Source: Ignavibacteria bacterium
GTDB taxonomy: Bacteria > Bacteroidota > Ignavibacteria > Tepidaquicellales > Tepidaquicellaceae
Assembly (NCBI GenBank): GCA_036262055.1
Contig: DATAJP010000003.1
Span: forward strand, 186,001-250,000
Length of the DNA stretch: 64,000 bases
Direction of reading: 5' to 3'
A program made the position numbers and the translations under genes. Below, piece after piece: positions 1 to 64,000 of the stretch (position 1 is the first letter of the stretch; the number at the start of each line of letters is the position of its first letter). The notes under the pieces are model-generated. The model was not told where the DNA came from and searched no databases. It saw only the letters and a list, made by a program, of their open reading frames with translations.

Positions 1-487
1 CGTTGTAGTAATACTCGCGAGTTACTTGATATCCCGTCCATTCAAGAAGATTTGCAATAGCTTTGCCAAGAGCAATTTGTCTGCCGTGTCCTGCGTGGAG
101 CGGCTTTGTGGGGTTTGCGCTTACCCATTCAAGATTTGCTTTTTTGCCTGAGTTGTCTTTTGTCTTTCCGAAATCATTTCCGCTTACTATTATTTCACCA
201 AGAACTTCACGATAATAAAAATCCGAAACAAAAAAATTTATAAATCCGGGTCCCGCGATTTCAACTTTTGAAATAAATTTTTCATCAAAAGTTATATTCG
301 AAATAATTTCATTCGCTAAGTCGCGCGGTTTTTTGTTTAATTGCTTCGACGCAACAAGTGCAATATTGGTCGTGAGGTCTCCGTGTTTTTCATCTTTTGG
401 CTTATCAAAAATGACTTTTGAATCCGAACCGGTTTTATTAAGATATTCCGTTAATAAATTCGTAAGATATTTTATTATTTCGGTCAT
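1..487 (-). CDS. argS: Arginyl-tRNA synthetase, N-terminal part (cut by window edge)
   Basis: Cytoplasmic class I synthetase that charges tRNA-Arg. Reading the minus strand from ATG at 487 gives 162 open codons running off the left edge, so the C-terminal two thirds are missing. About residues 1-100 form the ArgS N-terminal domain (ends with VEIAGPGFINFF), and the catalytic core begins with WVSANPTKPLHAGHGR, where HAGH is the HIGH signature that binds ATP and SANPTxPLHxGHxR is diagnostic for ArgS. A dispersed palindromic repeat lies 20 bases upstream of the start. The family call is secure; only completeness cannot be judged. Confidence 0.97.
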   Translation of the reverse strand, partial: MTEIIKYLTNLLTEYLNKTGSDSKVIFDKPKDEKHGDLTTNIALVASKQLNKKPRDLANEIISNITFDEKFISKVEIAGPGFINFFVSDFYYREVLGEIIVSGNDFGKTKDNSGKKANLEWVSANPTKPLHAGHGRQIALGKAIANLLEWTGYQVTREYYYN

Positions 488-506
488 TAAAAATTGTACC
501 TATCCT

Positions 507-532
507 GGGATTCCCGCCTGCGCGGGAATGAC
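507..532. repeat. Dispersed palindromic repeat, family A (GTCATTCCCGC...GCGGGAATCCC)
   Basis: GGGATTCCCGCCTGCGCGGGAATGAC, read here in two parts: GGGATTCCCGC, a short loop, then GCGGGAATGAC. The inverted arms can form a stable hairpin. Closely related copies occur at 4084, 5361, 18528, 20491 and 54131, always between genes. It sits between argS and the reductase gene. Confidence 0.9.
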
Positions 533-550
533 TTCAAATTTATTCATTAA

Positions 551-575
551 ATTATTTATTACTCATTACTAATTA
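551..575 (-). repeat. AT-rich repeat TAATTAGTAATGAGTAATAAATAAT (intergenic copy)
   Basis: On the minus strand this reads TAATTAGTAATGAGTAATAA and on. A near-identical 25-base stretch lies inside the JAMM gene at 4897-4921. Here it sits next to a family A palindrome, as if both belong to one larger intergenic repeat unit. Low complexity makes chance similarity possible. Confidence 0.5.
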
Positions 576-582
576 CATATTG

Positions 583-1572
583 CTAATTGTTCTTTAGCCA
601 GCCTTCTTGTTTGTACCAATCCACGGTTTTTTTAAATGCTTCTTCGAGTGATAATTTTTGTTTATAACCAAGTTCGAGTTTTGCTTTTTCATTTGAACAA
701 ACCCATCGAGTTTGTGTTATGTCTTTGCATTTCTCAACGTTCAATGTTGCTGCATTTTTTTGAAACTTTGCAAAGAATTGCGCAATATAACCAACGGTAA
801 ACACAACCGCATGAGGCAGTGCAACTTTGAAAGCTTTTCTTCCAAGTATTTTAGATGTTAAGCTTCCGATTTCATCCCAGTTATATGCTTTATCCATGCA
901 GATAAAATAAATCTGTCCGTTTGCAGCATCGTTTATTGCAGCTAAATAAATTCCATCTACAAGTTCCTCTACATAAACCAAACTCAGATATTTTTCACCG
1001 AAACCAATCACACTGTTAAGACCTTTTTGAAACGCCTGGAAATAAACAAGAATCTCGGTATCTCTCGGACCAAAAACTGCAGGAGGTCTTATAATACAAA
1101 CATTCATTTTATCCTTATAATTCAAAACAGCTTCTTCAGCATGACGCTTTGTAACACCGTATGTCGTTATTGGATGGCACGGAGCATCTTCTGTCAACGG
1201 TTTTTCTGTAGGGGTCGGACCGCATGCCGCAAGAGAAGAGATATGAACGAATTTTTTTATCTTCGGATTAACTTTATATGTTATATCAAGCAGGTTTTTT
1301 GTTGCGAGGTAATTTCCGCGCTCGAAACCTTCGCTTGTTTTTGCTTTTACAACTCCCGCAACATGGAAAACATAATCCATGTCTTTTATTACTTTTTCAA
1401 GCGCTTCATTCGAAAATAAATCACCGTCAACATAGTGAACGTTCTTGCCTTCGAGCCATTTCACTGACGAGGTCGAACGCTTCAAACAATATACTTCAAA
1501 ACCTTCTTTTAAGAGTCTATCGGCAAGGTGACTGCCCACAAAACCCGTTGCTCCTGTTATAAATGCTTTCAT
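583..1572 (-). CDS. Extended SDR-family NAD(P)-dependent reductase, possible ceramide reductase (CerR-like)
   Basis: 329 residues. The Rossmann fold starts at once with GATGFVG (residues 7-13); the catalytic pair is Y138 and K142 in YGVTK, and SS at 112-113 supplies the serine. This is the epimerase/3-beta-hydroxysteroid-dehydrogenase type of SDR, acting in the cytoplasm or at the membrane surface. It is transcribed divergently from a serine-palmitoyltransferase-like gene 134 bases away. In Caulobacter an epimerase-like protein (CerR) encoded beside Spt reduces the keto group of the ceramide precursor, so that role is my inference here. Other substrates (nucleotide sugars, flavonoid-like ketones) cannot be excluded. 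Fold call is certain, substrate is not. Confidence 0.85.
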   Translation of the reverse strand: MKAFITGATGFVGSHLADRLLKEGFEVYCLKRSTSSVKWLEGKNVHYVDGDLFSNEALEKVIKDMDYVFHVAGVVKAKTSEGFERGNYLATKNLLDITYKVNPKIKKFVHISSLAACGPTPTEKPLTEDAPCHPITTYGVTKRHAEEAVLNYKDKMNVCIIRPPAVFGPRDTEILVYFQAFQKGLNSVIGFGEKYLSLVYVEELVDGIYLAAINDAANGQIYFICMDKAYNWDEIGSLTSKILGRKAFKVALPHAVVFTVGYIAQFFAKFQKNAATLNVEKCKDITQTRWVCSNEKAKLELGYKQKLSLEEAFKKTVDWYKQEGWLKNN

Positions 1573-1706
1573 AATTCCTTAGATTGTATCCGAATTTTGG
1601 CGTTGTATTCGAAAAATATCATAGAAGTTATAAATTAATATTCGTATTTTCTATTTCGAAATTTTTCAACATTATCCTAATATTAACAATTAACTACTTA
1701 TAATTA

Positions 1707-2900
1707 ATGGATTTATTTCAGAAGTGTTATAATTTTAAACGTGCAGACGAAGTCAAAGCAGCGGGTTTTTATCCTTATTTCAGAGCAATCGAAGCTAACG
1801 AGGGACCGGAAGTAATGATAGAAGGAAGGAAAATCATTATGGCAGGCTCAAACAATTATCTTGGTTTGACTGCGCATCCGAAGGTGAAAGAAGCTGCAAT
1901 AAAAGCAATTGAAATGTATGGAACGGGCTGCTCAGGTTCACGTTATTTAACCGGAACACTGGATTTGCACAACAAGCTTGAAGAAAAGTTTGCAGACTTT
2001 TTTGGCAAAGAAAGAGTGTTGTTGTTTTCAACAGGATATCAGACAGCTCAGGGTATAATCCCGACGCTTGTTCAAAGAGGTGAATATGTAGTTTCAGATA
2101 AAGATAATCACGCATGTATTGTTGCTGCAAATTTAATGGCAAAAGGTGCCTTTGCTGATTTCAAACGTTATGAACATAATGACATGGACTCATTAGAAAA
2201 GATTATGAGTTCGCTTCCTCTTGATGCCGCAAAGCTTGTAGTATCAGATGGAGTTTTTTCAACAACCGGAGAGATAGTTCACTTGCCGAGACTTGTTGAG
2301 ATTGCAAAAAAATATAATGCAAGAATTTTGATTGATGATGCGCATTCAACCGGCGTCATCGGCAAGGGTGGAAGAGGAACTGCTTCGCATTACGGGCTTG
2401 GTGACCAGGTTGATATGATTATGGGAACATTCTCAAAAACTTTTGCTTCGCTTGGAGGATTTGTAGCGGGTGAAAGAGATGTGATTAATTACATTAAGCA
2501 TCATTCTCCGGCATTGATTTTCTCTGCATCACCCACTCCCGCCTCAGCAGCGGCGGCAGATGCAGCGCTCGATATATTAATTGCTGAACCGCAAAGAATT
2601 GACAGGCTTCTTAATAATGCTCAGAAAATGCGGGACGGTTTTAAGAAAATGGGATTCAAAATTATCGACGGTGAGTGCGCAATTGTTCCGGTGATTCTTG
2701 GCGATGATTTACTTGTGTTCCAGTTCTGGAGAAAGCTTTTTGATGCAGGTGTGTTCGTCAATGCGTTCATATCTCCTGGTGTGCCTGCAAATATGGCAAT
2801 GTTAAGAACTTCATATATGGCGACGCATGAAGACAAACATCTTGACAGAATTCTTGAACTTTTTGGCGACATCGGAAAAGAATTGGGAGTTATTAAGTAA
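1707..2900 (+). CDS. spt: Serine palmitoyltransferase-like alpha-oxoamine synthase
   Basis: 397 residues, the usual length for soluble bacterial serine palmitoyltransferase, a PLP enzyme that condenses serine with an acyl thioester to start sphingolipid synthesis. Visible features are the opening FYPYFRAIE, the substrate loop SNNYLGL (48-54), [13 protein letters not shown] (72-84), DDAHS (210-214) and the PLP lysine K244 in [11 protein letters not shown]. The FYPYFR opening and [10 protein letters not shown] pattern fit Spt better than KBL (glycine C-acetyltransferase), BioF or HemA, which are the alternatives in this family. The divergent SDR gene supports a lipid role. No ceramide synthase gene is visible in the window. 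Confidence 0.82.
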
Positions 2901-2931
2901 TATTTAGTGTTATAGCTAAAAACTTCTGATA

Positions 2932-3327
2932 ATGAAATATATATTTATACTATTTTTTTGTAGTGCCTTAATTACTGCTTGTTCAAAAGATAATCAAAAT
3001 ACAAATACAAGCTCAAATACGGAATCACAAAGTGATGACCTTGATACTGCAGAACTTGAAAAAGACGAGATGTTTGGAGCGGTCTTAACAAATGATTTTT
3101 TGCATGAAGATGATGCGGATTTGGAAACATATTTAATTACACAAATTTATCCGCTTGTTTCGACCTCAAAGAAGGTAGCAATTGACAAAATATCTTCTTC
3201 TGATTTTATTCTGACTTATGATGATGCCGGAACCATCAAAAAAATGTTAATCCAAAAATATTATAATCCCCTGACTGAGGAAGTTTTATTTGAAAGAAGC
3301 GATTATACCGGGCAAAGCGGAAAATAA
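2932..3327 (+). CDS. Small lipoprotein of unknown function
   Basis: 131 residues with a type II signal peptide: MKYIFILFFCSALITAC, where LITAC is a lipobox and C17 would be lipidated. A short Asn/Ser/Asp-rich acidic linker follows, then a folded part of about 90 residues (from DEMFGAVLTNDFLHEDDADL) that I do not recognise. It is 31 bases downstream of spt and ends in a strong terminator, so it may be the last gene of the spt transcript. No metal, catalytic or repeat motif is apparent. Confidence 0.8.
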   Translation: MKYIFILFFCSALITACSKDNQNTNTSSNTESQSDDLDTAELEKDEMFGAVLTNDFLHEDDADLETYLITQIYPLVSTSKKVAIDKISSSDFILTYDDAGTIKKMLIQKYYNPLTEEVLFERSDYTGQSGK

Positions 3328-3345
3328 ATAAATATAAATTTTGAG

Positions 3346-3388
3346 AAAAAGGGAATATCTTATAAGAAGATTATTCCCTTTTTCGTTT
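3346..3388 (+). terminator. Rho-independent terminator after the lipoprotein gene
   Basis: AAAAAGGGAATA (3346-3357) pairs with TATTCCCTTTTT (3372-3383) around a 14-base loop, and the T-run continues into TCGTTTT. It separates the spt/lipoprotein transcript from the corrinoid adenosyltransferase gene. Confidence 0.88.
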
Positions 3389-3395
3389 TAAAGAA

Positions 3396-4073
3396 ATGGT
3401 TAAACCCGAAAATACAGATAAAAAAATAGAAGAGCTTCAAAAGACAGGAGGCAAGAAATTTAATAAAAAAATTCTTGAAACAATCGAGAATTATAAAAAG
3501 CTGACTGATGAGGAGAAGAATTGTTTTCATATTTATTATGGTTACGGGAAGGGCAAAACTACTGCAACTATGGGCTTAACAATGCGTGCACTTGGCGCAG
3601 GGAAGAAAGTTGCAATTGTACAATTTGATAAAGGTCATAATCCTGATAAAGAGCATTACGCAGAAAGAATTATTTTGAGAAAACTTAAAGAACTTGGTTA
3701 TCCGATTGATATTTACCCGACAGGATGCGAGCGAATGAACGCGGATGGAACGTTCCGTTTCAAAAATCAGGAGGAGGATTTTAAAGAAGCACAGAGAGGG
3801 GTGGGTATTGCAAAAGATTTAATTGAAAAAGGCGGAATTGATTTGCTCATTTTAGATGAAGCAATTGCTGCGGTTGATTATCATCTGCTTGATAAAAAAG
3901 ATGTTGACGAACTTATTGATTTATACAAAAAAAATAAAAAATTTGAATTAGTAATGACCGGGCATAAATTGTGGGAAGGTCTCGAAGAAAAAGCCGACCT
4001 TGTTACTGAAATGAGAAAAGTGAAACATTACTTCGATGCGGGAATTCCTGCACGTGAAGGGATTGAGTTTTAA
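3396..4073 (+). CDS. cobO: Corrinoid adenosyltransferase, CobA/CobO/BtuR type
   Basis: 225 residues. Transfers the adenosyl group of ATP to the cobalt of a reduced corrinoid, in vitamin B12 synthesis or salvage. The modified P-loop GYGKGKTT (49-56) is followed by ALGAGKKVAIVQFDKG, LLILDEAIAAVD (Walker B region) and the family's C-terminal LVTEMRKVKHYFDAGIPARE, which are all typical. About 40 extra residues precede the P-loop; ATG at 3396 is the only good start, as the terminator lies just before. It stands alone, with no other cobalamin genes in the window, which suggests salvage or scattered synthesis genes. Confidence 0.93.
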   Translation: MVKPENTDKKIEELQKTGGKKFNKKILETIENYKKLTDEEKNCFHIYYGYGKGKTTATMGLTMRALGAGKKVAIVQFDKGHNPDKEHYAERIILRKLKELGYPIDIYPTGCERMNADGTFRFKNQEEDFKEAQRGVGIAKDLIEKGGIDLLILDEAIAAVDYHLLDKKDVDELIDLYKKNKKFELVMTGHKLWEGLEEKADLVTEMRKVKHYFDAGIPAREGIEF

Positions 4074-4083
4074 GCAACCTTCT

Positions 4084-4108
4084 GTCATTCCCGCGAAGGC
4101 GGGAATCC
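4084..4108. repeat. Dispersed palindromic repeat, family A
   Basis: GTCATTCCCGCGAAGGCGGGAATCC, arms CATTCCCGC and GCGGGAAT(C), 11 bases after the cobO stop. Same element as at 5361, 20491 and 54131 with one or two changes in the loop. Confidence 0.93.
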
Positions 4109-4156
4109 AAAGAATTGAAAATTTTAAATCGAATATTTTAGTCAGTCCATACAAAA

Positions 4157-4357
4157 TTGGAATATAAAATAACAAAATGCATTTGTTACGATACTTCATT
4201 TGAAGAGATGAAGGAAATTATGAAAGTAAATGATTTCAAAACTTTGGAGCAACTTCAGCAGTATAAAATGGTAGCGGGCAATTGTAAACTATGTCTTCCT
4301 TACATAAAAAAAATGATTGAAACCGGTAAAACAATTTTTGCAGTGGAGCTTTCCTGA
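4157..4357 (+). CDS. BFD-like [2Fe-2S] protein
   Basis: 66 residues. Four cysteines in the bacterioferritin-associated-ferredoxin arrangement, C8-x-C10 and C43-x2-C46 (CIC...CKLC), bind a [2Fe-2S] cluster; the spacing of 32 residues between pairs is that of the BFD-like fold. The start is TTG at 4157: the first ATG downstream would remove the CxC pair. No bacterioferritin gene is near. It is 5 bases upstream of the JAMM gene and likely co-transcribed with it, but a functional link is unproven; the domain also serves in nitrite reductases and NifU-like proteins. Confidence 0.85.
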   Translation: MEYKITKCICYDTSFEEMKEIMKVNDFKTLEQLQQYKMVAGNCKLCLPYIKKMIETGKTIFAVELS

Positions 4358-4362
4358 TTACT

Positions 4363-5352
4363 ATGCAGTTAAAAGATACTTCGAAGATAAAATATTTTAA
4401 TTCGCTGCCTTCAGCTGAATTAACTGGAAGTATTCCTGATAACGGGCATATAAAGATATACATAGAACAGGCTGCTTTATCAGGAATTGAACATCATTTA
4501 TCATCGGATAAAAACAACGAACTTGGCGGAGTCCTTACCGGATATAACTGCAAATTGCACTCAGGTGAATCCTTTATAATAATAAAAAATTTCATTAAGG
4601 CAGGCTTTACGAATTCCTCCGTTTCGCGTTTGACTTTTACTTATCAGACCTGGGAGCAAATAAACAACGAGCTTGAAAATAAATTTCCTGATGAGATAAT
4701 TCTCGGCTGGTATCATTCTCATCCCGGACATTCTGTTTTTCTATCCGATTATGATGTTTTTATTCAAAAGAATTTTTTTAATTTGGAGTTCATGGTTGCA
4801 TATGTTTTTGACCCGACCATAACTCAGCGTGGATTTTTCTTCTGGAACGGCGACAAAATTGAAAAAGCAAAAGGATTTTATGTAATTAATAATGAAGAAT
4901 TAGTAATGAATAATGAAAAATCAGCTGAGCGAAAAACAGGAAATGATTTAAATGAGCTCGAAAAACAGATTGAAGTGAAGCCAAAGAACATAAATAATAT
5001 TACCATTTTATTGCTGATAATTAACTTTGCAATTCTATCCTTTTTAATTTATCAGGTATACTCGATTAAGAGCAATATTGAGAACCTTGCGGTTAATACG
5101 CTTGAAACCGAAAAATTGAAATCAGATTATAAATATTTGAACCAGAAGCTCGAAGACCATATTATCGAAGGTCAGTTAGATAATGCCGGTTCAATTGATT
5201 ATACAGTTAAAGATAATGACAACATTAAAGGAATAGCATATTTTTTTTTGAATGATTCGAGCAAATATATTGATATATTAAGTTTTAATAATTTATCCGA
5301 CCCTAACCAGGTTGTTAAAGGAATGAAGTTAAAGATTCCTGTTTTAAAATAA
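4363..5352 (+). CDS. Membrane-anchored JAMM (MPN+) metallopeptidase with C-terminal LysM domain
   Basis: 329 residues in three parts. Residues 30-175 are a JAB1/MPN/Mov34 domain with a complete JAMM zinc site: E53 (NELGG), H118 and H120 in HSHPG, S128 and D131 in SDYD, the set used by Rpn11/AMSH deubiquitinases and by bacterial JAB isopeptidases. Residues 212-231 form one membrane helix, preceded by a charged linker that contains a repeat-derived segment. After a coiled-coil-like stretch (235-270) comes a LysM-like domain (279-326, YTVKDNDNIKGIA...NQVVKGMKLKIP). By topology the JAMM part is probably cytoplasmic and the LysM part periplasmic. It is followed, after two palindromic repeats, by an E2-like gene. 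Fold and metal site are clear; the substrate is unknown. Confidence 0.9.
   Translation: MQLKDTSKIKYFNSLPSAELTGSIPDNGHIKIYIEQAALSGIEHHLSSDKNNELGGVLTGYNCKLHSGESFIIIKNFIKAGFTNSSVSRLTFTYQTWEQINNELENKFPDEIILGWYHSHPGHSVFLSDYDVFIQKNFFNLEFMVAYVFDPTITQRGFFFWNGDKIEKAKGFYVINNEELVMNNEKSAERKTGNDLNELEKQIEVKPKNINNITILLLIINFAILSFLIYQVYSIKSNIENLAVNTLETEKLKSDYKYLNQKLEDHIIEGQLDNAGSIDYTVKDNDNIKGIAYFFLNDSSKYIDILSFNNLSDPNQVVKGMKLKIPVLK
4897..4921 (+). repeat. Copy of the AT-rich intergenic repeat inside the JAMM coding sequence
   Basis: GAATTAGTAATGAATAATGA and five more bases match the repeat at 551-575 (minus strand) at nearly every position. It encodes part of the asparagine/glutamate-rich linker INNEELVMNNEKS between the JAMM domain and the membrane helix, with no frame disruption. 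Confidence 0.5.
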
Positions 5353-5360
5353 AAAACGAA

Positions 5361-5386
5361 GTCATTCCCGCGAAGGCGGGAATCCC
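5361..5386. repeat. Dispersed palindromic repeat, family A
   Basis: GTCATTCCCGCGAAGGCGGG followed by AATCCC; 8 bases after the JAMM stop. Arms can pair into an 8-10 bp hairpin. It stands side by side with a family B copy (5401). Confidence 0.93.
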
Positions 5387-5400
5387 AGTATTAAAGTAAG

Positions 5401-5427
5401 GGGATTCTTCGCTACGCTCAGAATGAC
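5401..5427. repeat. Dispersed palindromic repeat, family B (GGGATTCTTCGC...GCTCAGAATGAC)
   Basis: GGGATTCTTCGCTACGCTCA then GAATGAC. The inverse orientation of the copy at 56544 (GTCATTCTGAGCGAAGCGAA...). Families A and B share the ends GTCATTC and GAATCCC, so they may be related elements. Confidence 0.88.
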
Positions 5428-5441
5428 ATACGAGAATATTT

Positions 5442-5993
5442 ATGACACCAAGAAAAAGAAGATTAAATTCAGATTACGAAAAGCTTATTACCGAATTCAA
5501 GAATCACCCGTACATAAAATTAGAAGTTGAAGATAATAACGGAGCAGTGCCGGAAAGATATTTTGTTACATTCAAAGATGTTCGCGGAATAAAGCTTGAG
5601 GACGGCTCGACTAAAGAGAAAAAAGTATTGAGATATATTTCACAGCATAAGATTGAAATTTATCTGCATCTTGATTATCCGAGAGTAAAACCACAATGTT
5701 TTTTGCTGACTCCGATTTTTCATCCGAATTTCAGAATGGCATCGCCTCATGATATTTGCATAGGTGATTTTTGGGCTCCCGGTGAGACGCTTGTTGATAT
5801 AATTTATCAGATAGGTGAAATGCTTCAGTATAAAAATTATAACGTTACCAGTCCGCTCAATGGGGTTGCCGCAAAATGGGCAAGAGAGCATACCAAATAT
5901 TTTCCTACTGACCAGAAAGATTTAAGAATAGGTGAGTTGGATATAAATATTGATAATGCTGATAAGGAAGAAATAAATATTGAATTTAAATAA
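5442..5993 (+). CDS. E2 ubiquitin-conjugating-enzyme-like (UBC-fold) protein
   Basis: 183 residues matching the E2 fold from end to end. An opening helix RRLNSDYEKLITEF (6-19) is followed by a beta meander, the YP (79-80) before the PxxxLLTPIFHPN strand, the HPN tripeptide (94-96) that supports the oxyanion, and a cysteine C106 in DICIGDFW at the position of the E2 catalytic cysteine (HPN+10 here, HPN+8 in UbcH5). Then come W111, APGETLVDIIYQIGEML (the TLxxII helix after the active site) and SPLNGVAAKW (137-146), resembling the NPLN/AA segment of eukaryotic E2s. The last 30 residues are acidic and probably disordered. It follows the JAMM gene by 89 bases on the same strand. I infer thioester transfer of a ubiquitin-like protein; an inactive UEV-type role is less likely because the cysteine is present. 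Confidence 0.88.
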   Translation: MTPRKRRLNSDYEKLITEFKNHPYIKLEVEDNNGAVPERYFVTFKDVRGIKLEDGSTKEKKVLRYISQHKIEIYLHLDYPRVKPQCFLLTPIFHPNFRMASPHDICIGDFWAPGETLVDIIYQIGEMLQYKNYNVTSPLNGVAAKWAREHTKYFPTDQKDLRIGELDINIDNADKEEINIEFK

Positions 5994-5996
5994 TAT

Positions 5997-6521
5997 ATGA
6001 TAGCGCCATATAAAGGCATATATCCTAAGATTCACGACTCGGTTTTTATGTGCGAGGGTTCGCATATAATCGGTGATGTTGTTCTTGAAGAAAATGTCAG
6101 TGTTTGGTTCAATACTGTCATTCGAGGTGACGTAAATTACATAAGAGTTGGAGCAAGAACAAACCTTCAGGATAACTCGACGCTTCATGTTACTTATAAA
6201 AAGTACCCGCTTGTAATAGGAGCAGACGTAACAATCGGCCACAATGCTATTGTTCATGGATGTACTGTAAAGGATAAAGTTTTAATCGGGATGGGCGCAA
6301 TTTTGCTTGATAAGTGTGTGGTTAATTCAAATGTCCTCATCGGAGCAGGAACGTTGATTAAGCAAGGTTTTGAGGTTCCTGAAGGGGTTCTGATAGCCGG
6401 TGTGCCCGGAAAAATAATTAGAGACCTCAAACAGGATGAGATTGAAATGATTCAGCAGAGTGCAAAGAACTATATGATGTATGTTGAAATGTATCAAAAA
6501 GAGGACACTTTTAACCCTTAA
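5997..6521 (+). CDS. Gamma-carbonic-anhydrase-like hexapeptide-repeat protein
   Basis: 174 residues of left-handed beta-helix, the YrdA/PaaY/CaiE group of gamma-class carbonic anhydrase homologues. Repeats run from about residue 15 to 145, and the three zinc-ligand histidines are all present in STLHV and IGHNAIVHG; RGDVNYIRVG and DNSTLH are family signatures. A C-terminal helix follows (from LKQDEIEMI). It starts 3 bases after the E2-like stop, so the two are co-transcribed. Carbonic anhydrase activity varies in this group, so the enzyme role is uncertain; no link to the E2/JAMM pair is implied by the family. Confidence 0.9.
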   Translation: MIAPYKGIYPKIHDSVFMCEGSHIIGDVVLEENVSVWFNTVIRGDVNYIRVGARTNLQDNSTLHVTYKKYPLVIGADVTIGHNAIVHGCTVKDKVLIGMGAILLDKCVVNSNVLIGAGTLIKQGFEVPEGVLIAGVPGKIIRDLKQDEIEMIQQSAKNYMMYVEMYQKEDTFNP

Positions 6522-6571
6522 ATAAGTCAAAGTTTATTAGAAATTTATATTCATCTGCTTGTGTATATAAA

Positions 6572-6602
6572 TTGACAATGCAATTTTATATATCTATTTT
6601 TA
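6572..6602 (+). promoter_or_regulatory. Candidate promoter of the cold-shock gene
   Basis: TTGACA (6572-6577) is followed 17 bases later by TATTTT (6595-6600). Read as a Bacteroidota promoter it is TTG-N20-TATTTTTA, one mismatch from TAnnTTTG. The predicted start near 6607 coincides with the first arm of the leader hairpin. Confidence 0.5.
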
Positions 6603-6604
6603 CA

Positions 6605-6680
6605 TTAACACAGATTTACACCGGTAAATTAGGCATAAAGTTAAGCTCTTTTAGTCTGTGTTAAGTATGCTCAATATACT
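6605..6680 (+). promoter_or_regulatory. Structured 5' leader of the cold-shock mRNA
   Basis: A perfect 10-base inverted repeat, TTAACACAGA (6605-6614) and TCTGTGTTAA (6655-6664), encloses a smaller hairpin TTTAC-ACCG-GTAAA (6615-6628) and is followed by AGTAT...ATACT (6664-6680). Together with the strong AGGAGGT at 6694 this makes a leader of nearly 100 bases. Cold-shock mRNAs of other bacteria carry thermo-responsive leaders; that role here is inference. Confidence 0.6.
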
Positions 6681-6704
6681 GGTATTTTAAATTAGGAGGT
6701 GACA

Positions 6705-6908
6705 ATGCCGAAAGGTAAAGTCAAATGGTTCGATGCTAAAAAAGGATTTGGATTTATTGTTGGAGAAGAAGGAAAAGACATATTCGTTCATTATTCAGCA
6801 ATCGCTAACGAGAAATCTTTCAAGACTCTCGAAGACGGTTCTGAAGTCGAATATGAATTAATTGAAGATGGCAAGGGAATGAAGGCAGCGAATGTTAAAG
6901 CAGTTTAA
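6705..6908 (+). CDS. cspA: Cold-shock domain protein (CspA family)
   Basis: 67 residues, the size of a single OB-fold cold-shock protein that binds RNA and single-stranded DNA. It has both nucleic-acid motifs: KGFGFI (RNP1) and DIFVHYSAI (RNP2), preceded by [13 protein letters not shown] take ATG at 6705, not GTG at 6699, because AGGAGGT (6694-6700) is then correctly spaced and the GTG lies inside that site. This is one of few genes here with a full Shine-Dalgarno sequence, which suggests very high expression. It has its own promoter, structured leader and terminator and is monocistronic. Confidence 0.97.
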
Positions 6909-6922
6909 GTTTTAACATCTTT

Positions 6923-6953
6923 AACCCCGGTTACCTTTTACCGGGGTTTTTTT
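6923..6953 (+). terminator. Rho-independent terminator after the cold-shock gene
   Basis: AACCCCGG (6923-6930) pairs with CCGGGGTT (6941-6948) over a TTACCTTTTA loop, followed by a run of seven T. Confidence 0.95.
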
Positions 6954-6982
6954 ACTTTAGTAGAGAAGGGTACATAGTCAAT

Positions 6983-7426
6983 TTGAGCATAATAAACGGA
7001 AGAAATAAAGACATAATAGCCGGAATAGAGAAATTATTCGATACCTCATTTAAAAGCGCTGAAAATTCAATCATTTTAGATATAAAAAACGAGCAGACGA
7101 ATTTCAGAATTCATCTCGAAATGTTTACGGATAATTCCGCCAATACAAATGATGAGGATAATTATTTAATCTCCGTTTATACCAATAACTGCCACTTACA
7201 GCTTCAGAACTGCAAAAGAATCATAATCAGTCAAATGCTTGAGGAAATAATTTTTATTTCCGAAACAGAAACTAAGCTTTCCGGATTAATTGTTTCCAGA
7301 AAAGGCGACTGCGCTTTGTATTCAAATGTGAATAAGGATATTCTTTCAAAAGATTTTGCAGAATTAAATTCGGAAAAACTTTTATCGGCGGTTGCACTTT
7401 CCGTATCAGAAGAAATTCCCGAGTAA
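6983..7426 (+). CDS. Conserved-looking protein of unknown function
   Basis: 147 residues, acidic, no signal peptide or membrane helix. I do not recognise a family. The pattern alternates strands and turns in the first two thirds (SIILDIKNEQTNFRIHLEMF, NCHLQLQNCKRIIIS) and ends in a helix (LNSEKLLSAVALSVSEEI). The start is TTG at 6983, with GAAGGG 14 bases upstream. It is 12 bases upstream of ybeY and probably in the same transcript (ybeY-smg-topA), so a role in RNA processing or translation is a weak guess from context. Confidence 0.65.
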   Translation: MSIINGRNKDIIAGIEKLFDTSFKSAENSIILDIKNEQTNFRIHLEMFTDNSANTNDEDNYLISVYTNNCHLQLQNCKRIIISQMLEEIIFISETETKLSGLIVSRKGDCALYSNVNKDILSKDFAELNSEKLLSAVALSVSEEIPE

Positions 7427-7438
7427 TAGAATTAAAAA

Positions 7439-7900
7439 ATGATTGTCAGAATCAGCGACGATTACGAAATTGATGTCAGCTATAACTACGAAAAGAGGTT
7501 TTTTGATAAGAAACTCAAGGATTTTATTAAAAACAAAACTATTTTAGCATTATCGGAGTTACAAAATAAAGAAGGGCTGAAATTAACAGAATTAAGCATC
7601 TTCTTTTGCGGTGATAATAAAATAAAGTTCTTTAACAAACATCATTTAAACCATGACCACGAAACGGACATTATAACGTTTGAGTATCGTGAAAACAGAA
7701 CTAAATCTGCCGAGCTGGTTATTTCAACAGAGACAGTTAAATCGAACTCGAAGATTTATAATGTCAATTTCAGGCATGAACTGATGAGAGTTATTATACA
7801 CGGATTACTGCATGTGTGCGGATATAAAGATAAAACGATGTTGACCAAAAGAAAGATGAAACAGAAAGAAAATTATTATTTAAAATTATTGAATATTTAA
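7439..7900 (+). CDS. ybeY: Endoribonuclease YbeY
   Basis: 153 residues. Zinc-dependent RNase for 16S rRNA 3' maturation and ribosome quality control. The UPF0054 signature is RHELMRVIIHGLLHVCGYKDKT: the first two histidines of the HxxxHxxxxxH metal motif are present and the third position is Asp (GYKD instead of GYDH), a variation I associate with Bacteroidota YbeY proteins. The central DIITFEY block, usually DVLSFP, is also as in that group. The stop codon overlaps the ATG of smg by one base (TAATG), indicating translational coupling. Confidence 0.93.
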   Translation: MIVRISDDYEIDVSYNYEKRFFDKKLKDFIKNKTILALSELQNKEGLKLTELSIFFCGDNKIKFFNKHHLNHDHETDIITFEYRENRTKSAELVISTETVKSNSKIYNVNFRHELMRVIIHGLLHVCGYKDKTMLTKRKMKQKENYYLKLLNI

Positions 7901-8355
7901 TGTACGAAAAAGTAATAGAAATAATAGAGTATTTGCTTACGCAAATGAACGATACGCAGCAGATTACTGAGAAAGACATTATAGATTTGGAAAAAAAGGG
8001 TTATTCAAGCGCGGAGATTAACACAGCGTTTGTATGGCTCAACAGCAAATTAAACGAATCTGAAAATATATTTAAAGATGAAGAAGAATCTTCTAAATCA
8101 AAAAGATTTTTCCATCAGCTTGAAAAAAATCTTCTTACTACGGAAGCTATGGGATATATTCTTCAGATGTCGGAGCTTGGCGTAATAAATAATTTTGATA
8201 TTGAATCAATAATAGAAAAACTACATCTCACCGGTATCACCAAAGCAAGTATACCGGAAGTCAAATCTATAATCTCTTCATTGTTGTTTGATGCTCAGGA
8301 CAACTCCGATATATTGAACAGGATGTTGCTGCAAAATAATGATACAATAAACTGA
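7900..8355 (+). CDS. smg: Smg family protein (DUF494)
   Basis: 151 residues, all helical, resembling Smg: an N-terminal YEKVIEIIEYLLTQM, a central KKGYSSAEINTAFVWLNSKL (the family's GYEREDIxxALxWL region), EAMGYILQMSELGVI, and a C-terminal VKSIISSLLFD. In proteobacteria smg lies between dprA and topA; here it is directly upstream of topA, which supports the call. The biochemical role of Smg is not established. The start overlaps the ybeY stop. Confidence 0.82.
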   Translation: MYEKVIEIIEYLLTQMNDTQQITEKDIIDLEKKGYSSAEINTAFVWLNSKLNESENIFKDEEESSKSKRFFHQLEKNLLTTEAMGYILQMSELGVINNFDIESIIEKLHLTGITKASIPEVKSIISSLLFDAQDNSDILNRMLLQNNDTIN

Positions 8356-8387
8356 TAAGTTCGTTTTAAAACCCCGTAAACTAAAAA

Positions 8388-10712
8388 ATGGAAAAGTCAT
8401 TAGTAATAGTAGAATCACCATCTAAAGCTAAAACTATAAATAAATATTTAGGAAGCGATTATGTTGTCGAGGCAACAGTCGGACACATAAAAAATCTTCC
8501 TAAAAGCAAGATTAGCGTTGACATAGAGGATAATTACAAGCCGAATTATGAAGTAATCGAAGGCAAGGAAAAAGTAATTAAAGTTTTAAAAGACCTTGCA
8601 AAGAAATCTAAAACAATATTTATCGCAACTGACCCTGACCGCGAAGGCGAAGCCATTGCAGCAGATATTGCCGATGAAGTTAAAAAAATAAATAAGAACA
8701 TTAAGCGTGTTTTGTTTAATGAGATAACCAAATCAGGTGTGGAGGAAGCAATGAGAAATCCTCTTGATATTAATGAGAATCTTGTTGAGTCCCAGATGGC
8801 GCGTAGGGTGATGGATAGAATCCTTGGCTATAAAGTGAGTCCTTTCTTGTGGAAGACATTTTATTTTGGATTATCAGCAGGAAGGGTTCAGTCTGTTGCA
8901 TTAAAACTAATCTGTGAGCGTGAAGAAGAAATTAAAAGTTTTGTTCCAAAAGAATATTGGTCTATCGATGGTCTATTTGCAAAACCTTCAGGCGGTCCAA
9001 AACCGTTTAATGCAAAGCTTTATAAAATTAATGCCGATACTCTTAAGTTTAATGGTGACGAGCCAAAGATTCCTGATATCGATTCAGCACATAAGATAAT
9101 CGAAGAACTTAAAGGCAATAAGTTCAGAATTACCGACATACAGGAAAAAGAAGTTAAGAGAAATGCTCCAGCTCCTTTTACTACAAGCGTTCTTCAGCAA
9201 GTTGCATCGTCACGTCTTGGTTTTGCTCCAAAAAGAACCATGATGCTTGCTCAAAAGCTTTATGAAGGTGTTGAGACAACTAAAGGCGAAGGTAATGTCG
9301 GTTTGATTACATATATGAGAACCGATTCAACAAGAATAAGTGATGATGCGGTAAAATCAGCAAAAAAATTTATACATGATAATTATGGTGACGAATATTC
9401 ATTAAAAGGCAAAGCTCCCGCAAAGAAAGATACAGGCAAGAAAACACAGGACGCGCACGAGGCTATAAGACCGACAGATGTTTTCAGAACTCCTGAGTCG
9501 TTAAAAAAACTCGACAAAGATTTATTAAAATTGTATACACTCATCTGGCAGAGATTTGTGGCTTCGCAAATGTCACAAGCGGTTTATAACCAGAGAACGA
9601 TTATCATAAAAGCGTTATCTCCGAGAGGAAATAAAACCGAATACTTCTTTAAAGCAACAGGCAGTGTTGTGAAGTTCAGCGGATTTTTAAAAGTTTATGA
9701 AGATGCTGAAGAGGTTGAACCGGCAGAAGATGATTTTTCAATAATTCCGGCTGATTTAAAAGTAGAAGATACTATAAAGGATTTATCAATCAGCAAGAAC
9801 CAGCATTTCACAAATCCTCCTCCGAGATATACTGAGAGCAGCTTGATTAAACAGCTTGATATGCTTGGTATCGGAAGACCGAGCACATTTGCGTTAATTG
9901 TTTCAACCGTTATTGACAGAAAATATGTTGACCTTGTTGAAAGAAAGCTTTATGCAACGAAGCTTGGGATAATTGTTAATCAGATTCTTTCCCAATATTT
10001 TTCTGATGTTATAGATTACAGCTTTACTGCAAAGATGGAAGATGAACTTGATACTATTGCAAACGGTGAATCAACTTATAAAGAAGTTCTTGATGATTTT
10101 TACATTCCTTTCAGCAAAGATTTAGGAGTCGCAGATAAGCAGGCAACTGATATTAAGAAAAGCTTAATCAAAAAAACGGATATTCTTTGTCCTGAATGCG
10201 GAGCCGAGACAGGCGCGCATATGGTTCGAAAGTGGGGAAGGAATGGTGAGTTCATGGCTTGTGAGAAATATCCGAAATGCAAATGCTCAATGCCTCTCCC
10301 TGAAGAACAGGAAGAAAATCAGCAGTTAGCTGAAGGTGTAAAATGTGATAAGTGCGGTGCAGATATGCTTGTAAAAGTCGGAAAATTTGGTAAATTTTAC
10401 GGGTGTTCAAATTATCCTAAATGTAATGGGATAAAGCCAATAACTTTGGGAATTAAATGTCCTAAGTGTGGAAAAGGTGAAGTACTCCAAAGACGCGGCG
10501 GAAAAGGTAAGAGAATATTTTACGGATGCACGAATTATCCTGAATGTGATTTTATTACTAATTATCTTCCTGTAATCGAGAATTGCAAAAGTTGTGGAAA
10601 TAATTATCTCGTAAAAAAATCAACTAAAAAAGACGGCGACTTCCTTGAGTGTCCGCAATGCAAGACCAAATATCCGATTGAGGAAACTGTAAAACAGGAA
10701 GAAGCAGCTTAA
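8388..10712 (+). CDS. topA: DNA topoisomerase I (type IA)
   Basis: 774 residues. Relaxes negative supercoils. The Toprim domain opens the protein (LVIVESPSKAKTINKYLG, with DPDREGEAIA as the acidic metal motif), the active-site tyrosine is Y309 in TYMRTDSTRIS, and HEAIRP and GIGRPSTFA mark the later core. Four Cys4 zinc-ribbon repeats close the protein (from CPECG, with GxFxxCxxYPxC patterns in the first three and a shorter fourth, CKSCG...CPQC). The stop overlaps the tldD ATG at 10712. Full length, no anomalies. Confidence 0.98.
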   Translation: MEKSLVIVESPSKAKTINKYLGSDYVVEATVGHIKNLPKSKISVDIEDNYKPNYEVIEGKEKVIKVLKDLAKKSKTIFIATDPDREGEAIAADIADEVKKINKNIKRVLFNEITKSGVEEAMRNPLDINENLVESQMARRVMDRILGYKVSPFLWKTFYFGLSAGRVQSVALKLICEREEEIKSFVPKEYWSIDGLFAKPSGGPKPFNAKLYKINADTLKFNGDEPKIPDIDSAHKIIEELKGNKFRITDIQEKEVKRNAPAPFTTSVLQQVASSRLGFAPKRTMMLAQKLYEGVETTKGEGNVGLITYMRTDSTRISDDAVKSAKKFIHDNYGDEYSLKGKAPAKKDTGKKTQDAHEAIRPTDVFRTPESLKKLDKDLLKLYTLIWQRFVASQMSQAVYNQRTIIIKALSPRGNKTEYFFKATGSVVKFSGFLKVYEDAEEVEPAEDDFSIIPADLKVEDTIKDLSISKNQHFTNPPPRYTESSLIKQLDMLGIGRPSTFALIVSTVIDRKYVDLVERKLYATKLGIIVNQILSQYFSDVIDYSFTAKMEDELDTIANGESTYKEVLDDFYIPFSKDLGVADKQATDIKKSLIKKTDILCPECGAETGAHMVRKWGRNGEFMACEKYPKCKCSMPLPEEQEENQQLAEGVKCDKCGADMLVKVGKFGKFYGCSNYPKCNGIKPITLGIKCPKCGKGEVLQRRGGKGKRIFYGCTNYPECDFITNYLPVIENCKSCGNNYLVKKSTKKDGDFLECPQCKTKYPIEETVKQEEAA

Positions 10713-12328
10713 TGCTGAATATGAGAAGAAGGGACTTCTTAAAAAATTCAATTTACTCCTGCTGTGGTGCGGTTGTAGCAGGTTCTTTATTAGAAACCGC
10801 AACAGCCAAAAACCGTTATTTGATTAACGGACAGCCCAATCAAAATTTCTCCGATACAAAATTTTCAAACAACGATTATAAAAACTTTGCAGACCTCGCA
10901 ATAGAGACTGCAAAGAAAAACGGAGCTGAGTATTCTGATATCCGTATTTGCAAAAATCGCAACCAGCGAATCGGTACCCGCGAAGACAGGGTTCAATATA
11001 TTTCAGATAGCGATGATTTCGGCTTTGGAGTTCGTGTTCTTGTCAACAGTACATGGGGTTTTGCAGCAAGCTCGGTTTTGAACAACGAAGAGATTGTTAA
11101 AATCGTCAAGAAAGCTTGTGATATCGCAAAAGCTAATTCGATTTTACAAATAAAACCCGTTACTCTTGCGCCGACGCAGTCTTATGTTGATGAATGGAAC
11201 ACGCCAATCAGAGTTAATGCTTTCAATATTCCGGTCACAGAAAAGATAGACTTCCAGTTAAAGCTTAATAAAATTGCAAAAGAAGCCGGCGCAAACTATG
11301 TAGATTCGTTTATGTGGTTTGTGAATGAAAATAAATATTTTGCTTCATCAATCGGCTCCTACATTATCCAGGATTTACATAGACTATGGACGAAAACAGA
11401 TGTTACATTGATAGATAAAGAAACCGGTGATTTTGAATCGCGAGATACTTTCACAGTTCCGATTGGAATGGGGTATGAATACATTCAGGATTATCCTTTT
11501 GAGTCCGATGTTCTCGAAGCAGTTGAACATACTAAGATGAAGCTGAAAGCTCCATCAGTTACTCCCGCGAAACGCGATATTATTTTGCATCCTACAAATA
11601 TGTGGCTTACAATTCATGAGTCATGCGGACATCCAACTGAGCTTGATAGAGCATTGGGATATGAAGCAAACTATGCGGGAACCAGTTTTATGACCACGGA
11701 TAAATTGAACAAACTTCAGTATGGTTCTAACCTTGTCAATATGGTTGCTGATAAGACACAAAGAAATGGTTTATCGACACGCGGTTATGATGATGACGGC
11801 GTTAAAACAACTGAATGGAATCTTGTAAAAGACGGAACATTTGTTGATTATCAGACAACACGTGAGCTTGCTCCATTAATCAACAACGAAAAATCTTACG
11901 GATGCGCTTATGCTGACAGCTGGGGAACGTTCCCGATTCAAAGAATGCCGAACGTTTCATTAAAACCCGGCACGGAAAAACTTTCATTAAACGATTTGAT
12001 TGCCGATACCGAAGATGGAATTTACATCAAAGGGGACGGAAGCTGGAGCATTGATATGCAAAGATATAATTTTCAATTTACCGGTCAGGAATTTTGGGAA
12101 ATCAAAAACGGAAAAATTGCAGGAATGTTGAAAGATGTTATTTACCAGGGCAATACGGTTAATCTGTGGAATTCACTTGATAAAATTTGTGATGCGTCTG
12201 AGTATTCACTCGGCGGTTCCTTTTTCTGCGGAAAAGGTGAGCCGGGACAGGTCGCTCCCGTAAGTCATGGTTCTTCGCCTGCAAGATTCAGACAGGTAAA
12301 TATTTTAAACGCTAAAGAACAAGCATAA
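10712..12328 (+). CDS. tldD: TldD-type metalloprotease with a twin-arginine signal
   Basis: 538 residues of the TldD/PmbA (U62) family, which with TldE forms a heterodimeric protease that unfolds and cuts peptides. The metal motif HESCGH (H302, E303, H307), followed by PTELDRALG, is intact. Unusual is the N-terminus: MRRRDFLKNSIYSCCGAVVA is a Tat signal (RRxFLK, then a hydrophobic stretch and ATA-K), whereas the E. coli enzyme is cytoplasmic. ATG at 10712 overlaps the topA stop; ATG at 10721 gives a cleaner signal and may be the real start. The next gene is its TldE partner, which has no signal of its own. Confidence 0.94.
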   Translation: MLNMRRRDFLKNSIYSCCGAVVAGSLLETATAKNRYLINGQPNQNFSDTKFSNNDYKNFADLAIETAKKNGAEYSDIRICKNRNQRIGTREDRVQYISDSDDFGFGVRVLVNSTWGFAASSVLNNEEIVKIVKKACDIAKANSILQIKPVTLAPTQSYVDEWNTPIRVNAFNIPVTEKIDFQLKLNKIAKEAGANYVDSFMWFVNENKYFASSIGSYIIQDLHRLWTKTDVTLIDKETGDFESRDTFTVPIGMGYEYIQDYPFESDVLEAVEHTKMKLKAPSVTPAKRDIILHPTNMWLTIHESCGHPTELDRALGYEANYAGTSFMTTDKLNKLQYGSNLVNMVADKTQRNGLSTRGYDDDGVKTTEWNLVKDGTFVDYQTTRELAPLINNEKSYGCAYADSWGTFPIQRMPNVSLKPGTEKLSLNDLIADTEDGIYIKGDGSWSIDMQRYNFQFTGQEFWEIKNGKIAGMLKDVIYQGNTVNLWNSLDKICDASEYSLGGSFFCGKGEPGQVAPVSHGSSPARFRQVNILNAKEQA

Positions 12329-12350
12329 TTTTATACAATAATTTTTTAAA

Positions 12351-13688
12351 ATGTTTCTAACCGAAGAAGAAGCAAAAAGAATTACAGAAAAGATTTTATC
12401 ATATTCAAAGGCAGATTCTGCCACAGTGAATCTGTATGGTGGATTGGCTGAAAATATCAGGTTTGCAGTTAACACTGTTACGACCTGTGGTTCTTCGGAT
12501 AGAATTTCTGCTTCGATTACTTCAAACTTCGGAAAAAAATCCGGAAGCGTTACAATTACATCATTAAATGACGATGTTATTCGTGATGGTGTAAAAAAAT
12601 CAGAAGACATTGCCCAGCTAAGCCCTGCTAACGATGAATTTATGCCTCCTCTTGGACCTCAAAGCGGTTACTTAACAGTCAAAGAATATTTCGAAGACAC
12701 TGCAAATGCTACTCCCGAACAAAGAGCTGAAACAGTTTCGCATGTTTTGCAGAATTCACGTCAGAAGGATTTAATTTCCGCAGGATATTATGAAACAAGC
12801 TCAGGTTTTGAATCAATCGGAACATCAAACGGTTTATTTGCTTATCATAAAAAAACTGAACTGGATTTTTCTACAACATCAAGAACTCCCGATGGAACGG
12901 GCTCAAGCAAGATTGCAAGAATGTATGCAGACTTAGCTTCACTTAAATATCAGGATTTAACAAGAACAGTCATGGATAGGGCTGCCTTAACGCGCAATCC
13001 GATTGAGTTAAAACCCGGCAGATACACTGCGGTGCTTGAAAAGATGGCTGCATGTGACATGGTTGGAAATTTGTTCGGATATATGAACAAACGTAGTGCA
13101 GATGAAGGCAGAAGTTATTTTTCTGATAAGACAAATGGAAATAAAATCGGTCAGAAAATTTTGAGCGATAAAGTTACGATTTACACTGACCCGACAGTTT
13201 CTTATGCGCCTTCGAGTCCTTTTAATGGAGAAGGACTTCCGATTCAGAAAACTTCATGGTATGAGAATGGTGTTTTGAAAAATCTTACAACGAGCAGATA
13301 CTGGGCGCAAAAGACGAATTCACCAGTTGTGCCTTATCCTGAAAACATCATAATGAATGGCTCGGATAAATCTCTCGAAGATTTAATCGCTTCGACTGAC
13401 AAGGGGATTCTTGTGATTCGTTTATGGTATATCAGAAGTGTTGACCCGAGAACTATTTTGCTAACAGGACTTACACGCGATGGAATTTTTTATATCGAAA
13501 ACGGGGAAGTGAAATATCCTGTTAAAAATTTCAGGTTCAATGAATCACCTGCAAACATGCTTTCAAATGTTGTTGATGTTTCTAAAGCCGAGAAGGTTGT
13601 CGGAAGCGAAACAGGAAACGCAAAAATCGTGGTGCCTGACATTAAAGTTGAAGAATTTAATTTCTCTTCCATTTCAGACGCAGTTTAA
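12351..13688 (+). CDS. tldE: TldE/PmbA-type partner subunit
   Basis: 445 residues, usual length for PmbA/TldE, the subunit that lacks the HExxxH motif and completes the protease cavity. Family features are the strand-rich N-terminal domain (residues 1-190) and the C-terminal part with SPFNGEGLPIQKT, YWAQKTNS, and GILVIRLWYIRSVDPRTILLTGLTRDG. It is 22 bases downstream of tldD. If TldD is exported through Tat, this partner would have to travel with it as a folded complex or stay behind; no signal peptide is seen. Confidence 0.93.
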   Translation: MFLTEEEAKRITEKILSYSKADSATVNLYGGLAENIRFAVNTVTTCGSSDRISASITSNFGKKSGSVTITSLNDDVIRDGVKKSEDIAQLSPANDEFMPPLGPQSGYLTVKEYFEDTANATPEQRAETVSHVLQNSRQKDLISAGYYETSSGFESIGTSNGLFAYHKKTELDFSTTSRTPDGTGSSKIARMYADLASLKYQDLTRTVMDRAALTRNPIELKPGRYTAVLEKMAACDMVGNLFGYMNKRSADEGRSYFSDKTNGNKIGQKILSDKVTIYTDPTVSYAPSSPFNGEGLPIQKTSWYENGVLKNLTTSRYWAQKTNSPVVPYPENIIMNGSDKSLEDLIASTDKGILVIRLWYIRSVDPRTILLTGLTRDGIFYIENGEVKYPVKNFRFNESPANMLSNVVDVSKAEKVVGSETGNAKIVVPDIKVEEFNFSSISDAV

Positions 13689-13705
13689 ATTTGTAATAAT
13701 CAAAA

Positions 13706-14632
13706 GTGGATACTGTTTTAATATCCCATATCGATAACTACCTTTCTTACCTCAAGAAAATAAAAAATTATTCCGACCACACTTTAATCTCTTATTTAAA
13801 TGATTTGTCTCAGTTCAGAGATTTTTTGATTTTGTCAAAGATTAAATTTGAGGATATTGATTTAAATGTCCTTAAATCATTCATTGCTGAAATCTCCGAC
13901 CCTGCGAGCAAAGTTTTCAACATAAATAAGACAAAGAATTTTAAGTATTCTTCTAAATCAGTTTCACGTAAGATTTCGGCATTAAAGGCATTTTATAAAT
14001 ATCTTTATAAGAACAAACTAATCGAAAAAAACATAGCATCGTTCTTAGTTTTTCCAAAGACATCGAAAAACCTTCCGCAGTTTTTGAATAAAAAAGAAGT
14101 TGAGAGATTATTTGATGAGAAGAAAATCATCGAAACCGACTTGCTTGAAAAAGCAATACTTGAATTGTTTTACAGCACAGGGATTCGTGCGGCGGAATTG
14201 CGAACTTTAAAATTACAAGACGTTAACTTTGACAAGAATACAATTAAAGTATTAGGGAAGGGAAGTAAGACAAGAATTATTCCCTTTGGTAAAAAGGCAG
14301 AAGAAGCATTGAGAGATTATTTGTCCATAAGAGAGATTGTAAATGTAAATAATTTAGATTTGGTTTTTCTCAACAAGCGCGGAAAGCCGCTATATGAAAT
14401 GTTTATATACCGTATGGTTAAGAAAAATATCGGAAAGATTTCTGATATAAAAAAGAAATCACCTCACGTTTTGCGTCATTCGTTTGCAACTCATTTGCTT
14501 GAAAACGGCGCTGATATAATGGCAATCAAGGATTTGCTGGGGCACTCAAGCTTGTCAACGACACAGGTCTATACACACATCACTCCCGATAAGCTTAAAA
14601 AAGTTTACGAGAAAGCACATCCTAAAGCATAA
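13706..14632 (+). CDS. xerD: Tyrosine recombinase XerC/XerD
   Basis: 308 residues. Site-specific recombinase that resolves chromosome dimers at dif. The N-terminal SAM-like domain (1-100) is followed by the catalytic domain with R in STGIRAAELR, K in LGKGSKTRIIPFG, HVLRHSFATHLLENGAD (HxxR), GHSSLSTTQVYTHI with the second histidine and the tyrosine nucleophile. The start is GTG at 13706, 17 bases after tldE. An N-terminal insertion of about 10 residues (SKVFNINKTKNFKY) is somewhat longer than in E. coli. No mobile element surrounds it, so a housekeeping Xer is more likely than an integrase; XerC or XerD cannot be told apart here. Confidence 0.92.
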   Translation: MDTVLISHIDNYLSYLKKIKNYSDHTLISYLNDLSQFRDFLILSKIKFEDIDLNVLKSFIAEISDPASKVFNINKTKNFKYSSKSVSRKISALKAFYKYLYKNKLIEKNIASFLVFPKTSKNLPQFLNKKEVERLFDEKKIIETDLLEKAILELFYSTGIRAAELRTLKLQDVNFDKNTIKVLGKGSKTRIIPFGKKAEEALRDYLSIREIVNVNNLDLVFLNKRGKPLYEMFIYRMVKKNIGKISDIKKKSPHVLRHSFATHLLENGADIMAIKDLLGHSSLSTTQVYTHITPDKLKKVYEKAHPKA

Positions 14633-14675
14633 AAAAAATCCCGCTGTTGCGAGATTAAAATTTAAAACGAAATTT

Positions 14676-14695
14676 TTCGCTTCACTCAGAATGAC
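14676..14695. repeat. Partial family B palindromic repeat
   Basis: TTCGCTTCACTCAGAATGAC, the right half of the family B element seen whole at 5401. It lies between the convergent recombinase and T9SS-protein genes. Confidence 0.65.
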
Positions 14696-14707
14696 ACAAC
14701 CTTATTG

Positions 14708-15967
14708 TTACTTCACTAAAAACATTTTTCTTGTAAATATTTGTCCTGATGTCTCTAATCTATAAATATAAACTCCTGAAGAAAATCCTTTTGCTTCCCA
14801 GACGTAATCGTAACTACCCGCATTGAGGTTTTGGTTTACCAGCAAAGCTACTTCTTTGCCAAGCATATCGTAAACTTTTAAAGTAACAAAAGAATTTTTC
14901 GGTATGTCGAAATTTATAGTCGTTGACGGATTAAACGGATTTGGATAGTTCTGATGAAGCTGAATTTTATCAGGTATAGCATTTCCTATCGGGTTTATGC
15001 CGATAACCTGACTGCTGTCGCCGCCGCCTGAAACGGTTCTCAAAACTTTTCCGCCGCCGCCGACTGTTATTCCAAAATATGCATTATAAAAATTAACTCC
15101 GAAATATGTTACAGTCGGTCCCGGATTTTCCTGCCAGGTAAATGAATAACCGCCGTTATTTGAACGAAGTATTGCTGAATTATTTCCTACTGCAGTTATA
15201 GTCCATTGGTTTGACATAAAAACACCATTCAAATCAGACTCAAGCCAGCTTTGTCTTCGCACCCATGTTTCACCGCCGTCAGTGGTTGTAATAATTATTC
15301 CTTTAACGCCAACAGCAGCTCCGTTCATGGGGTCACAGAATGAAACACAGTGTAATGAATTAGTATCAGGACTCTGCATGTTAAACCAGTTCAAACCTCC
15401 ATTAGTTGTTTTAAGCATTGTTCCTAATGCTCCGACTATGAAGCCGGTATTATCATCAACAAAGTCAACCGAGTATAAATTATAATTTGTATTCACAAAC
15501 TTTCTTTCCCATGTTTCACCGCCATCGCTTGTCTGCAAAATCGTTCCGAACCAACCCACTGCGTAACCATTCCATTGATTAGGGAAGTCAACTCCGTTCA
15601 ATGTATGAACAAAGTTGCTCCATTGGGGATACCAGTTCTGCCCGCCGTTTGTTGTTCTTAAAATTTTACCGAGCTCGTCATCTGCCTGAAAACCAACTGC
15701 TACCGCTGTGAAGGGGTCAATTGTAACAACTGAATTAAGCCAATAATTAAGGTTATTATTCTGAGTCCACCATGTCTTACCTGCATCATAGGAGCCAAAA
15801 ATCCTACCCGCTTCACCAACTGCATTTACATAGTTTGGATTTGTCTTTGAAATGGATACTCCAAAAAGAATAACATTTGTCCCGGCGGGTCGTAACTGCC
15901 ATCCCGATTGAGCAAATGATATATTAGTTACTAATAATAATATTAAAATCGTAGTTATTTTTCTCAT
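14708..15967 (-). CDS. Secreted Ycf48/BNR-repeat propeller protein with T9SS sorting domain
   Basis: About 419 residues from the preferred start MRKITTILILLLVTNISFA (signal peptide, cleavage before QSG); an ATG 18 bases further upstream is possible but puts extra residues before the signal. Some seven repeats of the form xxTTNGGxxW...VGxxGxI are the Ycf48/BNR-like blades of a beta-propeller. The last 80 residues form a type IX secretion sorting domain (HQNYPNPFNPSTTI, LKVYDMLGKEV, GVYIYRLETSG, MFLVK). It should be exported and attached to or released from the cell surface. A close paralogue follows at 16021. Ligand unknown. Confidence 0.9.
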   Translation of the reverse strand: MRKITTILILLLVTNISFAQSGWQLRPAGTNVILFGVSISKTNPNYVNAVGEAGRIFGSYDAGKTWWTQNNNLNYWLNSVVTIDPFTAVAVGFQADDELGKILRTTNGGQNWYPQWSNFVHTLNGVDFPNQWNGYAVGWFGTILQTSDGGETWERKFVNTNYNLYSVDFVDDNTGFIVGALGTMLKTTNGGLNWFNMQSPDTNSLHCVSFCDPMNGAAVGVKGIIITTTDGGETWVRRQSWLESDLNGVFMSNQWTITAVGNNSAILRSNNGGYSFTWQENPGPTVTYFGVNFYNAYFGITVGGGGKVLRTVSGGGDSSQVIGINPIGNAIPDKIQLHQNYPNPFNPSTTINFDIPKNSFVTLKVYDMLGKEVALLVNQNLNAGSYDYVWEAKGFSSGVYIYRLETSGQIFTRKMFLVK

Positions 15968-16020
15968 AAAAATGCAATTTGCCATAATATTTGATACAAA
16001 TCTTATGCCAATTTGTTCAA

Positions 16021-17241
16021 TTATTTGGAAATTATCATTCTTTTAGTTTCAGAGTAATTTCCCGCGGTTAAATTATAAAAATAAATGCCTGAACTTAAAT
16101 TCTTCGCATTGAAATTTATTTCGTATTCACCGGGTCCTAAATTTTCTGCAATAATACGTTTTATTTCTCTTCCCGCAATATCAAATACAGTCAAACTAAT
16201 ATTAGCAAATTTGTTTAAAGCAAACTTGATAATTGTATTTGGATTAAAAGGATTAGGATAATTTTGTTCAAGCTTAAATTTATCCGGTATGTTTGTGCTT
16301 ATCTTTTTCACGTTGATACCACCTCCTGTTCCTGTTTTTAAAATCGTACCTGCTAATCCGCTTGCATATCCCGTAAAAGAATTTACGAAATCGACAGCAT
16401 AAAGAGCATTTGAAGTACTTGCAAACTGCTGAATCCAGGTTTCTCCGCCGTTTGTAGTTCTTATTATCCTTCCGTTATTTCCCACTGCACAAATATTTTT
16501 ACTGTTTCCGCAAAATGACACTCCGTTTAATGCATCCGTAATACCGGTTGTTTTTTGCGTCCATACAAATCCTCCAAATTCCGATACTAAGACTAATCCG
16601 TTTAAGCCGACACAAACACCCGTATCAGTTGTAATAAAGTCCACTGCATTTAAATCAAGCATTGTATTGCTGTTGACGATGTTCCAATTGAAACCACCGT
16701 TAGTAGTCTTAAATACTTTTCCGCCTGCTCCAACCGCAGTTCCGTTAAGAACATCGGTAAACTTTATACCTGCTATAGTAAAGTTTACCTCAGATTGCGG
16801 CTGCCAGTTCTGACCTCCGTTTGTCGTTCTGAAAACACTGCCTGCAAACCCGCCAATCCATCCGTTGTCAATATCAGTGAATGACAAGCAATTAAAAGTT
16901 GTTGTTGGGTGAGGATTATTCACTGTCCAGGTTTGGCCGCCGTTTGTTGTTTTTAATACCGTGCCGAGTGAACCAACCGCGTAAGCGACAAATTCATCAA
17001 CCATCTGAATTGCCTGCAGGTAAAATTCATTGCTAAAATTTACCTGGAACCAGAAAGCTCCGCCTGTTGTGGTTTTTAAAATTCTGCCTTGTTCACCGCA
17101 AACCATTCCGGTGTTTGCATTTAAAAATGAAACTCCAAATAAACGGTTAGTAACGTTTGAAGTTTGTGTTTGCCACCCCTGTGAGAATGCTTGTGAGCTA
17201 AAACTTATAAAAACTATAAAAACCAATATATATTTTTTCAT
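16021..17241 (-). CDS. Secreted Ycf48/BNR-repeat propeller protein with T9SS sorting domain (paralogue)
   Basis: 406 residues. Signal peptide MKKYILVFIVFISFSSQAFS, then propeller repeats with the recurrent TTNGGQTW/TTNGGFNW and VGxxGxV elements, then a T9SS C-terminal domain (LEQNYPNPFNPNTII, LTVFDIAGREIKR, SGIYFYNLTAG, RMIISK). It shares organisation and many repeat residues with the gene at 14708 and lies 53 bases upstream of it on the same strand, so the two are probably a tandem duplication in one transcript. Function unknown beyond being a surface protein. Confidence 0.9.
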   Translation of the reverse strand: MKKYILVFIVFISFSSQAFSQGWQTQTSNVTNRLFGVSFLNANTGMVCGEQGRILKTTTGGAFWFQVNFSNEFYLQAIQMVDEFVAYAVGSLGTVLKTTNGGQTWTVNNPHPTTTFNCLSFTDIDNGWIGGFAGSVFRTTNGGQNWQPQSEVNFTIAGIKFTDVLNGTAVGAGGKVFKTTNGGFNWNIVNSNTMLDLNAVDFITTDTGVCVGLNGLVLVSEFGGFVWTQKTTGITDALNGVSFCGNSKNICAVGNNGRIIRTTNGGETWIQQFASTSNALYAVDFVNSFTGYASGLAGTILKTGTGGGINVKKISTNIPDKFKLEQNYPNPFNPNTIIKFALNKFANISLTVFDIAGREIKRIIAENLGPGEYEINFNAKNLSSGIYFYNLTAGNYSETKRMIISK

Positions 17242-17417
17242 ATATTAATTTATTTCGAAGTTATAATTCGATTTCTCGAATTGCCACCATAAAATTATAT
17301 GCAAATTGCAGACCATTTTTTCCGATTTAAGCAATAAAACTTTCTAAAAAAACTTAAATTTTTAACTAATATTAAAGATTTTTTGTTAATACATTAAGTA
17401 AAATCTAATAAAAGTCA

Positions 17418-18479
17418 TTGCCAAAGCTAATTTCTGTCAAAATTGCCGATTTACCGAATAAAGTCAGACAATCTGACCTAAAAGAGTTTGTTTCTGAGAT
17501 GTTTTCATCAAAATTCAAGGATACTGAAAAACTTTTGGATGTTTTTGAAAATACACAGATAAAGACCAGAAATATGAGCTTGCCTGTTGAATATTTTTAT
17601 GAAAAACATGATTGGCAGTCAAAGAATGATATTTTTATTGTTAAAAGTTTAGAAATTTTAGAGCCGATGGTAAGTGAAATTTTATCTGAAGCAAGAATTT
17701 CATTAAAGGATATGACAGATATCTTTTTTGTTTCATCTACAGGAATTTCAACCCCGACAATTGATGCTATGTTAATAAATAAGTTAGGAATCAATGAGCA
17801 TGTCAACAGATATCCGATGTTTGGCTTAGGGTGTGCGGGCGGCGTTTCAGGATTAGCAAAAGCATTTACTGCTGCGAAGGCAAATCCCGATGCAGTTATT
17901 TTAGTTATTGCCATCGAGCTTTGCACTTTGACTTTTATTAAGGATGATATTTCAAAAAGTAATTTTATTGCAACAAGTTTGTTCTCAGATGGAGCTGCAG
18001 TCTGTCTTTTGACAGGTGACAATGTAAAATCGAATGAAGCGTATGAAATAAATTATCAATCTTCTTTAAGCAAGATTTATCCGGACTCGCTTGATGTAAT
18101 GGGATGGGAAGTCATTAATGACGGATTAAAGGTTGTGTTTTCAAGGGACATTCCGGAAATTGTTAAGAATAATGTTGCAAAGGATTTAAACTATTTTCTT
18201 GAACAAAATAAAATAACTCTTCGTGATATTAAGAATTTCATAATTCATCCCGGCGGTGTTAAAGTAATTAAAGCATATATTGAGAGTCTAAAAATTTCTG
18301 AAGAAAAACTAAAATTTACAAGTGAGGTGATGATGGATTATGGTAATATGTCAAGTGTAACAGTTCTTTATGTCCTGAATAAATTTTTGAAAGAAGGATT
18401 TGAAGATGGTTATGGAGTTATGCTTTCACTCGGTCCGGGCTTTTCAAGCGAGATGTTATTATTGAATATGAAAAACTAA
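17418..18479 (+). CDS. Type III polyketide synthase (chalcone-synthase-like)
   Basis: 353 residues. Homodimeric thiolase-fold enzyme that extends an acyl-CoA with malonyl-CoA to give pyrones or resorcinols. The catalytic triad is visible: C139 in MFGLGCAGG, H277 in FIIHPGG and N310 in DYGNMSS, with the closing LGPGFSSEMLLL as in chalcone synthases. The start is TTG at 17418; MPKLISV begins about where other family members begin. The next gene is an ICMT-like methyltransferase, the same pairing as BpsA/BpsB of Bacillus, which make alkylpyrone methyl ethers. The product here is therefore likely a long-chain alkylpyrone or alkylresorcinol for the membrane; this is inference. Confidence 0.93.
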   Translation: MPKLISVKIADLPNKVRQSDLKEFVSEMFSSKFKDTEKLLDVFENTQIKTRNMSLPVEYFYEKHDWQSKNDIFIVKSLEILEPMVSEILSEARISLKDMTDIFFVSSTGISTPTIDAMLINKLGINEHVNRYPMFGLGCAGGVSGLAKAFTAAKANPDAVILVIAIELCTLTFIKDDISKSNFIATSLFSDGAAVCLLTGDNVKSNEAYEINYQSSLSKIYPDSLDVMGWEVINDGLKVVFSRDIPEIVKNNVAKDLNYFLEQNKITLRDIKNFIIHPGGVKVIKAYIESLKISEEKLKFTSEVMMDYGNMSSVTVLYVLNKFLKEGFEDGYGVMLSLGPGFSSEMLLLNMKN

Positions 18480-18488
18480 TTTTAAATT

Positions 18489-18552
18489 GTCACCCTGAAC
18501 TTGATTCAGGGTCAAAGTAACGCTTATGGATTCCTGCCTTCGCAGGAATGAC
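18489..18552. repeat. Two adjacent palindromic elements (CACCCTGAAC type and family A variant)
   Basis: GTCACCCTGAAC-TTGATTCAGGGTC (18489-18513), a hairpin with CCCTGAA/TTCAGGG arms, is followed by GGATTCCTGCCTTCGCAGGAATGAC (18528-18552), a family A element in which both arms carry the compensating change CCCGC/GCGGG to CCTGC/GCAGG. The pair lies between the polyketide synthase and methyltransferase genes. Confidence 0.85.
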
Positions 18553-18563
18553 AAATTTATCAA

Positions 18564-19073
18564 ATGCCTTTCTTCTGGTACTTAATAATTTTCTTAATAC
18601 TGCAAAGATTAATCGAATTAGTAATATCCAAACGAAATGAGAAATGGTTATTATCTCAGGGAGCTGTTGAATACGGCAAAGAGCATTATAAGTTTATTGT
18701 TTTACTCCATGCCGGTTTTTTTATAAGTTTAATAGTTGAATATGTCTTTACCAAAGGTAATTTTGAACTGCATTTAATAAATTATGTATTTTTAGTAATT
18801 TTCATAATATTGCAGATTTGCAGGGTAATAATTCTTTCAACTCTTGGCAGGTATTGGAACACCAGAATTATACGGATTCCAAACACTCCATTGGTAGCGA
18901 AAGGAATTTATAGATATGTAAAACATCCGAATTATGTTCTGGTTATATGTGAAATATTCGTGATTCCTATGATATTTGATTTATATTGGACTGCAATAAT
19001 TTTTACGGTTTTGAATCTAGTTATATTAAACATAAGGGTTAAAGAAGAAAATAAAGCTTTAAATTATACATAA
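18564..19073 (+). CDS. Isoprenylcysteine-carboxyl-methyltransferase-like membrane protein
   Basis: 169 residues, with about four or five membrane helices. The C-terminal SAM-binding signature of the ICMT/PEMT group is clear: GRYWNTRIIRIPN, then GIYRYVKHPNYVLVICE and a final REEN-like KEENKAL. Beside type III polyketide synthases such proteins (Bacillus BpsB) O-methylate alkylpyrones, which is the role I infer. Its stop overlaps the next ATG by one base (TAATG), so it is coupled to the small AtuA-like gene. Confidence 0.85.
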   Translation: MPFFWYLIIFLILQRLIELVISKRNEKWLLSQGAVEYGKEHYKFIVLLHAGFFISLIVEYVFTKGNFELHLINYVFLVIFIILQICRVIILSTLGRYWNTRIIRIPNTPLVAKGIYRYVKHPNYVLVICEIFVIPMIFDLYWTAIIFTVLNLVILNIRVKEENKALNYT

Positions 19074-19387
19074 TGAAAATTCAATTAAGAGAAATTTGTC
19101 ATGGAAGAAGCGGTGATAAAGGTGATGCTGCCAACATCGGATTGATTGCCTATAAAAAAGAAGATTATGATTTGATTAAAAGAGAAGTTACTGCGGAACG
19201 TGTTAAAGAATTTTTTAAAGGAATTTGTGAGGGCGAAGTAATTCGTTATGAAATGCCAAATATAAATGCACTGAATTTTATTTTAAATAATACGCTTGGC
19301 GGCGGCGGCACTGTATCTTTAAAACTTGATGCGCAAGGAAAGACTCTTGCTTCTGCATTATTAAAAATGGAAATAGAAAGGAAATGA
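19073..19387 (+). CDS. AtuA C-terminal-domain-like small protein
   Basis: 104 residues. The motif pair GRSGDKGDAANIGLIAY and NTLGGGGTVSLKLDAQGKT is that of the ferredoxin-fold domain found at the C-terminus of AtuA (acyclic terpene utilisation) proteins and also as stand-alone proteins. Its activity is not established. Overlap with the methyltransferase stop puts it in the polyketide operon, where it might handle an acyl-CoA, but there is no direct evidence. Confidence 0.75.
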   Translation: MKIQLREICHGRSGDKGDAANIGLIAYKKEDYDLIKREVTAERVKEFFKGICEGEVIRYEMPNINALNFILNNTLGGGGTVSLKLDAQGKTLASALLKMEIERK

Positions 19388-19393
19388 TAGAAA

Positions 19394-20486
19394 ATGTTTG
19401 ACCAACAAAAATATATTTTAAAAGATTATAAAGAAAAGTTACTAAAACTACGGAGGTTTCTTTGAATTAGATGAGAAAACATCTAAGGTAAAGGAACTCG
19501 AAAAAATCACGGAAGCTGCAAACTTCTGGGATGACCAAAAATCCGCACAAGCAACACTTCAGGAAATTTCCAATCTAAAAAAATGGGTTGATGAATATAA
19601 AAGGGTAGAAATGCTTTACTCTGATCTTGAACTTCTAATTGAAATTTCAGAGTCTGAAAAAAACGAATCCGCAGAAAATGAAATTCAAGCCGAGCTTGAT
19701 AAATTTATAAAAGAACTTGACGAGCTTGAGTTCAAAAATATGTTATCAGACCCTGATGATATTCGTGATTGCATTATCACTATAAACTCAGGAGCGGGCG
19801 GAACAGAATCTCAGGATTGGGCTGAAATGCTTTTGAGAATGTACCTGCGTTATGCGGAAAAACATAAATTCAAAGCTTCGCTTGTCGATAGATTAGACGG
19901 CGATGGCGCGGGAATTAAAAGCGCAACAATAGAAGTATATGGGCAGTATGCTTTCGGTTATTTAAAAGCAGAAAACGGGGTTCATCGCCTTGTGAGAATT
20001 TCTCCGTTCGATGCAAACAAAAAACGACATACATCATTCGCAGCAGTTTATGTCACCCCGATAATAGATGACACAATTGAAATTGAAATTAATCCGGCAG
20101 ATTTAAAAATCGATACATATCGTTCAGGTGGTGCAGGAGGACAGAACGTTAATAAAGTTGAGACTGCCGTGAGAATAACACACGTTCCTTCGGGAGTTGT
20201 TGCGGCATGCCAAACTGAACGCTCTCAATTGCAAAATCGTCAGAATGCGATGAAAATGTTAAAATCGAAATTATACCAAATTGAAAAACAAAAAGAGCTC
20301 GATAAAATTCAGACAATTGAAAAATCCAAGAAAAAAATTGAGTGGGGAAGCCAGATAAGAAGTTATGTTTTTCATCCGTATAATATGGTCAAAGACCACA
20401 GAACCGGTCATGAAACAAGCAATACTCAGGCAGTTATGGACGGTGAATTGGATGAGTTTATCCGTGCATATTTATTAAGCGATTAG
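19394..20486 (+). CDS. prfB: Peptide chain release factor 2, with programmed +1 frameshift
   Basis: A short zero-frame ORF (ATG at 19394) reaches an in-frame TGA at 19463-19465 after 23 codons; the rest is in the +1 frame. Joined, the protein is 363 residues. The site is the classical RF2 autoregulatory one: CTT TGA preceded by CGGAGG, an internal Shine-Dalgarno-like sequence three bases upstream of CTT. Low RF2 favours the shift, high RF2 favours termination. RF2 identity is certain from SPF (203-205), which reads UGA/UAA, and GGQ (248-250) for hydrolysis, at almost the same positions as in E. coli. A caller that ignores frameshifts would start at ATG 19611 and lose 72 residues. Confidence 0.97.
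19451..19465 (+). promoter_or_regulatory. RF2 programmed frameshift site
   Basis: CGGAGGTTTCTTTGA: the GGAGG pairs with the 16S rRNA tail during elongation, CTT is the slippery codon and TGA is the poorly terminating stop. After the shift the frame continues GAA TTA GAT GAG. Confidence 0.95.
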
Positions 20487-20490
20487 CGAA

Positions 20491-20516
20491 GTCATTCCCG
20501 CGCAGGCGGGAATCCC
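20491..20516. repeat. Dispersed palindromic repeat, family A
   Basis: GTCATTCCCGCGCAGGCGGG then AATCCC, 4 bases after the prfB stop and 11 bases before the next start; preceded by AGCGAA as at 54131, so the repeated unit extends beyond the palindrome. Confidence 0.93.
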
Positions 20517-20527
20517 AATATATTATA

Positions 20528-21748
20528 TTGTTGAACTATAAATTTCTCATAGCGAAGCGGTATTTATTATCGAAGAAAGATTCAAAGTTTATTTCCTTCA
20601 TAACTTATGTTTCGATAATCGGAATTACTCTCGGAGTTGCTGCTCTGATAATAGCAATTTCTATAATGAGCGGCTTTGAGAAAGAAATTAAAGACAAAGT
20701 TTCGGGACTTGTCTCACATATTCAAATAAATTCATTCCGTGCAGAAGGATTGCCTGATTATGAAGAAGCCATTCAGAAAATAAATACTGAAATAAAAGGT
20801 GTAACGGGAATTTCTCCGTTTGTCCAGAAAGAAGCAGTCATAAGATATAAAGAAAACATTGAAGGCATTTTGCTGAAGGGCATTGTTGCCGGAACCGATA
20901 TTTCAACTGCACGCAATAAAATTGTGAAAGGAGAATATAACCTTGCGCCAATTGATACGACCTTCTCAAGATTATTAATCGGTGAGAAATTAGCAAAAAA
21001 GTTAAATATCGAAATCGGGAATAAGGTTATCGTATTCGGAATGAAAGGAATACCGTCGCCATTGAACCAGCCAAAGATTAAACAGTTCATTGTAAGCGGA
21101 ATTTATGAAACAGGCTTGCGCGATTACGATGATTTAATAATTTATACTGATTTAACAACAGCTCAAAGTTTATTTGAACTTGGCGATAATGTTTCCGGAA
21201 TTGAATTAAAGCTTGATAACATCGACAATGCTGCTGCAACCGCATTAAAGCTAAGAACAATATTAAAGTATCCTTATTATCCCAAAACATTGTTTGATTT
21301 ATATAAACCGCTGTTCAATTGGGTTGAGCTTCAGAAAGCACCGACACCGATTGTTTTAAGTTTAATCATTCTTATTGCGATTTTTAACATTGTCAGCACA
21401 CTGTTAATGATGGTGCTTGAAAAAACTCACTCAATCGGTGTTCTAAAAGCACTTGGCGCAAGCAATGGCGGTATTATGAAAATTTTTATATATGACGGTT
21501 TGCTTATCGGAATAATCGGAATTGTTCTTGGCAACATTATCGGTCTCGGCTTGTGCTATCTGGAATTGAAGTTTAAGTTTTTTAAACTTCCCGAGATTTA
21601 TTATATGAAATCAGTTCCAATTTTGATTCAACCTGAATATGTGATTTTAATTTCCGTTGTCAGCTTGTTTCTTTGTTTCATTGCAACACTCATCCCGTCT
21701 TATCTTGCATCAAAATTCGATCCTGTGAAATCAATCAGCTTCGCATAA
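20528..21748 (+). CDS. LolC/LolE-type ABC transporter permease (lipoprotein release)
   Basis: 406 residues with the FtsX/MacB layout: one N-terminal membrane helix (about 22-45, FISFITYVSIIGITLGVAALI), a periplasmic domain of some 220 residues, and three C-terminal helices (about 272-400). The opening YKFLIAKRYLLSKKDSKFISFIT is characteristic of LolC/E permeases, which extract outer-membrane lipoproteins for LolA. The start is TTG (20528 or 20531). No ATPase (LolD) gene is adjacent, so its partner is elsewhere. A generic FtsX-family exporter is the alternative. Confidence 0.87.
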   Translation: MLNYKFLIAKRYLLSKKDSKFISFITYVSIIGITLGVAALIIAISIMSGFEKEIKDKVSGLVSHIQINSFRAEGLPDYEEAIQKINTEIKGVTGISPFVQKEAVIRYKENIEGILLKGIVAGTDISTARNKIVKGEYNLAPIDTTFSRLLIGEKLAKKLNIEIGNKVIVFGMKGIPSPLNQPKIKQFIVSGIYETGLRDYDDLIIYTDLTTAQSLFELGDNVSGIELKLDNIDNAAATALKLRTILKYPYYPKTLFDLYKPLFNWVELQKAPTPIVLSLIILIAIFNIVSTLLMMVLEKTHSIGVLKALGASNGGIMKIFIYDGLLIGIIGIVLGNIIGLGLCYLELKFKFFKLPEIYYMKSVPILIQPEYVILISVVSLFLCFIATLIPSYLASKFDPVKSISFA

Positions 21749-21750
21749 GC

Positions 21751-22437
21751 TTGGATAAATCTTCCCAAAAAATATCAGTTATGTTTGATGAAATCGCTCC
21801 CAAATACGATTTCCTCAATCATCTTTTTACTTTGAAACTTGATATTTTATGGCGGAAAAAAATTGTAAGAAATCTTTCATTAAACAACTTTAAAGAAATA
21901 AATATTCTTGACATTGCTGCCGGGACGGGGGATTTAACAAAAGAGCTCACTGCGTTAAACCCTGATATGCTTTATGCGTGCGACATTTCAGAAAACATGC
22001 TTGAAGTCTTAAAAGATAAAGTTAAATCAGATAATGTTAACATTATTAAAGCTGATGCAGAGCATCTTCCTTTTAAAGACGAGACATTTAATATTGTTAC
22101 AATCGGGTTCGGTGTAAGAAATTTTGAAAATCCAGGAAAAGTGTTAAATGAAATTTACAGAGTGCTTCAAAAAAATGGAGTCTTAGTAATAATAGATATT
22201 TTTAAAAACAGGTCTTTTAAAACGAAAGTGTTTAATCTTTATTTTGGGAAAATAATTCCTTTCTTCGGCAACTTAATCTCTCACAGCAAGGCATATACAT
22301 ATTTGTTTGAATCTGTAGATGATTTTATGACAAAAAATGAATTTGCATCTCTTCTAAAGAAGCATAATTTCAAAATTGAAAATGTTGAAAACAATTTAAT
22401 GGGGATTGTCACAACTTTTTATGCGTATAAAAAATAA
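21751..22437 (+). CDS. ubiE: Demethylmenaquinone / ubiquinone methyltransferase UbiE/MenG
   Basis: 228 residues from TTG at 21751, two bases after the preceding stop; an open frame extends upstream into the permease gene, but the family begins near KISVMFDEIAPKYDFLNHL. SAM motif I is LDIAAGTGDLT, followed by DISENML and GFGVRNFENPGKVLNEIYRVL, the UbiE/MenG signature. It methylates demethylmenaquinone in the last step of menaquinone synthesis, the likely quinone in this lineage. It ends two bases before a convergent response regulator gene. Confidence 0.93.
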   Translation: MDKSSQKISVMFDEIAPKYDFLNHLFTLKLDILWRKKIVRNLSLNNFKEINILDIAAGTGDLTKELTALNPDMLYACDISENMLEVLKDKVKSDNVNIIKADAEHLPFKDETFNIVTIGFGVRNFENPGKVLNEIYRVLQKNGVLVIIDIFKNRSFKTKVFNLYFGKIIPFFGNLISHSKAYTYLFESVDDFMTKNEFASLLKKHNFKIENVENNLMGIVTTFYAYKK

Positions 22438-22438
22438 A

Positions 22439-22843
22439 TTATTTCTCACCATTAATCTGGTTTTCAATAATGGCTTTTACTTTATCCTTTGTAAGTGGTT
22501 TTGAAATGAATTGTAAAACATGAGGATTTTTTCTTGCTCTTTCTTTATCACGTTCATCAATCGATGATGATAAAATATAAATTTTATATTGTGCTTTTAT
22601 TCTGTCATCAAACTGACTGAATACATCAAGGAAATCCCATCCGCTAATCAGCGGCATATTTAAATCAAGAAAAATTATTGATGAAGCGTCGTCTTCAGTC
22701 TCCAGTTTGGTTGATTTTATAAAGTCAAGAGCTTCAGATGGATAGAGATAATCAGATATTTCTGAACCTGAAGTAGTTATTTTAAGAATATGTCGACAAA
22801 GCTTGTTATTTAAAGGGTCATCATCAACGATTATGAATTTCAT
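22439..22843 (-). CDS. Single-domain response regulator
   Basis: 134 residues, receiver domain only. Acidic pocket DDD at 7-9, phospho-acceptor D60 in IIFLDLNMP, and the conserved lysine in ISKPLTKDK near the C-terminus. No output domain, so it must act through protein contacts (CheY-like) or in a phosphorelay. It starts one base after the histidine kinase stop, so the pair is one operon and probably cognate. Confidence 0.93.
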   Translation of the reverse strand: MKFIIVDDDPLNNKLCRHILKITTSGSEISDYLYPSEALDFIKSTKLETEDDASSIIFLDLNMPLISGWDFLDVFSQFDDRIKAQYKIYILSSSIDERDKERARKNPHVLQFISKPLTKDKVKAIIENQINGEK

Positions 22844-22844
22844 G

Positions 22845-24374
22845 TTATATTATTTTTGAAAATTCCATTATAAATTTTGTACCAACGTTTATTTCGCTTT
22901 TCAGTAAAATTTTCCCTCCGAGAGATTCGACATGTGCTTTTACCATAAACAACCCCATACCTTTTCCTTCTATTTCCGGATGAAATCTTTTATATAAACC
23001 AAATAATTTTTCTTTATTTTTTTTAATATCTATTCCAAGGCCATTGTCTTCAAATATAAGTTCATATTTACTTTTATAATTTTTGCTTGTGATATTGATT
23101 ACGAGGGGGATACCAGGACGCCGGTATTTTATGCTGTTAGAAATTAGGTTATAAAAAATACTATTAAAATAGCTTTTTATATTTAAAATTTCATTTATAT
23201 CTGAAAAATTAACATTTATTTCAATGTTTTCATCTTTTAAAAGATTTGCAATTAATGATTTAATATCTTCTACAATTTCGGAAAATAATATTTTTTGTTT
23301 CTTTTCTTCGAGATTATTTCTTATTGCAAGAATCTGATTCAGATCTTTAATTACATCATCAAGTTTTTCAACCGAAGATGAAATTCCTTCAATTATTTCC
23401 GACTTATCACTAATGTTATCTTCTTTCAAAATTGCAGAATATCCTAATATGTTCGCAACGGGTCCCCGGAGGTTATGTGAAACAATATATGCAAATTGTT
23501 CCAAATCTTTATTTCGCTGAACTATGTCGTTCAAAATTTTCTCACGTTCTTTTTCAGCTTTTTTTATTTTTGTAACATCCTGGTTAAATCCTATCAAGCC
23601 TATTGGAAAGTTTTGAGAATCTCTTTTAACAACGATTTCGGAATGTATGTATTTAATAGTGCCGTCATTTTGAACTATTCTAAAATCAATCAAAATAGAA
23701 TTTAAGTTTCTAACAGCACGCTCTACGGTAGATTTAACGTATTGAACATCATCAAGATGAACACGGTTTAAAAAATTTTCAAATGATGGCTCAATTTCTC
23801 CTGCCTTATACCCTAACACACTATAGAATTCTTCAGACCACTTTGTTTCATTAGTTATTAAATCCGCCTGGAAACTTCCTAAGTGCGCCAATTTTTCAGA
23901 CTCTGCAAGAAGAGCCTCGCTTTCAAATATCTTTTCAATGTATTTTTTCTGCTCAGTTATGTCGTTACGAATTGAAAGATATTGATAAGGTTTTCCTTGT
24001 TCGTTTAGAAAAGGAATTATTGTTGTATCCACCCAATAAAATGTTCCGTCTTTCGCTTTATTCCTAAATTCTCCTCGCCAAATCTTACCATTTGCAATTG
24101 TTACCCATAAATTTCTAATATATTCTTTCGGGTGAAAATTTGAATTTATTATTCGATGATCCTGACCAATAAGCTCTTCTCTTGTATATTTAGAAATTTT
24201 ACAAAAATATTCATTGGCATGATTGATAATTCCTTTTTGATTTGTGATTGCAACAATTGATGATTGATCTAATGCCTCTTTATAGTCTGAAAGTTCTTTG
24301 TTTTTTTCAAATATTTTCTTCTCAAGTTTAGAATTAAATTCTTTAATCTTATTTCCGTCTTTAAGATGCGTCAT
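22845..24374 (-). CDS. PAS-PAS sensor histidine kinase (cytoplasmic)
   Basis: 509 residues without membrane helices. Two PAS/PAC modules (about 35-145 and 160-272; ITEQKKYIEKI and VTKIKKAEKER are the PAC ends) are followed by a dimerisation helix with phospho-acceptor H300 in YIVSHNLRGPVANILGY, and a HATPase domain (N box NLISNSIKYR, G1 EDNGLGID, G2 GKGMGLFMVKAHVE). HNLRGP is a variant of HDLRTP common in Bacteroidota PAS kinases. The signal is cytoplasmic and unknown. Co-transcribed with the receiver gene downstream. Confidence 0.94.
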   Translation of the reverse strand: MTHLKDGNKIKEFNSKLEKKIFEKNKELSDYKEALDQSSIVAITNQKGIINHANEYFCKISKYTREELIGQDHRIINSNFHPKEYIRNLWVTIANGKIWRGEFRNKAKDGTFYWVDTTIIPFLNEQGKPYQYLSIRNDITEQKKYIEKIFESEALLAESEKLAHLGSFQADLITNETKWSEEFYSVLGYKAGEIEPSFENFLNRVHLDDVQYVKSTVERAVRNLNSILIDFRIVQNDGTIKYIHSEIVVKRDSQNFPIGLIGFNQDVTKIKKAEKEREKILNDIVQRNKDLEQFAYIVSHNLRGPVANILGYSAILKEDNISDKSEIIEGISSSVEKLDDVIKDLNQILAIRNNLEEKKQKILFSEIVEDIKSLIANLLKDENIEINVNFSDINEILNIKSYFNSIFYNLISNSIKYRRPGIPLVINITSKNYKSKYELIFEDNGLGIDIKKNKEKLFGLYKRFHPEIEGKGMGLFMVKAHVESLGGKILLKSEINVGTKFIMEFSKII

Positions 24375-24486
24375 TAACTAAGTAATTAAATATAAAAGAA
24401 GTAAGCAAACTAAAATACAATAAAACTAATTTATTGCATTTTATACCAGGTATTAGTAATTTAAATAATATTTTAAGCTATCCCTA

Positions 24487-24522
24487 TCTACCGGCCGGTT
24501 TAGACGGGACCTCATCACATCA
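24487..24522. other. GC-rich patch with possible hairpin, left of the AT-rich island
   Basis: TCTACCGGCCGGTTTAGACG then GGACCTCATCACATCA. ACCGGCCGGT is a perfect palindrome, and GGTTT can pair with GGACC (two G-T pairs). It stands out from very AT-rich surroundings and touches the stop codon of the gene at 24520. It shares TACCG, GTTT and CACATC in the same order with the patch at 26847. Confidence 0.4.
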
Positions 24523-24903
24523 ATATCTATTCACTCTTGTTACGTCTCCTGAAATTGAAATATAATTCATAATGTTGTTCTTTCCGTTTTTAAGGAGCTC
24601 GATTTTTTTCAAGGATGTATTGAGATTTTTTTTTTCTGTCTTTGGATAAAATAAAATAACCTTATCATCTTCATTAAAAAATATTATGTCTTCAAATAAA
24701 TCGTTCAAAGAATGCATTAGATTATCAAGAGAATCGATTTTTTTCGAATATCCGTTAAATCCGAAATTTATTTTATCTTCCGAAAATTCTTTTTTAAAAT
24801 TTAATTCTTTAAATTTTTGCTCCAAAAGTTCCTTGTTTTTTTTATGAACAAACTTTTCTACAATTAAGACATCAAGATTTTTAATTAAATGCTCTCTTTT
24901 CAA
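24520..24903 (-). CDS. Lysine-rich protein of unknown function
   Basis: 127 residues, basic, no signal or membrane helix. Not recognised. It is mainly helical in the first half (EKFVHKKNKELLEQKFKEL), with a strand-rich region DIIFFNEDDKVILFYPK near residue 75-95. The start is TTG at 24903, preceded by a good Shine-Dalgarno GGAGGG located in the end of the upstream gene, so the two are translationally coupled. Codon and base use are more AT-rich than in neighbouring housekeeping genes. Confidence 0.6.
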   Translation of the reverse strand: MKREHLIKNLDVLIVEKFVHKKNKELLEQKFKELNFKKEFSEDKINFGFNGYSKKIDSLDNLMHSLNDLFEDIIFFNEDDKVILFYPKTEKKNLNTSLKKIELLKNGKNNIMNYISISGDVTRVNRY

Positions 24904-24904
24904 G

Positions 24905-25129
24905 TTACCCTCCGTCTTCCATTGGATAATAATATACTAATCTGTCATCTTCATAAACGTACATCCACCACACTCCTTCTATTAGGGTTGGAACGTATGT
25001 GTAAGCATCTAAGTATGCAGTACTTTCATTTATTTCAAAAAAAACGTTTGAATAACTTAATTTAAATGGAAAGATTGAAATGCAGAGAATTGTAAAAATT
25101 GAAAGAGCTATTAATTTTATTTTTTTCAT
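24905..25129 (-). CDS. Small secreted or membrane protein of unknown function
   Basis: 74 residues. MKKIKLIALSIFTILCISIFPFKLSYS is a signal peptide or single anchor; the remaining 47 residues are rich in Tyr and acidic residues (TYVPTLIEGVWWMYVYEDDRLVYYYPMEDGG). No family recognised. Its stop is one base upstream of the TTG start of the next gene, and its last codons hold that gene's ribosome binding site, so it is a translated leader of a two-gene unit. Confidence 0.6.
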   Translation of the reverse strand: MKKIKLIALSIFTILCISIFPFKLSYSNVFFEINESTAYLDAYTYVPTLIEGVWWMYVYEDDRLVYYYPMEDGG

Positions 25130-25289
25130 TTTTCATCTTCATTTTATTTGCATACAATTTGATTTGAATAAGGAGATAATTCAAACAAACTTTTGATTAT
25201 TTGAAAAATGAAACGAGAAATAAATTTGTATTGAGTATTAGGTAAATATATATTATTTAAGAAGTTAGGGTAGCAATTATAGTAAAAAT

Positions 25290-26795
25290 ATGCCTAAAAC
25301 GAAAAAACCTATTTTAAAACATCCTGTAATTTTACTTTTAAAAAGTTTCAGTGAAGAAGAAATATTAGGTTTAAAGGAGTTTTTACATTCCGTCTATTAT
25401 AACACAAATAAAAAAATTGTTTTTTTATATGAATCATTAATATTTTTTTACCCGGAATTTAATGACCGTAATTTAACACATGAATATTTATGGGATTCGA
25501 TAAATACAAAGAAAAATATATCCTATGATGAGTTGAGGGTGTATCTATCAAAACTTCAAACACTTACACTGGAATTTTTAAAAGTAAATTATTTTGCCAA
25601 AAATAATTTTGAGGGTGAGCTTGGTTTATTGAAGGAATTATCTGAAAGGCATCAAGTTGAATTGTTTCAAAAAAAAATCAACAAAACGAAAAGCTGGCCT
25701 GAACTTGAACTGGAAGGAAATGATTGTTATCGAAAAAAATATCTAATTAGCACTGAGAAATTAAATTTTTTAACTAATAATTTTCAGATATTAAAGAATA
25801 AAGAAATCAAATATGGGATAGAAGCAATAAATGAAGTTTCAGTAAATTTGTGTAACTTTTATATAACTGATTTAATTTGTGAATTTATTCAATCATATAA
25901 TTTTCTGAAAAATTATCAAAATGATTATTCCGATTCATTGGTTAATGATTTAATCAAGTCGTTAAATCTTGATAACCTGATGAATATATATGCGAAACAT
26001 TCGAAAGATTATTTTATTCTGCTGGTTTATAAAAAACTGCTTGAGCTGATCAATGATGACGATATTAAAAGATATTATGATTATAAAAAAATAGTAGAAG
26101 AGAACTTTGATAAAATGAGCAAGGATGAACTTTATTTTCATTTTTCCAATATGATTAGCTATTGCATTCACGAGAAGTTTAAGGCTTCAAATCAAAATCA
26201 GAGTAAATTTCAAATTGAATTGTTCGAATTATATGAAAAGTATCTCACACATAAAATGTTTATAATTTCCGAGACTATTTATATCGATTTCAATATTTTT
26301 AGAAACATCCTTATGAACGCTTTGACTCTAAAGAAGTTATCTTGGGCGGAAAATTTTGTTGACACTTATGTGAATTATTTAAACCCTAAATATCAGGTTA
26401 ACCTTTTAAATTATTCAAAAGCAATTATATCAAATAGAAGAGCAAACTATGATGAATCTTTAAATTATGCTTCTAAAGTAGACATAGATAATTTCATTTT
26501 TAAGCACGATCTTAATTTCCTTAAATTGAAAAATTATTATTCGACAGGCGATTTTGACGGTATTATCCATTTGATTCACAGTCACAGGGAATTATTGAGA
26601 GTTGATAAACTCCTTACAAAAGATTTTTATATAAAATATAATAAGTTTTTATTCTATGCTGAGAAATTAATTCTTAATCATGATTCAAAAAAGAAACTTG
26701 AATTTAATTTACACAAGCTTCAAACCGAAAATGTTAGCTATGCTAATTGGCTGATAGAAAAATATACTAAAAGATTAAAAGAATTAAAAAAATAA
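25290..26795 (+). CDS. Large helical protein of unknown function
   Basis: 501 residues, no signal peptide, nearly all helix. The N-terminal pattern (LLLKSFSEEEILGLKEFLHS, YYNTNKK, FLYESLIFFYPEF, LTHEYLWDSI, VYLSKLQTLTLEFLKV) resembles a family of large Bacteroidota/Ignavibacteria proteins with an F..FL.SPYFN...L..L...YP.F pattern, whose role is not known to me. The middle and C-terminal parts look like degenerate TPR helices. It is very rich in Lys, Asn and Ile and stands alone between the two-gene unit and the lysine operon. Possibly part of an accessory region. Confidence 0.75.
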   Translation: MPKTKKPILKHPVILLLKSFSEEEILGLKEFLHSVYYNTNKKIVFLYESLIFFYPEFNDRNLTHEYLWDSINTKKNISYDELRVYLSKLQTLTLEFLKVNYFAKNNFEGELGLLKELSERHQVELFQKKINKTKSWPELELEGNDCYRKKYLISTEKLNFLTNNFQILKNKEIKYGIEAINEVSVNLCNFYITDLICEFIQSYNFLKNYQNDYSDSLVNDLIKSLNLDNLMNIYAKHSKDYFILLVYKKLLELINDDDIKRYYDYKKIVEENFDKMSKDELYFHFSNMISYCIHEKFKASNQNQSKFQIELFELYEKYLTHKMFIISETIYIDFNIFRNILMNALTLKKLSWAENFVDTYVNYLNPKYQVNLLNYSKAIISNRRANYDESLNYASKVDIDNFIFKHDLNFLKLKNYYSTGDFDGIIHLIHSHRELLRVDKLLTKDFYIKYNKFLFYAEKLILNHDSKKKLEFNLHKLQTENVSYANWLIEKYTKRLKELKK

Positions 26796-26846
26796 TTGTA
26801 TTTAAAAGGATAAATTCGATTTGAAAAAATTTACTTCCTTCTTTAT

Positions 26847-26898
26847 GAAGACATACCGTTTCATTCCGTGAGGAAACCACATCCAGCTCCGGGTTGCC
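26847..26898 (+). other. GC-rich, possibly structured patch upstream of the lysine operon
   Basis: The 174-base gap holds one clearly non-AT-rich block: GAAGACATACCGTTTCATTC, CGTGAGGAAACCACATCCAG, CTCCGGGTTGCC. GTTTC and GAAAC can pair around ATTCCGTGAG. The rest of the gap is plain AT-rich DNA. It could be a leader RNA for the dapE operon or a remnant of a repeat; it does not match the lysine riboswitch or S-box as I know them. Confidence 0.4.
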
Positions 26899-26969
26899 TA
26901 ATTAATAAATTTAATTTTAGTTTTATTTAAAGTAAATTAATAACTTAAATTGTTTGGAGAATAATTTTT

Positions 26970-27956
26970 GTGATTGATTTCTTAATGGATATTTTGCGGT
27001 TTGACTCAACTTCGGGGCAAGAGAATGAGCTTGCTCGATACATTTCGGAAAAATATAAATCTCAAAATGCGGATGTTGAAATTCAAAAAACAGAATCAGG
27101 CCGGCTGAATGTTTTTTTCAAGTGGGGAGAACCGAAAATAATTTTTAATTCCCATCTTGATACCGTTCCACCGTATATTCCTCCTGCCAAAGATAATGAT
27201 TTAATCTTTGGACGTGGTTCGTGTGATGCAAAAGGACAGCTTGCTTATCTTTTTGAAGTATGCAAGCAGTTAAATGCAGAAGGTTATAATGACTTTGGAA
27301 TGCTGATGACTGCAGGGGAAGAGGACGGCTCTCACGGAGCAATAAAAGCCAACGAAATCATTAAAAATTGTGATTTTATAATTGTTGGTGAACCAACAGA
27401 AAATATTCTGATTAAAGCTTCAAAAGGTAATTGGTGCCTTCAATTCACGTTTACCGGAAAAAATTGTCATTCGGGATATCCCGAGCTTGGTGATAATGCT
27501 ATTGATAAAATGATTGGGTTTATAAATAAATTGAATCAGATAGATTTCGGTAATGATAAAATTTTAGGTAAGACAACCTATAACATCGGGAAGCTTGAAT
27601 CAAACAATGCTCATAACGTTGTATCGGATTTTGTAACGATGAAAATGTTTTTTAGAACAACTTTTGAAAGCCACAATAAAATAATAGATAAATTGATTAT
27701 GATGCTCGATGATAAATCAAAAATGGAAATTCTTTATAGCGATGATCCGATGGAGTTTTATATTGTTGATGGTTTTGAAACGGGAATTGTCTCTTATTGC
27801 ACCGACGCACCATCATTTACTAATATACCGAACAAGCTATTATATGGACCGGGAAGCATTCTGGTTGCGCATACAAATGATGAGTTCATCAAAATTGCCG
27901 ACTTGCATAAAGCAGTTGAGGATGTAAAGAATATTTATAAGAAAATTGTAAATTGA
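26970..27956 (+). CDS. dapE: M20-family deacylase, probable succinyl-diaminopimelate desuccinylase
   Basis: 328 residues. Two-zinc amidohydrolase; in the succinylase branch of lysine synthesis it removes succinate from N-succinyl-LL-diaminopimelate. Metal and catalytic motifs are visible: SHLDTVP, GRGSCDAKG, TAGEEDGSHGA (catalytic Glu pair), VGEPTE and the C-terminal GPGSILVAHTNDE. It is shorter than E. coli DapE and closer to the ArgE/LysK-like subgroup, so family alone does not settle the substrate; position at the head of asd-lysC-dapB-dapA-dapD-lysA does. The start is GTG at 26970, with GGAGA 10 bases upstream. Confidence 0.85.
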   Translation: MIDFLMDILRFDSTSGQENELARYISEKYKSQNADVEIQKTESGRLNVFFKWGEPKIIFNSHLDTVPPYIPPAKDNDLIFGRGSCDAKGQLAYLFEVCKQLNAEGYNDFGMLMTAGEEDGSHGAIKANEIIKNCDFIIVGEPTENILIKASKGNWCLQFTFTGKNCHSGYPELGDNAIDKMIGFINKLNQIDFGNDKILGKTTYNIGKLESNNAHNVVSDFVTMKMFFRTTFESHNKIIDKLIMMLDDKSKMEILYSDDPMEFYIVDGFETGIVSYCTDAPSFTNIPNKLLYGPGSILVAHTNDEFIKIADLHKAVEDVKNIYKKIVN

Positions 27957-27965
27957 TTATAGCTG

Positions 27966-29003
27966 ATGCCAAGAATTAAAGTTGGAATACTGGGCTGTAC
28001 CGGAACGGTTGGACAAAAATTAATTGCACTGTTAAACAATCATCCTGATTTTGAAATTTCAGAAATTGCGGCATCGGAAAATTCAGCCGGAAAGAAATAC
28101 AAAGAACAGGTAAATTGGAAACAGGATGTTGATATTCCTGAATCTGTTGCCAATATGATAATCAAAAAATGCAAACCGGAACTTGATGCGAAGATTTTAT
28201 TTTCGGGACTTGATTCAAGTGTTGCCGGAAACGTTGAAGATGAAATGGCAAAAGCCGGATATATCGTTGTGAGCAACTCCAAAAATCACAGAATGGATGA
28301 AGACGTTCCGCTTAGCATTCCTGAAATAAATGAATCTCATTTTGATATTATCGAACGTCAGAAAAAAAGATGGAATTCAGGTGGCTATATTGTTACAAAT
28401 CCTAACTGTTCCGTTATTGTTATTGCAATTGCTCTTTACCCAATTTTTAAAAAATTTGGCTTGAAGAACGTAATTGTAACAACAATGCAGGCAATTTCAG
28501 GTGCAGGTTATCCCGGTGTCGCATCGCTTGATATTTTAGGAAATGTTATACCGCACATAAAAGATGAAGAAGAAAAAATTGAAGTTGAACTATCGAAAAT
28601 TTTGGGTGAGTATAAAAATGACAAAATAAATTTTGCTGATATACAAACATCTGTCGCGGTTAATCGTGTTCCGGTAAAAGACGGTCATACAACCTGTATA
28701 TCATTTGAAACTGATAAAAAAGCTACGAGAGAGGAAATAATTTCTTGTTTTGATTCTGTCGAAGCTGCGAATTATTTTACTTCGCCGTCAAAGCTTATTT
28801 ATTATTATGATGACCCATACAGACCGCAGCCATTGCTTGATGTAAATAAGGACAAGGGCATGGCAATAACAACGGGTAATTTACGAAAATGCAATGTCCT
28901 CGACTGGAAATTCACTGCGCTTGGACATAATACTGTTCGCGGTGCGGCAGGTGCTGCAATTTTGAATGCTGAGTATTTATTATATAAGGGGTACTTGAAA
29001 TGA
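27966..29003 (+). CDS. asd: Aspartate-semialdehyde dehydrogenase, archaeal/fungal type
   Basis: 345 residues. Reduces aspartyl phosphate to the semialdehyde, the branch point to lysine, methionine and threonine. NADP loop GCTGTVG (10-16), catalytic C148 in VTNPNCSVIV, and AISGAGYPGV mark the type seen in archaea and fungi rather than the E. coli type. The stop overlaps the lysC ATG (ATGA), consistent with coupled translation of the kinase with its product-using enzyme. Confidence 0.95.
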   Translation: MPRIKVGILGCTGTVGQKLIALLNNHPDFEISEIAASENSAGKKYKEQVNWKQDVDIPESVANMIIKKCKPELDAKILFSGLDSSVAGNVEDEMAKAGYIVVSNSKNHRMDEDVPLSIPEINESHFDIIERQKKRWNSGGYIVTNPNCSVIVIAIALYPIFKKFGLKNVIVTTMQAISGAGYPGVASLDILGNVIPHIKDEEEKIEVELSKILGEYKNDKINFADIQTSVAVNRVPVKDGHTTCISFETDKKATREEIISCFDSVEAANYFTSPSKLIYYYDDPYRPQPLLDVNKDKGMAITTGNLRKCNVLDWKFTALGHNTVRGAAGAAILNAEYLLYKGYLK

Positions 29004-30352
29004 TTGTGATGAAATTCGGTGGGACATCGGTTAAAGATGCTGAAGCAATAAATAATGCAATTGAAATTATTAAAACACGGCTTGTAAGAAAACCAGTCGT
29101 TGTTTCATCCGCTACTTCAAAGACAACCGATTCATTGATTCAGCTTGGCAAAAGCGCTTGTATTGGCGATGGAAAAAAAACAAAAGAGATTCTTGATGAA
29201 TTAAGAGAGCGTCATTTAAAGATTTGCCGAGAGTTAATTAGCGATTCTCAAAGACAGAAGAATATCACCGGTAAAATTATTTCAATATTTCAGGAACTTG
29301 AAAATATTGTGAACGGAATTTTTCTTTTGTCGGAACTGTCTGCAAGAAGTTTGGCAAAAGTCTCTTCCATTGGAGAAGTTATTTCAACTAATATTATTTC
29401 TGAAGCTTTGAGTGATAGAGGGATTGAAAATGAATGGGTTGATGTGAAGAAGTTTATGTTGACAAATGATAATTATCAGAATGCAGAACCAATGTTTAAT
29501 GAAATAAAAGAAAAAACTCCTGAGGTTTTGTGTCCTATCATTGAACCGGGGAAAGTTGCGGTGACACAAGGATTTATCGGAAGCACTTACGAAGGAATAA
29601 CTACAACGTTTAGCAGGGGAGGTTCGGATTTTACTGCATCGATTATAGGAATGGCAATGAATGCTGAAGAAATCGAAATATGGACTGATGTCGATGGAGT
29701 TTTATCAGCCGATCCGCGCATTGTTTCCTCACCAAAAATCATTGATGAAATTTCGTTTAAGGAAGCTGCCGAGCTTGCGTTTTTTGGCGCAAAAGTTTTG
29801 CACCCTTCGACAATTGTTCCTGCAATTGAAAAAAATATTCCGGTCAGAATTTTAAATTCTAAAAATCCGAAGTTTAAAGGAACATTGATTAAAGCTGATG
29901 TTAAGGAAAATGGCTTTACAATTAAATCAATAACGAGCAAAAAAGATATTAAGGTAATAAATATTTATTCACCTAAGATGCTTTTTGCGCATGGTTTTTT
30001 GAGAAGAATTTTTGAAATTTTTGATAAATTTAAAACGTCGGTTGATTTGATTACAACATCTGAGGTTAATGTCTCGCTTACGCTTGATGGTTATAACAGA
30101 ATCGATGATATAATAAATGAACTATCCGAATTTTCTGAAGTTAAAATGGAAGAGGATAAATCTTTAATTTGCATTGTGGGCAACAACATGAAATACGAAC
30201 GCGGCATTGAGAAAAAAATTTTTCAGGTGCTGGGGGATTATACTATTTCGATGATTTCGCAGGGAGCATCCGTTATTAATTTATCTTTTGTTGTCCAGCG
30301 TGATGAAATGGATTCTGTTATAAAAACTCTTCATAAAGAATTTTTTGAGTAA
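29000..30352 (+). CDS. lysC: Aspartate kinase
   Basis: 450 residues. Phosphorylates aspartate, the first committed step. MIVMKFGGTSVKD is the kinase opening; GFIGSTYEGITTTFSRGGSD holds the substrate/ATP site and EIWTDVDGVLSADPRIV follows. Two C-terminal ACT domains (about 310-375 and 380-450, with DLITTSEVNVSLTLD and ISMISQGASVINLSFVV) suggest allosteric control by lysine or threonine. Single-function enzyme, not fused to homoserine dehydrogenase. It overlaps asd by four bases and is followed with no gap by a small secreted-protein gene. Confidence 0.96.
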   Translation: MIVMKFGGTSVKDAEAINNAIEIIKTRLVRKPVVVSSATSKTTDSLIQLGKSACIGDGKKTKEILDELRERHLKICRELISDSQRQKNITGKIISIFQELENIVNGIFLLSELSARSLAKVSSIGEVISTNIISEALSDRGIENEWVDVKKFMLTNDNYQNAEPMFNEIKEKTPEVLCPIIEPGKVAVTQGFIGSTYEGITTTFSRGGSDFTASIIGMAMNAEEIEIWTDVDGVLSADPRIVSSPKIIDEISFKEAAELAFFGAKVLHPSTIVPAIEKNIPVRILNSKNPKFKGTLIKADVKENGFTIKSITSKKDIKVINIYSPKMLFAHGFLRRIFEIFDKFKTSVDLITTSEVNVSLTLDGYNRIDDIINELSEFSEVKMEEDKSLICIVGNNMKYERGIEKKIFQVLGDYTISMISQGASVINLSFVVQRDEMDSVIKTLHKEFFE

Positions 30353-30733
30353 ATGAAAATAATATTGATCATATTTTTTCTTTTAATTGTTTCCAGTTCT
30401 AATGCGCAAATATATGAAAATTCTGCATATGCAGGTTCCTTTTATAAAGGAAGTTCACCAGTAAGAGCATTTTATAAACTTATTCCTATTTTTTCAAATG
30501 ATACAATCAAACATGTTGCATTAGAATTAATATATGATAAACCCACTAAAATTGATAATGGAGAGTTTACTGTTACATCTGAAGTATATTATATAGAAGT
30601 ATATTGCAATATTGACAAAATAGCAAACAGTGTTATAAATTATTTTCGAGACGATGAACTGCAAGTATGTTTTAAAATGAATGGAGTAATTCAATATAAC
30701 TTAAATATTATAAATATATTCTTCCTTTTATGA
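30353..30733 (+). CDS. Small secreted protein of unknown function within the dap operon
   Basis: 126 residues. Signal peptide MKIILIIFFLLIVSSSNA, cleavage before QIYENS. The mature part is strand-rich (VALELIYDKPTKIDNGEFTVTSEVYYIEVYCN) and ends in a hydrophobic tail, NLNIINIFFLL. No family recognised. It begins directly at the lysC stop (TAAATG) and ends 16 bases before dapB, so it is transcribed with lysine genes although nothing suggests a metabolic role. The odd tail could mean a truncated or frameshifted product. Confidence 0.6.
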   Translation: MKIILIIFFLLIVSSSNAQIYENSAYAGSFYKGSSPVRAFYKLIPIFSNDTIKHVALELIYDKPTKIDNGEFTVTSEVYYIEVYCNIDKIANSVINYFRDDELQVCFKMNGVIQYNLNIINIFFLL

Positions 30734-30749
30734 ACGAAATTTGCTCTCT

Positions 30750-31430
30750 ATGAAAATATGTCTAATCGGTTATGGTAAAATGGGAAGGGAAATCGAGAAT
30801 ATTCTTCTCGAAAAAGGGGTTATTGTTGAAAAAATTTATGATGAAAATCATCCTTTAAGTGAAAATGAAAAGCATGACTGTGTCTGCATAGATTTCACTT
30901 CACCTGATGCATTTAATAAAAATTACAAACTGATTGCGGATAGTTTTTCAGGAGCTGTTGTCGGAACAACGGGATGGAATGAAAATAAGGATGAAATTAT
31001 AAATCATTTTAAAGAAAGAAATAAAAGTTTGATATACGGAAGCAATTTTTCTATTGGTGTGAATATCTTTTTCGAGTTTGTTAATAATGCTTCGAAATTA
31101 TTTTTAAATTTTCCTGAATACAAAATAGAAATTTCTGAAATTCATCATGTTGAGAAGAAAGACGCTCCATCAGGGACTGCGAAATCAATTTCTGAAATTG
31201 TGAAAGATGTTACGGGAAAAGAAATTGAAATTGCTTCTGAGAGAATTGGAGATGTGAAAGGTATTCACGATATAGATTTTATTTCGCAAGTTGATAAAAT
31301 TTCTTTGAAGCATGAAGCATTTTCACGCCGGGGATTTGCTCTTGGTGCAATCATGGCTGCAGAATGGCTTGAAGATGTAAAAGGTGTGTGGGAGTTTAAA
31401 GATTTATTCAAAGAAAAGTATAAAATATAA
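30750..31430 (+). CDS. dapB: 4-hydroxy-tetrahydrodipicolinate reductase
   Basis: 226 residues from ATG at 30750 (a TTG nine bases upstream is less likely, since the protein should begin MKICLIGYGKMGR). NAD(P) loop GYGKMG, VGTTGW, and the active-site segment EIHHVEKKDAPSGTA with the catalytic His and Lys. Reduces the dapA product in lysine synthesis. Its last base directly precedes the dapA ATG. Confidence 0.95.
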   Translation: MKICLIGYGKMGREIENILLEKGVIVEKIYDENHPLSENEKHDCVCIDFTSPDAFNKNYKLIADSFSGAVVGTTGWNENKDEIINHFKERNKSLIYGSNFSIGVNIFFEFVNNASKLFLNFPEYKIEISEIHHVEKKDAPSGTAKSISEIVKDVTGKEIEIASERIGDVKGIHDIDFISQVDKISLKHEAFSRRGFALGAIMAAEWLEDVKGVWEFKDLFKEKYKI

Positions 31431-32318
31431 ATGTTAAAAGAATTAAAAGGTGCGGGAACTGCATTAGTAACTCCGTTCAAATCAAACTTTGATGTCGATT
31501 ACGATGCGTTTCGAAAACTCGTTCGAAGACAAATAGATAACGGCATTCACTATCTTGTGCCACTTGGAACAACAGGTGAAACTCCGTGTCTGGAGTCAGA
31601 TGAAAAAAAGAAATTAATCGAAATTACTCTTGATGAAACAAAAGGGGAAGTTCCGGTTATCGTTGGAGTTGGCTCAAACAGCACAAAACAAGTCCTTCAA
31701 AATATTAATGAGTATAAAAATTATGATATTGACGGTTATCTTATTGTAACTCCTTATTATAACAAACCGACCCAGCAGGGAATGTATGAACATTTCAAGG
31801 TTGCATCGGAAGCAACCGATAAAGCAATTGTTCTTTACAATGTTCCTGCAAGAACGTCGATTAACATGACTTCTGAAACAACTTTGAAATTATGTGAGCT
31901 TGAAAACATTATCGGAATTAAAGAAGCATCATCGAACATGACCCAGATAAGTGAAATTTTAAAATATGCACGTGAGAGCTTCAATGTAATTTCAGGCAAT
32001 GATGACGAGACACTTGAAATCTGCACACTCGGTGGTGTCGGTGTAATAAGCGTTGCATCAAATCTTGCTCCAAAACAGGTTTCACAGTTTGTTAATTTAA
32101 TTCTTGATAAAAATTTTGAAGAAGCAAATAAACAACATCATAAATTATTAAATTTATTAAAGAATTGTTTTGTAGAAAGCAATCCGATACCCGTAAAAGC
32201 AGGATTGAATTTGCTCGGACATATTGAAAATGTTTTGCGTCTTCCACTCACAATTTCAACAGATGCAACTAATGACATTATGAAACAAACAATAATAGAT
32301 TCAGGAATAAATTATTAA
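31431..32318 (+). CDS. dapA: 4-hydroxy-tetrahydrodipicolinate synthase
   Basis: 295 residues, TIM barrel. Condenses pyruvate with aspartate semialdehyde through Schiff-base lysine K164 (GIKEASSN); Y136 (VLYNVPART) and the GTTGE motif (47-51) complete the active site at nearly E. coli numbering. Usual length, intact. Placed between dapB and dapD without gaps, so stoichiometric expression is expected. Confidence 0.97.
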   Translation: MLKELKGAGTALVTPFKSNFDVDYDAFRKLVRRQIDNGIHYLVPLGTTGETPCLESDEKKKLIEITLDETKGEVPVIVGVGSNSTKQVLQNINEYKNYDIDGYLIVTPYYNKPTQQGMYEHFKVASEATDKAIVLYNVPARTSINMTSETTLKLCELENIIGIKEASSNMTQISEILKYARESFNVISGNDDETLEICTLGGVGVISVASNLAPKQVSQFVNLILDKNFEEANKQHHKLLNLLKNCFVESNPIPVKAGLNLLGHIENVLRLPLTISTDATNDIMKQTIIDSGINY

Positions 32319-32319
32319 G

Positions 32320-33159
32320 ATGGCAGAAAATCCAAAAGATAGAGTTCTGAATTTTATCAGCGAATTTAAAAAAGATAACTTAGGCAAATCAAAAATTAAA
32401 TTGTTATTTGCAGAAGTTCTGAAATATCTTGAAGAGGGAAAAATTCGTTCTGCAGAAAAAGTCGGTGATGAATGGCAGGTTAATCAATGGGTTAAAGAAG
32501 CAATAATGATTGGATTTAAAACGGGAGTGCTTGAGAAAATTTCAAATGAAAATCAGAATTTTTTTGATAAAGATACTTTGCCGTTGCAGAACATCAGCTT
32601 GAAAGACGGAATTCGTTTGGTTCCGGGTGGTTCTTCGATAAGGTGCGGTTCATACATTGCAAACGGAACGATTGTTATGCCGCCGTCATACATTAATATT
32701 GGAGTATATATTGATACCGGATGCATGATTGATTCCCACGCTTTGGTTGGTTCCTGTGCTCAGATTGGAAAGAACGTTCACTTGTCAGCCGCATCGCAAG
32801 TTGGAGGTGTTCTTGAACCAATCGGTGCAATGCCGGTAATCATCGAAGATGATGTATTCATTGGCGGCAACTGCGGACTTTATGAAGGTGTAATTATTAA
32901 AACAAAAGCTGTTATTGGAACAGGAGTTATTTTAAATGCCTCTACTCCTGTATTTGATAATACCACAGGAGAGTTTCTGAAGAAAACTCAGGACAAGCCT
33001 TTAATAATTCCTGAAAATGCTGTAGTAATTGCAGGAAGCAGACCGATAAATTCCGGAATGGGACAAAAATATGGTGTTCATATTTATTGTCCGGTGATAA
33101 TAAAATACCGTGACAGCAAAACCGACACGGCAGTTGTGCTCGAGGAGCTTCTGAGATGA
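32320..33159 (+). CDS. dapD: Tetrahydrodipicolinate N-succinyltransferase
   Basis: 279 residues. Succinylates tetrahydrodipicolinate, committing the pathway to the succinylase branch that dapE completes. A helical N-terminal domain (to about 100) is followed by a left-handed beta-helix with hexapeptide repeats; signatures include RLVPGGSSIRCGSYI, MPPSYINIGVYIDTGCMID, and GGVLEPIGAMPVIIEDDVFIGGN. Overlaps the decarboxylase gene by four bases (ATGA). The aminotransferase dapC and epimerase dapF are not in the window. Confidence 0.96.
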   Translation: MAENPKDRVLNFISEFKKDNLGKSKIKLLFAEVLKYLEEGKIRSAEKVGDEWQVNQWVKEAIMIGFKTGVLEKISNENQNFFDKDTLPLQNISLKDGIRLVPGGSSIRCGSYIANGTIVMPPSYINIGVYIDTGCMIDSHALVGSCAQIGKNVHLSAASQVGGVLEPIGAMPVIIEDDVFIGGNCGLYEGVIIKTKAVIGTGVILNASTPVFDNTTGEFLKKTQDKPLIIPENAVVIAGSRPINSGMGQKYGVHIYCPVIIKYRDSKTDTAVVLEELLR

Positions 33160-34403
33160 GTGAACTTACCCCTGAACTTGTTAAAGATGAAAATCATTGG
33201 CTAAAAGTTCATCCATTCTTCAAGCAGAATTCTCTCGATGAATTAAAAAAATATATCGATAGCTATGAATCACCTGCATTTTTGTATTCGCGCAGAGTTG
33301 TAACAGACCAGCATTATAAATTATCACAAGACTTACCTTCAAAGATAAAAATCTTCTATGCTCAAAAGAGTAATCCTAATCCTGAAATTTTAAAACATTT
33401 AAAATCTCTTGGTGTTGGGTGCGATACTGCATCACTTGGAGAAATTTCTGCAGCGATTGACGCAGGGTTTGTATCGAAAGATATAATGTTCACGGGTCCC
33501 GGAAAGACTGAAGAAGAACTTCAATTTGCCGTCAGAAAAAATTTGATGTCGGTGAATGTCGAATCAATTCAGGAGCTTGAACTGCTTGATAAAATCTGCG
33601 AAGAACAAAGACGAAAACAGGGAATTCTTGTCCGCATTAATCCTAAGTTCGAAGCAGGTGAAGAAAACAGAATCATCGGTGGAATGGGAGTTAGCAAATT
33701 CGGAATTGACATAGACCAAATAGATGAATTTATGGAAGCTTTAAAGAAAACGAAGAATATTCGCTTAAAGGGAATTCATATTTTTAATTCATCACAGATT
33801 TTATTCTGGAAAAGGATTTATGAAAATACAATCGCGGTTATCGAAACTGCAATGGAGCTTGAAAAAAAATACAATGTATCTTTTGAAGTTATTGATTTAG
33901 GAGGTGGGTTTGGAATCCCATATTCCGAAGAAGAATTTGAACTCGATATTGACAAGCTGAAAAAAGAATTAAACTTTTTATACCGCAATAAAAAATACTC
34001 AAGCTTTCTTGAAAAGATAAAAATGATTTACGAACCGGGAAGATATTTAAGCGGGCAGTGTGGAATTTATATCACAAAAGTTTTATACACAAAGGAATCA
34101 GGAGGTAAAAAAGTTGCAATCATAGACGGTGGCATTCACCACATGATTCGTCCTGCGCTTATCGGACAATCTCATCCGATTGTAAATCTTTCAGGTATAA
34201 TCGAGAAGCGTTTAGTTAAGGATAATTATCTTATTGCGGGTCCGCTCTGCACCTCACTCGATGAATTTAATCAGGCATCACAAATTGAAGAAATTAAGCA
34301 GGGAGATATTCTTGCAGTTTTAAATGCAGGCGCGTATGGATATACTGAATCTATGCCGCTTTTTCTCTCTCATAAGCCCGCAAAAGAGATATTTATTAAT
34401 TAA
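33156..34403 (+). CDS. lysA: Fold type III PLP decarboxylase, probable diaminopimelate decarboxylase
   Basis: 415 residues. PLP lysine K71 in FYAQKSNPNP, GVGCDTASLGE, SKFGID, the glycine loop LGGGFGIPY and YEPGRYLSG are all present. By position it is LysA, which makes lysine from meso-diaminopimelate. Yet two substrate-region motifs differ from typical LysA: CESGD is CTSLDEF, without the Glu, and HIGSQ is HIFNSSQ; IDGGIHHMIRPAL also differs. These features recall BtrK/PvsE-like and related decarboxylases of the same fold. So the reaction is less certain than the operon suggests. Starts on the dapD stop (ATGA). Confidence 0.8.
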   Translation: MSELTPELVKDENHWLKVHPFFKQNSLDELKKYIDSYESPAFLYSRRVVTDQHYKLSQDLPSKIKIFYAQKSNPNPEILKHLKSLGVGCDTASLGEISAAIDAGFVSKDIMFTGPGKTEEELQFAVRKNLMSVNVESIQELELLDKICEEQRRKQGILVRINPKFEAGEENRIIGGMGVSKFGIDIDQIDEFMEALKKTKNIRLKGIHIFNSSQILFWKRIYENTIAVIETAMELEKKYNVSFEVIDLGGGFGIPYSEEEFELDIDKLKKELNFLYRNKKYSSFLEKIKMIYEPGRYLSGQCGIYITKVLYTKESGGKKVAIIDGGIHHMIRPALIGQSHPIVNLSGIIEKRLVKDNYLIAGPLCTSLDEFNQASQIEEIKQGDILAVLNAGAYGYTESMPLFLSHKPAKEIFIN

Positions 34404-34441
34404 ATTAATAATATTTCAGTATTTATCCCGATTTCAAACCC

Positions 34442-34472
34442 TTGAAAATAAGCTGATTTTTATGTATATTTG
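34442..34472 (+). promoter_or_regulatory. Bacteroidota-type promoter of rpsR
   Basis: CTTG (TTG 34442-34444) as the -33 element, 20 bases, then TATATTTG (34465-34472), an exact TAnnTTTG -7 element. The start codon lies 24 bases further on. Confidence 0.65.
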
Positions 34473-34496
34473 TAATTACACAAAATTTTTTATTTG

Positions 34497-34781
34497 ATGA
34501 AAAAGCTTAAACCAAAAGAAAATTATAAATTAACTCAGCAAACAGCTAAGAAAAATCTTAACGTTAAGAAAAGAGACCCTTTTAAAGAAAGAGGTGTTGA
34601 AGATTATATCGATTTCAGAGATACAAGATTATTAACAAGATTTTTGAATGAACAGGGTAAATTGCTTCCTGCAAGAATTACCGGTGCTACTGCCAAGATG
34701 CAAAGAAAGCTTGTTGTTGCGGTTAAAAGAGCAAGACATCTTGCATTGATTCCTTTCGTCAGCGAAGGCACAAAATATTAA
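34497..34781 (+). CDS. rpsR: 30S ribosomal protein S18
   Basis: 94 residues from ATG at 34497 (a TTG immediately before is in frame but unnecessary). The core [51 protein letters not shown] is the S18 signature. A lysine-rich N-terminal extension of about 30 residues precedes it. It has its own promoter and terminator; rpsF, ssb and rplI, its usual operon partners, are not adjacent. No zinc-binding cysteine set, so it is the Cys-free (C-) form. Confidence 0.96.
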
Positions 34782-34816
34782 TATAAAATTGTCTTTTGTT
34801 TATTGATTTTATAACA

Positions 34817-34850
34817 AATCCTTGCGAATTTTCGTGAGGATTTTTTTTTT
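34817..34850 (+). terminator. Rho-independent terminator after rpsR
   Basis: AATCCTTGCG (34817-34826) pairs with CGTGAGGATT (34833-34842) over AATTTT, with two G-T pairs, followed by a run of ten T. Confidence 0.95.
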
Positions 34851-34897
34851 ATGTCTAAATCTTAATTCAACTAAGATTCAAAATCATATTCAAACTA

Positions 34898-35878
34898 ATG
34901 AATAAAATAAAATTTCTTCTTGTATATTTTTTTGTTTTCATTGCTGCGTCATGTCATGCACAAAATGATGAACTTATTTTAGGGACTTATAAGGTTACCA
35001 AAGTCACTGATGGTGATACTTTCAGATATGATAAGCTTGATGGTTCGGCAAGATTAATTTTCATTGATACCGAGGAAACAATAAAAGGTGATACTGCTGA
35101 AGCATCTACAAACAAGCTCAGAGAATTTTGGCTTCAGTATTACCAAATGGAAAAAGGTGATTCAAAATATCCCGCGAAGACAAGCTCGCCATTCGGATAT
35201 GACAGCTGGAAATGGGCAGAAGAATTTATGAAAGATGCTGACTCGGTTCGTCTTGAACGTGACGATATGACTCGTGTAAAAGATATGTTCAACAGGCATC
35301 TGGTTTATATGATTGTTTATAAAGACGGCAATGAAATAAATTATAATATCGAAGCGGTTAAGCAGGGAATTACTCCTTATTTTAATAAATACGGAAACAG
35401 CAAAAGATTTCACCAGGAATTTATCGATGCGCAGAACTATGCGAGAACAAACCGTCTTGGCATCTGGAATGATACCGTTCAGCATTACCCTGATTATCCG
35501 TTAAGAATAGAATGGTGGAGCAAACGTGAGAAACAGTTAAGTGATTTTGACAAAAATTATTCCAATAATTCTCAATATATAAACTTGACCAATGATAACG
35601 GGTTTACGCAGCTTGAGAGCAATCTTGATAAAGAAATAATTATTTTTGGAAATATCGGTGAAGTTTTGCAAAATAGATTTCCGTATCTGATAACAATTCC
35701 GAAAAGCAAAGAAGAAAGATTTGAGCTTGTAGTTTTTGAAAGTGATAAAGATGTGATGGGTAAATTAAATATGGATGAACTTATGGAGAATTCGATTTAT
35801 GTAAAAGGAAAGTTACAGAAATATAAAAATAGATATCAGATTGTTTTAAAATCGCCTGAACAAATTTGGATCAATTAA
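34898..35878 (+). CDS. Secreted SNase-like nuclease with C-terminal OB-like domain
   Basis: 326 residues. N-terminal signal peptide (MNKIKFLLVYFFVFIAASCHA; AASC may be a weak lipobox). Residues 28-185 are a thermonuclease (SNase) domain: VTKVTDGDTFRYD, LIFIDTEE, then RLERDDMTRVKDMFNRHLVYMIV and a C-terminal ARTNRLGIWND. The calcium and catalytic positions are partly replaced (DTEE in place of DTPE), so activity is not certain. Residues 235-326 look like a second OB-fold (IIIFGNIGEVLQNRFPYLITI...IYVKGKLQKYKNRYQIVL), resembling bacterial nucleic-acid OB domains. Located in the periplasm or outside. Its stop overlaps the stop of a convergent phosphatase gene. Confidence 0.85.
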   Translation: MNKIKFLLVYFFVFIAASCHAQNDELILGTYKVTKVTDGDTFRYDKLDGSARLIFIDTEETIKGDTAEASTNKLREFWLQYYQMEKGDSKYPAKTSSPFGYDSWKWAEEFMKDADSVRLERDDMTRVKDMFNRHLVYMIVYKDGNEINYNIEAVKQGITPYFNKYGNSKRFHQEFIDAQNYARTNRLGIWNDTVQHYPDYPLRIEWWSKREKQLSDFDKNYSNNSQYINLTNDNGFTQLESNLDKEIIIFGNIGEVLQNRFPYLITIPKSKEERFELVVFESDKDVMGKLNMDELMENSIYVKGKLQKYKNRYQIVLKSPEQIWIN

Positions 35879-37602
35879 TTCCGTTTTAGTGAAATAATTG
35901 TTATGTCGTCGAATTGCTTGCAGTTTTTTGAGAAATTTTCTACCTCAGTTTTAATATGAATAACTATGTCTTTGCATTTTTCATTTTTTCTCTCCTGAAG
36001 TAAATTTATAAGTGCATCCTCGCCATATTCATTTTTAAACTCATCCTGCGCTTCGGTAACCCCATCTGTGTATAAAACCAATAAATCTTTTTCGTTAAGT
36101 CCTATCTCACCGGACTCATATTTCAATCCAAAGTTCATTACGCCAATCATTAAGCCGCCCTTATCCAGCACTTCTACCTTTCCGTCACGAATAATTACCG
36201 GATGATTATGTCCCGCATTTATATATTCAAACTTATGCGTTTCATTATCAAGAATACCCCAGAAAAAAGTAATGAATTTTTCGGGAGTTGTATTTTCATA
36301 GATCAGTTCATTAATTTTTAAAGTTATGTCTGAAATATCAAAAGTATTTTCATCATAAACTTTTAAAAATGAATGCACAGCAGATTGTATATTTGCCATA
36401 AGCAGCGCGGCAGGAGTTCCTTTACCTGACACATCTGCAATCACAAAGGCAGTTTTCTTATCGTTTAATTTTATAATGTCATAATAATCACCACCCACGT
36501 GCATAGCAGGAATATTAACGGCTGATATATCATAATTTTTTACTTGCGGAATTTCTTTTGGCAATAAACCGACTTGTATTTCTCTTGCAATTCTCAGTTC
36601 GCTTTCCATTTGTTGTTTTTCAAGAAATTCTCCAAACAACATAGCATTTTCGATTGACATGACAGAAAGATTGATAATTGAAGAAAGATATTCTATATCA
36701 CTTTGATTGTATCCGGTTTTGTTTAACTTTTTGCCAAGGCAAATTATATTCTGAACTTCGTTATCATTTATTGTAGGGACAATCAGCTCATAATTTTTTG
36801 ATGCAAGAAATTTTATAAGAGAGTTTTCATGTGAAGCATTTAAAAATACTGGAAGTTTCACACGTTCTAAAATACTCAAGTCATGTCCTTCCAAATCAAG
36901 TTTCTTATTTGAATAAAGCAGATAAAATTTATCAGATTTATATTTCGTGAAAATCACAAAATCTTTTATGCCAAGGTTGCCTAATAAAGTGAATCCGAGC
37001 AGTTTAAGCACTTTGTCCTTTTCAAGAAAATTAGAATTAAATTCTTTGCTCAGCTCAAACAGGGAATTAAGCTGTGTGAGCTTATTGCTTAATTCATCAT
37101 TAAGGCGTTTTATTTCGCTGAATTTAATTGTGTTTTCAATCGAAGAAGATGAAAGATTTAAAAGCGTTTCTATAAAAATGATTTCGCTTTTAGATAAACT
37201 ATCTTTAGGGTTGATTTTTTTCCCGAGGCACAAAACCCCAAGAAGCTTATTATCAAAATAAACCTTGAAAAAATATCTTAAATCGTTTTTTACAAAAAAA
37301 TTATCATCCTGAGGGAGCTCAGACGATTCAAAATAAGCTGATTTAGGAAATTCAAATTCTATTTCTTGCTCTGCATCCAAAAGCTTTATACCTTTTGCGC
37401 AACCGACACAATAAATATCATCTTTTTTATCTGGATTTTTTTTGATGAGCATAAGTCCTTTACCAATCATCATTTTTCCCATTATAGGAAGCAAAATATT
37501 ACCAAGTATAAATTTTAAATCCAGATTGCTGTTGATAAGCTGTGAAAATTCTATGAGAGAATTTAACTCAAGCTGTTTGGAAAGATTATCGGTTTTTTCC
37601 AT
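35875..37602 (-). CDS. SpoIIE/RsbU-type serine phosphatase with two GAF-like domains
   Basis: 575 residues, cytoplasmic. Two GAF-like sensor regions (about 15-165 and 180-325) precede a PP2C domain of the SpoIIE family (345-573): MHVGGDYYDIIKL, FVIADVSGKGTPAALLMA, INAGHNHPVII, LLVLYTDGVTEAQD and the terminal FDDITIISLKR hold the metal-binding acids. It would dephosphorylate the STAS protein encoded two genes upstream. The operon order STAS, kinase, phosphatase fits a partner-switch module. The ligand for the GAF domains is unknown. Confidence 0.94.
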   Translation of the reverse strand: MEKTDNLSKQLELNSLIEFSQLINSNLDLKFILGNILLPIMGKMMIGKGLMLIKKNPDKKDDIYCVGCAKGIKLLDAEQEIEFEFPKSAYFESSELPQDDNFFVKNDLRYFFKVYFDNKLLGVLCLGKKINPKDSLSKSEIIFIETLLNLSSSSIENTIKFSEIKRLNDELSNKLTQLNSLFELSKEFNSNFLEKDKVLKLLGFTLLGNLGIKDFVIFTKYKSDKFYLLYSNKKLDLEGHDLSILERVKLPVFLNASHENSLIKFLASKNYELIVPTINDNEVQNIICLGKKLNKTGYNQSDIEYLSSIINLSVMSIENAMLFGEFLEKQQMESELRIAREIQVGLLPKEIPQVKNYDISAVNIPAMHVGGDYYDIIKLNDKKTAFVIADVSGKGTPAALLMANIQSAVHSFLKVYDENTFDISDITLKINELIYENTTPEKFITFFWGILDNETHKFEYINAGHNHPVIIRDGKVEVLDKGGLMIGVMNFGLKYESGEIGLNEKDLLVLYTDGVTEAQDEFKNEYGEDALINLLQERKNEKCKDIVIHIKTEVENFSKNCKQFDDITIISLKRN

Positions 37603-37633
37603 TGGTTAGGGAAACAGGAATTTTAAAAGAGGG

Positions 37634-38056
37634 TTATATAATTTTTACTAAAGTCAGTGAATTCTGATTCGGGCTTTTATGGTTATACTCGACTTTATTC
37701 ATGAATTTTTTCATCATAGGAATTCCGAGACCTCCGACTCTGAAATGATTAAAGTAATCATTCATATCAGGTTCTGTCATTTTGTTAGGGTCAAAATCTC
37801 TGCCTTTGTATTTTAGTATGATTCTGAACTCACGATCTCTAACATCAATCTTAACTTCAATCTTTTCGTTTTCATCAAATCGGTGGGTATATTTGATAAT
37901 ATTGGTGCAAGCCTCGTCGACCGATAAAATTATCTGGTTTACGATGTTTGAATCAAATCCAAGCTCAATAGCTTTATGTTCAACAAAATTTCGGACTGCC
38001 GAAAGATTTTTCGTTGAGCTTGTTATCGTTATTTTATTGTTCCCCCCGGAATTCAT
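37634..38056 (-). CDS. RsbW/SpoIIAB-like anti-sigma serine kinase
   Basis: 140 residues, a stand-alone GHKL ATPase domain. N box VDEACTNIIKYTH and G box GGLGIPMMKKFMNKVEY are visible. Such kinases bind and inhibit a sigma factor (or another target) and phosphorylate the STAS antagonist. Lies between the STAS gene (22 bases upstream) and the phosphatase (31 bases downstream). No sigma factor gene adjoins, so the target must lie elsewhere or be a different protein. Confidence 0.92.
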   Translation of the reverse strand: MNSGGNNKITITSSTKNLSAVRNFVEHKAIELGFDSNIVNQIILSVDEACTNIIKYTHRFDENEKIEVKIDVRDREFRIILKYKGRDFDPNKMTEPDMNDYFNHFRVGGLGIPMMKKFMNKVEYNHKSPNQNSLTLVKII

Positions 38057-38078
38057 TCTATCGTCTTTGTGTATCTTC

Positions 38079-38423
38079 TTAATTAAACTTTTCTAAAGCC
38101 GTATTTTCTTCATTATAAATCTCGAATAAAATCGGAAATCCAAGCATGTCAAAAATATTATAAATCTTTTCAGTCATATTTGTTAGCTTTATGTCGCCAT
38201 TATTTCCTCGCATAGTTTCAATATAAGCCATAAAAACTCCAAGCCCTGCACTGCTGATATATGACAATTTTTCGAAATTAACCACAACTTTGTATTTATT
38301 TTCCTCAATTAGCTTTTCGAAGCATTTTTCAAGTTCGCTTGAGGTATGGGCATCCAGAAAACCATTTAGATATAATTTCGCTATATCCCCATTATTTTTA
38401 ATCTCGATGTTAAACTCTTCCAT
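38079..38423 (-). CDS. STAS-domain anti-sigma antagonist (RsbV/SpoIIAA-like)
   Basis: 114 residues, a single STAS domain. The phosphorylation site is S58 in LSYISSAGLGVF, aligned with the serine of RsbV DSTGLG. Unphosphorylated it would bind the kinase and release its target. The aspartate before the serine is replaced by another serine. The C-terminal tail (NEENTALEKFN) is extended slightly. First gene of the three-gene minus-strand operon. Confidence 0.92.
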   Translation of the reverse strand: MEEFNIEIKNNGDIAKLYLNGFLDAHTSSELEKCFEKLIEENKYKVVVNFEKLSYISSAGLGVFMAYIETMRGNNGDIKLTNMTEKIYNIFDMLGFPILFEIYNEENTALEKFN

Positions 38424-38563
38424 TTTAAAAATTTAGTTTCACGAAAATTGTGAAAATAATTGTAATATTAAATACATATATAAGTTTCTGATAATAAATA
38501 ATATAAAATCAATAGTTTCTGATATACTATAGTTATTTCATAGATTATAATTCGTATTTAGTG

Positions 38564-38571
38564 TATATTTG
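38564..38571 (+). promoter_or_regulatory. Candidate -7 element of the anmK promoter
   Basis: TATATTTG, an exact TAnnTTTG, ends 12 bases before the anmK ATG. A matching TTTG at -33 is not evident, so the call is tentative. Confidence 0.4.
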
Positions 38572-38583
38572 TTACAGATTTAG

Positions 38584-39804
38584 ATGCAAAATTTAAAGGA
38601 TGTTTTTAATAAAGAATCGCTGAATATAATCGGAATTCTCTCGGGAACGTCCGTTGATTCTGTAGATATAATTCAAGTGACTGTAAAGGGTTCTTCTGAA
38701 ACAACAAATTTTGAAGTAAAAACATTCGATTCCTTTAAAATTCTACCGGAAATAAAGGAATTTACCTTAAATTGTTCATTAAACGATACCGCCAGCGTTG
38801 AAAATATATGCAAATTAAATTTCCTGATAGGACATTTATTTGCTGATTGTATTAACAAATTTCTGCAAAAACATAACATTAATAAAGAAAGCATAGATTT
38901 GATAGGTTCTCACGGTCAGACAATTCATCATATACCATCTTACTACAAAATTTCAGATTATTCATTCAAATCCACATTGCAGGTGGGTGATATTTCGGTT
39001 ATTGCCAATAAAACCGGAATTACAACAATTGGAGACTTCAGGACGGCTGATATTGCTGTTGGTGGTGATGGCGCTCCATTGGTGCCTTATCTTGATCATG
39101 TGCTCTTCAGAGATAAAAAACTTAACCGGATATTGATAAATATCGGCGGAATATCTAATTTAACATATCTGCAAGCCGGTGGAAATCTTAATGATATTAT
39201 TGCTTTTGACTGCGGTCCCGGAAATATGCTTATTGATGGAGCTATGAATGTTCTTTACTCAAAACAATTTGATGAAGACGGAAAGATTGCTTTTTCAGGT
39301 AAGATAAATGATAAACTTTTTTCCTTCTTGAAAACAGAAGATAAATATGTTGCTGCCAAGCCACCTAAGTCAACCGGCAGAGAGCATTACGGAATATTGC
39401 TGAATAAAATTTTAGAGAAGTTTTCTGTTGTTGGTGAAAACACCAACAACGGCGGCGATAGAGAAGTCAAAAACATACCTAAAGAAGATATCATAAGAAC
39501 CATTTCAGAATATACTGCTTACGCAATTGATTACAGTATTAAGAATTTTATAAATGCAGATATAGATGAAATTATTTTAAGCGGCGGCGGTGCAAAGAAT
39601 TTATATGTTAAGAAAAGATTAGAAGAACTTTATCCTGCAAAGGTTGTAGTAATGAATCATTCGGGTGTAACTGCAGAAAACAAAGAAGCATTGTTGTTTG
39701 CTTTACTTGCTAATGAAGCTATTAGAGGAAACAGCGCAAATGTTTTATCTGTTACGGGAGCTAAGAAGAATGTTATCCTTGGTAAATTAAGTGTTGCGAA
39801 CTGA
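38584..39804 (+). CDS. anmK: Anhydro-N-acetylmuramic acid kinase
   Basis: 406 residues. Phosphorylates and opens 1,6-anhydroMurNAc released by cell-wall turnover, feeding MurNAc-6-P recycling. Signatures are GILSGTSVDSVD (ATP loop), DLIGSHGQTIHHIP, DFRTADIAVGGDGAPLVPYLD, DCGPGNMLIDGAM and LSGGGAKN. An insertion near residue 275-295 (VVGENTNNGGDREVKN) is longer than in E. coli. Its stop overlaps the next ATG by one base. Confidence 0.96.
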   Translation: MQNLKDVFNKESLNIIGILSGTSVDSVDIIQVTVKGSSETTNFEVKTFDSFKILPEIKEFTLNCSLNDTASVENICKLNFLIGHLFADCINKFLQKHNINKESIDLIGSHGQTIHHIPSYYKISDYSFKSTLQVGDISVIANKTGITTIGDFRTADIAVGGDGAPLVPYLDHVLFRDKKLNRILINIGGISNLTYLQAGGNLNDIIAFDCGPGNMLIDGAMNVLYSKQFDEDGKIAFSGKINDKLFSFLKTEDKYVAAKPPKSTGREHYGILLNKILEKFSVVGENTNNGGDREVKNIPKEDIIRTISEYTAYAIDYSIKNFINADIDEIILSGGGAKNLYVKKRLEELYPAKVVVMNHSGVTAENKEALLFALLANEAIRGNSANVLSVTGAKKNVILGKLSVAN

Positions 39805-40535
39805 TGACAGATAATTCAACTAAAGTTGCTATTGTAACAGGCGGAACAGGTGCATTAGGCAGAACAATAGTTAATAAGTTCGCTTCCGAAGGGATGAAAG
39901 TTTATGTCCCTGCACTTACGATTGACGAGTTTAAGAAAGTATTTAATGAATCAAAGCCAGATGATGAGTTTAAACTAAAAAAGATTTACGGCTTCGAGTG
40001 TAATGCAACCGATGAAATTTCCGTGAATAACTTTGTTGACAGTGTCGCAAAGCTTGAAAAGAATAGAATAGACATTTTGGTTAATACAATTGGCGGCATT
40101 GCTCCTCCGAAACAAGTTGCGGATATGGACAACGAATATTTTAAGAGGATGTTTGATTTTAATTTTATGTCAACGTTGAATTTTACAAGAAGATGCCTAA
40201 CTTATATGAGGACATATAACTTCGGTCGTATTGTTTCAATTGGCGCTTTAGCGGCTTTGGAAACAACTCCGGCAAGATTTGCTTATGGTTATGCCAAAAC
40301 CGGGGTGATTTCGTTAATGGATACTGTATCGGAAGAAATGAAAGAATTTAATATAAGAGCTAACACAGTTGTGCCTTCGATTATTGATACACCTGCCAAC
40401 CGTGAATGGGGAAGTGATGATGATATAAAGAAATGGGTCAAACCTGAAGAAATAAGTAACATAATTTTCGATTTAGTATCGGAAAAATTTAAATCAGTGA
40501 GAAATTCAATCATAAAAGTTTTAGGAGAATATTAA
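39804..40535 (+). CDS. Classical SDR-family oxidoreductase
   Basis: 243 residues. NAD(P) site VTGGTGALG, the NTIGG strand element (NNAG equivalent), the serine in SIGALAALE and the catalytic YGYAK. Substrate unknown. VVPSIIDTPANREW is the usual substrate-side loop after the active site. It overlaps anmK by one base and precedes an extended SDR by four, so the genes form one operon; a role in sugar or lipid ketone reduction is a guess. Confidence 0.9.
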   Translation: MTDNSTKVAIVTGGTGALGRTIVNKFASEGMKVYVPALTIDEFKKVFNESKPDDEFKLKKIYGFECNATDEISVNNFVDSVAKLEKNRIDILVNTIGGIAPPKQVADMDNEYFKRMFDFNFMSTLNFTRRCLTYMRTYNFGRIVSIGALAALETTPARFAYGYAKTGVISLMDTVSEEMKEFNIRANTVVPSIIDTPANREWGSDDDIKKWVKPEEISNIIFDLVSEKFKSVRNSIIKVLGEY

Positions 40536-40539
40536 TAGG

Positions 40540-41583
40540 ATGAAGGTAGTTGTTACCGGGGGAGCCGGATTTCTTGGTTATCATATAGCAACAAGGATAA
40601 ATGAAATAACACCATTCAAAGATTCTACATTCTTTGATATTGCTCCATTTGAGGAAGGAGAATATAATCCCGCAATCAAATATATTTACGGTGATGTTCG
40701 AGACCCTAAGCAGATGGATGAAATGATGCGCGGAGTTGACGTGATTATTCACTGCGCAGCGGCGCTTCCTCTATGGAAGAAAAAAGACATTTATGAAACA
40801 AATGTCGGCGGAACAAGAACTGTTCTTGAAGCAGCATTGAAAAATAAAGTGAACAGAGTTGTTCATATTTCTTCAACTGCTGTTTATGGAGTTCCGGACG
40901 TTCATCCGCTTTATGAAACCCATCAGCGTCACGGTGTAGGACCTTACGGTGAAAGCAAGGTAATGGCTGAAGAAGTTTGCGAGGAGTTCAGAGCAAAAGG
41001 ATTGCCGATTGCAATATTAAGACCAAAGAGCTTTATCGGAACTGCACGTCTCGGGGTTTTCCAGATTCTTTACGATTGGGTTGAGTCAGGTGTTAAGATT
41101 CCGATTATCGGAAACGGAAAAAACCGCTACCAGCTTTTTGAAGTTGAAGATTTGGTAACGGCAATATTTTTATGTTCAACTTTACCTTTGGAAACTATCA
41201 ACGATACATTCAACGTTGGTGCAAAAGAATTTAAAACAGTAAATGAAGATGTCGGCGCTATGCTTGAATATGCAGGAACGGGTTCTAAAATTATGACAAC
41301 GCCTGCAAAGCTAATTAAGCCGATGTTAAGATTTTTTGAAATATTAAACGTATCACCTTTATACAAATGGATATACGGAACGGCTGATACCGATTCTTAT
41401 GTGTCAATCGAAAAAGCCGAGAAGAAACTCGGCTGGATACCGCAATATTCAAATGCGCAGGCACTGATAAGGTCGTATCAATGGTATCTTGATAATAAGG
41501 ATAAAATACAACAGGGAACCGGCGTAACACACAGAATTGCCTGGAAGCAGGGAGTTCTGGGTTTATTTAAAAAAGCATTATAA
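40540..41583 (+). CDS. Extended SDR, NAD-dependent epimerase/dehydratase (3-beta-HSD-like)
   Basis: 347 residues. GGAGFLG (7-13) nucleotide site, HCAAALP, the VHISSTAVYG strand and catalytic YGESK. The C-terminal half has ENxGxxRYQLFEVEDLV-type features (NGKNRYQLFEVEDLV), typical of the 3-beta-hydroxysteroid-dehydrogenase/sterol C4 decarboxylase-like group. It could reduce or oxidise a lipid or isoprenoid alcohol. Followed after 11 bases by an aldehyde dehydrogenase gene, suggesting a pathway through an alcohol and aldehyde. Confidence 0.88.
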   Translation: MKVVVTGGAGFLGYHIATRINEITPFKDSTFFDIAPFEEGEYNPAIKYIYGDVRDPKQMDEMMRGVDVIIHCAAALPLWKKKDIYETNVGGTRTVLEAALKNKVNRVVHISSTAVYGVPDVHPLYETHQRHGVGPYGESKVMAEEVCEEFRAKGLPIAILRPKSFIGTARLGVFQILYDWVESGVKIPIIGNGKNRYQLFEVEDLVTAIFLCSTLPLETINDTFNVGAKEFKTVNEDVGAMLEYAGTGSKIMTTPAKLIKPMLRFFEILNVSPLYKWIYGTADTDSYVSIEKAEKKLGWIPQYSNAQALIRSYQWYLDNKDKIQQGTGVTHRIAWKQGVLGLFKKAL

Positions 41584-41594
41584 TTACTACTACT

Positions 41595-42971
41595 ATGAAC
41601 ACAATGAAACAAAAATTTATTCTGGATATTAATCCTGCAACGGGGGAGTTGATTGAAAAAATTAAATGCTCTTCATACGGTGAAATTGCATCTGCTATAA
41701 AGCTTGCCCGAAAAGCTTATCGTCAGTGGTGCAATGTTCCACTAAAAAACAGAATTGCTGCAATGCGAAAAGTTGCCAAAGATTTTGCAAAGGAAAAAGA
41801 TAGAATCGGCGAATTGATTACAATGGAAATGGGCAAACCGATTAAAGCTGCTGTCGGGGAAGTTCTTGGGACTTCATATGCAATTGAAGAAACTGTTGAA
41901 ATGGCAACAGAAGCGTTTGATACTCAAATGCTTTCACATGAAAATACGATTACTGAACTTCATCGTGCACCTATTGGCGTTGTTGCTGTAATTACTCCCT
42001 GGAATTTTCCTGTCGGAATGCCTGAATCATTAATTACATCTGCCATTCTTGCAGGCAATACTGTGGTTTTTAAACCTTCCGAACTTACTCCGTTAACCGG
42101 CAAAGCCGTTTATGAAATTTATAACAGGCATTTTCCAAAAGGCGCTATCAATCTTTTACAGGGCGCTGAGGAGGTTGGTGAGACTTTGATTACTTCTGAC
42201 GTTGATATGGTTGCTTTTGTTGGCTCTCAGGAGGTCGGGAAAAGAATTATGGAAGCTTCATCAAAAAGATTGAACAGAATCGTTCTTGAGCTTGGCGGAA
42301 AAGATCCTATGATTGTGTTAAAAGATGCTGATCTTGATAAAGCAGCAAAGTATGCTGTCAACGGTTCACTTAGAAACTCCGGACAAGTTTGCGTTTCGGT
42401 AGAAAGAATTTATGTTGAAGAAAAAATTGCAGATGAATTCGAAAAACTTGTACTTAAGAATGTTAAGGACTGGAAAGTCGGAAATGGTAAAGAAGACGTT
42501 CATATGGGACCAATGGTAAGTGAAAACCAGAGAAATCATGTGTTAAACCAAATCGAAGAAGCTGAAAGAAAGGGCGCAAAGATTTTATACGGTGGAAAGA
42601 AAATCGAGAATAAAGGATTTTTTATCGAGCCGACTGTGATAACGGATTTAGCGGACAAGCACGCAATTATGCAAAAGGAAACTTTCGGACCCGTTGTTTG
42701 CATTCAGAAAGTCAAAAATGCAGATGAAGCTTTGGAGAAAGCAAATGACTCAACGTTCGGATTGGGAGCTACAATTTGGACAAAAAATGTGAACAAGGGC
42801 AAAGAGCTTGCGAGAAAAATTGAATCGGGTATGATAGGTTTGAATCAGGGCATCGGCGGTGTTCCAGGAACTCCGTGGGTTGGAATCAAACAAAGCGGTT
42901 TTGGTTATATCGGCTCAATTGATGGAATGAGACAATTTACAATTCCAAAGAAAGTATCGTATAAGAAATAA
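41595..42971 (+). CDS. Aldehyde dehydrogenase (succinate-semialdehyde dehydrogenase-like)
   Basis: 458 residues, NAD(P)-dependent. PWNFPVGMP cofactor loop, the catalytic Glu in LELGGKDPMIV and nucleophile Cys in GQVCVSVERIYVEE, then KETFGPVV. The opening NPATGELIEKI and length resemble short-type GabD/YneI succinate-semialdehyde dehydrogenases, but other aliphatic aldehydes are equally possible. Last gene of the anmK operon, closed by a strong inverted-repeat structure at 42981. Confidence 0.93.
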   Translation: MNTMKQKFILDINPATGELIEKIKCSSYGEIASAIKLARKAYRQWCNVPLKNRIAAMRKVAKDFAKEKDRIGELITMEMGKPIKAAVGEVLGTSYAIEETVEMATEAFDTQMLSHENTITELHRAPIGVVAVITPWNFPVGMPESLITSAILAGNTVVFKPSELTPLTGKAVYEIYNRHFPKGAINLLQGAEEVGETLITSDVDMVAFVGSQEVGKRIMEASSKRLNRIVLELGGKDPMIVLKDADLDKAAKYAVNGSLRNSGQVCVSVERIYVEEKIADEFEKLVLKNVKDWKVGNGKEDVHMGPMVSENQRNHVLNQIEEAERKGAKILYGGKKIENKGFFIEPTVITDLADKHAIMQKETFGPVVCIQKVKNADEALEKANDSTFGLGATIWTKNVNKGKELARKIESGMIGLNQGIGGVPGTPWVGIKQSGFGYIGSIDGMRQFTIPKKVSYKK

Positions 42972-42980
42972 ACCCACCGT

Positions 42981-43055
42981 GTCATTCTGAGGAGTGTAAC
43001 GACGAAGAATCCCATTCGATTTTAAAATGGGATTCTTCACTTCGTTCAAAATGAT
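42981..43055. repeat. Composite family B palindrome acting as a likely bidirectional terminator
   Basis: Two family B halves face each other: GAAGAATCCCATT (43004-43016) pairs perfectly with AATGGGATTCTTC (43026-43038) across a 9-base loop, flanked by GTCATTCTGAGG and TCAAAATGAT. It lies between the convergent aldehyde dehydrogenase and TonB receptor genes. Confidence 0.88.
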
Positions 43056-43063
43056 AAAAATTT

Positions 43064-45484
43064 TTACTTCTTCACACTGAACATAAACGGCACCGAAACC
43101 TTAAAGCTTATATTCCTCCCCATGTTATAAATCCCTTCTCTTCCTGTTGCCAGATTTTCGGGAGCATACTTTAAACGGCTCATATTATTTTGATATGCAA
43201 CGTCGAAAATATTATTAACCGAAAGTATATATTTTAAGATTGTATTGCCGTTATTGTTAATAATGTCTCCGCCAAAACCTGCACTGAATAATAAATAAGA
43301 CGGAGTCGCAGTTTCAGTATTAAAGGCACTGAAATAATTATTCTGTGCAAAAGTATAATCACCCTCGACAAATACATATCCGTCATTAATAAAACTTCCG
43401 ATTTTATTTATCTCAGCTTTGAGCTCCGAACGCAGTCGGGCAGCAGGAATGAATGGAAGATATTTCATGCTATCCGGCTGGTTTCTTTGAATACCGAGAA
43501 CATACGCGATGCTGTTTTCAAAATGAAGCCAATCCAAAGGATGCGGATGAATGTCTATGGAAAATTCACCGCCAAGTAAATAAGCATTTCCCTGAACAAA
43601 TTTAAAGACTGCAAGCGGGTCTTTCGGGTATACTATGCTGTCCTGTCCAGTTGTGTTAATAAGTTTTTCAAGAAAAATATAATTATCGATGCTGTTATAA
43701 AACACGCTTAGTTCCGATGAAACGTGGCTTGTATTCAGAAAAAATCCTAAGTCTCCCTGTAGACTGTGTTCGGGTTTTAAGTTATCGTTTCCGATTTCAT
43801 ATCTTATTGTGCCTTCATGAACCCCATTTGAACCAAGCTCAGCAATGTTAGGCGCTCTGAATCCGCGAGCAATATTCAGCTTCATTGAAAAATCTTCATC
43901 AAAGAAATATGAAAATCCTATGCTTCCTGATAAACTTGAAAAATTTTTATTGAAAGGAGAAAACTTAATTGAATCTGTTGTAGATGTAGTTAAACCTTCA
44001 GAGTCAAAATACATTCCTTTAGAATTTACATGGCGGTTATCAAAACGAACACCGCCGCTCAGACTAAATCTTCCAAAATTCTTTTGTGTGATTAAATATG
44101 CACCGATGTCAAATAAATTGTAATCGGGAATTAATGCTTCCACTCCTTCATTTAAATTCGTCTGATACATTCCATTTGTGCCGAATGAAGTAAGCCAGCC
44201 GTTCATTGCAGGCAAGTTATATTTAACATCATAATCGTATGTATTCAACAAGAAATAAAGTTCTGTTTCGTTTTCATCAAGTGGATTTGCAAATTCTTTT
44301 CTGATATTTTTTTGATAACCAAATGAAAACTCGAGATTTGTTTTACCAAAAAATAAATTTGATGTATTTGATATTCTTAAATGCTGAATATTTTGTTTTG
44401 GGACATCGATATTATATCCATTCAAATCGTTTTGATTTACAGGAACTTCGATAACTTCACCGTTTTCATTAACAAGTTTAACAAAATCTCCTGAACTGTC
44501 ACGTTCACCTTCAACGATCCCAAGGTTTTGATTAAAGAAACTAAAATTCAGATGTGAATAACCCCAGCTTTTATTTAAACCAAGGTATCCATTGACATTC
44601 CATTCATTAAATCCCGAGTTATAAACTTTACCATCGTATTTATTCTGAAAATTTCCTGCAAGTTTAGAACTTCCCCGAACGAGCCAATTAAATCCGTTTA
44701 TGTTCCCCGCATTTGAAATCGTTGCACGGAGAAAATTATTGTTTGTTTGATAATTGGTGGCAAAATTTGTCATTATTTCGCCGCGAGGTAGAGGGTCGGG
44801 AGTAAGAAAATTTATTACTCCTGCAAGTGCATCCGAGCCATAGACAAGACTTCCCGGTCCCTTGAGAATCTCGACACGATCAATTGAAAATTCATCAAGT
44901 TCAATACCATGTTCATCACCCCATTGTTGTCCTTCCTGACGAATACCATTGTATAATGTAATGATTCTGTTATAACCTAACCCGCGAATAACAGGTTTTG
45001 AAATTCCTGTTCCTGTTGTTAATTGTGAAATTCCGGGAGTTTTACTTAAGGCATCTATTATATTCGTAGAAGTCGAATTAAATAAAGATTGATTGGCGAT
45101 TGTCGAAATTGAAAGAGGATTATCACGAAGTTCGGTTGCTTTATTTGTTCCGGTTACGACTATCTCCGAAATTTCTACAATTGATTCCGTTAATTCAAAA
45201 TTCAATTTCATACTTCCTAATATATTAATCCTTTCAGTAATAGATTTATAGCCGGTATATTTTATGTTTAATGCAAAATTTCCTTCAGGGAGATTATCCA
45301 ACAAATAATATCCGTTTGTGTCTGTTGCCGTGCTGATTTTTAAATCAGAAATTGAAACTATTGCTCCGGATAAAGGTTTTTGTGTTGACGCATCCAAAAC
45401 TTTTCCGGATAAATTATTCTGGGAATATGAGATTGAAGAAATGAAAAATAAGAATATAAATATGAATAAAAATTTAGTCTTCAT
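43064..45484 (-). CDS. TonB-dependent outer-membrane receptor, possibly for zinc or another metal
   Basis: 806 residues. Signal peptide MKTKFLFIFIFLFFISSISYS, a carboxypeptidase-like regulatory domain (about 24-105, SGKVLDASTQKPLSGAIVSI), then the plug (DALSKTPGISQL, KPVIRGLGYNRIITLYNGIRQ, VEILKGPGSLVYGSDALAGVI) and a 22-strand barrel ending in SFKVSVPFMFSVKK. It overlaps by 11 bases with a MerC-like gene behind three tandem operator-like palindromes, so metal-responsive control is likely. The plug pattern and partner suggest a ZnuD-like zinc receptor; copper or a siderophore are alternatives. Confidence 0.93.
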   Translation of the reverse strand: MKTKFLFIFIFLFFISSISYSQNNLSGKVLDASTQKPLSGAIVSISDLKISTATDTNGYYLLDNLPEGNFALNIKYTGYKSITERINILGSMKLNFELTESIVEISEIVVTGTNKATELRDNPLSISTIANQSLFNSTSTNIIDALSKTPGISQLTTGTGISKPVIRGLGYNRIITLYNGIRQEGQQWGDEHGIELDEFSIDRVEILKGPGSLVYGSDALAGVINFLTPDPLPRGEIMTNFATNYQTNNNFLRATISNAGNINGFNWLVRGSSKLAGNFQNKYDGKVYNSGFNEWNVNGYLGLNKSWGYSHLNFSFFNQNLGIVEGERDSSGDFVKLVNENGEVIEVPVNQNDLNGYNIDVPKQNIQHLRISNTSNLFFGKTNLEFSFGYQKNIRKEFANPLDENETELYFLLNTYDYDVKYNLPAMNGWLTSFGTNGMYQTNLNEGVEALIPDYNLFDIGAYLITQKNFGRFSLSGGVRFDNRHVNSKGMYFDSEGLTTSTTDSIKFSPFNKNFSSLSGSIGFSYFFDEDFSMKLNIARGFRAPNIAELGSNGVHEGTIRYEIGNDNLKPEHSLQGDLGFFLNTSHVSSELSVFYNSIDNYIFLEKLINTTGQDSIVYPKDPLAVFKFVQGNAYLLGGEFSIDIHPHPLDWLHFENSIAYVLGIQRNQPDSMKYLPFIPAARLRSELKAEINKIGSFINDGYVFVEGDYTFAQNNYFSAFNTETATPSYLLFSAGFGGDIINNNGNTILKYILSVNNIFDVAYQNNMSRLKYAPENLATGREGIYNMGRNISFKVSVPFMFSVKK

Positions 45485-45917
45485 TTGATGAATGCCGATG
45501 TGTGCACCTAGTTTTTGTCCATTTTCGGTTTATGAAGTGAGCATACGCAATAAGAAGCGCGCCAAGAGGAGCAATTATGAAAAACATATATTCATTGAAA
45601 TGTTCATCGGCTTCTTCTATGTGTGAATGGCTATGGAAAAATACATGACCGATTATTACAATTATTAATCCGATAATAAAAATTAACACCGGAGTAATTC
45701 TTCCGTGATGTTCAAAATAACCAGCGCGAAGCGTGAACAACCCGATTATAAAACTTAGTCCGATAATTATGAACTCAATCATTGGATTTGCAATAAATTC
45801 TAACCCTAATAAAGGTAAAGTGACTATTATGAACGGCATTAATGCGCAGTGTATTGCGCAAATGGTTGATGCCGAAAGTCCTATAAAATCAAGCTGTTGT
45901 ATAATTTTATGTTTGAT
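45474..45917 (-). CDS. MerC-like membrane protein (noncanonical or lost start codon)
   Basis: The first ATG (45839) gives 121 residues, but the same frame is open upstream to 45950 and encodes IKHKIIQQLDFIGLSASTIC then AIHCALMP, the CxxxHC metal-binding first helix of MerC proteins. I therefore extend the gene to ATC at 45917 (147 residues); no ATG, GTG or TTG occurs between 45839 and the in-frame stop. Four membrane helices and a histidine patch HSHSHIEEADEHF follow. MerC proteins move Hg(II) or, in TonB-linked forms, probably zinc. The C-terminus overlaps the receptor start. Confidence 0.78.
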   Translation of the reverse strand: MKHKIIQQLDFIGLSASTICAIHCALMPFIIVTLPLLGLEFIANPMIEFIIIGLSFIIGLFTLRAGYFEHHGRITPVLIFIIGLIIVIIGHVFFHSHSHIEEADEHFNEYMFFIIAPLGALLIAYAHFINRKWTKTRCTHRHSSNED

Positions 45918-45931
45918 GGTCGTAAAATTAA

Positions 45932-45948
45932 TTGCGAATCATTTGCAA
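45932..45948. promoter_or_regulatory. Fur/Zur-like operator, copy 1
   Basis: TTGCGAATCATTTGCAA, an 8-1-8 palindrome with one mismatch. Shares GCGAAT-N3-TTGCAA with copies 2 and 3. Confidence 0.72.
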
Positions 45949-45975
45949 AATAAATTATATGCGAATGAATTGCAA
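45946..45975 (-). promoter_or_regulatory. Candidate promoter of the MerC/TonB operon
   Basis: On the minus strand TTG (45975-45973), 20 bases, then TATTTTG (45952-45946), close to TTG-N20-TAnnTTTG. Operator copies 1 and 2 overlap its two elements, which fits repression. The predicted RNA start is about 20-25 bases before the ATC at 45917. Confidence 0.4.
45959..45975. promoter_or_regulatory. Fur/Zur-like operator, copy 2
   Basis: ATGCGAATGAATTGCAA, centre 27 bases from copy 1. Confidence 0.7.
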
Positions 45976-45983
45976 GTTAAAAA

Positions 45984-46000
45984 TCGCGAATCGTTTGCAA
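45984..46000. promoter_or_regulatory. Fur/Zur-like operator, copy 3
   Basis: TCGCGAATCGTTTGCAA, centre 25 bases from copy 2; ends 15 bases before the cca stop. Confidence 0.7.
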
Positions 46001-46014
46001 ATAGAGTTTGGAAT

Positions 46015-47439
46015 TTAAATTAAAAAGTGTTCTTTTGGAGCTTTTTGAAGAATACCATCTTTTATTTGATATAAGTACTCTTTTGCTGAATCGTATTCGT
46101 TCGGGATAATTCCTTCGAGAATTGCTTCTTCTATTTCGGTTTTAATTATGCCGACGGTTTTTGATGGTTTAAGTTTGCAGATCTCCATAATCTCTTCACC
46201 GCGGACAGGGGATTGAAAGTTTCGCAAATTATCCTTCTGTTGAACGTCAAGAATTTTTTTCTCTACACGCTCATAATTTGCAAGTACTTCAGAAACTTTA
46301 TTGGGGTTTTTTGATGTAATATCTGCACGGCAAAGAGTAAGCAAATCTTCTAGCTCTTCGCCGGCATCGGCGGCAAGTCGTCTTATGCCCGAGTCGGAAA
46401 CTTCTTCTTTAGCAGCAGCAGCAGGGCGAAGATGCATTCTCACTAGCTTTTCAACATAAGGAAGCCTATCATAGGGTAATTTCAACCGGTTAAAAATCTT
46501 TTTCATCATTCTTGCGCCGGCATCTTCGTGTCCGTGAAAAGTCCAGCCGGTGCCTTCGATAAATTTCTTTGTTTTTGGTTTTGCAATATCGTGAACAAGC
46601 GCAGTAAATCTGAGCCAGACATTATCAGTCATCCTTGAAATATTATCGACGACCTGAAGAGTATGATAAAAAACATCCTTATGATGGTAATCCTGGCGTT
46701 GTTCTACTCCTGCAAGATTTGAAATTTCGGGAAAAACAATTTCCATTACTCCTGTTTTGAACATCAAGTCCAGACCAATCGAAGGTTTTGGTGAAGCAAG
46801 AATTTTTAGAAATTCATCGGTTATACGTTCCTGTGAAACCACTTCATCTGGAACCAAACGGTTTTTCATTTTGACGATTGCTTTATAGGTATCACCTTCA
46901 ATTCTGAAGTTCAATTGCGAAGCAAATCGAATTGCACGCATTATTCTCAGAGGATCATCATCAAAAGTTTTCTCCGGTTCAAGAGGAGTTTTTATAATTT
47001 TATTGTCTAAATCAGCTATACCATTAAAAACATCAATAATTTCATGTCCATCATCGCTTAAGCTGATTGCAAGCGTGTTAATGGTAAAATCACGGCGTGA
47101 CAGGTCATGTTCGAGTGTCGAAAACTCAATATCCGGTTTTCTCGAATCTTTTTTATAGCTTTCTTTTCTGGCAGAAGCAAACTCAATTTTTAAATTATCA
47201 ATTTCAATGAGTGCAGTTCCGAATTTTTTATATATAGCCGATGGTTTCGTATTAAATTTGTTTGCAATAAGCTCTGCAAAATTTATCCCATCGCCGATTA
47301 CTGTTATATCAATATCATTATCTTCGCGTTTTAAGATTAAATCACGGACGTATCCACCGACTAAGTATGCATCAACATTTGATTCCTTAGCGATTTCAGA
47401 AATTTTTTTTATTATTTTATTTTCAATCTTTAACTTCAT
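46015..47439 (-). CDS. cca: CCA-adding enzyme / poly(A) polymerase family nucleotidyltransferase with HD domain
   Basis: 474 residues. N-terminal nucleotidyltransferase head YLVGGYVRDLIL with DNDIDITV (catalytic DxD), RRDFTINTLA and the DPLRIMRAIRFA neck, followed by an HD phosphohydrolase domain (YHHKDVFYHTLQVV, ALVHDIAKPKT). It builds or repairs the tRNA 3' CCA end, or polyadenylates RNA; sequence alone does not separate these. Start overlaps the phosphoesterase stop by four bases; last gene of a four-gene minus-strand operon. Confidence 0.94.
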   Translation of the reverse strand: MKLKIENKIIKKISEIAKESNVDAYLVGGYVRDLILKREDNDIDITVIGDGINFAELIANKFNTKPSAIYKKFGTALIEIDNLKIEFASARKESYKKDSRKPDIEFSTLEHDLSRRDFTINTLAISLSDDGHEIIDVFNGIADLDNKIIKTPLEPEKTFDDDPLRIMRAIRFASQLNFRIEGDTYKAIVKMKNRLVPDEVVSQERITDEFLKILASPKPSIGLDLMFKTGVMEIVFPEISNLAGVEQRQDYHHKDVFYHTLQVVDNISRMTDNVWLRFTALVHDIAKPKTKKFIEGTGWTFHGHEDAGARMMKKIFNRLKLPYDRLPYVEKLVRMHLRPAAAAKEEVSDSGIRRLAADAGEELEDLLTLCRADITSKNPNKVSEVLANYERVEKKILDVQQKDNLRNFQSPVRGEEIMEICKLKPSKTVGIIKTEIEEAILEGIIPNEYDSAKEYLYQIKDGILQKAPKEHFLI

Positions 47440-48281
47440 ATTGCAACTTTCTCAAGTTTTGTTTTATTATTATCAATTGTAATCATGTGATATTCTCTTT
47501 TCTTCTCTTTTGTAAATGGATTCACGCATCCTGAAGAATTAACATAGGTAACATTATCAATCTTATAAGATTCGCTTATATGTGTATGTCCGTGCAAAAC
47601 AAAATCAACTTTATATTTAGTAAATATTTTTATCAACCCTTTTTTGTTGTATAATTTCATTTTATTTTCTTCAGTCTCAAGCCACATTCTCTGTTCAATA
47701 TGATTTTTCCTGAACATTGGTTCGCTAAAATGATGATGAATTAAAACAATTTTTATTTTGTCTCTTACTTCTTTATTATCGAAAACATTAACTAATTTTT
47801 TTATAATAGAATTTTTTATAAACCCGTTGGTGCCATTAGGGTTTTCATGTAAATCCCATTCATATAATGAATTTAATCCGATTAATGCAATATTATTTAT
47901 TACTTTTAGATAAGGAAACTCTTTCACATTGTCTAAATTGAAGAACTCCTCATTAAATTTTTTGACAGCATTTTGAAAATTTAGTTTCCTGCAATATTGA
48001 ATAAACAAATAAGACGGCATTTTATCTGACGGTCCTCCATAAATATCATGATTACCGGGAATAACCGTTAGTTTATCTTTATCATAATAGCCATAGTTAT
48101 CGAAAGTATTTTTAACCAGATTAAATTCTTGAGTAGTTCCATAATCAACAATGTCGCCTGTAAGCAAAATATGATTAACTTTTCTTCGTTTAATATCTTT
48201 CAGCAATCTATTGAAAAATTCAAAATGAATATGCTTGGCGTCCTTAATATGCGTGTCCGATATATGAGCAATTTTATACAC
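47436..48281 (-). CDS. Calcineurin-like metallophosphoesterase
   Basis: 281 residues, soluble. The five metal motifs are in order: ISDTHIKD, TGDIVDYG, PGNHDIYG, LIHHHFSEP and LHGHTHISE. They bind two metal ions for phosphoester hydrolysis. Closest in layout to the Icc/CpdA-type family, but length and inserts differ and the substrate (cyclic nucleotide, lipid or nucleic acid) is unknown. Start GTG at 48281, one base after the upstream stop. Confidence 0.92.
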   Translation of the reverse strand: MYKIAHISDTHIKDAKHIHFEFFNRLLKDIKRRKVNHILLTGDIVDYGTTQEFNLVKNTFDNYGYYDKDKLTVIPGNHDIYGGPSDKMPSYLFIQYCRKLNFQNAVKKFNEEFFNLDNVKEFPYLKVINNIALIGLNSLYEWDLHENPNGTNGFIKNSIIKKLVNVFDNKEVRDKIKIVLIHHHFSEPMFRKNHIEQRMWLETEENKMKLYNKKGLIKIFTKYKVDFVLHGHTHISESYKIDNVTYVNSSGCVNPFTKEKKREYHMITIDNNKTKLEKVAI

Positions 48282-49277
48282 TTAATTGTTGGTAATTTTT
48301 GTTAAAGAGTTTTCTACTTCTTTGATTACATACTCGGCAACTTCAAGAGCTCGTTTGCCTTCTTCAAGATTGACAACGGGTTCGGTGTTATTCTTTATGG
48401 AGTCAATAAATTTATTAAGCTCGTATTTCATGGGGTTAATATCTTCAACGGTAGCTCTTTCATAAACAATTTTTTTATTGTTGCCGATATCAAACGAAGC
48501 AAAACTAAATCCTTCACTTCCATCGCTATCTTCAAGATGAAAAATTTCTGATAAATTTTGTAAAAAATCTATTGAGATATATGCATTTTTCTGAAAGACT
48601 CTCATCTTCCGCATTTTGTTTTGGGAAATACGGGATGCAGTTATATTAGCTACACATCCATTTTTAAATCTTATCCGCGCATTAGCGATGTCAATTTTAT
48701 CGGTTAATATTGCTACACCATTTGCATCGATGCGCTCCACGGGTGAGTTGACAAGTTTTAAAATAATGTCAATATCATGTATCATTAAGTCCTGAATTAC
48801 AGAAACATCCGTTCCTCTCGGATTGAACTGCGATAGTCGATGCGTCTCGATGAATAAAGGTTTCAGATTATATTTTTCTAATGCAAGAACAGCGGGATTA
48901 AACCTCTCAATGTGCCCGACCTGAATTTTTATTTTTTTATTCTTTGAAAGTTTTAATAGTTCATCGGCTTCAGGAATTGTTTCAGTTACGGGCTTTTCAA
49001 TAAAAATGTTTTTATCTTTCCCGATTATTTTTTTTGCAAGTTCAAAATGGGTTGTTGTCGGAGTAACTAAAATAATGGAATCTGAATTATCAATGGCATC
49101 ATCAACCGAATCAAATTTCTTAACTGAAAACTCATCGGCAGCTTTATTGAGTTTCTCAGAATCTGCATCGAATATTCCCGTTATCTGAATATCATTTCTT
49201 TCTTTTTCAATCTCTTTAAGATTTTTTACGTGAAGCCGCCCTAAATGTCCTATTCCAATTACAGTTATCTTAATCAT
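48282..49277 (-). CDS. Gfo/Idh/MocA-family oxidoreductase
   Basis: 331 residues. N-terminal Rossmann domain (VIGIGHLGRLHVKNLKE, then IFIEKPVTETIPEADEL with the EKP motif) and C-terminal alpha/beta substrate domain (VIQDLMIHDIDIILKL, where the H-D pair helps catalysis). The family handles sugars, UDP-sugars and biliverdin-like compounds; the substrate cannot be named here. It overlaps the EamA transporter stop by eight bases. Confidence 0.92.
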   Translation of the reverse strand: MIKITVIGIGHLGRLHVKNLKEIEKERNDIQITGIFDADSEKLNKAADEFSVKKFDSVDDAIDNSDSIILVTPTTTHFELAKKIIGKDKNIFIEKPVTETIPEADELLKLSKNKKIKIQVGHIERFNPAVLALEKYNLKPLFIETHRLSQFNPRGTDVSVIQDLMIHDIDIILKLVNSPVERIDANGVAILTDKIDIANARIRFKNGCVANITASRISQNKMRKMRVFQKNAYISIDFLQNLSEIFHLEDSDGSEGFSFASFDIGNNKKIVYERATVEDINPMKYELNKFIDSIKNNTEPVVNLEEGKRALEVAEYVIKEVENSLTKITNN

Positions 49278-50172
49278 TAATATTTTCTTTTATTGGTTTT
49301 CTATCGATAAATTGGGTTAAAAAAACTCCCACTAAAGTAATTATTGCTCCTACTATAAAATAAACAGAAAAAGTTTCTTTTAAAAGAAAATATGAAAATA
49401 TTATTGTTATAATCGGAGATGTATTTGTTAATGTTGTGAGCGTGCTTATTTTGATAAACTTGGCTGAATAATTATAAATAAAGTAACTCAAGAAAGCTAC
49501 GAGAACCGATAAATGTATAAAACCTATAACCCCCCAAAAAGTTAATTTGCTTAAAGTAAAATTATGAGCATCAAAGAGAAAAACAGGAATATATAAAACC
49601 ATTCCAAAGATAAATGCAATCGTAGATGTCTTTAGTGCACCGTATTTTTCTATCATTTTCACTGACAATGTTACATAGACAGCCCAGCTTGAAACTGCAA
49701 AGAACAATAAAATATTCCCGAGAAATAAACTGCTTTTCTGCGAAAGTGACTGCATTAAACTTTCCCAGAAAATTATTACTATACCTATTATTGTTAAAGA
49801 AATTGTCAGCAGCTTCACATAGCCGAATTTTTCTTTCTTCATTTTTATGGAAATCAGGTAAGCAATCATCGGTGTCATTGCATACATTACTCCGGAATTT
49901 GAAGATGTTGAAAGACTGATTCCAACTAAAAAGAAAAATTGATTTATAGGTATGCACAACGCACCAAGCATCGCCATAAACCAAATATCCTTTTTATCTA
50001 TTCTGAAAGTAATTCCTTTTAACTTAAAGAAAAGTATTAAAAGGAGAGTTGCGATACCAAAGCGAAAGAATGCTAATGAAAGGGGTGAAATTTCCGAGGT
50101 TACATATTTAGCGGCAACAGGGGTAAGTCCTGCAGCGAAAGTCAAATAAATGACAATTAAAAATTTTTTCAA
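49270..50172 (-). CDS. EamA/DMT-superfamily transporter
   Basis: 300 residues, ten membrane helices in two EamA repeats (about 1-135 and 150-295): ISPLSLAFFRFGIATLLL in the first and GALKTSTIAFIFG...TNTSPIITIIFSYFLLKETF in the second. Metabolite exporter or importer of unknown substrate in the inner membrane. The start is TTG at 50172; no ATG lies nearby and an inverted repeat sits 13 bases upstream. First gene of the operon with the oxidoreductase, phosphoesterase and cca. Confidence 0.92.
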   Translation of the reverse strand: MKKFLIVIYLTFAAGLTPVAAKYVTSEISPLSLAFFRFGIATLLLILFFKLKGITFRIDKKDIWFMAMLGALCIPINQFFFLVGISLSTSSNSGVMYAMTPMIAYLISIKMKKEKFGYVKLLTISLTIIGIVIIFWESLMQSLSQKSSLFLGNILLFFAVSSWAVYVTLSVKMIEKYGALKTSTIAFIFGMVLYIPVFLFDAHNFTLSKLTFWGVIGFIHLSVLVAFLSYFIYNYSAKFIKISTLTTLTNTSPIITIIFSYFLLKETFSVYFIVGAIITLVGVFLTQFIDRKPIKENIND

Positions 50173-50184
50173 TTCAGGGATTGC

Positions 50185-50212
50185 ATCACGACTAAGCAGA
50201 CTTAGTCGTGAT
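50185..50212. promoter_or_regulatory. Perfect 12-bp inverted repeat upstream of the EamA gene
   Basis: ATCACGACTAAG and CTTAGTCGTGAT around CAGA. T-rich sequence follows on the plus strand, but no plus-strand gene ends nearby; on the minus strand it is in the leader of the EamA transcript. It may be a terminator between the small basic-protein gene and EamA, or an operator. Confidence 0.7.
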
Positions 50213-50233
50213 TAATTTTTTCTAAATACGTAA

Positions 50234-50332
50234 TTATTTCTTTGCGTTAGCTTTTGCGGTTTTAATTTTAGCTTTAGTCTTTTGTTTTGTTTTTCTGTGT
50301 TTCTTTAAAGCTTTCTTTTTTGGTTTGTTCAT
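50234..50332 (-). CDS. 32-residue lysine-rich protein
   Basis: An ATG at 50332 opens a frame of 32 codons: MNKPKKKALKKHRKTKQKTK, then AKIKTAKANAKK. About half of the residues are Lys or Arg and none is acidic, as in tiny ribosomal proteins (bTHX, bS22/COX24-like). The frame ends in TAA and is bounded by an inverted repeat downstream and the aldolase repeat upstream. Composition, not homology, is the evidence. I think it is translated, possibly ribosome- or nucleic-acid-associated. Confidence 0.6.
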   Translation of the reverse strand: MNKPKKKALKKHRKTKQKTKAKIKTAKANAKK

Positions 50333-50370
50333 TTTGTGATTTATGTTTTAAATATTAGTTTCAGTTACAT

Positions 50371-50406
50371 ACCCCGCCTCTACCGAGGCACCCCTCTCAA
50401 GAGGGG
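50371..50406. repeat. Double hairpin repeat after the aldolase gene
   Basis: GCCTC-TACC-GAGGC (50376-50389) and CCCCTCT-CA-AGAGGGG (50391-50406). Two GC-rich hairpins in tandem, a form of dispersed repeat distinct from families A and B. It lies just beyond the aldolase stop and may end its transcript. Confidence 0.75.
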
Positions 50407-50414
50407 ATTTCAAA

Positions 50415-51476
50415 TTATGCTATTGTAATTTCTTTTTCCAGATAAACATCCTGAATTGTATTCAGCAATTTTACGCCGTCAGCCATTGGCTTCTGGAATG
50501 CTTTTCTTCCGGAGATAAGCCCCATGCCGCCTGCGCGTTTGTTGATGACCGCAGTTTTAACTGCTTCCTGCATGTCAGATTCACCTTTTCCGGTGGAAGC
50601 ACCACCTGAGTTAATCAATCCGGCTCTGCCCATATAGCAATTTGCAATCTGATATCGGGTTAAATCAATCGGATTATCGGTACATAATTTTTCATAAACA
50701 TTTTTATGAGTCTTTCCAAATTTCAAAGCGTTATATCCGCCATTATTTTCAGGCAGCTTTTGTTTTATGATGTCAGCTTCGATTGTAACTCCAAGATGGT
50801 TTGCCTGACCTGTTAAATCAGCGCTCAAATGATAATCTTTATCGCCTTTAACGTTAAAAGCTGAGTTTCTTAAGTAACACCATAGGATAGTTACAAGACC
50901 TAATTCATGTGCATAAGCAAATGCATCGGATACTTCCTGAATTTGTCTTGTTGATTCATCAGAACCAAAATAAATCGTTGCTCCGACTGCAACGGCACCC
51001 ATATCGAATGCTTGTTTTACATTACCAAACATAATCTGGTCATATTTATTTGGATATGATAAAAATTCGTTATGATTAAGCTTAACAATAAAAGGAATTT
51101 TATGGCAATACTTTCTTGCAACTGAACCAAGCACGCCGAGAGTCGAAGCTACTGCATTGCATCCGCCTTCGATAGCAAGCTTAACTATATTTTCAGAATC
51201 GAAGTATATTGGATTCGGAGCAAAAGACGCACCTGCAGAGTGTTCGATGCCCTGATCAACCGGAAGAATTGAAACATAACCTGTTCCTGCAAGGCGACCC
51301 GTATTATATAACAAAGCCATATTTCTTAAAACGGCAGGTGAGCGGTCGGAATCTTTCCATACTCGGTCGACAAAATCAGGTCCGGGCAAATGAAGCATGT
51401 CTTTTGATATTGCCGGCTTGTCAAAAGATAAAAGCGATTCATTGGTGCCAAGAAGTTCTTTTATAGTTTTTAACAT
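50415..51476 (-). CDS. fbaB: Class I fructose-bisphosphate aldolase (DhnA/FbaB type)
   Basis: 353 residues. Schiff-base aldolase of glycolysis and gluconeogenesis. The archaeal-type layout is seen in [38 protein letters not shown] (a candidate Schiff-base lysine region), [20 protein letters not shown] and the phosphate-binding [12 protein letters not shown] and [13 protein letters not shown]. Full length. Four bases downstream of ygfZ and probably in one transcript. No class II aldolase is in the window. Confidence 0.94.
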
Positions 51477-51480
51477 TATA

Positions 51481-52320
51481 TTATTTAATTATTTTAATTG
51501 GTATAAAATTATTGTTTGTATTCACAAAATATTTATAATCAGGATTTAAGTTCACACTTCTTATGAAGCAAAGCCCCTCGTTAATATTGTTCAGGTAACT
51601 CGAAACAAATCCGCATTCTTTTTTTTCGTCCTTTATTTCAAAATAAATTTTATCATCGGGATTAATATTGCTGTCACAGGAGAATAACTTCATTTGTTTT
51701 GGAATCTTTCCTTGTGCATCCAACCTTGCAATAACTTCCTGTCCGATGTAACATCCTTTGTTGTAAGAAACGTATTCATTCAATCCGCATTCAACAGGAT
51801 TTATATTTTCATTTATCTCATTCGGAGCAGCCGGGATTAAATTTTCGATTCTGATTTGCTCAAATTCTTCCTTTGGCAAAATAACCTCAACCTCGGGTAT
51901 TCCTTTGTTCTGTATATCAATAAGAATTTTTTTGCTCAGCTTAAATTTGTCATAGAAAAATATTAAATCATCATTAACATTAAACTCTGTTATAGCTCCA
52001 TCGATTGAATCTAACTTTATATAGCAATTTGCAGCGTCATTTATCTTTTCAAATTTAACATCATCCATAATAACATATTTATCAAGATGTTCAATTACTT
52101 TGTCAAGATAAATTGCGGAAGTTAGTAAATAAGAAAAATTTCCTGCATTAAGAACATAAATTAAATCTATGATTCTGCCTTTATCATTTGTAAGAACAGT
52201 TTTTTTATAATGACCGGGTTTTAAATTAGTGAGGTCATTTGTTGACATTCTATTCAGAAAATCCAAAGCATCATTGCCTGATATTTTCGCAAGTCCGATA
52301 TTTGACAAATAATAACTCAA
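51481..52320 (-). CDS. ygfZ: Folate-binding protein YgfZ (GcvT-like)
   Basis: 279 residues. Tetrahydrofolate-dependent protein that helps assemble or repair iron-sulfur clusters. The family signature [18 protein letters not shown] (K-G-C-Y-x-G-Q-E) is intact, including the functional cysteine, and the N-terminal [18 protein letters not shown] is GcvT-like. The start is TTG at 52320. Shorter than E. coli YgfZ but within range. Confidence 0.9.
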
Positions 52321-52444
52321 ATCTTACAAATATAGCGATTTTTTGTAGCATTTTAAATGGAAGTTTTTGTAATTCTACGTTATGCCATTTAATTTTACCT
52401 CAAAATTTCATATTTTTACAGTTCGGATAAATTTTAATACATAA

Positions 52445-53098
52445 ATGCAGAAAAAACATAACGACGACAAATTACTAACCACGTATTACAACGCAAGGGA
52501 TTATTTCGAAACCCATAAAAAGAATATATACATCGGATTGACTGTTCTTGTAGTGGTTATTGCAGGAGTTATTTTATACTTCAACAAAAAATCGGCTAAC
52601 GAAGACAATGCAGCTGTTGCGCTTTCAAAAGTACAAAATGCATATGACATGCAGGATTTTAAAACAGCAATGAACGGTGATTCGCTCGGAAGCTTTAAAG
52701 GTCTGATTTACATCGTAAACGAATACGGTTCAACTCCAAGCGGTGAGCTTGCAAAAATATTGCTTGCAAATTGTTATTATTATTCAAAAGATTATGGAAA
52801 CGCTGAAAGATTATATAAAGATTATGGCGGTAATAATGAAATTCTGAAAGCTGCCGCTTTAGCAGGCGTAGCTGCGGTTCTGGAAACCAATGGAAATTTC
52901 CCCGATGCTGCAAAACAATACGAAAAAGCTGCCGATGTTAATAAAGAATTGGCAAATAATGATGAATATTTATATTATGCAATCAGAAATTATTCAAAAG
53001 CAAATGACCAGGAGAATGTAAAGAGAGTCATCAAAGAGTTGAAAGCAGATTATCCGAAATCTCAATACGTTGCTCAGGCTGAAAAATATAAAGTATAA
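52445..53098 (+). CDS. Single-span TPR protein, YfgM-like
   Basis: 217 residues. One membrane helix (29-47, YIGLTVLVVVIAGVILYF) after a short basic cytoplasmic part (HKKN), then a periplasmic region with tetratricopeptide-like helices: SGELAKILLANCYYYSKDYG, AALAGVAAVLETNGNFPDAA, YYAIRNYSKANDQENVKRV. Layout matches YfgM, an ancillary SecYEG/PpiD factor, but TPR sequences are poorly specific. It has an own upstream region of 124 bases shared divergently with ygfZ. Confidence 0.8.
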   Translation: MQKKHNDDKLLTTYYNARDYFETHKKNIYIGLTVLVVVIAGVILYFNKKSANEDNAAVALSKVQNAYDMQDFKTAMNGDSLGSFKGLIYIVNEYGSTPSGELAKILLANCYYYSKDYGNAERLYKDYGGNNEILKAAALAGVAAVLETNGNFPDAAKQYEKAADVNKELANNDEYLYYAIRNYSKANDQENVKRVIKELKADYPKSQYVAQAEKYKV

Positions 53099-53108
53099 TT
53101 TATTTATA

Positions 53109-53558
53109 ATGAGTCTTAAAGATAAGATAAACGAGGATTTAAAGTCTGCGATGAAAGCACAGGATGCAGTGCTGACCGAAACATTGCGTTCTATAAGAGC
53201 GGAAATAATCAAGATGGATAAGTCGGGAATGAATCGCGAAATGACTCCGGAAGAAGAAATCCTGCTTCTGAACAGACAGGTTAAGATGCGAAAAGAAACC
53301 ATCGAGATGGCTGAGAAAGCAGGTCGTAACGACATTGCCGATAAAGAAAAAGTTCAGCTTGAAATTATTGCAAAGTATCTGCCTGAACAGATGTCGAGAG
53401 AAGAAGCCGAGAAGATTGTTTCAAAAATCCTCAGTGACATTGGTGCTTCATCTGCAAAGGACACAGGAAAAGCTATGGGAGCAGTGATGAAAGAGCTTAA
53501 AGGTAAAATAGACGGCACTATCGTTCAGGAGATTGTTAAATCAAAGCTTAATGCTTAA
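53109..53558 (+). CDS. yqeY: GatB/YqeY domain protein
   Basis: 149 residues from ATG at 53109; the open frame reaches further up, but MSLKDKINEDLKSAMKAQD is the family start. The helical YqeY domain (also the tail of GatB and yeast Yqey-like proteins) shows AVLTETLRSIRAEI, RQVKMRKETIEMAEKAGR, YLPEQMSREEAEKIV and GKAMGAVMKELKGKIDG. May bind tRNA; role otherwise unclear. Ten bases downstream of the TPR gene and closed by a terminator. Confidence 0.93.
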   Translation: MSLKDKINEDLKSAMKAQDAVLTETLRSIRAEIIKMDKSGMNREMTPEEEILLLNRQVKMRKETIEMAEKAGRNDIADKEKVQLEIIAKYLPEQMSREEAEKIVSKILSDIGASSAKDTGKAMGAVMKELKGKIDGTIVQEIVKSKLNA

Positions 53559-53586
53559 ATAATTTAGCTTATGATAAGTTTAAATT

Positions 53587-53610
53587 AAAAGGGCATTAAG
53601 CCCTTTTTTT
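53587..53610 (+). terminator. Rho-independent terminator after yqeY
   Basis: AAAGGGC (53588-53594) and GCCCTTT (53600-53606) around ATTAA, followed by T to 53610. It ends 5 bases before the cvpA start. Confidence 0.92.
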
Positions 53611-53614
53611 GTTT

Positions 53615-54121
53615 ATGAACCAAATCGATATTTTTATAGTTGTTGTAATGATAATATTCGGATTGATTGGACTTAAAACCGGCTTGTTGAAAAATGTTTT
53701 TTCATTTGCTGGCATAATTGTCGGGATTGTTTTTGCATCTATGTATTATGATGAACTTGCGGGTTATTTTTCGAAGCTGGGTTGGTTTGACGTGCTGACA
53801 AATGTCATTTCGTTTTTAACAATTGTTCTTATTTGCTATTTTGTATCGACATACATTGCAGGAAAAATATCGAATGCAAATACGGTTACCTCATTAATAG
53901 ACAAAATTTTAGGAACGGCATTCGGAGCTTTTCAGGCATTATTAATATGCAGCATAATTTTGATTATGCTTAATAAAGTAAATTTTATTCCTGAAAATGT
54001 TTTGAGTAAATCTTATTTTTATAACTATACGGTCGGATTTGCTCCTGCAGTTTTTAATTTTATCGCAATGTGGATACCATTTACAAGACCGTATATCGAA
54101 CAATTAAGCTTTATAAAATAA
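53615..54121 (+). CDS. cvpA: CvpA family membrane protein
   Basis: 168 residues from ATG at 53615. Four membrane helices with the CvpA opening IDIFIVVVMIIFGLIGLKTGLLKNV, then ISFLTIVLICYFV and a SLIDKILGTAFGAFQALLIC region. In E. coli CvpA is needed for colicin V export and for envelope integrity; exact role unknown. Note that an in-frame TTG two codons earlier lies in the terminator T-run and is unlikely to be used. Confidence 0.88.
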   Translation: MNQIDIFIVVVMIIFGLIGLKTGLLKNVFSFAGIIVGIVFASMYYDELAGYFSKLGWFDVLTNVISFLTIVLICYFVSTYIAGKISNANTVTSLIDKILGTAFGAFQALLICSIILIMLNKVNFIPENVLSKSYFYNYTVGFAPAVFNFIAMWIPFTRPYIEQLSFIK

Positions 54122-54130
54122 TTTAGCGAA

Positions 54131-54156
54131 GTCATTCCCGCGGAGGCGGGAATCCC
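54131..54156. repeat. Dispersed palindromic repeat, family A
   Basis: GTCATTCCCGCGGAGGCGGG then AATCCC, 9 bases after the cvpA stop; preceded by AGCGAA, as at 20491. Confidence 0.93.
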
Positions 54157-54184
54157 ATGACATACAAATGATTTTAGTAAAATA

Positions 54185-56533
54185 ATGAATTTAGAAGAAG
54201 TAAAATATAAATTAGAATTTAATAAAATACTCGATAAGCTGAGATTTTATGCTTCATCAGATTTAGGGCTGAATAAAATTGAAGCTATACCTTTTTATAC
54301 TAATAAAAGAGAACTCGAAAATGAGTTAAGCATTTTAAAACAAACTATGGATTTCATCTCCATAGAAAGCATTCTTGAACTTGCAGGGCTGAAAGACATA
54401 TCACGCGACCTTGACCTTCTGAAAATTGAAGGTAACTATATTAACGCGGAGAAATATCTTTGGATTTTGAATTTCCTAAAAATATCGAGAGTTCTTAAAT
54501 CAACTATAGCGCAAAAGAACAGAGACAGCTATGATAAATATACTCTCCTGAAAAACTTAACCGAGAATCTTTATGCTGATAAAATTCTCGAACATAACAT
54601 TGAAATAACAATTGATGAAAACGGAGAGGTAAAAGATTCTGCATCTGTTGCTTTGAAAAAAATCAGGAAAGAAATTAGGATTTATGAAGAGAAAGTTCGC
54701 AAGACCCTTGCAAAAATTCTAAAAGATTTATCTGAAAAAGAATACTCTCAGGAAGATATCATAACTCAAAGAGATGGACGGCTTGTGATTCCGGTTAAAT
54801 CAGAAAATAAAAGAAAGGTCGGCGGTATTGTCCATAATGCTTCAACAACCGGCGCAACTGTGTTTATTGAACCGACTGAGTCAATTGAGCTTAACAATGA
54901 AATCACTGAATTGCATTTCAAAGAAAAACGGGAAGTCCAAAAAATTCTTATTGAACTTTCACGGCAGATAGCTGCTCATTATGATGAACTGAAAGCTAAT
55001 TGTGAAATACTTGCAGAGGTTGATTTCCTTCAGGCGAAAGCCAGGTATGCGCTTGAGATTGGTGGGAGCGCCCCGGTTATTTCTGAAAATATAAATCTGA
55101 TAAATGCATACCATCCTGTATTATTGCAGAATCATAAGCGGAATGAGGTTGTTCCGCTTAATGTTGCTATAGGTGAAGATTATTTTACCCTTGTGATTAC
55201 CGGACCAAATGCAGGGGGTAAAACCGTTGCGTTAAAAACTGTCGGGTTGATTCAATTAATGTATCAGTCCGGATTATTTGTCCCGGCAGACGAATATTCA
55301 AATTTAAAATTGGTTGATAAAATTTTTGTTAATATCGGTGATGAACAATCTCTCGATAATGATTTGAGTACGTTCAGTTCGCATTTATTAGCGTTAAAGG
55401 ACGTTCTTGATAACGCTGATGATAAATCATTGATACTTATTGATGAAATCTGCAGCGGAACCGACCCGAATCTTGGAAGCGCATTGTCATCGGCTCTTAT
55501 AAAAGAGTTTACAGAAAGAAAATCATTCACGATTGTGACCACTCACATAGGTGAGCTTAAAAAATTTGCATATTCAACTCCTGGCGTGAGAAATGCATCT
55601 CTTGAGTTTGATTATAAAACATTGTCGCCGAATTTTAAATTTATAATCGGTGTCCCCGGACAAAGCTTTACATTCGAGATTGCTCAGAAATTTCATTATC
55701 CTGAACAGCTCTTGGAAGAAGCAAAGCAATATGCTGATAAAGACGATACAAAGATTGAAGACTTAATTAAAGAACTAAATGAAAATAAACAAAATTACGA
55801 AAAGCTTAAGAACAATTATGACATTGAAAATTCACGATTAAAATCTCTCGTTGATTTGTATGAAAAACGAAATATTGAAATCGAGCAAAGCAAGAAAGAT
55901 TTAATTAAATCTGCAAAGCTTGAGGCAGATAAAATCGTTAAGGATGCAAACAAACTTATTGAAAGCACGATTAAACAAATTAAAGAATCAAAAGATGTTC
56001 CAATTAAGGAAATAAAAGAACAATTTAAAACCGAAGCAACAAAGTTAACTGATGTAAGTGGATTCAAGGAAGAGGCAAAGGATACAGAGCCAATTAAAAT
56101 TGGTGATATGGTAAAAATAAGAGATTCTCATTCTGCAGGTGAAGTGATGGATATCTCTAAAGACACAGCGTCAATTAATATTAATGGTCTGATAATGAAG
56201 GCTAAGCTTTCAGATCTTGAAAAAACTTCAAAGAGAAATGTTCAGCAAACTGAGTATACTTCTTCATCGATTGAATTTAATGAGAAACCTGTCACAAACC
56301 GGCTCGACTTGCGGGGAAAGTATGCAAATGAAATTGCAGACATAATTGAGGAGTTTATTCACGAGGCAAAGTCCAATAATTTTAAAGAGATTTCAATTGT
56401 TCATGGAAAGGGAAGCGGAAAGCTTCGTGATGAAGTTAAAAAAATTCTTTCGAAAACTTCAGGAATTGCATCATACCGGCTTGGAAACTGGAATGAAGGC
56501 GATATGGGTGTTACAATCGTGGAATTGAACTAA
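54185..56533 (+). CDS. mutS2: MutS2 ATPase / ribosome-rescue or anti-recombination factor
   Basis: 782 residues. Order: lever and clamp helices (1-300), ABC-type ATPase with Walker A TGPNAGGKT, IDEICSGTDPNLGSAL and the following THIGELKKFAY, long coiled coil (about 510-620), a KOW-like linker (IKIGDMVKIRDSHSAGEV) and a C-terminal Smr domain (LDLRGKYANEIADIIEEF, IVHGKGSGKLRDEVKKIL) that cuts nucleic acid. Lacks the mismatch-binding domain I of MutS. Acts in suppressing recombination or splitting collided ribosomes. Full length, no anomaly. Confidence 0.96.
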   Translation: MNLEEVKYKLEFNKILDKLRFYASSDLGLNKIEAIPFYTNKRELENELSILKQTMDFISIESILELAGLKDISRDLDLLKIEGNYINAEKYLWILNFLKISRVLKSTIAQKNRDSYDKYTLLKNLTENLYADKILEHNIEITIDENGEVKDSASVALKKIRKEIRIYEEKVRKTLAKILKDLSEKEYSQEDIITQRDGRLVIPVKSENKRKVGGIVHNASTTGATVFIEPTESIELNNEITELHFKEKREVQKILIELSRQIAAHYDELKANCEILAEVDFLQAKARYALEIGGSAPVISENINLINAYHPVLLQNHKRNEVVPLNVAIGEDYFTLVITGPNAGGKTVALKTVGLIQLMYQSGLFVPADEYSNLKLVDKIFVNIGDEQSLDNDLSTFSSHLLALKDVLDNADDKSLILIDEICSGTDPNLGSALSSALIKEFTERKSFTIVTTHIGELKKFAYSTPGVRNASLEFDYKTLSPNFKFIIGVPGQSFTFEIAQKFHYPEQLLEEAKQYADKDDTKIEDLIKELNENKQNYEKLKNNYDIENSRLKSLVDLYEKRNIEIEQSKKDLIKSAKLEADKIVKDANKLIESTIKQIKESKDVPIKEIKEQFKTEATKLTDVSGFKEEAKDTEPIKIGDMVKIRDSHSAGEVMDISKDTASININGLIMKAKLSDLEKTSKRNVQQTEYTSSSIEFNEKPVTNRLDLRGKYANEIADIIEEFIHEAKSNNFKEISIVHGKGSGKLRDEVKKILSKTSGIASYRLGNWNEGDMGVTIVELN

Positions 56534-56543
56534 TAACCATTGT

Positions 56544-56618
56544 GTCATTCTGAGCGAAGCGAAGAATCCCATTCTTTTGAAGAATAAATTTATTCGTAGC
56601 CGAAAGCTTTAGCTTTCG
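56544..56618. repeat. Family B palindrome followed by two further hairpins
   Basis: GTCATTCTGAGCGAAGCGAA-GAATCCC (56544-56570), a perfect palindrome GAATAAATTTATTC (56582-56595), and CGAAAGC-TTTA-GCTTTCG (56601-56618). Together they fill the mutS2-regulator gap and may terminate mutS2. Confidence 0.8.
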
Positions 56619-56643
56619 TTAAATTGAATGCATAGTAATTATA

Positions 56644-58002
56644 ATGAGCAAAATCTTAATAGTAGATGACGAGCAGAGCATAGTTGACTCATTATCGCTT
56701 ATACTCAAAGGTGATAATTATGATGTCAAAGGTGCATTAAATGGGATGGATGCGCTCGAAATGTGCAAGAAGGAAAATTTTGATTTAATCCTGCTCGACA
56801 TAAAGATGCCAATGATGGACGGTCTTGAGGTTCTTGCCAAACTTATGGAAATGGATAAAGACAATGTTGTGATTATGATTACGGGTCATGGAACCGTAGA
56901 GACTGCATTTGAAGCATCGAAACTCGGCGCATATAATTTTTTACAAAAACCGCTGCCTGATTTATATGAACTTAGATTGATAATTAAAAACGCTCTCGAT
57001 TTTAAGAACGCTAAAAACGAATTAAAGCAAATTAAACATGAGCTCGAAGAAAAATATAAAATTATCGGCAGCAGTCCCGAGATAACTCAGATTAGAGATT
57101 TAATTAAAAAATTCGCCGATTCAAGTTCTAATATTTTTATTTATGGTGAGAGCGGAACAGGTAAAGAACTTACAGCTCGCCAAATTCATCTGGCATCTCA
57201 AAGAAGTGTTTGCCCGTTTATTAAAATAAACTGTGCAAATCTTAATCCTCTTGAAATCGAGAATGAACTGTTCGGTTATGTTGACAGTTTTGGAATTTAT
57301 CAGAAAGGAAAATTTGAAGAAGCTCAGGAAGGAACTATTTACTTTGATGAAATCAGCAATCTTTCACCTGAAGTGCAATCACGTTTGTTAAGAGCTCTTG
57401 AAGAGAATCAGATTCAGGTTTCTGATAATCGTATTTTAAAACTCAACATAAGATTTATTTTCACGTCCAACAAAGATATCCCAAGCGAGATTGAAGAAAA
57501 GAAATTCAGAGACGACTTATTTCACCGCATAAATGTACTGCAGATAAATATTCCTCCTTTGCGTGATAGAGTTGAAGATATTCCTGAATTAATTGAATAT
57601 TATTCGTTGCTACTTTGCAAAATGAATAATATATCTGTTAAAAAATTCTCAGATGACGCAATTGAGCTTTTAAAAGATTATCGCTTTCCGGGCAACGTTC
57701 GAGAGTTGAAAAATTTGATAGAACGATTAATAATTACAATCGATAAAAAGAAAATTTCTGCTGATGATATCGAAGTTCCCGGCACTAAGCATACGCGTGT
57801 TATCTCGGATCTGATTAATAAAAACCTTTCTCTCAACGACTTCCAGAACGAATCTGAAAAGCTTTTCCTTATGAAAATGCTCAATGATTATCAATATAAC
57901 ATCACACAAACCGCCGAGGCGCTGCAAATACAACGCAGCCACCTTTATAAGTTAATGAATAAATACAATATTCCGCTTCCTTCAAAACGCACCGCAGAAT
58001 AA
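56644..58002 (+). CDS. NtrC-family response regulator without a normal GAFTGA loop
   Basis: 452 residues. Receiver (1-120, D52 in LILLDIKMP), AAA+ domain (about 140-370; Walker A GESGTGKE 168-175, Walker B TIYFDE 231-236, arginine fingers in FRDDLFHRINVLQI) and a Fis-type helix-turn-helix (410-445, NITQTAEALQIQRSHLYKLM). Where sigma-54 activators carry ELFGxxxGAFTGA, this one has ELFGYVDSFGIYQKGKFE, shorter by some five or six residues, so contact with sigma-54 should be lost. It may regulate sigma-70-type promoters, like TyrR or HupR-type exceptions. No kinase gene is adjacent. Confidence 0.93.
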   Translation: MSKILIVDDEQSIVDSLSLILKGDNYDVKGALNGMDALEMCKKENFDLILLDIKMPMMDGLEVLAKLMEMDKDNVVIMITGHGTVETAFEASKLGAYNFLQKPLPDLYELRLIIKNALDFKNAKNELKQIKHELEEKYKIIGSSPEITQIRDLIKKFADSSSNIFIYGESGTGKELTARQIHLASQRSVCPFIKINCANLNPLEIENELFGYVDSFGIYQKGKFEEAQEGTIYFDEISNLSPEVQSRLLRALEENQIQVSDNRILKLNIRFIFTSNKDIPSEIEEKKFRDDLFHRINVLQINIPPLRDRVEDIPELIEYYSLLLCKMNNISVKKFSDDAIELLKDYRFPGNVRELKNLIERLIITIDKKKISADDIEVPGTKHTRVISDLINKNLSLNDFQNESEKLFLMKMLNDYQYNITQTAEALQIQRSHLYKLMNKYNIPLPSKRTAE

Positions 58003-58039
58003 TTGATTTATTAAATTTTGGAACGAAATTTGCATTTTA

Positions 58040-59695
58040 ATGTGTTGGAAAATTATGATTTTTCGATACATTCTAAATATTGTTTTTATAATAATTTGTA
58101 TCACTGAAGTTGCCTTGTCTCAATACGCTCCCGAAGAAGAATGGAATGCCCGTTTCAATGGAACATCCTCAGGAAATGATTATGCATATGACATGGAAGT
58201 CGATGCAGAAGGCAATGCTTACGTAACAGGTATTGCATTTATGAATGGAGCGCGCAAGATTGTTACCATAAAATATAATTCACAGAATATTATTATGTGG
58301 TTTGCCGAATATAATGGTGCTCCGAATAATTTATCTTCAGAGCAAGTGCACATTAAACTTGATAATTCGGGAAATGTTTACGTAACAGCCGCAACTGATG
58401 GAGCAGGTGATGATATTACTTTAATAAAATACAATCCGTTTGGAAATGAACAATGGGTAAAAAAATATAGCGGAGCAGGTTCGTTTGCAGATGAACCACG
58501 CGGCCTTGCAATTGATAATTCAGGAAATATTTTTGTCTGCGGAAGAATATGGAATGGAGCAGGCGGAGATGATTATGTAACACTAAAATATAATACTGCA
58601 GGGGAGTTACTTTGGAGTAAAACTTATAATGGTACGGGAAATAATAACGACCAGCCGAATTCTATTACAATAAATTTAAATGATGACGTATTTGTGACGG
58701 GACAAAGTTTCGGAAACGGAACAGCAAGAGATTATGTGACGATAAAATATAACAGTAACGGCGATGAACAATGGGTTAAAAGATATTCACACTCTGCAAA
58801 CAGGGATGACATTGCGACAACAATTTTATCAAATGGAAGTGACGTTATTGTAACAGGTTACAGTTATGACTTAATCACACGGAACGACATAGTGACGATT
58901 AAATATAATTCAAACGGCGACCAGGTTTGGTCTGCAAGATATAACGGACCCACTGACAGCACTGACAAAGCATATTCAATGACAATCGACCCTGCGGGAA
59001 ATATTTTTATTGCCGGGGAATCATTCCGAAGCACTGCAAGAAATATGGATATGTGTGCAGTGAAATATAATTCAAATGGAAATCAGCTGCTAACTTTTGT
59101 TTATAATCATCCGACTTCAACGTGGATTGATGTTGCGAAGCGTATAACATATGATAACATTGGAAATGTTTATCTGGGTGGACATTCTTGGATAGTGGGG
59201 CAGGAATATAATTACAATGTTGTTTGTTTTAAACCTGATGGTGAGTTTTTCTGGAGTATCTTATATAATGGTCCGCGAAACAAGACGGAGCTAATGTATG
59301 ATATGATTTTATTAAACAACAGATACATTTATGTAACAGGTTACAGCATGGGAAATACTTCAATGAATGATTATGCAACGGTTAAGTATTCTCAACAGGT
59401 TGGGATAAATATCGTATCATCTCAAACCCCATCGAGCTATAAGCTTTATCAGAATTATCCTAACCCTTTTAATCCTTCAACAAAAATCGCTTTTGATTTG
59501 CCAAAACGGGATTTTGTTTCTTTGAAACTGTATGATGTAACAGGCAAGGAAGTAAAAACTTTGCTAAATGCCGACATGAATATTGGAAAGTATGAATATG
59601 AATTAAACGCTTCGGATTTAAATTCGGGAATATATTTTTACACATTGATTACATCAAGCTTCAAAGAGACCAAGAAAATGCTGCTGGTAAAATAA
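58040..59695 (+). CDS. Secreted SBBP-like beta-propeller protein with T9SS sorting domain
   Basis: 551 residues. A signal peptide (MIFRYILNIVFIIICITEVALS, preceded by five residues if the first ATG is used) is followed by about seven repeats of some 50 residues with the pattern VTGxSxxxxxxDYVTIKYNSNGDxxWxxRYNG, the SBBP type. The C-terminal 85 residues are a T9SS domain (LYQNYPNPFNPSTKI, LKLYDVTGKEVKTLL, SGIYFYTLITSS, KMLLVK). Surface or secreted, binding partner unknown. Ends one base before the convergent rlmB stop. Confidence 0.9.
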   Translation: MCWKIMIFRYILNIVFIIICITEVALSQYAPEEEWNARFNGTSSGNDYAYDMEVDAEGNAYVTGIAFMNGARKIVTIKYNSQNIIMWFAEYNGAPNNLSSEQVHIKLDNSGNVYVTAATDGAGDDITLIKYNPFGNEQWVKKYSGAGSFADEPRGLAIDNSGNIFVCGRIWNGAGGDDYVTLKYNTAGELLWSKTYNGTGNNNDQPNSITINLNDDVFVTGQSFGNGTARDYVTIKYNSNGDEQWVKRYSHSANRDDIATTILSNGSDVIVTGYSYDLITRNDIVTIKYNSNGDQVWSARYNGPTDSTDKAYSMTIDPAGNIFIAGESFRSTARNMDMCAVKYNSNGNQLLTFVYNHPTSTWIDVAKRITYDNIGNVYLGGHSWIVGQEYNYNVVCFKPDGEFFWSILYNGPRNKTELMYDMILLNNRYIYVTGYSMGNTSMNDYATVKYSQQVGINIVSSQTPSSYKLYQNYPNPFNPSTKIAFDLPKRDFVSLKLYDVTGKEVKTLLNADMNIGKYEYELNASDLNSGIYFYTLITSSFKETKKMLLVK

Positions 59696-59696
59696 A

Positions 59697-60443
59697 TCAA
59701 ACATTCTTCTGCCTTAATATTTCATACATAACAACTCCTGCGGATACGGAAACATTGAGAGAGTCGAGTTTCCCTGTCATAGGAATTCTCACAAAATCAT
59801 CACAATTATCTTTAATAATTTTCCTTATCCCTTTTCCTTCGCTTCCTAATACAAGTGCTATGGGTCTTTTAAAATCCATTTCATAAGTGAATTTCTTTGC
59901 CTGCATGTCGGTACCGATAATCCAAAAACCATTATTTTTTAGATATGTAATTGAATTAACCAGATTGGTTTCTTTAGCAATAGGCAGGTAGTTCACTGCA
60001 CCTGAAGAAGTTTTTATTACCGTATGATTCACTTCCGCAGAGTTATGTCGCGGTATCACAATACCATCAGCACCAAGACAAACTGCAGAGCGAATTACTG
60101 CACCCATATTATGCGGGTCGGTGATTTCATCGAGCAAAACCAATAAAGGATTCTGAACTTTCTTGGTGTTTTCAAAAATTTCAGAGAGGGAAGTATATTC
60201 AAAATCTTTTATGAAGCATATAACTCCCTGAGTGATGCCTTCGGATTTATTTTTCCTGTCAAAAAATTTTTCAAACTCAAAACCTTTCAGCATCAAAGTA
60301 TTTATCCTGTTTTTCTCAGCTAATTCTTTTATTTTTAATAGTTTTGGCTCGGGTTTAAGACTTTTTAATAAAACAACCTTGTTAATTTCCTTAGGGTTGG
60401 TTTCGAGCATTTCAAGCACAGGATTTTTACCAATTACAATCAT
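59697..60443 (-). CDS. rlmB: 23S rRNA (guanosine-2'-O-)-methyltransferase RlmB / TrmH family
   Basis: 248 residues. N-terminal substrate-binding L30e-like domain (1-80, starting IGKNPVLEMLE) and C-terminal SPOUT knot: motif 1 LLDEITDPHNMGAVIRSA, motif 2 VLGSEGKGI, motif 3 MTGKLDSLNVSVSAGVVMYEILRQ. RlmB methylates G2251 of 23S rRNA; TrmH-like tRNA activity is the alternative, but the N-terminal domain favours RlmB. It is divergent from the membrane protein gene with only 12 bases between starts. Confidence 0.93.
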   Translation of the reverse strand: MIVIGKNPVLEMLETNPKEINKVVLLKSLKPEPKLLKIKELAEKNRINTLMLKGFEFEKFFDRKNKSEGITQGVICFIKDFEYTSLSEIFENTKKVQNPLLVLLDEITDPHNMGAVIRSAVCLGADGIVIPRHNSAEVNHTVIKTSSGAVNYLPIAKETNLVNSITYLKNNGFWIIGTDMQAKKFTYEMDFKRPIALVLGSEGKGIRKIIKDNCDDFVRIPMTGKLDSLNVSVSAGVVMYEILRQKNV

Positions 60444-60455
60444 TATTTTCTTTTA

Positions 60456-62018
60456 TTGAACAAATCTAATCATAAATACTTTTATATTATATTCACATTT
60501 TTTATTTGTTCTAATGCAATGTGGATGTTAAATCTGCATGTGTATCCATTCATAGACGTTCCAAACCATCTTTCGGCTGCGACAATTGTCCGCTATTACG
60601 ATGAACCGGGAAACAATTTCAAAGATTATTATTCGATTCCCGATAAAATCAAATCAAACACTGCTCATTTATATTTTACAAGCTCAAGTTTGTTTCCTTC
60701 GGTGGATTTTGCTAATAAAGTTTATTATTTACTATACGTAATTTTATTTCCTCTTTCGATTTTAATTGTCATAAAAAAACTTAATGGTAACATCTGGTAT
60801 TCGCTCTTTGCATTTATGTTTGTGTTTAACTTTGAGGTTACGTTTGGATTTGTCGGCTATACTATGTCCGTGCCGTTCCTGATTTTACTTATTTTATTTC
60901 TAATAGACTTCTTTGAAACACCGACTTATAAATATACCTTTTATCTGATGTTTCTGAATATATTGCTTTTCTTTTTTCATTTTCAAACCGCAATATATGC
61001 ATTGGTGATTCTGTTGATATTTAGTTTATATAATTATAAACATTTTTGGGATAATATATTAAAGAAACTGATTGCAATTGTCCCGGTGCTTGTTTTGATG
61101 GTAATTTCTTATTCTTCTGATGCATCTCCACATTACCAGGGATTGTTTTCATATTTTCTCGATTACTATTCTTCAACATATTGGATTACTTTTATTGAAC
61201 GTCTTCGTGATTTCTTCATTCTTGAAAATTTCTTTATGTTTACTCAGGAGTGGGGATGGACTATTGCAACATTTGTTGTGTTATTTATAACTTTCCCAAT
61301 AGTTTTTCTTTTCTTTAAGAATAAACCTGAACTTATTACAAAATTAAAATCAGGTAATAATATTTATTTCACAATTTTCTTAACAATTTCTTTAATTTTA
61401 TTTCTTATCTTACCTGATAATTTACCGGGACAGAATGTTGTTTTCCAGAGATTTTCGATTTTTATAATGCTGACTTTGATTATACTCTCAAGTACTTTTG
61501 ATTTGTCAAAATATGTTAAAAATTACGTTCCTGTGGGAGTAGTGATTGTTTTTATTTACATGGCATTACTTTCAAATTATTTTTTTGAGTTTAAACAGGA
61601 AACAAGATATTTTACTGAAGATATTTTTCCTGATGCAAAAAAAGGACAAACTTTATCGGGATTGATTTATGATGGTAAGTACAGAGCAAACTCGGTTTAC
61701 ATACATTATCAGAATTATTACACAATCTGGAAGAAGGGAATTACTTCAAACAGTAATTTAGATTTTAGATATTCATTTATCCGCCGCAAGGTCAGCATGG
61801 ACTGTCTGCCGCCGTATCTTGCGTGGGTTTCAATGTCGGATAAGTACGATGACAGGTTTAAATATATGGATTACATTATTACACGCGACTCAGCCGAACG
61901 AAAAATCACAAATTTTATGAAAATACGAACATCAGGAACGTGGAATTTATATGAAAACGTTTCCGATACCATAAACCATTATGACAGCAAAATTATTTAC
62001 CCGCCTTTAGGGTATTAG
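60456..62018 (+). CDS. Polytopic membrane protein, possible GT-C-type glycosyltransferase
   Basis: 520 residues with about ten to eleven membrane helices and a C-terminal soluble part of roughly 130 residues (from about 390). The first loop contains FIDVPNHLSAATIVRYY, with an acidic residue placed as in GT-C glycosyltransferases, which is suggestive only. The start is TTG at 60456, only 12 bases from the divergent rlmB start; no ATG precedes the first helix. Function unknown. Confidence 0.7.
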   Translation: MNKSNHKYFYIIFTFFICSNAMWMLNLHVYPFIDVPNHLSAATIVRYYDEPGNNFKDYYSIPDKIKSNTAHLYFTSSSLFPSVDFANKVYYLLYVILFPLSILIVIKKLNGNIWYSLFAFMFVFNFEVTFGFVGYTMSVPFLILLILFLIDFFETPTYKYTFYLMFLNILLFFFHFQTAIYALVILLIFSLYNYKHFWDNILKKLIAIVPVLVLMVISYSSDASPHYQGLFSYFLDYYSSTYWITFIERLRDFFILENFFMFTQEWGWTIATFVVLFITFPIVFLFFKNKPELITKLKSGNNIYFTIFLTISLILFLILPDNLPGQNVVFQRFSIFIMLTLIILSSTFDLSKYVKNYVPVGVVIVFIYMALLSNYFFEFKQETRYFTEDIFPDAKKGQTLSGLIYDGKYRANSVYIHYQNYYTIWKKGITSNSNLDFRYSFIRRKVSMDCLPPYLAWVSMSDKYDDRFKYMDYIITRDSAERKITNFMKIRTSGTWNLYENVSDTINHYDSKIIYPPLGY

Positions 62019-62082
62019 CATTTCAACTTATTCAAAAGCGGAATTTCGCTATATTTACAAATATATTTATCATAATTTTTAA

Positions 62083-63003
62083 TTGAAATCACCTCTAACA
62101 ACCGTATTATTGTTAATTATTTTCATCTTTTTGGGCTATGTGATTTTTACGCAGGGCACTCAAAAAGAAGAAACATATGATGCTGTTATCGGTTTTGTGC
62201 CGTCGGAAAATTCCGATGTTGTGAAAACCAACGCCGATAATCTGGCAAAAATGATAAAAGAAAAAACCGGTCTTCGCGTAAAAATATTTATTTCAACAAG
62301 TTACAATACGCTTATCGAAGCAATGAAAGCAAATCAGATTGACTTTGCAACTTTTCCACCTTTTGCTTTCACTGAAGCAGAAAAAATTGCCAATGCAAAA
62401 TTGCTTTTAAAAACCGTTCGTGATGGCAAAGATTATTATTTTAGTGCAATCATCGTCCGCAAGGATTCGGGAATAGACAGCATTCAACAGCTTAAAGGAA
62501 AAACCATTGCATGGGCTCAGCCGACATCTGCAGGTGGATATATTTTTCCGAAAGCAAGCTTGATTAAAAATCACATTCTGCTTGATGACCAGGATAAAAC
62601 ATTTTTTGGTGAAGAGCTGAATGCAGGCGGACACGATGCAGTTGTGCTATCGGTGTTTAATAAAAAAGTTGACGCAGGCGCAACATTTGCAAACGATAAC
62701 GAGAACATAAGCGGTGCATGGGACAGATATTTGAAAGACCCTGAAGATAAAAAAATGATTAAGGCGATTTATTATACTGAAAAAATCCCGATGGATGTTT
62801 TTACGGTGCGTGGAGATTTTGAAGTTTCACATCCTGATGTTACAAAAAAACTTCAAGATTTTTTATTAACGATAGCTGATAGTGAAGAAGGAAAGAAGAT
62901 TATAAAATCATTTGACCGAGAAAAATTTGTTTTGGCAAAACCTGAAGAATATGATATTGTCCGCGAAGCAGGAAAAATGTTAAACGTTCAACCGGAAAAA
63001 TGA
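62083..63003 (+). CDS. phnD: Phosphate/phosphonate-type substrate-binding protein (PhnD family)
   Basis: 306 residues. N-terminal uncleaved anchor or signal (MKSPLTTVLLLIIFIFLGYVIF) with no lipobox cysteine. The PhnD fold shows IGFVPSENSDVVKTNADNLA, FATFPPFAFTEAEKI, IAWAQPTSAGGYIFPKA and AVVLSVFNKKVDAGATF. Binds a phosphorus oxyanion (phosphate, phosphonate or phosphite) in the periplasm. The stop overlaps the phnC ATG, and the start is TTG at 62083. No C-P lyase genes are in view, so phosphate or phosphite are equally likely. Confidence 0.9.
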   Translation: MKSPLTTVLLLIIFIFLGYVIFTQGTQKEETYDAVIGFVPSENSDVVKTNADNLAKMIKEKTGLRVKIFISTSYNTLIEAMKANQIDFATFPPFAFTEAEKIANAKLLLKTVRDGKDYYFSAIIVRKDSGIDSIQQLKGKTIAWAQPTSAGGYIFPKASLIKNHILLDDQDKTFFGEELNAGGHDAVVLSVFNKKVDAGATFANDNENISGAWDRYLKDPEDKKMIKAIYYTEKIPMDVFTVRGDFEVSHPDVTKKLQDFLLTIADSEEGKKIIKSFDREKFVLAKPEEYDIVREAGKMLNVQPEK

Positions 63004-63773
63004 TAGAAGCGGTCAATCTTACAAAATTATATCCGGCAACCGAGCATACAAAAGAAGTTTATGCTCTAAAAAACGTTAATCTGAAAATAGAGAAAGGTGA
63101 ATTTGTATCTATAATTGGACTTAGCGGAGCAGGGAAGTCAACATTTTTGCGCTGTATAAACCGCATGAATACGATCAGTTCGGGTAAAATGATTTTCAAA
63201 GGTGAGGATATTACCAATGCTCACGGTCAACAGCTCAGAGAAATCAGAAAAAAAATCGGGTTTGTTTTTCAACAATTCAATCTGGTTAAAAATATTTCAG
63301 TGATGCGAAATGTTTTGATGGGACGAATTGCATATAACACTTTATGGCGGAATCTTGTCGGCTCTTATTCTAAGACTGACATTGATAAAGCTAAGTATTA
63401 TTTGAATGAAGTCGGACTTATCGAAAAGATGAAAGTTCGTGCAGATAATCTTTCAGGCGGACAACAGCAACGTGTTGCAATTGCCCGCGCGGTAATGCAG
63501 GAGCCGGACATTATTCTCGCAGATGAGCCAATGGCATCGCTTGACCCCAAGCTTTCGGGAATTATTCTCGGACTTCTCAAAAAATTTAACGATGAAAAGC
63601 AGATAACAATTTTGTTGAATGTTCACGTGATTGAATATGCAAAGATGTATTCGACCAGAATTATCGGATTTAACAAAGGCGAAGTTGTATTTGACGGAAA
63701 GCCCGAAGAACTTACTCATCACATGATTGAAAAAATTTATCACCAGGATAAACAAGATTTAGAAAATTTATAA
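63000..63773 (+). CDS. phnC: Phosphonate-type ABC transporter ATPase (PhnC)
   Basis: 257 residues. Walker [11 protein letters not shown] loop FVFQQFNLV, signature [14 protein letters not shown], Walker [14 protein letters not shown] and H loop NVHVIEYA. The insert after the Q loop, [21 protein letters not shown], is typical of PhnC-type ATPases. Overlaps phnD by four bases (ATGA) and precedes a permease gene by eight. Confidence 0.95.
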
Positions 63774-63781
63774 TTAATTTA

Positions 63782-64000
63782 TTGACGGATTTAAGCTCAA
63801 ATATTAAACAGCGGGATTTATCCGACATCAAACAAATCAAGAAAGAAGATTTTGAGTTGTTTAAAAAACTCAATAAGCTTCTGCTTGTCATAATTGTTCT
63901 ACAGATATATTATATCTCGTTTGGAGCTGTTGAGTTTTCAATTACGAAGCTTTACCAGGGACTTCCGAATATCTGGATATTTATGGAAGGACTTTTTCCG
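63782..64000 (+). CDS. phnE: Phosphonate-type ABC permease (PhnE), N-terminal part
   Basis: 73 open codons run off the right edge. From TTG at 63782 the frame gives LTDLSSNIKQRDLSDIKQIK, a basic cytoplasmic part, then a first membrane helix (LLLVIIVLQIYYISFGAV) and the PhnE-like YQGLPNIWIFMEGLFP. Position after phnC supports it. Start codon uncertain; no ATG occurs in the visible part before the helix. Confidence 0.85.
   Translation, partial: MTDLSSNIKQRDLSDIKQIKKEDFELFKKLNKLLLVIIVLQIYYISFGAVEFSITKLYQGLPNIWIFMEGLFP

Follow-up and report, generated by a model that had tools for sequence, protein, structure and literature searches.

Two distant loci of an Ignavibacteria genome probably encode one ubiquitin-like conjugation pathway

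The window analyzed here is a stretch of 64,000 nucleotides from an Ignavibacteria genome (C3:186001-250000). It contains a gene for a JAMM-type protease followed directly by a gene for a protein resembling ubiquitin-conjugating enzymes (E2), which raises the question of what such a pair does in a window that encodes no activating enzyme (E1), ubiquitin-like protein (Ubl), or RING protein. Our answer, to which we assign a probability of about 0.74, is that a complete pathway for conjugating a ubiquitin-like protein is split into two loci in this genome, and that the pair supplies its E2 and its deconjugase.

The second gene of the pair (5442-5993, plus strand) encodes a protein of 183 amino acids. 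This protein matches the Pfam family UQ_con (5.8e-8, above the curated cut-off), and its best matches in a phmmer search of the PDB are E2s of the Ubc13/UBE2N type (4e-5); no match was found in NCBIfam. The AF2 model, for which the input alignment contained 25 sequences, has a mean pLDDT of 81.5. All of the 50 best-listed Foldseek matches of this model in the PDB are UBC/E2 entries, with a top E-value of 3.8e-8, a probability of 1.00, and TM-scores, normalized by target, of 0.6-0.75. The HPN motif (residues 94-96, 5721-5729) and the candidate catalytic cysteine C106 (5757-5759) are invariant in all 27 aligned E2 sequences, which come from two phyla, Bacteroidota and Chloroflexi, and reach down to approximately 24-35% identity in Saprospiraceae and Anaerolineae. 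According to the orthologue alignment, the C-terminal tail (5931-5990) carries the strand-like motifs GELDINI and EEINIEFK. The former is kept in nearly all Ignavibacteria orthologues, and distant relatives have similar tails.

Repeated strand-like motifs were also observed in the E2 tails of the relatives L030-L035 and L037. In the Anaerolineae cluster, [RK]-V-[KH]-[ILM]-[KR] motifs are found at the C-termini of the E1, the E2, and a vWA protein, and a similar string is found in a Saprospiraceae JAB protein. These are possibly docking motifs, the pattern being derived from the same data.

The first gene of the pair (4363-5352, plus strand) encodes a protein of 329 amino acids with matches to the Pfam families JAB (4.1e-11) and LysM (9.6e-5); its top match in the PDB is an Rpn11-like protein (1.3e-8). 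The JAB domain occupies residues 31-138 (4453-4776), and its zinc and catalytic residues E53 (4519-4521), H118 (4714-4716), H120 (4720-4722), S128 (4744-4746), and D131 (4753-4755) are unchanged in all 24 aligned sequences. The domain is followed by a transmembrane (TM) helix predicted from hydropathy (residues ~212-230, 4996-5052), a coiled coil, and a C-terminal LysM domain (PF01476, residues 280-326, 5200-5340, above the curated cut-off), which is predicted to be periplasmic. Among 18 orthologues, the JAB domain and one predicted TM helix were found in all and LysM in 16, the other two having no LysM match. An earlier reading of this DNA, made from the sequence alone (herein, the sequence-only reading), had described the protein at 5442 as an E2 with HPN and C106, and the gene before it as encoding a JAMM domain with all zinc ligands. 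Pfam, the PDB matches, the UBC fold of the model, and the conservation of C106 and of the JAMM ligands all agree with this description; the TM helix and the LysM domain are additional to it.

The pair lies between housekeeping genes. Upstream of it is a gene for a cobO-type corrinoid adenosyltransferase (3396-4073, plus strand; Pfam, 6.3e-50) and downstream a gene for a left-handed beta-helix (hexapeptide) protein (5997-6521, plus strand), both outside the system. The hexapeptide gene was found in all eight tested genomes that lack the pair. The cobO gene adjoins the hexapeptide gene or is one gene away from it in the five tested genomes of the family that have no pair. Thus, where the rest of the system is absent, the JAMM-E2 cassette is absent from its site and the hexapeptide flank remains.

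All matches to ThiF, Ubl, and Prok-RING_1 in the genome lie outside the window, as the sequence-only reading had noted for E1, Ubl, and RING proteins. A search of the whole genome placed all three partners on another contig, in a Ubl-E1-RING locus at C2:372219-375664. Therefore, of the earlier suggestion of a reduced or split system without a local E1, "split" stands and "reduced" does not.

The Ubl of this locus (C2:372219-372491, approximately 1.1 kb before the E1 gene) is a protein of 91 amino acids with a single YukD-type domain; its best Pfam match is YukD (PF08817, 1.1e-14), followed by ubiquitin (2.8e-5). Its AF2 model is a beta-grasp fold (pLDDT 87.6), for which Foldseek returned SUMO, ubiquitin, and Caldiarchaeum ubiquitin at approximately 1e-6. 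In the window's genome, the protein ends in ITAG|SL. The ITAG string was found in all 20 complete copies from Ignavibacteria; it is final in nine of them and followed by 1-23 more residues in 11. These tails are unrelated to each other (SL, S, I, MSS, NAF, RF, SIHR, SRSMLNVKC, and one longer), and free distant homologues end in glycine. Varied tails after an invariant glycine are what would be expected if a protease trims a precursor. The Ubl is also the most conserved part, with a mean pairwise identity of 0.88, compared with 0.63 for the E1, 0.63 for the E2, 0.44 for the RING protein, and 0.40 for the JAMM protein.

The E1 (C2:373596-374750) is of the ThiF type (Pfam, 7.7e-53) and has no rhodanese domain. 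Its cysteine C183 is kept in 18 of 18 sequences, even in L058, which lost C164, C167, C252, and H255, the presumed zinc ligands. Taken together, these data make the identities of E2, JAMM, E1, and Ubl almost certain. In total, three ThiF genes were found in the window's genome, none of them in the window. The other two, in L002 (C2:1093650-1097003) and L003 (C2:1049579-1052899), were considered as sources of the partner E1 and rejected, each belonging to its own four-gene set with E2-like and JAB-like genes. These paralogous sets encode a small, possibly Ubl-like protein, a protein of 277-295 amino acids with an HPN..C E2-like stretch, a ThiF protein, and a JAB-like protein with HxHP...D. Only ThiF was clearly recognized in them by Pfam, NCBIfam, and PADLOC; the JAB match is weak.

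Co-occurrence of the two loci was analyzed in 44 genomes of the order. JAMM, E2, E1, and Ubl were found together in 21 of these genomes, two genes being hidden or truncated by contig ends, and the other 23 lack all four. Counted by gene, the E2 was found in 20 genomes, JAMM in 21, the Ubl in 21, and an E1 of this type in 20; in G328, the E1 is represented by no more than a C-terminal fragment (residues 282-384). Absence of the E2 from G321 was rejected as a real loss; the JAMM gene of that genome lies at a contig end (C317:32-772). The expectation that genomes with the pair would also encode an E1 and a Ubl was borne out: both were found in the same 20 genomes as the E2, with the E1 of G328 as a fragment only. 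Genus g2 is mixed, with all four genes in one member and none in two. The co-occurrence statistic is inflated by relatedness, yet the absences are not confined to a single lineage. The E1 and E2 genes lie on different contigs in all 19 comparable genomes; in the window's genome, the two contigs are approximately 1.17 Mb each. A wide spread of the system in the phylum was rejected, the E2 profile being positive in only 4 of 395 sampled genomes. A link of the E2 to mobile elements was rejected as well, as no relative was found in the phage collection and one was found in the plasmid collection.

In distant relatives the same parts are found side by side, and for this reason the partners were assigned to one system. 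In Saprospiraceae, the locus L035 and the related locus L037 (G064) contain E1, Ubl, and E2 genes followed by a JAB gene, and L034 contains E1-Ubl-E2 up to the contig end. In Anaerolineae (L031-L033), genes for the E1, a Prok-RING protein, a Ubl::E2 fusion, a free Ubl, and JAMM follow each other in a row. A cyanobacterial Crinalium plasmid has genes for ThiF, two small ORFs, E2, and Mov34/MPN in a row. With the co-occurrence, these arrangements make it very probable that E2, JAMM, E1, and Ubl of Ignavibacteria belong to one pathway. Additionally, the Ubl is encoded twice in Anaerolineae (L032, 5713-6627, 6699-6965, and 7683-9673): one copy forms the N-terminal part of a fusion with the E2, and the other is a free protein ending in TAG. 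An FHA-like and a vWA-like membrane protein are encoded downstream.

The third gene of the C2 locus (C2:374756-375664, directly after the E1 gene) encodes a Prok-RING_1 protein (PF14446, 3.9e-13) with a RING, a zinc ribbon, one TM helix, and an NTF2-like domain. No ATG, GTG, or TTG precedes the codons of the first zinc ligands, and CTG is the likeliest start. Among 20 orthologues, the PF14446 match and one predicted TM helix were found in all, and the C-terminal NTF2-like domain in at least 19. Relatives of this domain include Pfam Cds6_C and the NTF2-like part of Pgp2, a peptidoglycan peptidase. The N-terminal side of the TM helix is more positive than the C-terminal side in 20 of 20 RING orthologues and in 14 of 18 JAMM orthologues (three ties and one reverse; the signal is neutral in the window's own JAMM). 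Therefore, the catalytic domains of both proteins are placed in the cytosol, and both are predicted to be single-pass membrane proteins.

Sequence and comparison show the parts, the conservation of their active residues, their co-occurrence, and their side-by-side position in distant relatives. How the parts would act, on which proteins, with the RING protein as E3 and under control of the envelope, we infer as follows. The JAMM protease would trim the tail of the Ubl (ITAG|SL) and expose Gly89; the E1 would adenylate the Ubl and take it up on C183; and the E2 would receive it on C106. The pathway is likely to be active in Ubl conjugation. The membrane-anchored Prok-RING_1 protein, as the E3, would direct the Ubl to proteins at the cytosolic face of the inner membrane, and the membrane-anchored JAMM protease would take it off again. 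The state of the envelope may set the balance between tagging and untagging, because a cell-wall type of domain, NTF2-like in the RING protein and LysM in the JAMM protein, is predicted outside the cytoplasm in both. In a more specific version, ligase and deconjugase would both be single-pass receptors of the inner membrane that sense the cell wall with their NTF2-like and LysM domains in the periplasm and so set the Ubl tagging of cytosolic-face proteins. This reading, a housekeeping use in envelope signaling and not in defence, is tentative and somewhat below even odds.

The weakest link in this scheme is the RING protein, whose role as the E3 of the pathway we regard as reasonably likely. 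Alternatively, E1, Ubl, E2, and JAMM could conjugate without a dedicated E3, as in Bil, and the RING-TM-NTF2 protein could be an envelope protein with its own function. In genus g142, genomes that have none of the E1, Ubl, E2, and JAMM genes retain an orthologue with intact RING ligands, as confirmed for G311 and G313. A menA-like gene lies close to it, which is also the case in the window's genome. The persistence of this orthologue without the other four genes means that the RING protein may have a function of its own; the g142 orthologue itself could be a relic or serve an independent role. A second Prok-RING_1 protein of approximately 500 amino acids (C3:969303-969428 in the window's genome, L110) is found in most family genomes regardless of the Ubl system, which also speaks for an independent RING protein. 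On the other hand, the RING gene adjoins the E1 gene in all 20 full E1 loci, the RING ligands are invariant in 20 of 20 orthologues, and a Prok-RING_1 domain is encoded within the contiguous Anaerolineae cluster, so that we consider conjugation without a dedicated E3 unlikely. Prok-RING_1 was rejected as a strict indicator of the system, as 28 of the 44 genomes carry one, including some without the system.

Prokaryotic E1-E2-RING-JAB systems with a YukD-type Ubl were reportedly predicted by Burroughs et al. in 2011. A set of JAB, E1, prokaryotic RING E3, and Ubl-E2 fusion has been described in conflict systems (PMC7159879, citing Burroughs 2011). The Ignavibacteria set has the same five parts: a Ubl with a C-terminal glycine, a ThiF E1 with its cysteine, an HPN-Cys E2, a JAMM protein with its ligands, and a Prok-RING protein. 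The Anaerolineae relatives, with RING, Ubl::E2, free Ubl, and JAMM in one cluster, correspond to such systems; their JAMM protein has no TM helix. In contrast, the Ignavibacteria genes form two distant loci, a single cluster being seen in distant relatives only; the Ubl is not fused to the E2; the RING and JAMM proteins both combine a TM helix with an extracytoplasmic domain; and no MoxR-vWA or FtsH conflict genes are linked. Because of its split loci, a departure in gene order alone, the Ignavibacteria set is considered a variant rather than a plain member.

In Caldiarchaeum subterraneum, a cascade has been reconstituted biochemically in which a tailed pro-ubiquitin is trimmed by an Rpn11-type JAMM protease and E1, E2, and a RING E3 take part (PMC5654768). 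The Ignavibacteria set has the corresponding parts; it differs in its AG end, membrane proteins, and split loci from the compact archaeal locus with a small RING and a di-glycine end. In operon types 6a-6e, which contain E1-like, E2-like, JAB, and Ubl genes (Iyer et al., 2006; PMC1779556), JAB is fused to or immediately beside the E1, whereas JAMM of the window lies beside the E2 on C3, far from the E1 on C2. BilABCD/Bub systems likewise have a bacterial Ubl, E1, E2, and a JAMM deubiquitinase, and are characterized by two Ubl domains in BilA, the CEHH active site of BilB, a compact four-gene operon, and no RING (PMC11354881, PMC13373217). The comparison with Bil/Bub made in the sequence-only reading finds no support in detail, as the Ignavibacteria have a single 91-aa YukD-type Ubl, an HPN-class E2, and no defence context.

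The next alternative is a system directed against phages or used in conflict, of the Bil/Bub/CBASS-like or MoxR-vWA type. In its favor, defence is a known setting of bacterial E1/E2/JAB modules, conflict systems include related E1-RING-JAB-Ubl::E2 sets (PMC7159879), and the distribution shows losses. However, PADLOC gave no match for the E2 or the Ubl and only generic matches for JAB and E1; the pair is present as a single copy at a fixed place, which, in line with the sequence-only reading, lies between housekeeping genes and not in a defence island; no effector, MoxR, or caspase gene was seen next to either locus; and the Ubl is strongly conserved. A defence function therefore appears improbable. 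Finally, the Ubl and E1 could be a sulfur-carrier pair or part of type VII secretion, with the E2/JAMM pair unrelated, given that YukD is the best match of the Ubl and that cofactor pathways contain MoeB/ThiF-like relatives of the E1, but we consider this highly improbable, as no WXG100 protein was found in a search of the genome, the E1 profile is nearer to UBA1/UBA3 than to MoeB, and the two loci co-occur and have their genes contiguous in distant groups.

The split conjugation pathway is of a kind predicted earlier by Iyer, Burroughs, and Aravind; its split loci, its housekeeping site, and its TM-anchored ligase and deconjugase with extracytoplasmic domains set it apart as a variant that appears to be new, as none of the papers searched describes this Ignavibacteria form. 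Predictions of bacterial E1-E2-RING-DUB sets go back years, but the tested bacterial ones found in that search are immune-type operons. The pathway described here looks chromosomal, slowly evolving, ubiquitin-like in its conservation pattern, and tied to the membrane, and within a bacterial family it appears to be kept or lost as a unit. With it, the role that full ubiquitin-type conjugation has in bacteria beyond immunity could be tested, as could the way in which a ligase and a deconjugase come under transmembrane control. No 20S-type proteasome subunits were found in the genome, its sole proteasome-family gene reading as HslV.

Several minor features of the window were also observed. A dispersed palindromic repeat, TCATTCCCGCG-NNN-GCGGGAATCC, is present in six copies, at 508, 4085, 5362, 18528, 20492, and 54132, compared with none in shuffled sequences. 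One copy lies in the gap between the JAMM and E2 genes (5362-5385, plus strand) and another upstream of the JAMM gene (4085-4108), so that this gene is flanked by two copies. A gene at 17418-18479 was identified, by eye only, as a type III polyketide synthase (chalcone synthase-like). In the prfB gene (19395-20486), 24 codons precede the classical programmed frameshift site (GGAGGTTTCTTTGA).
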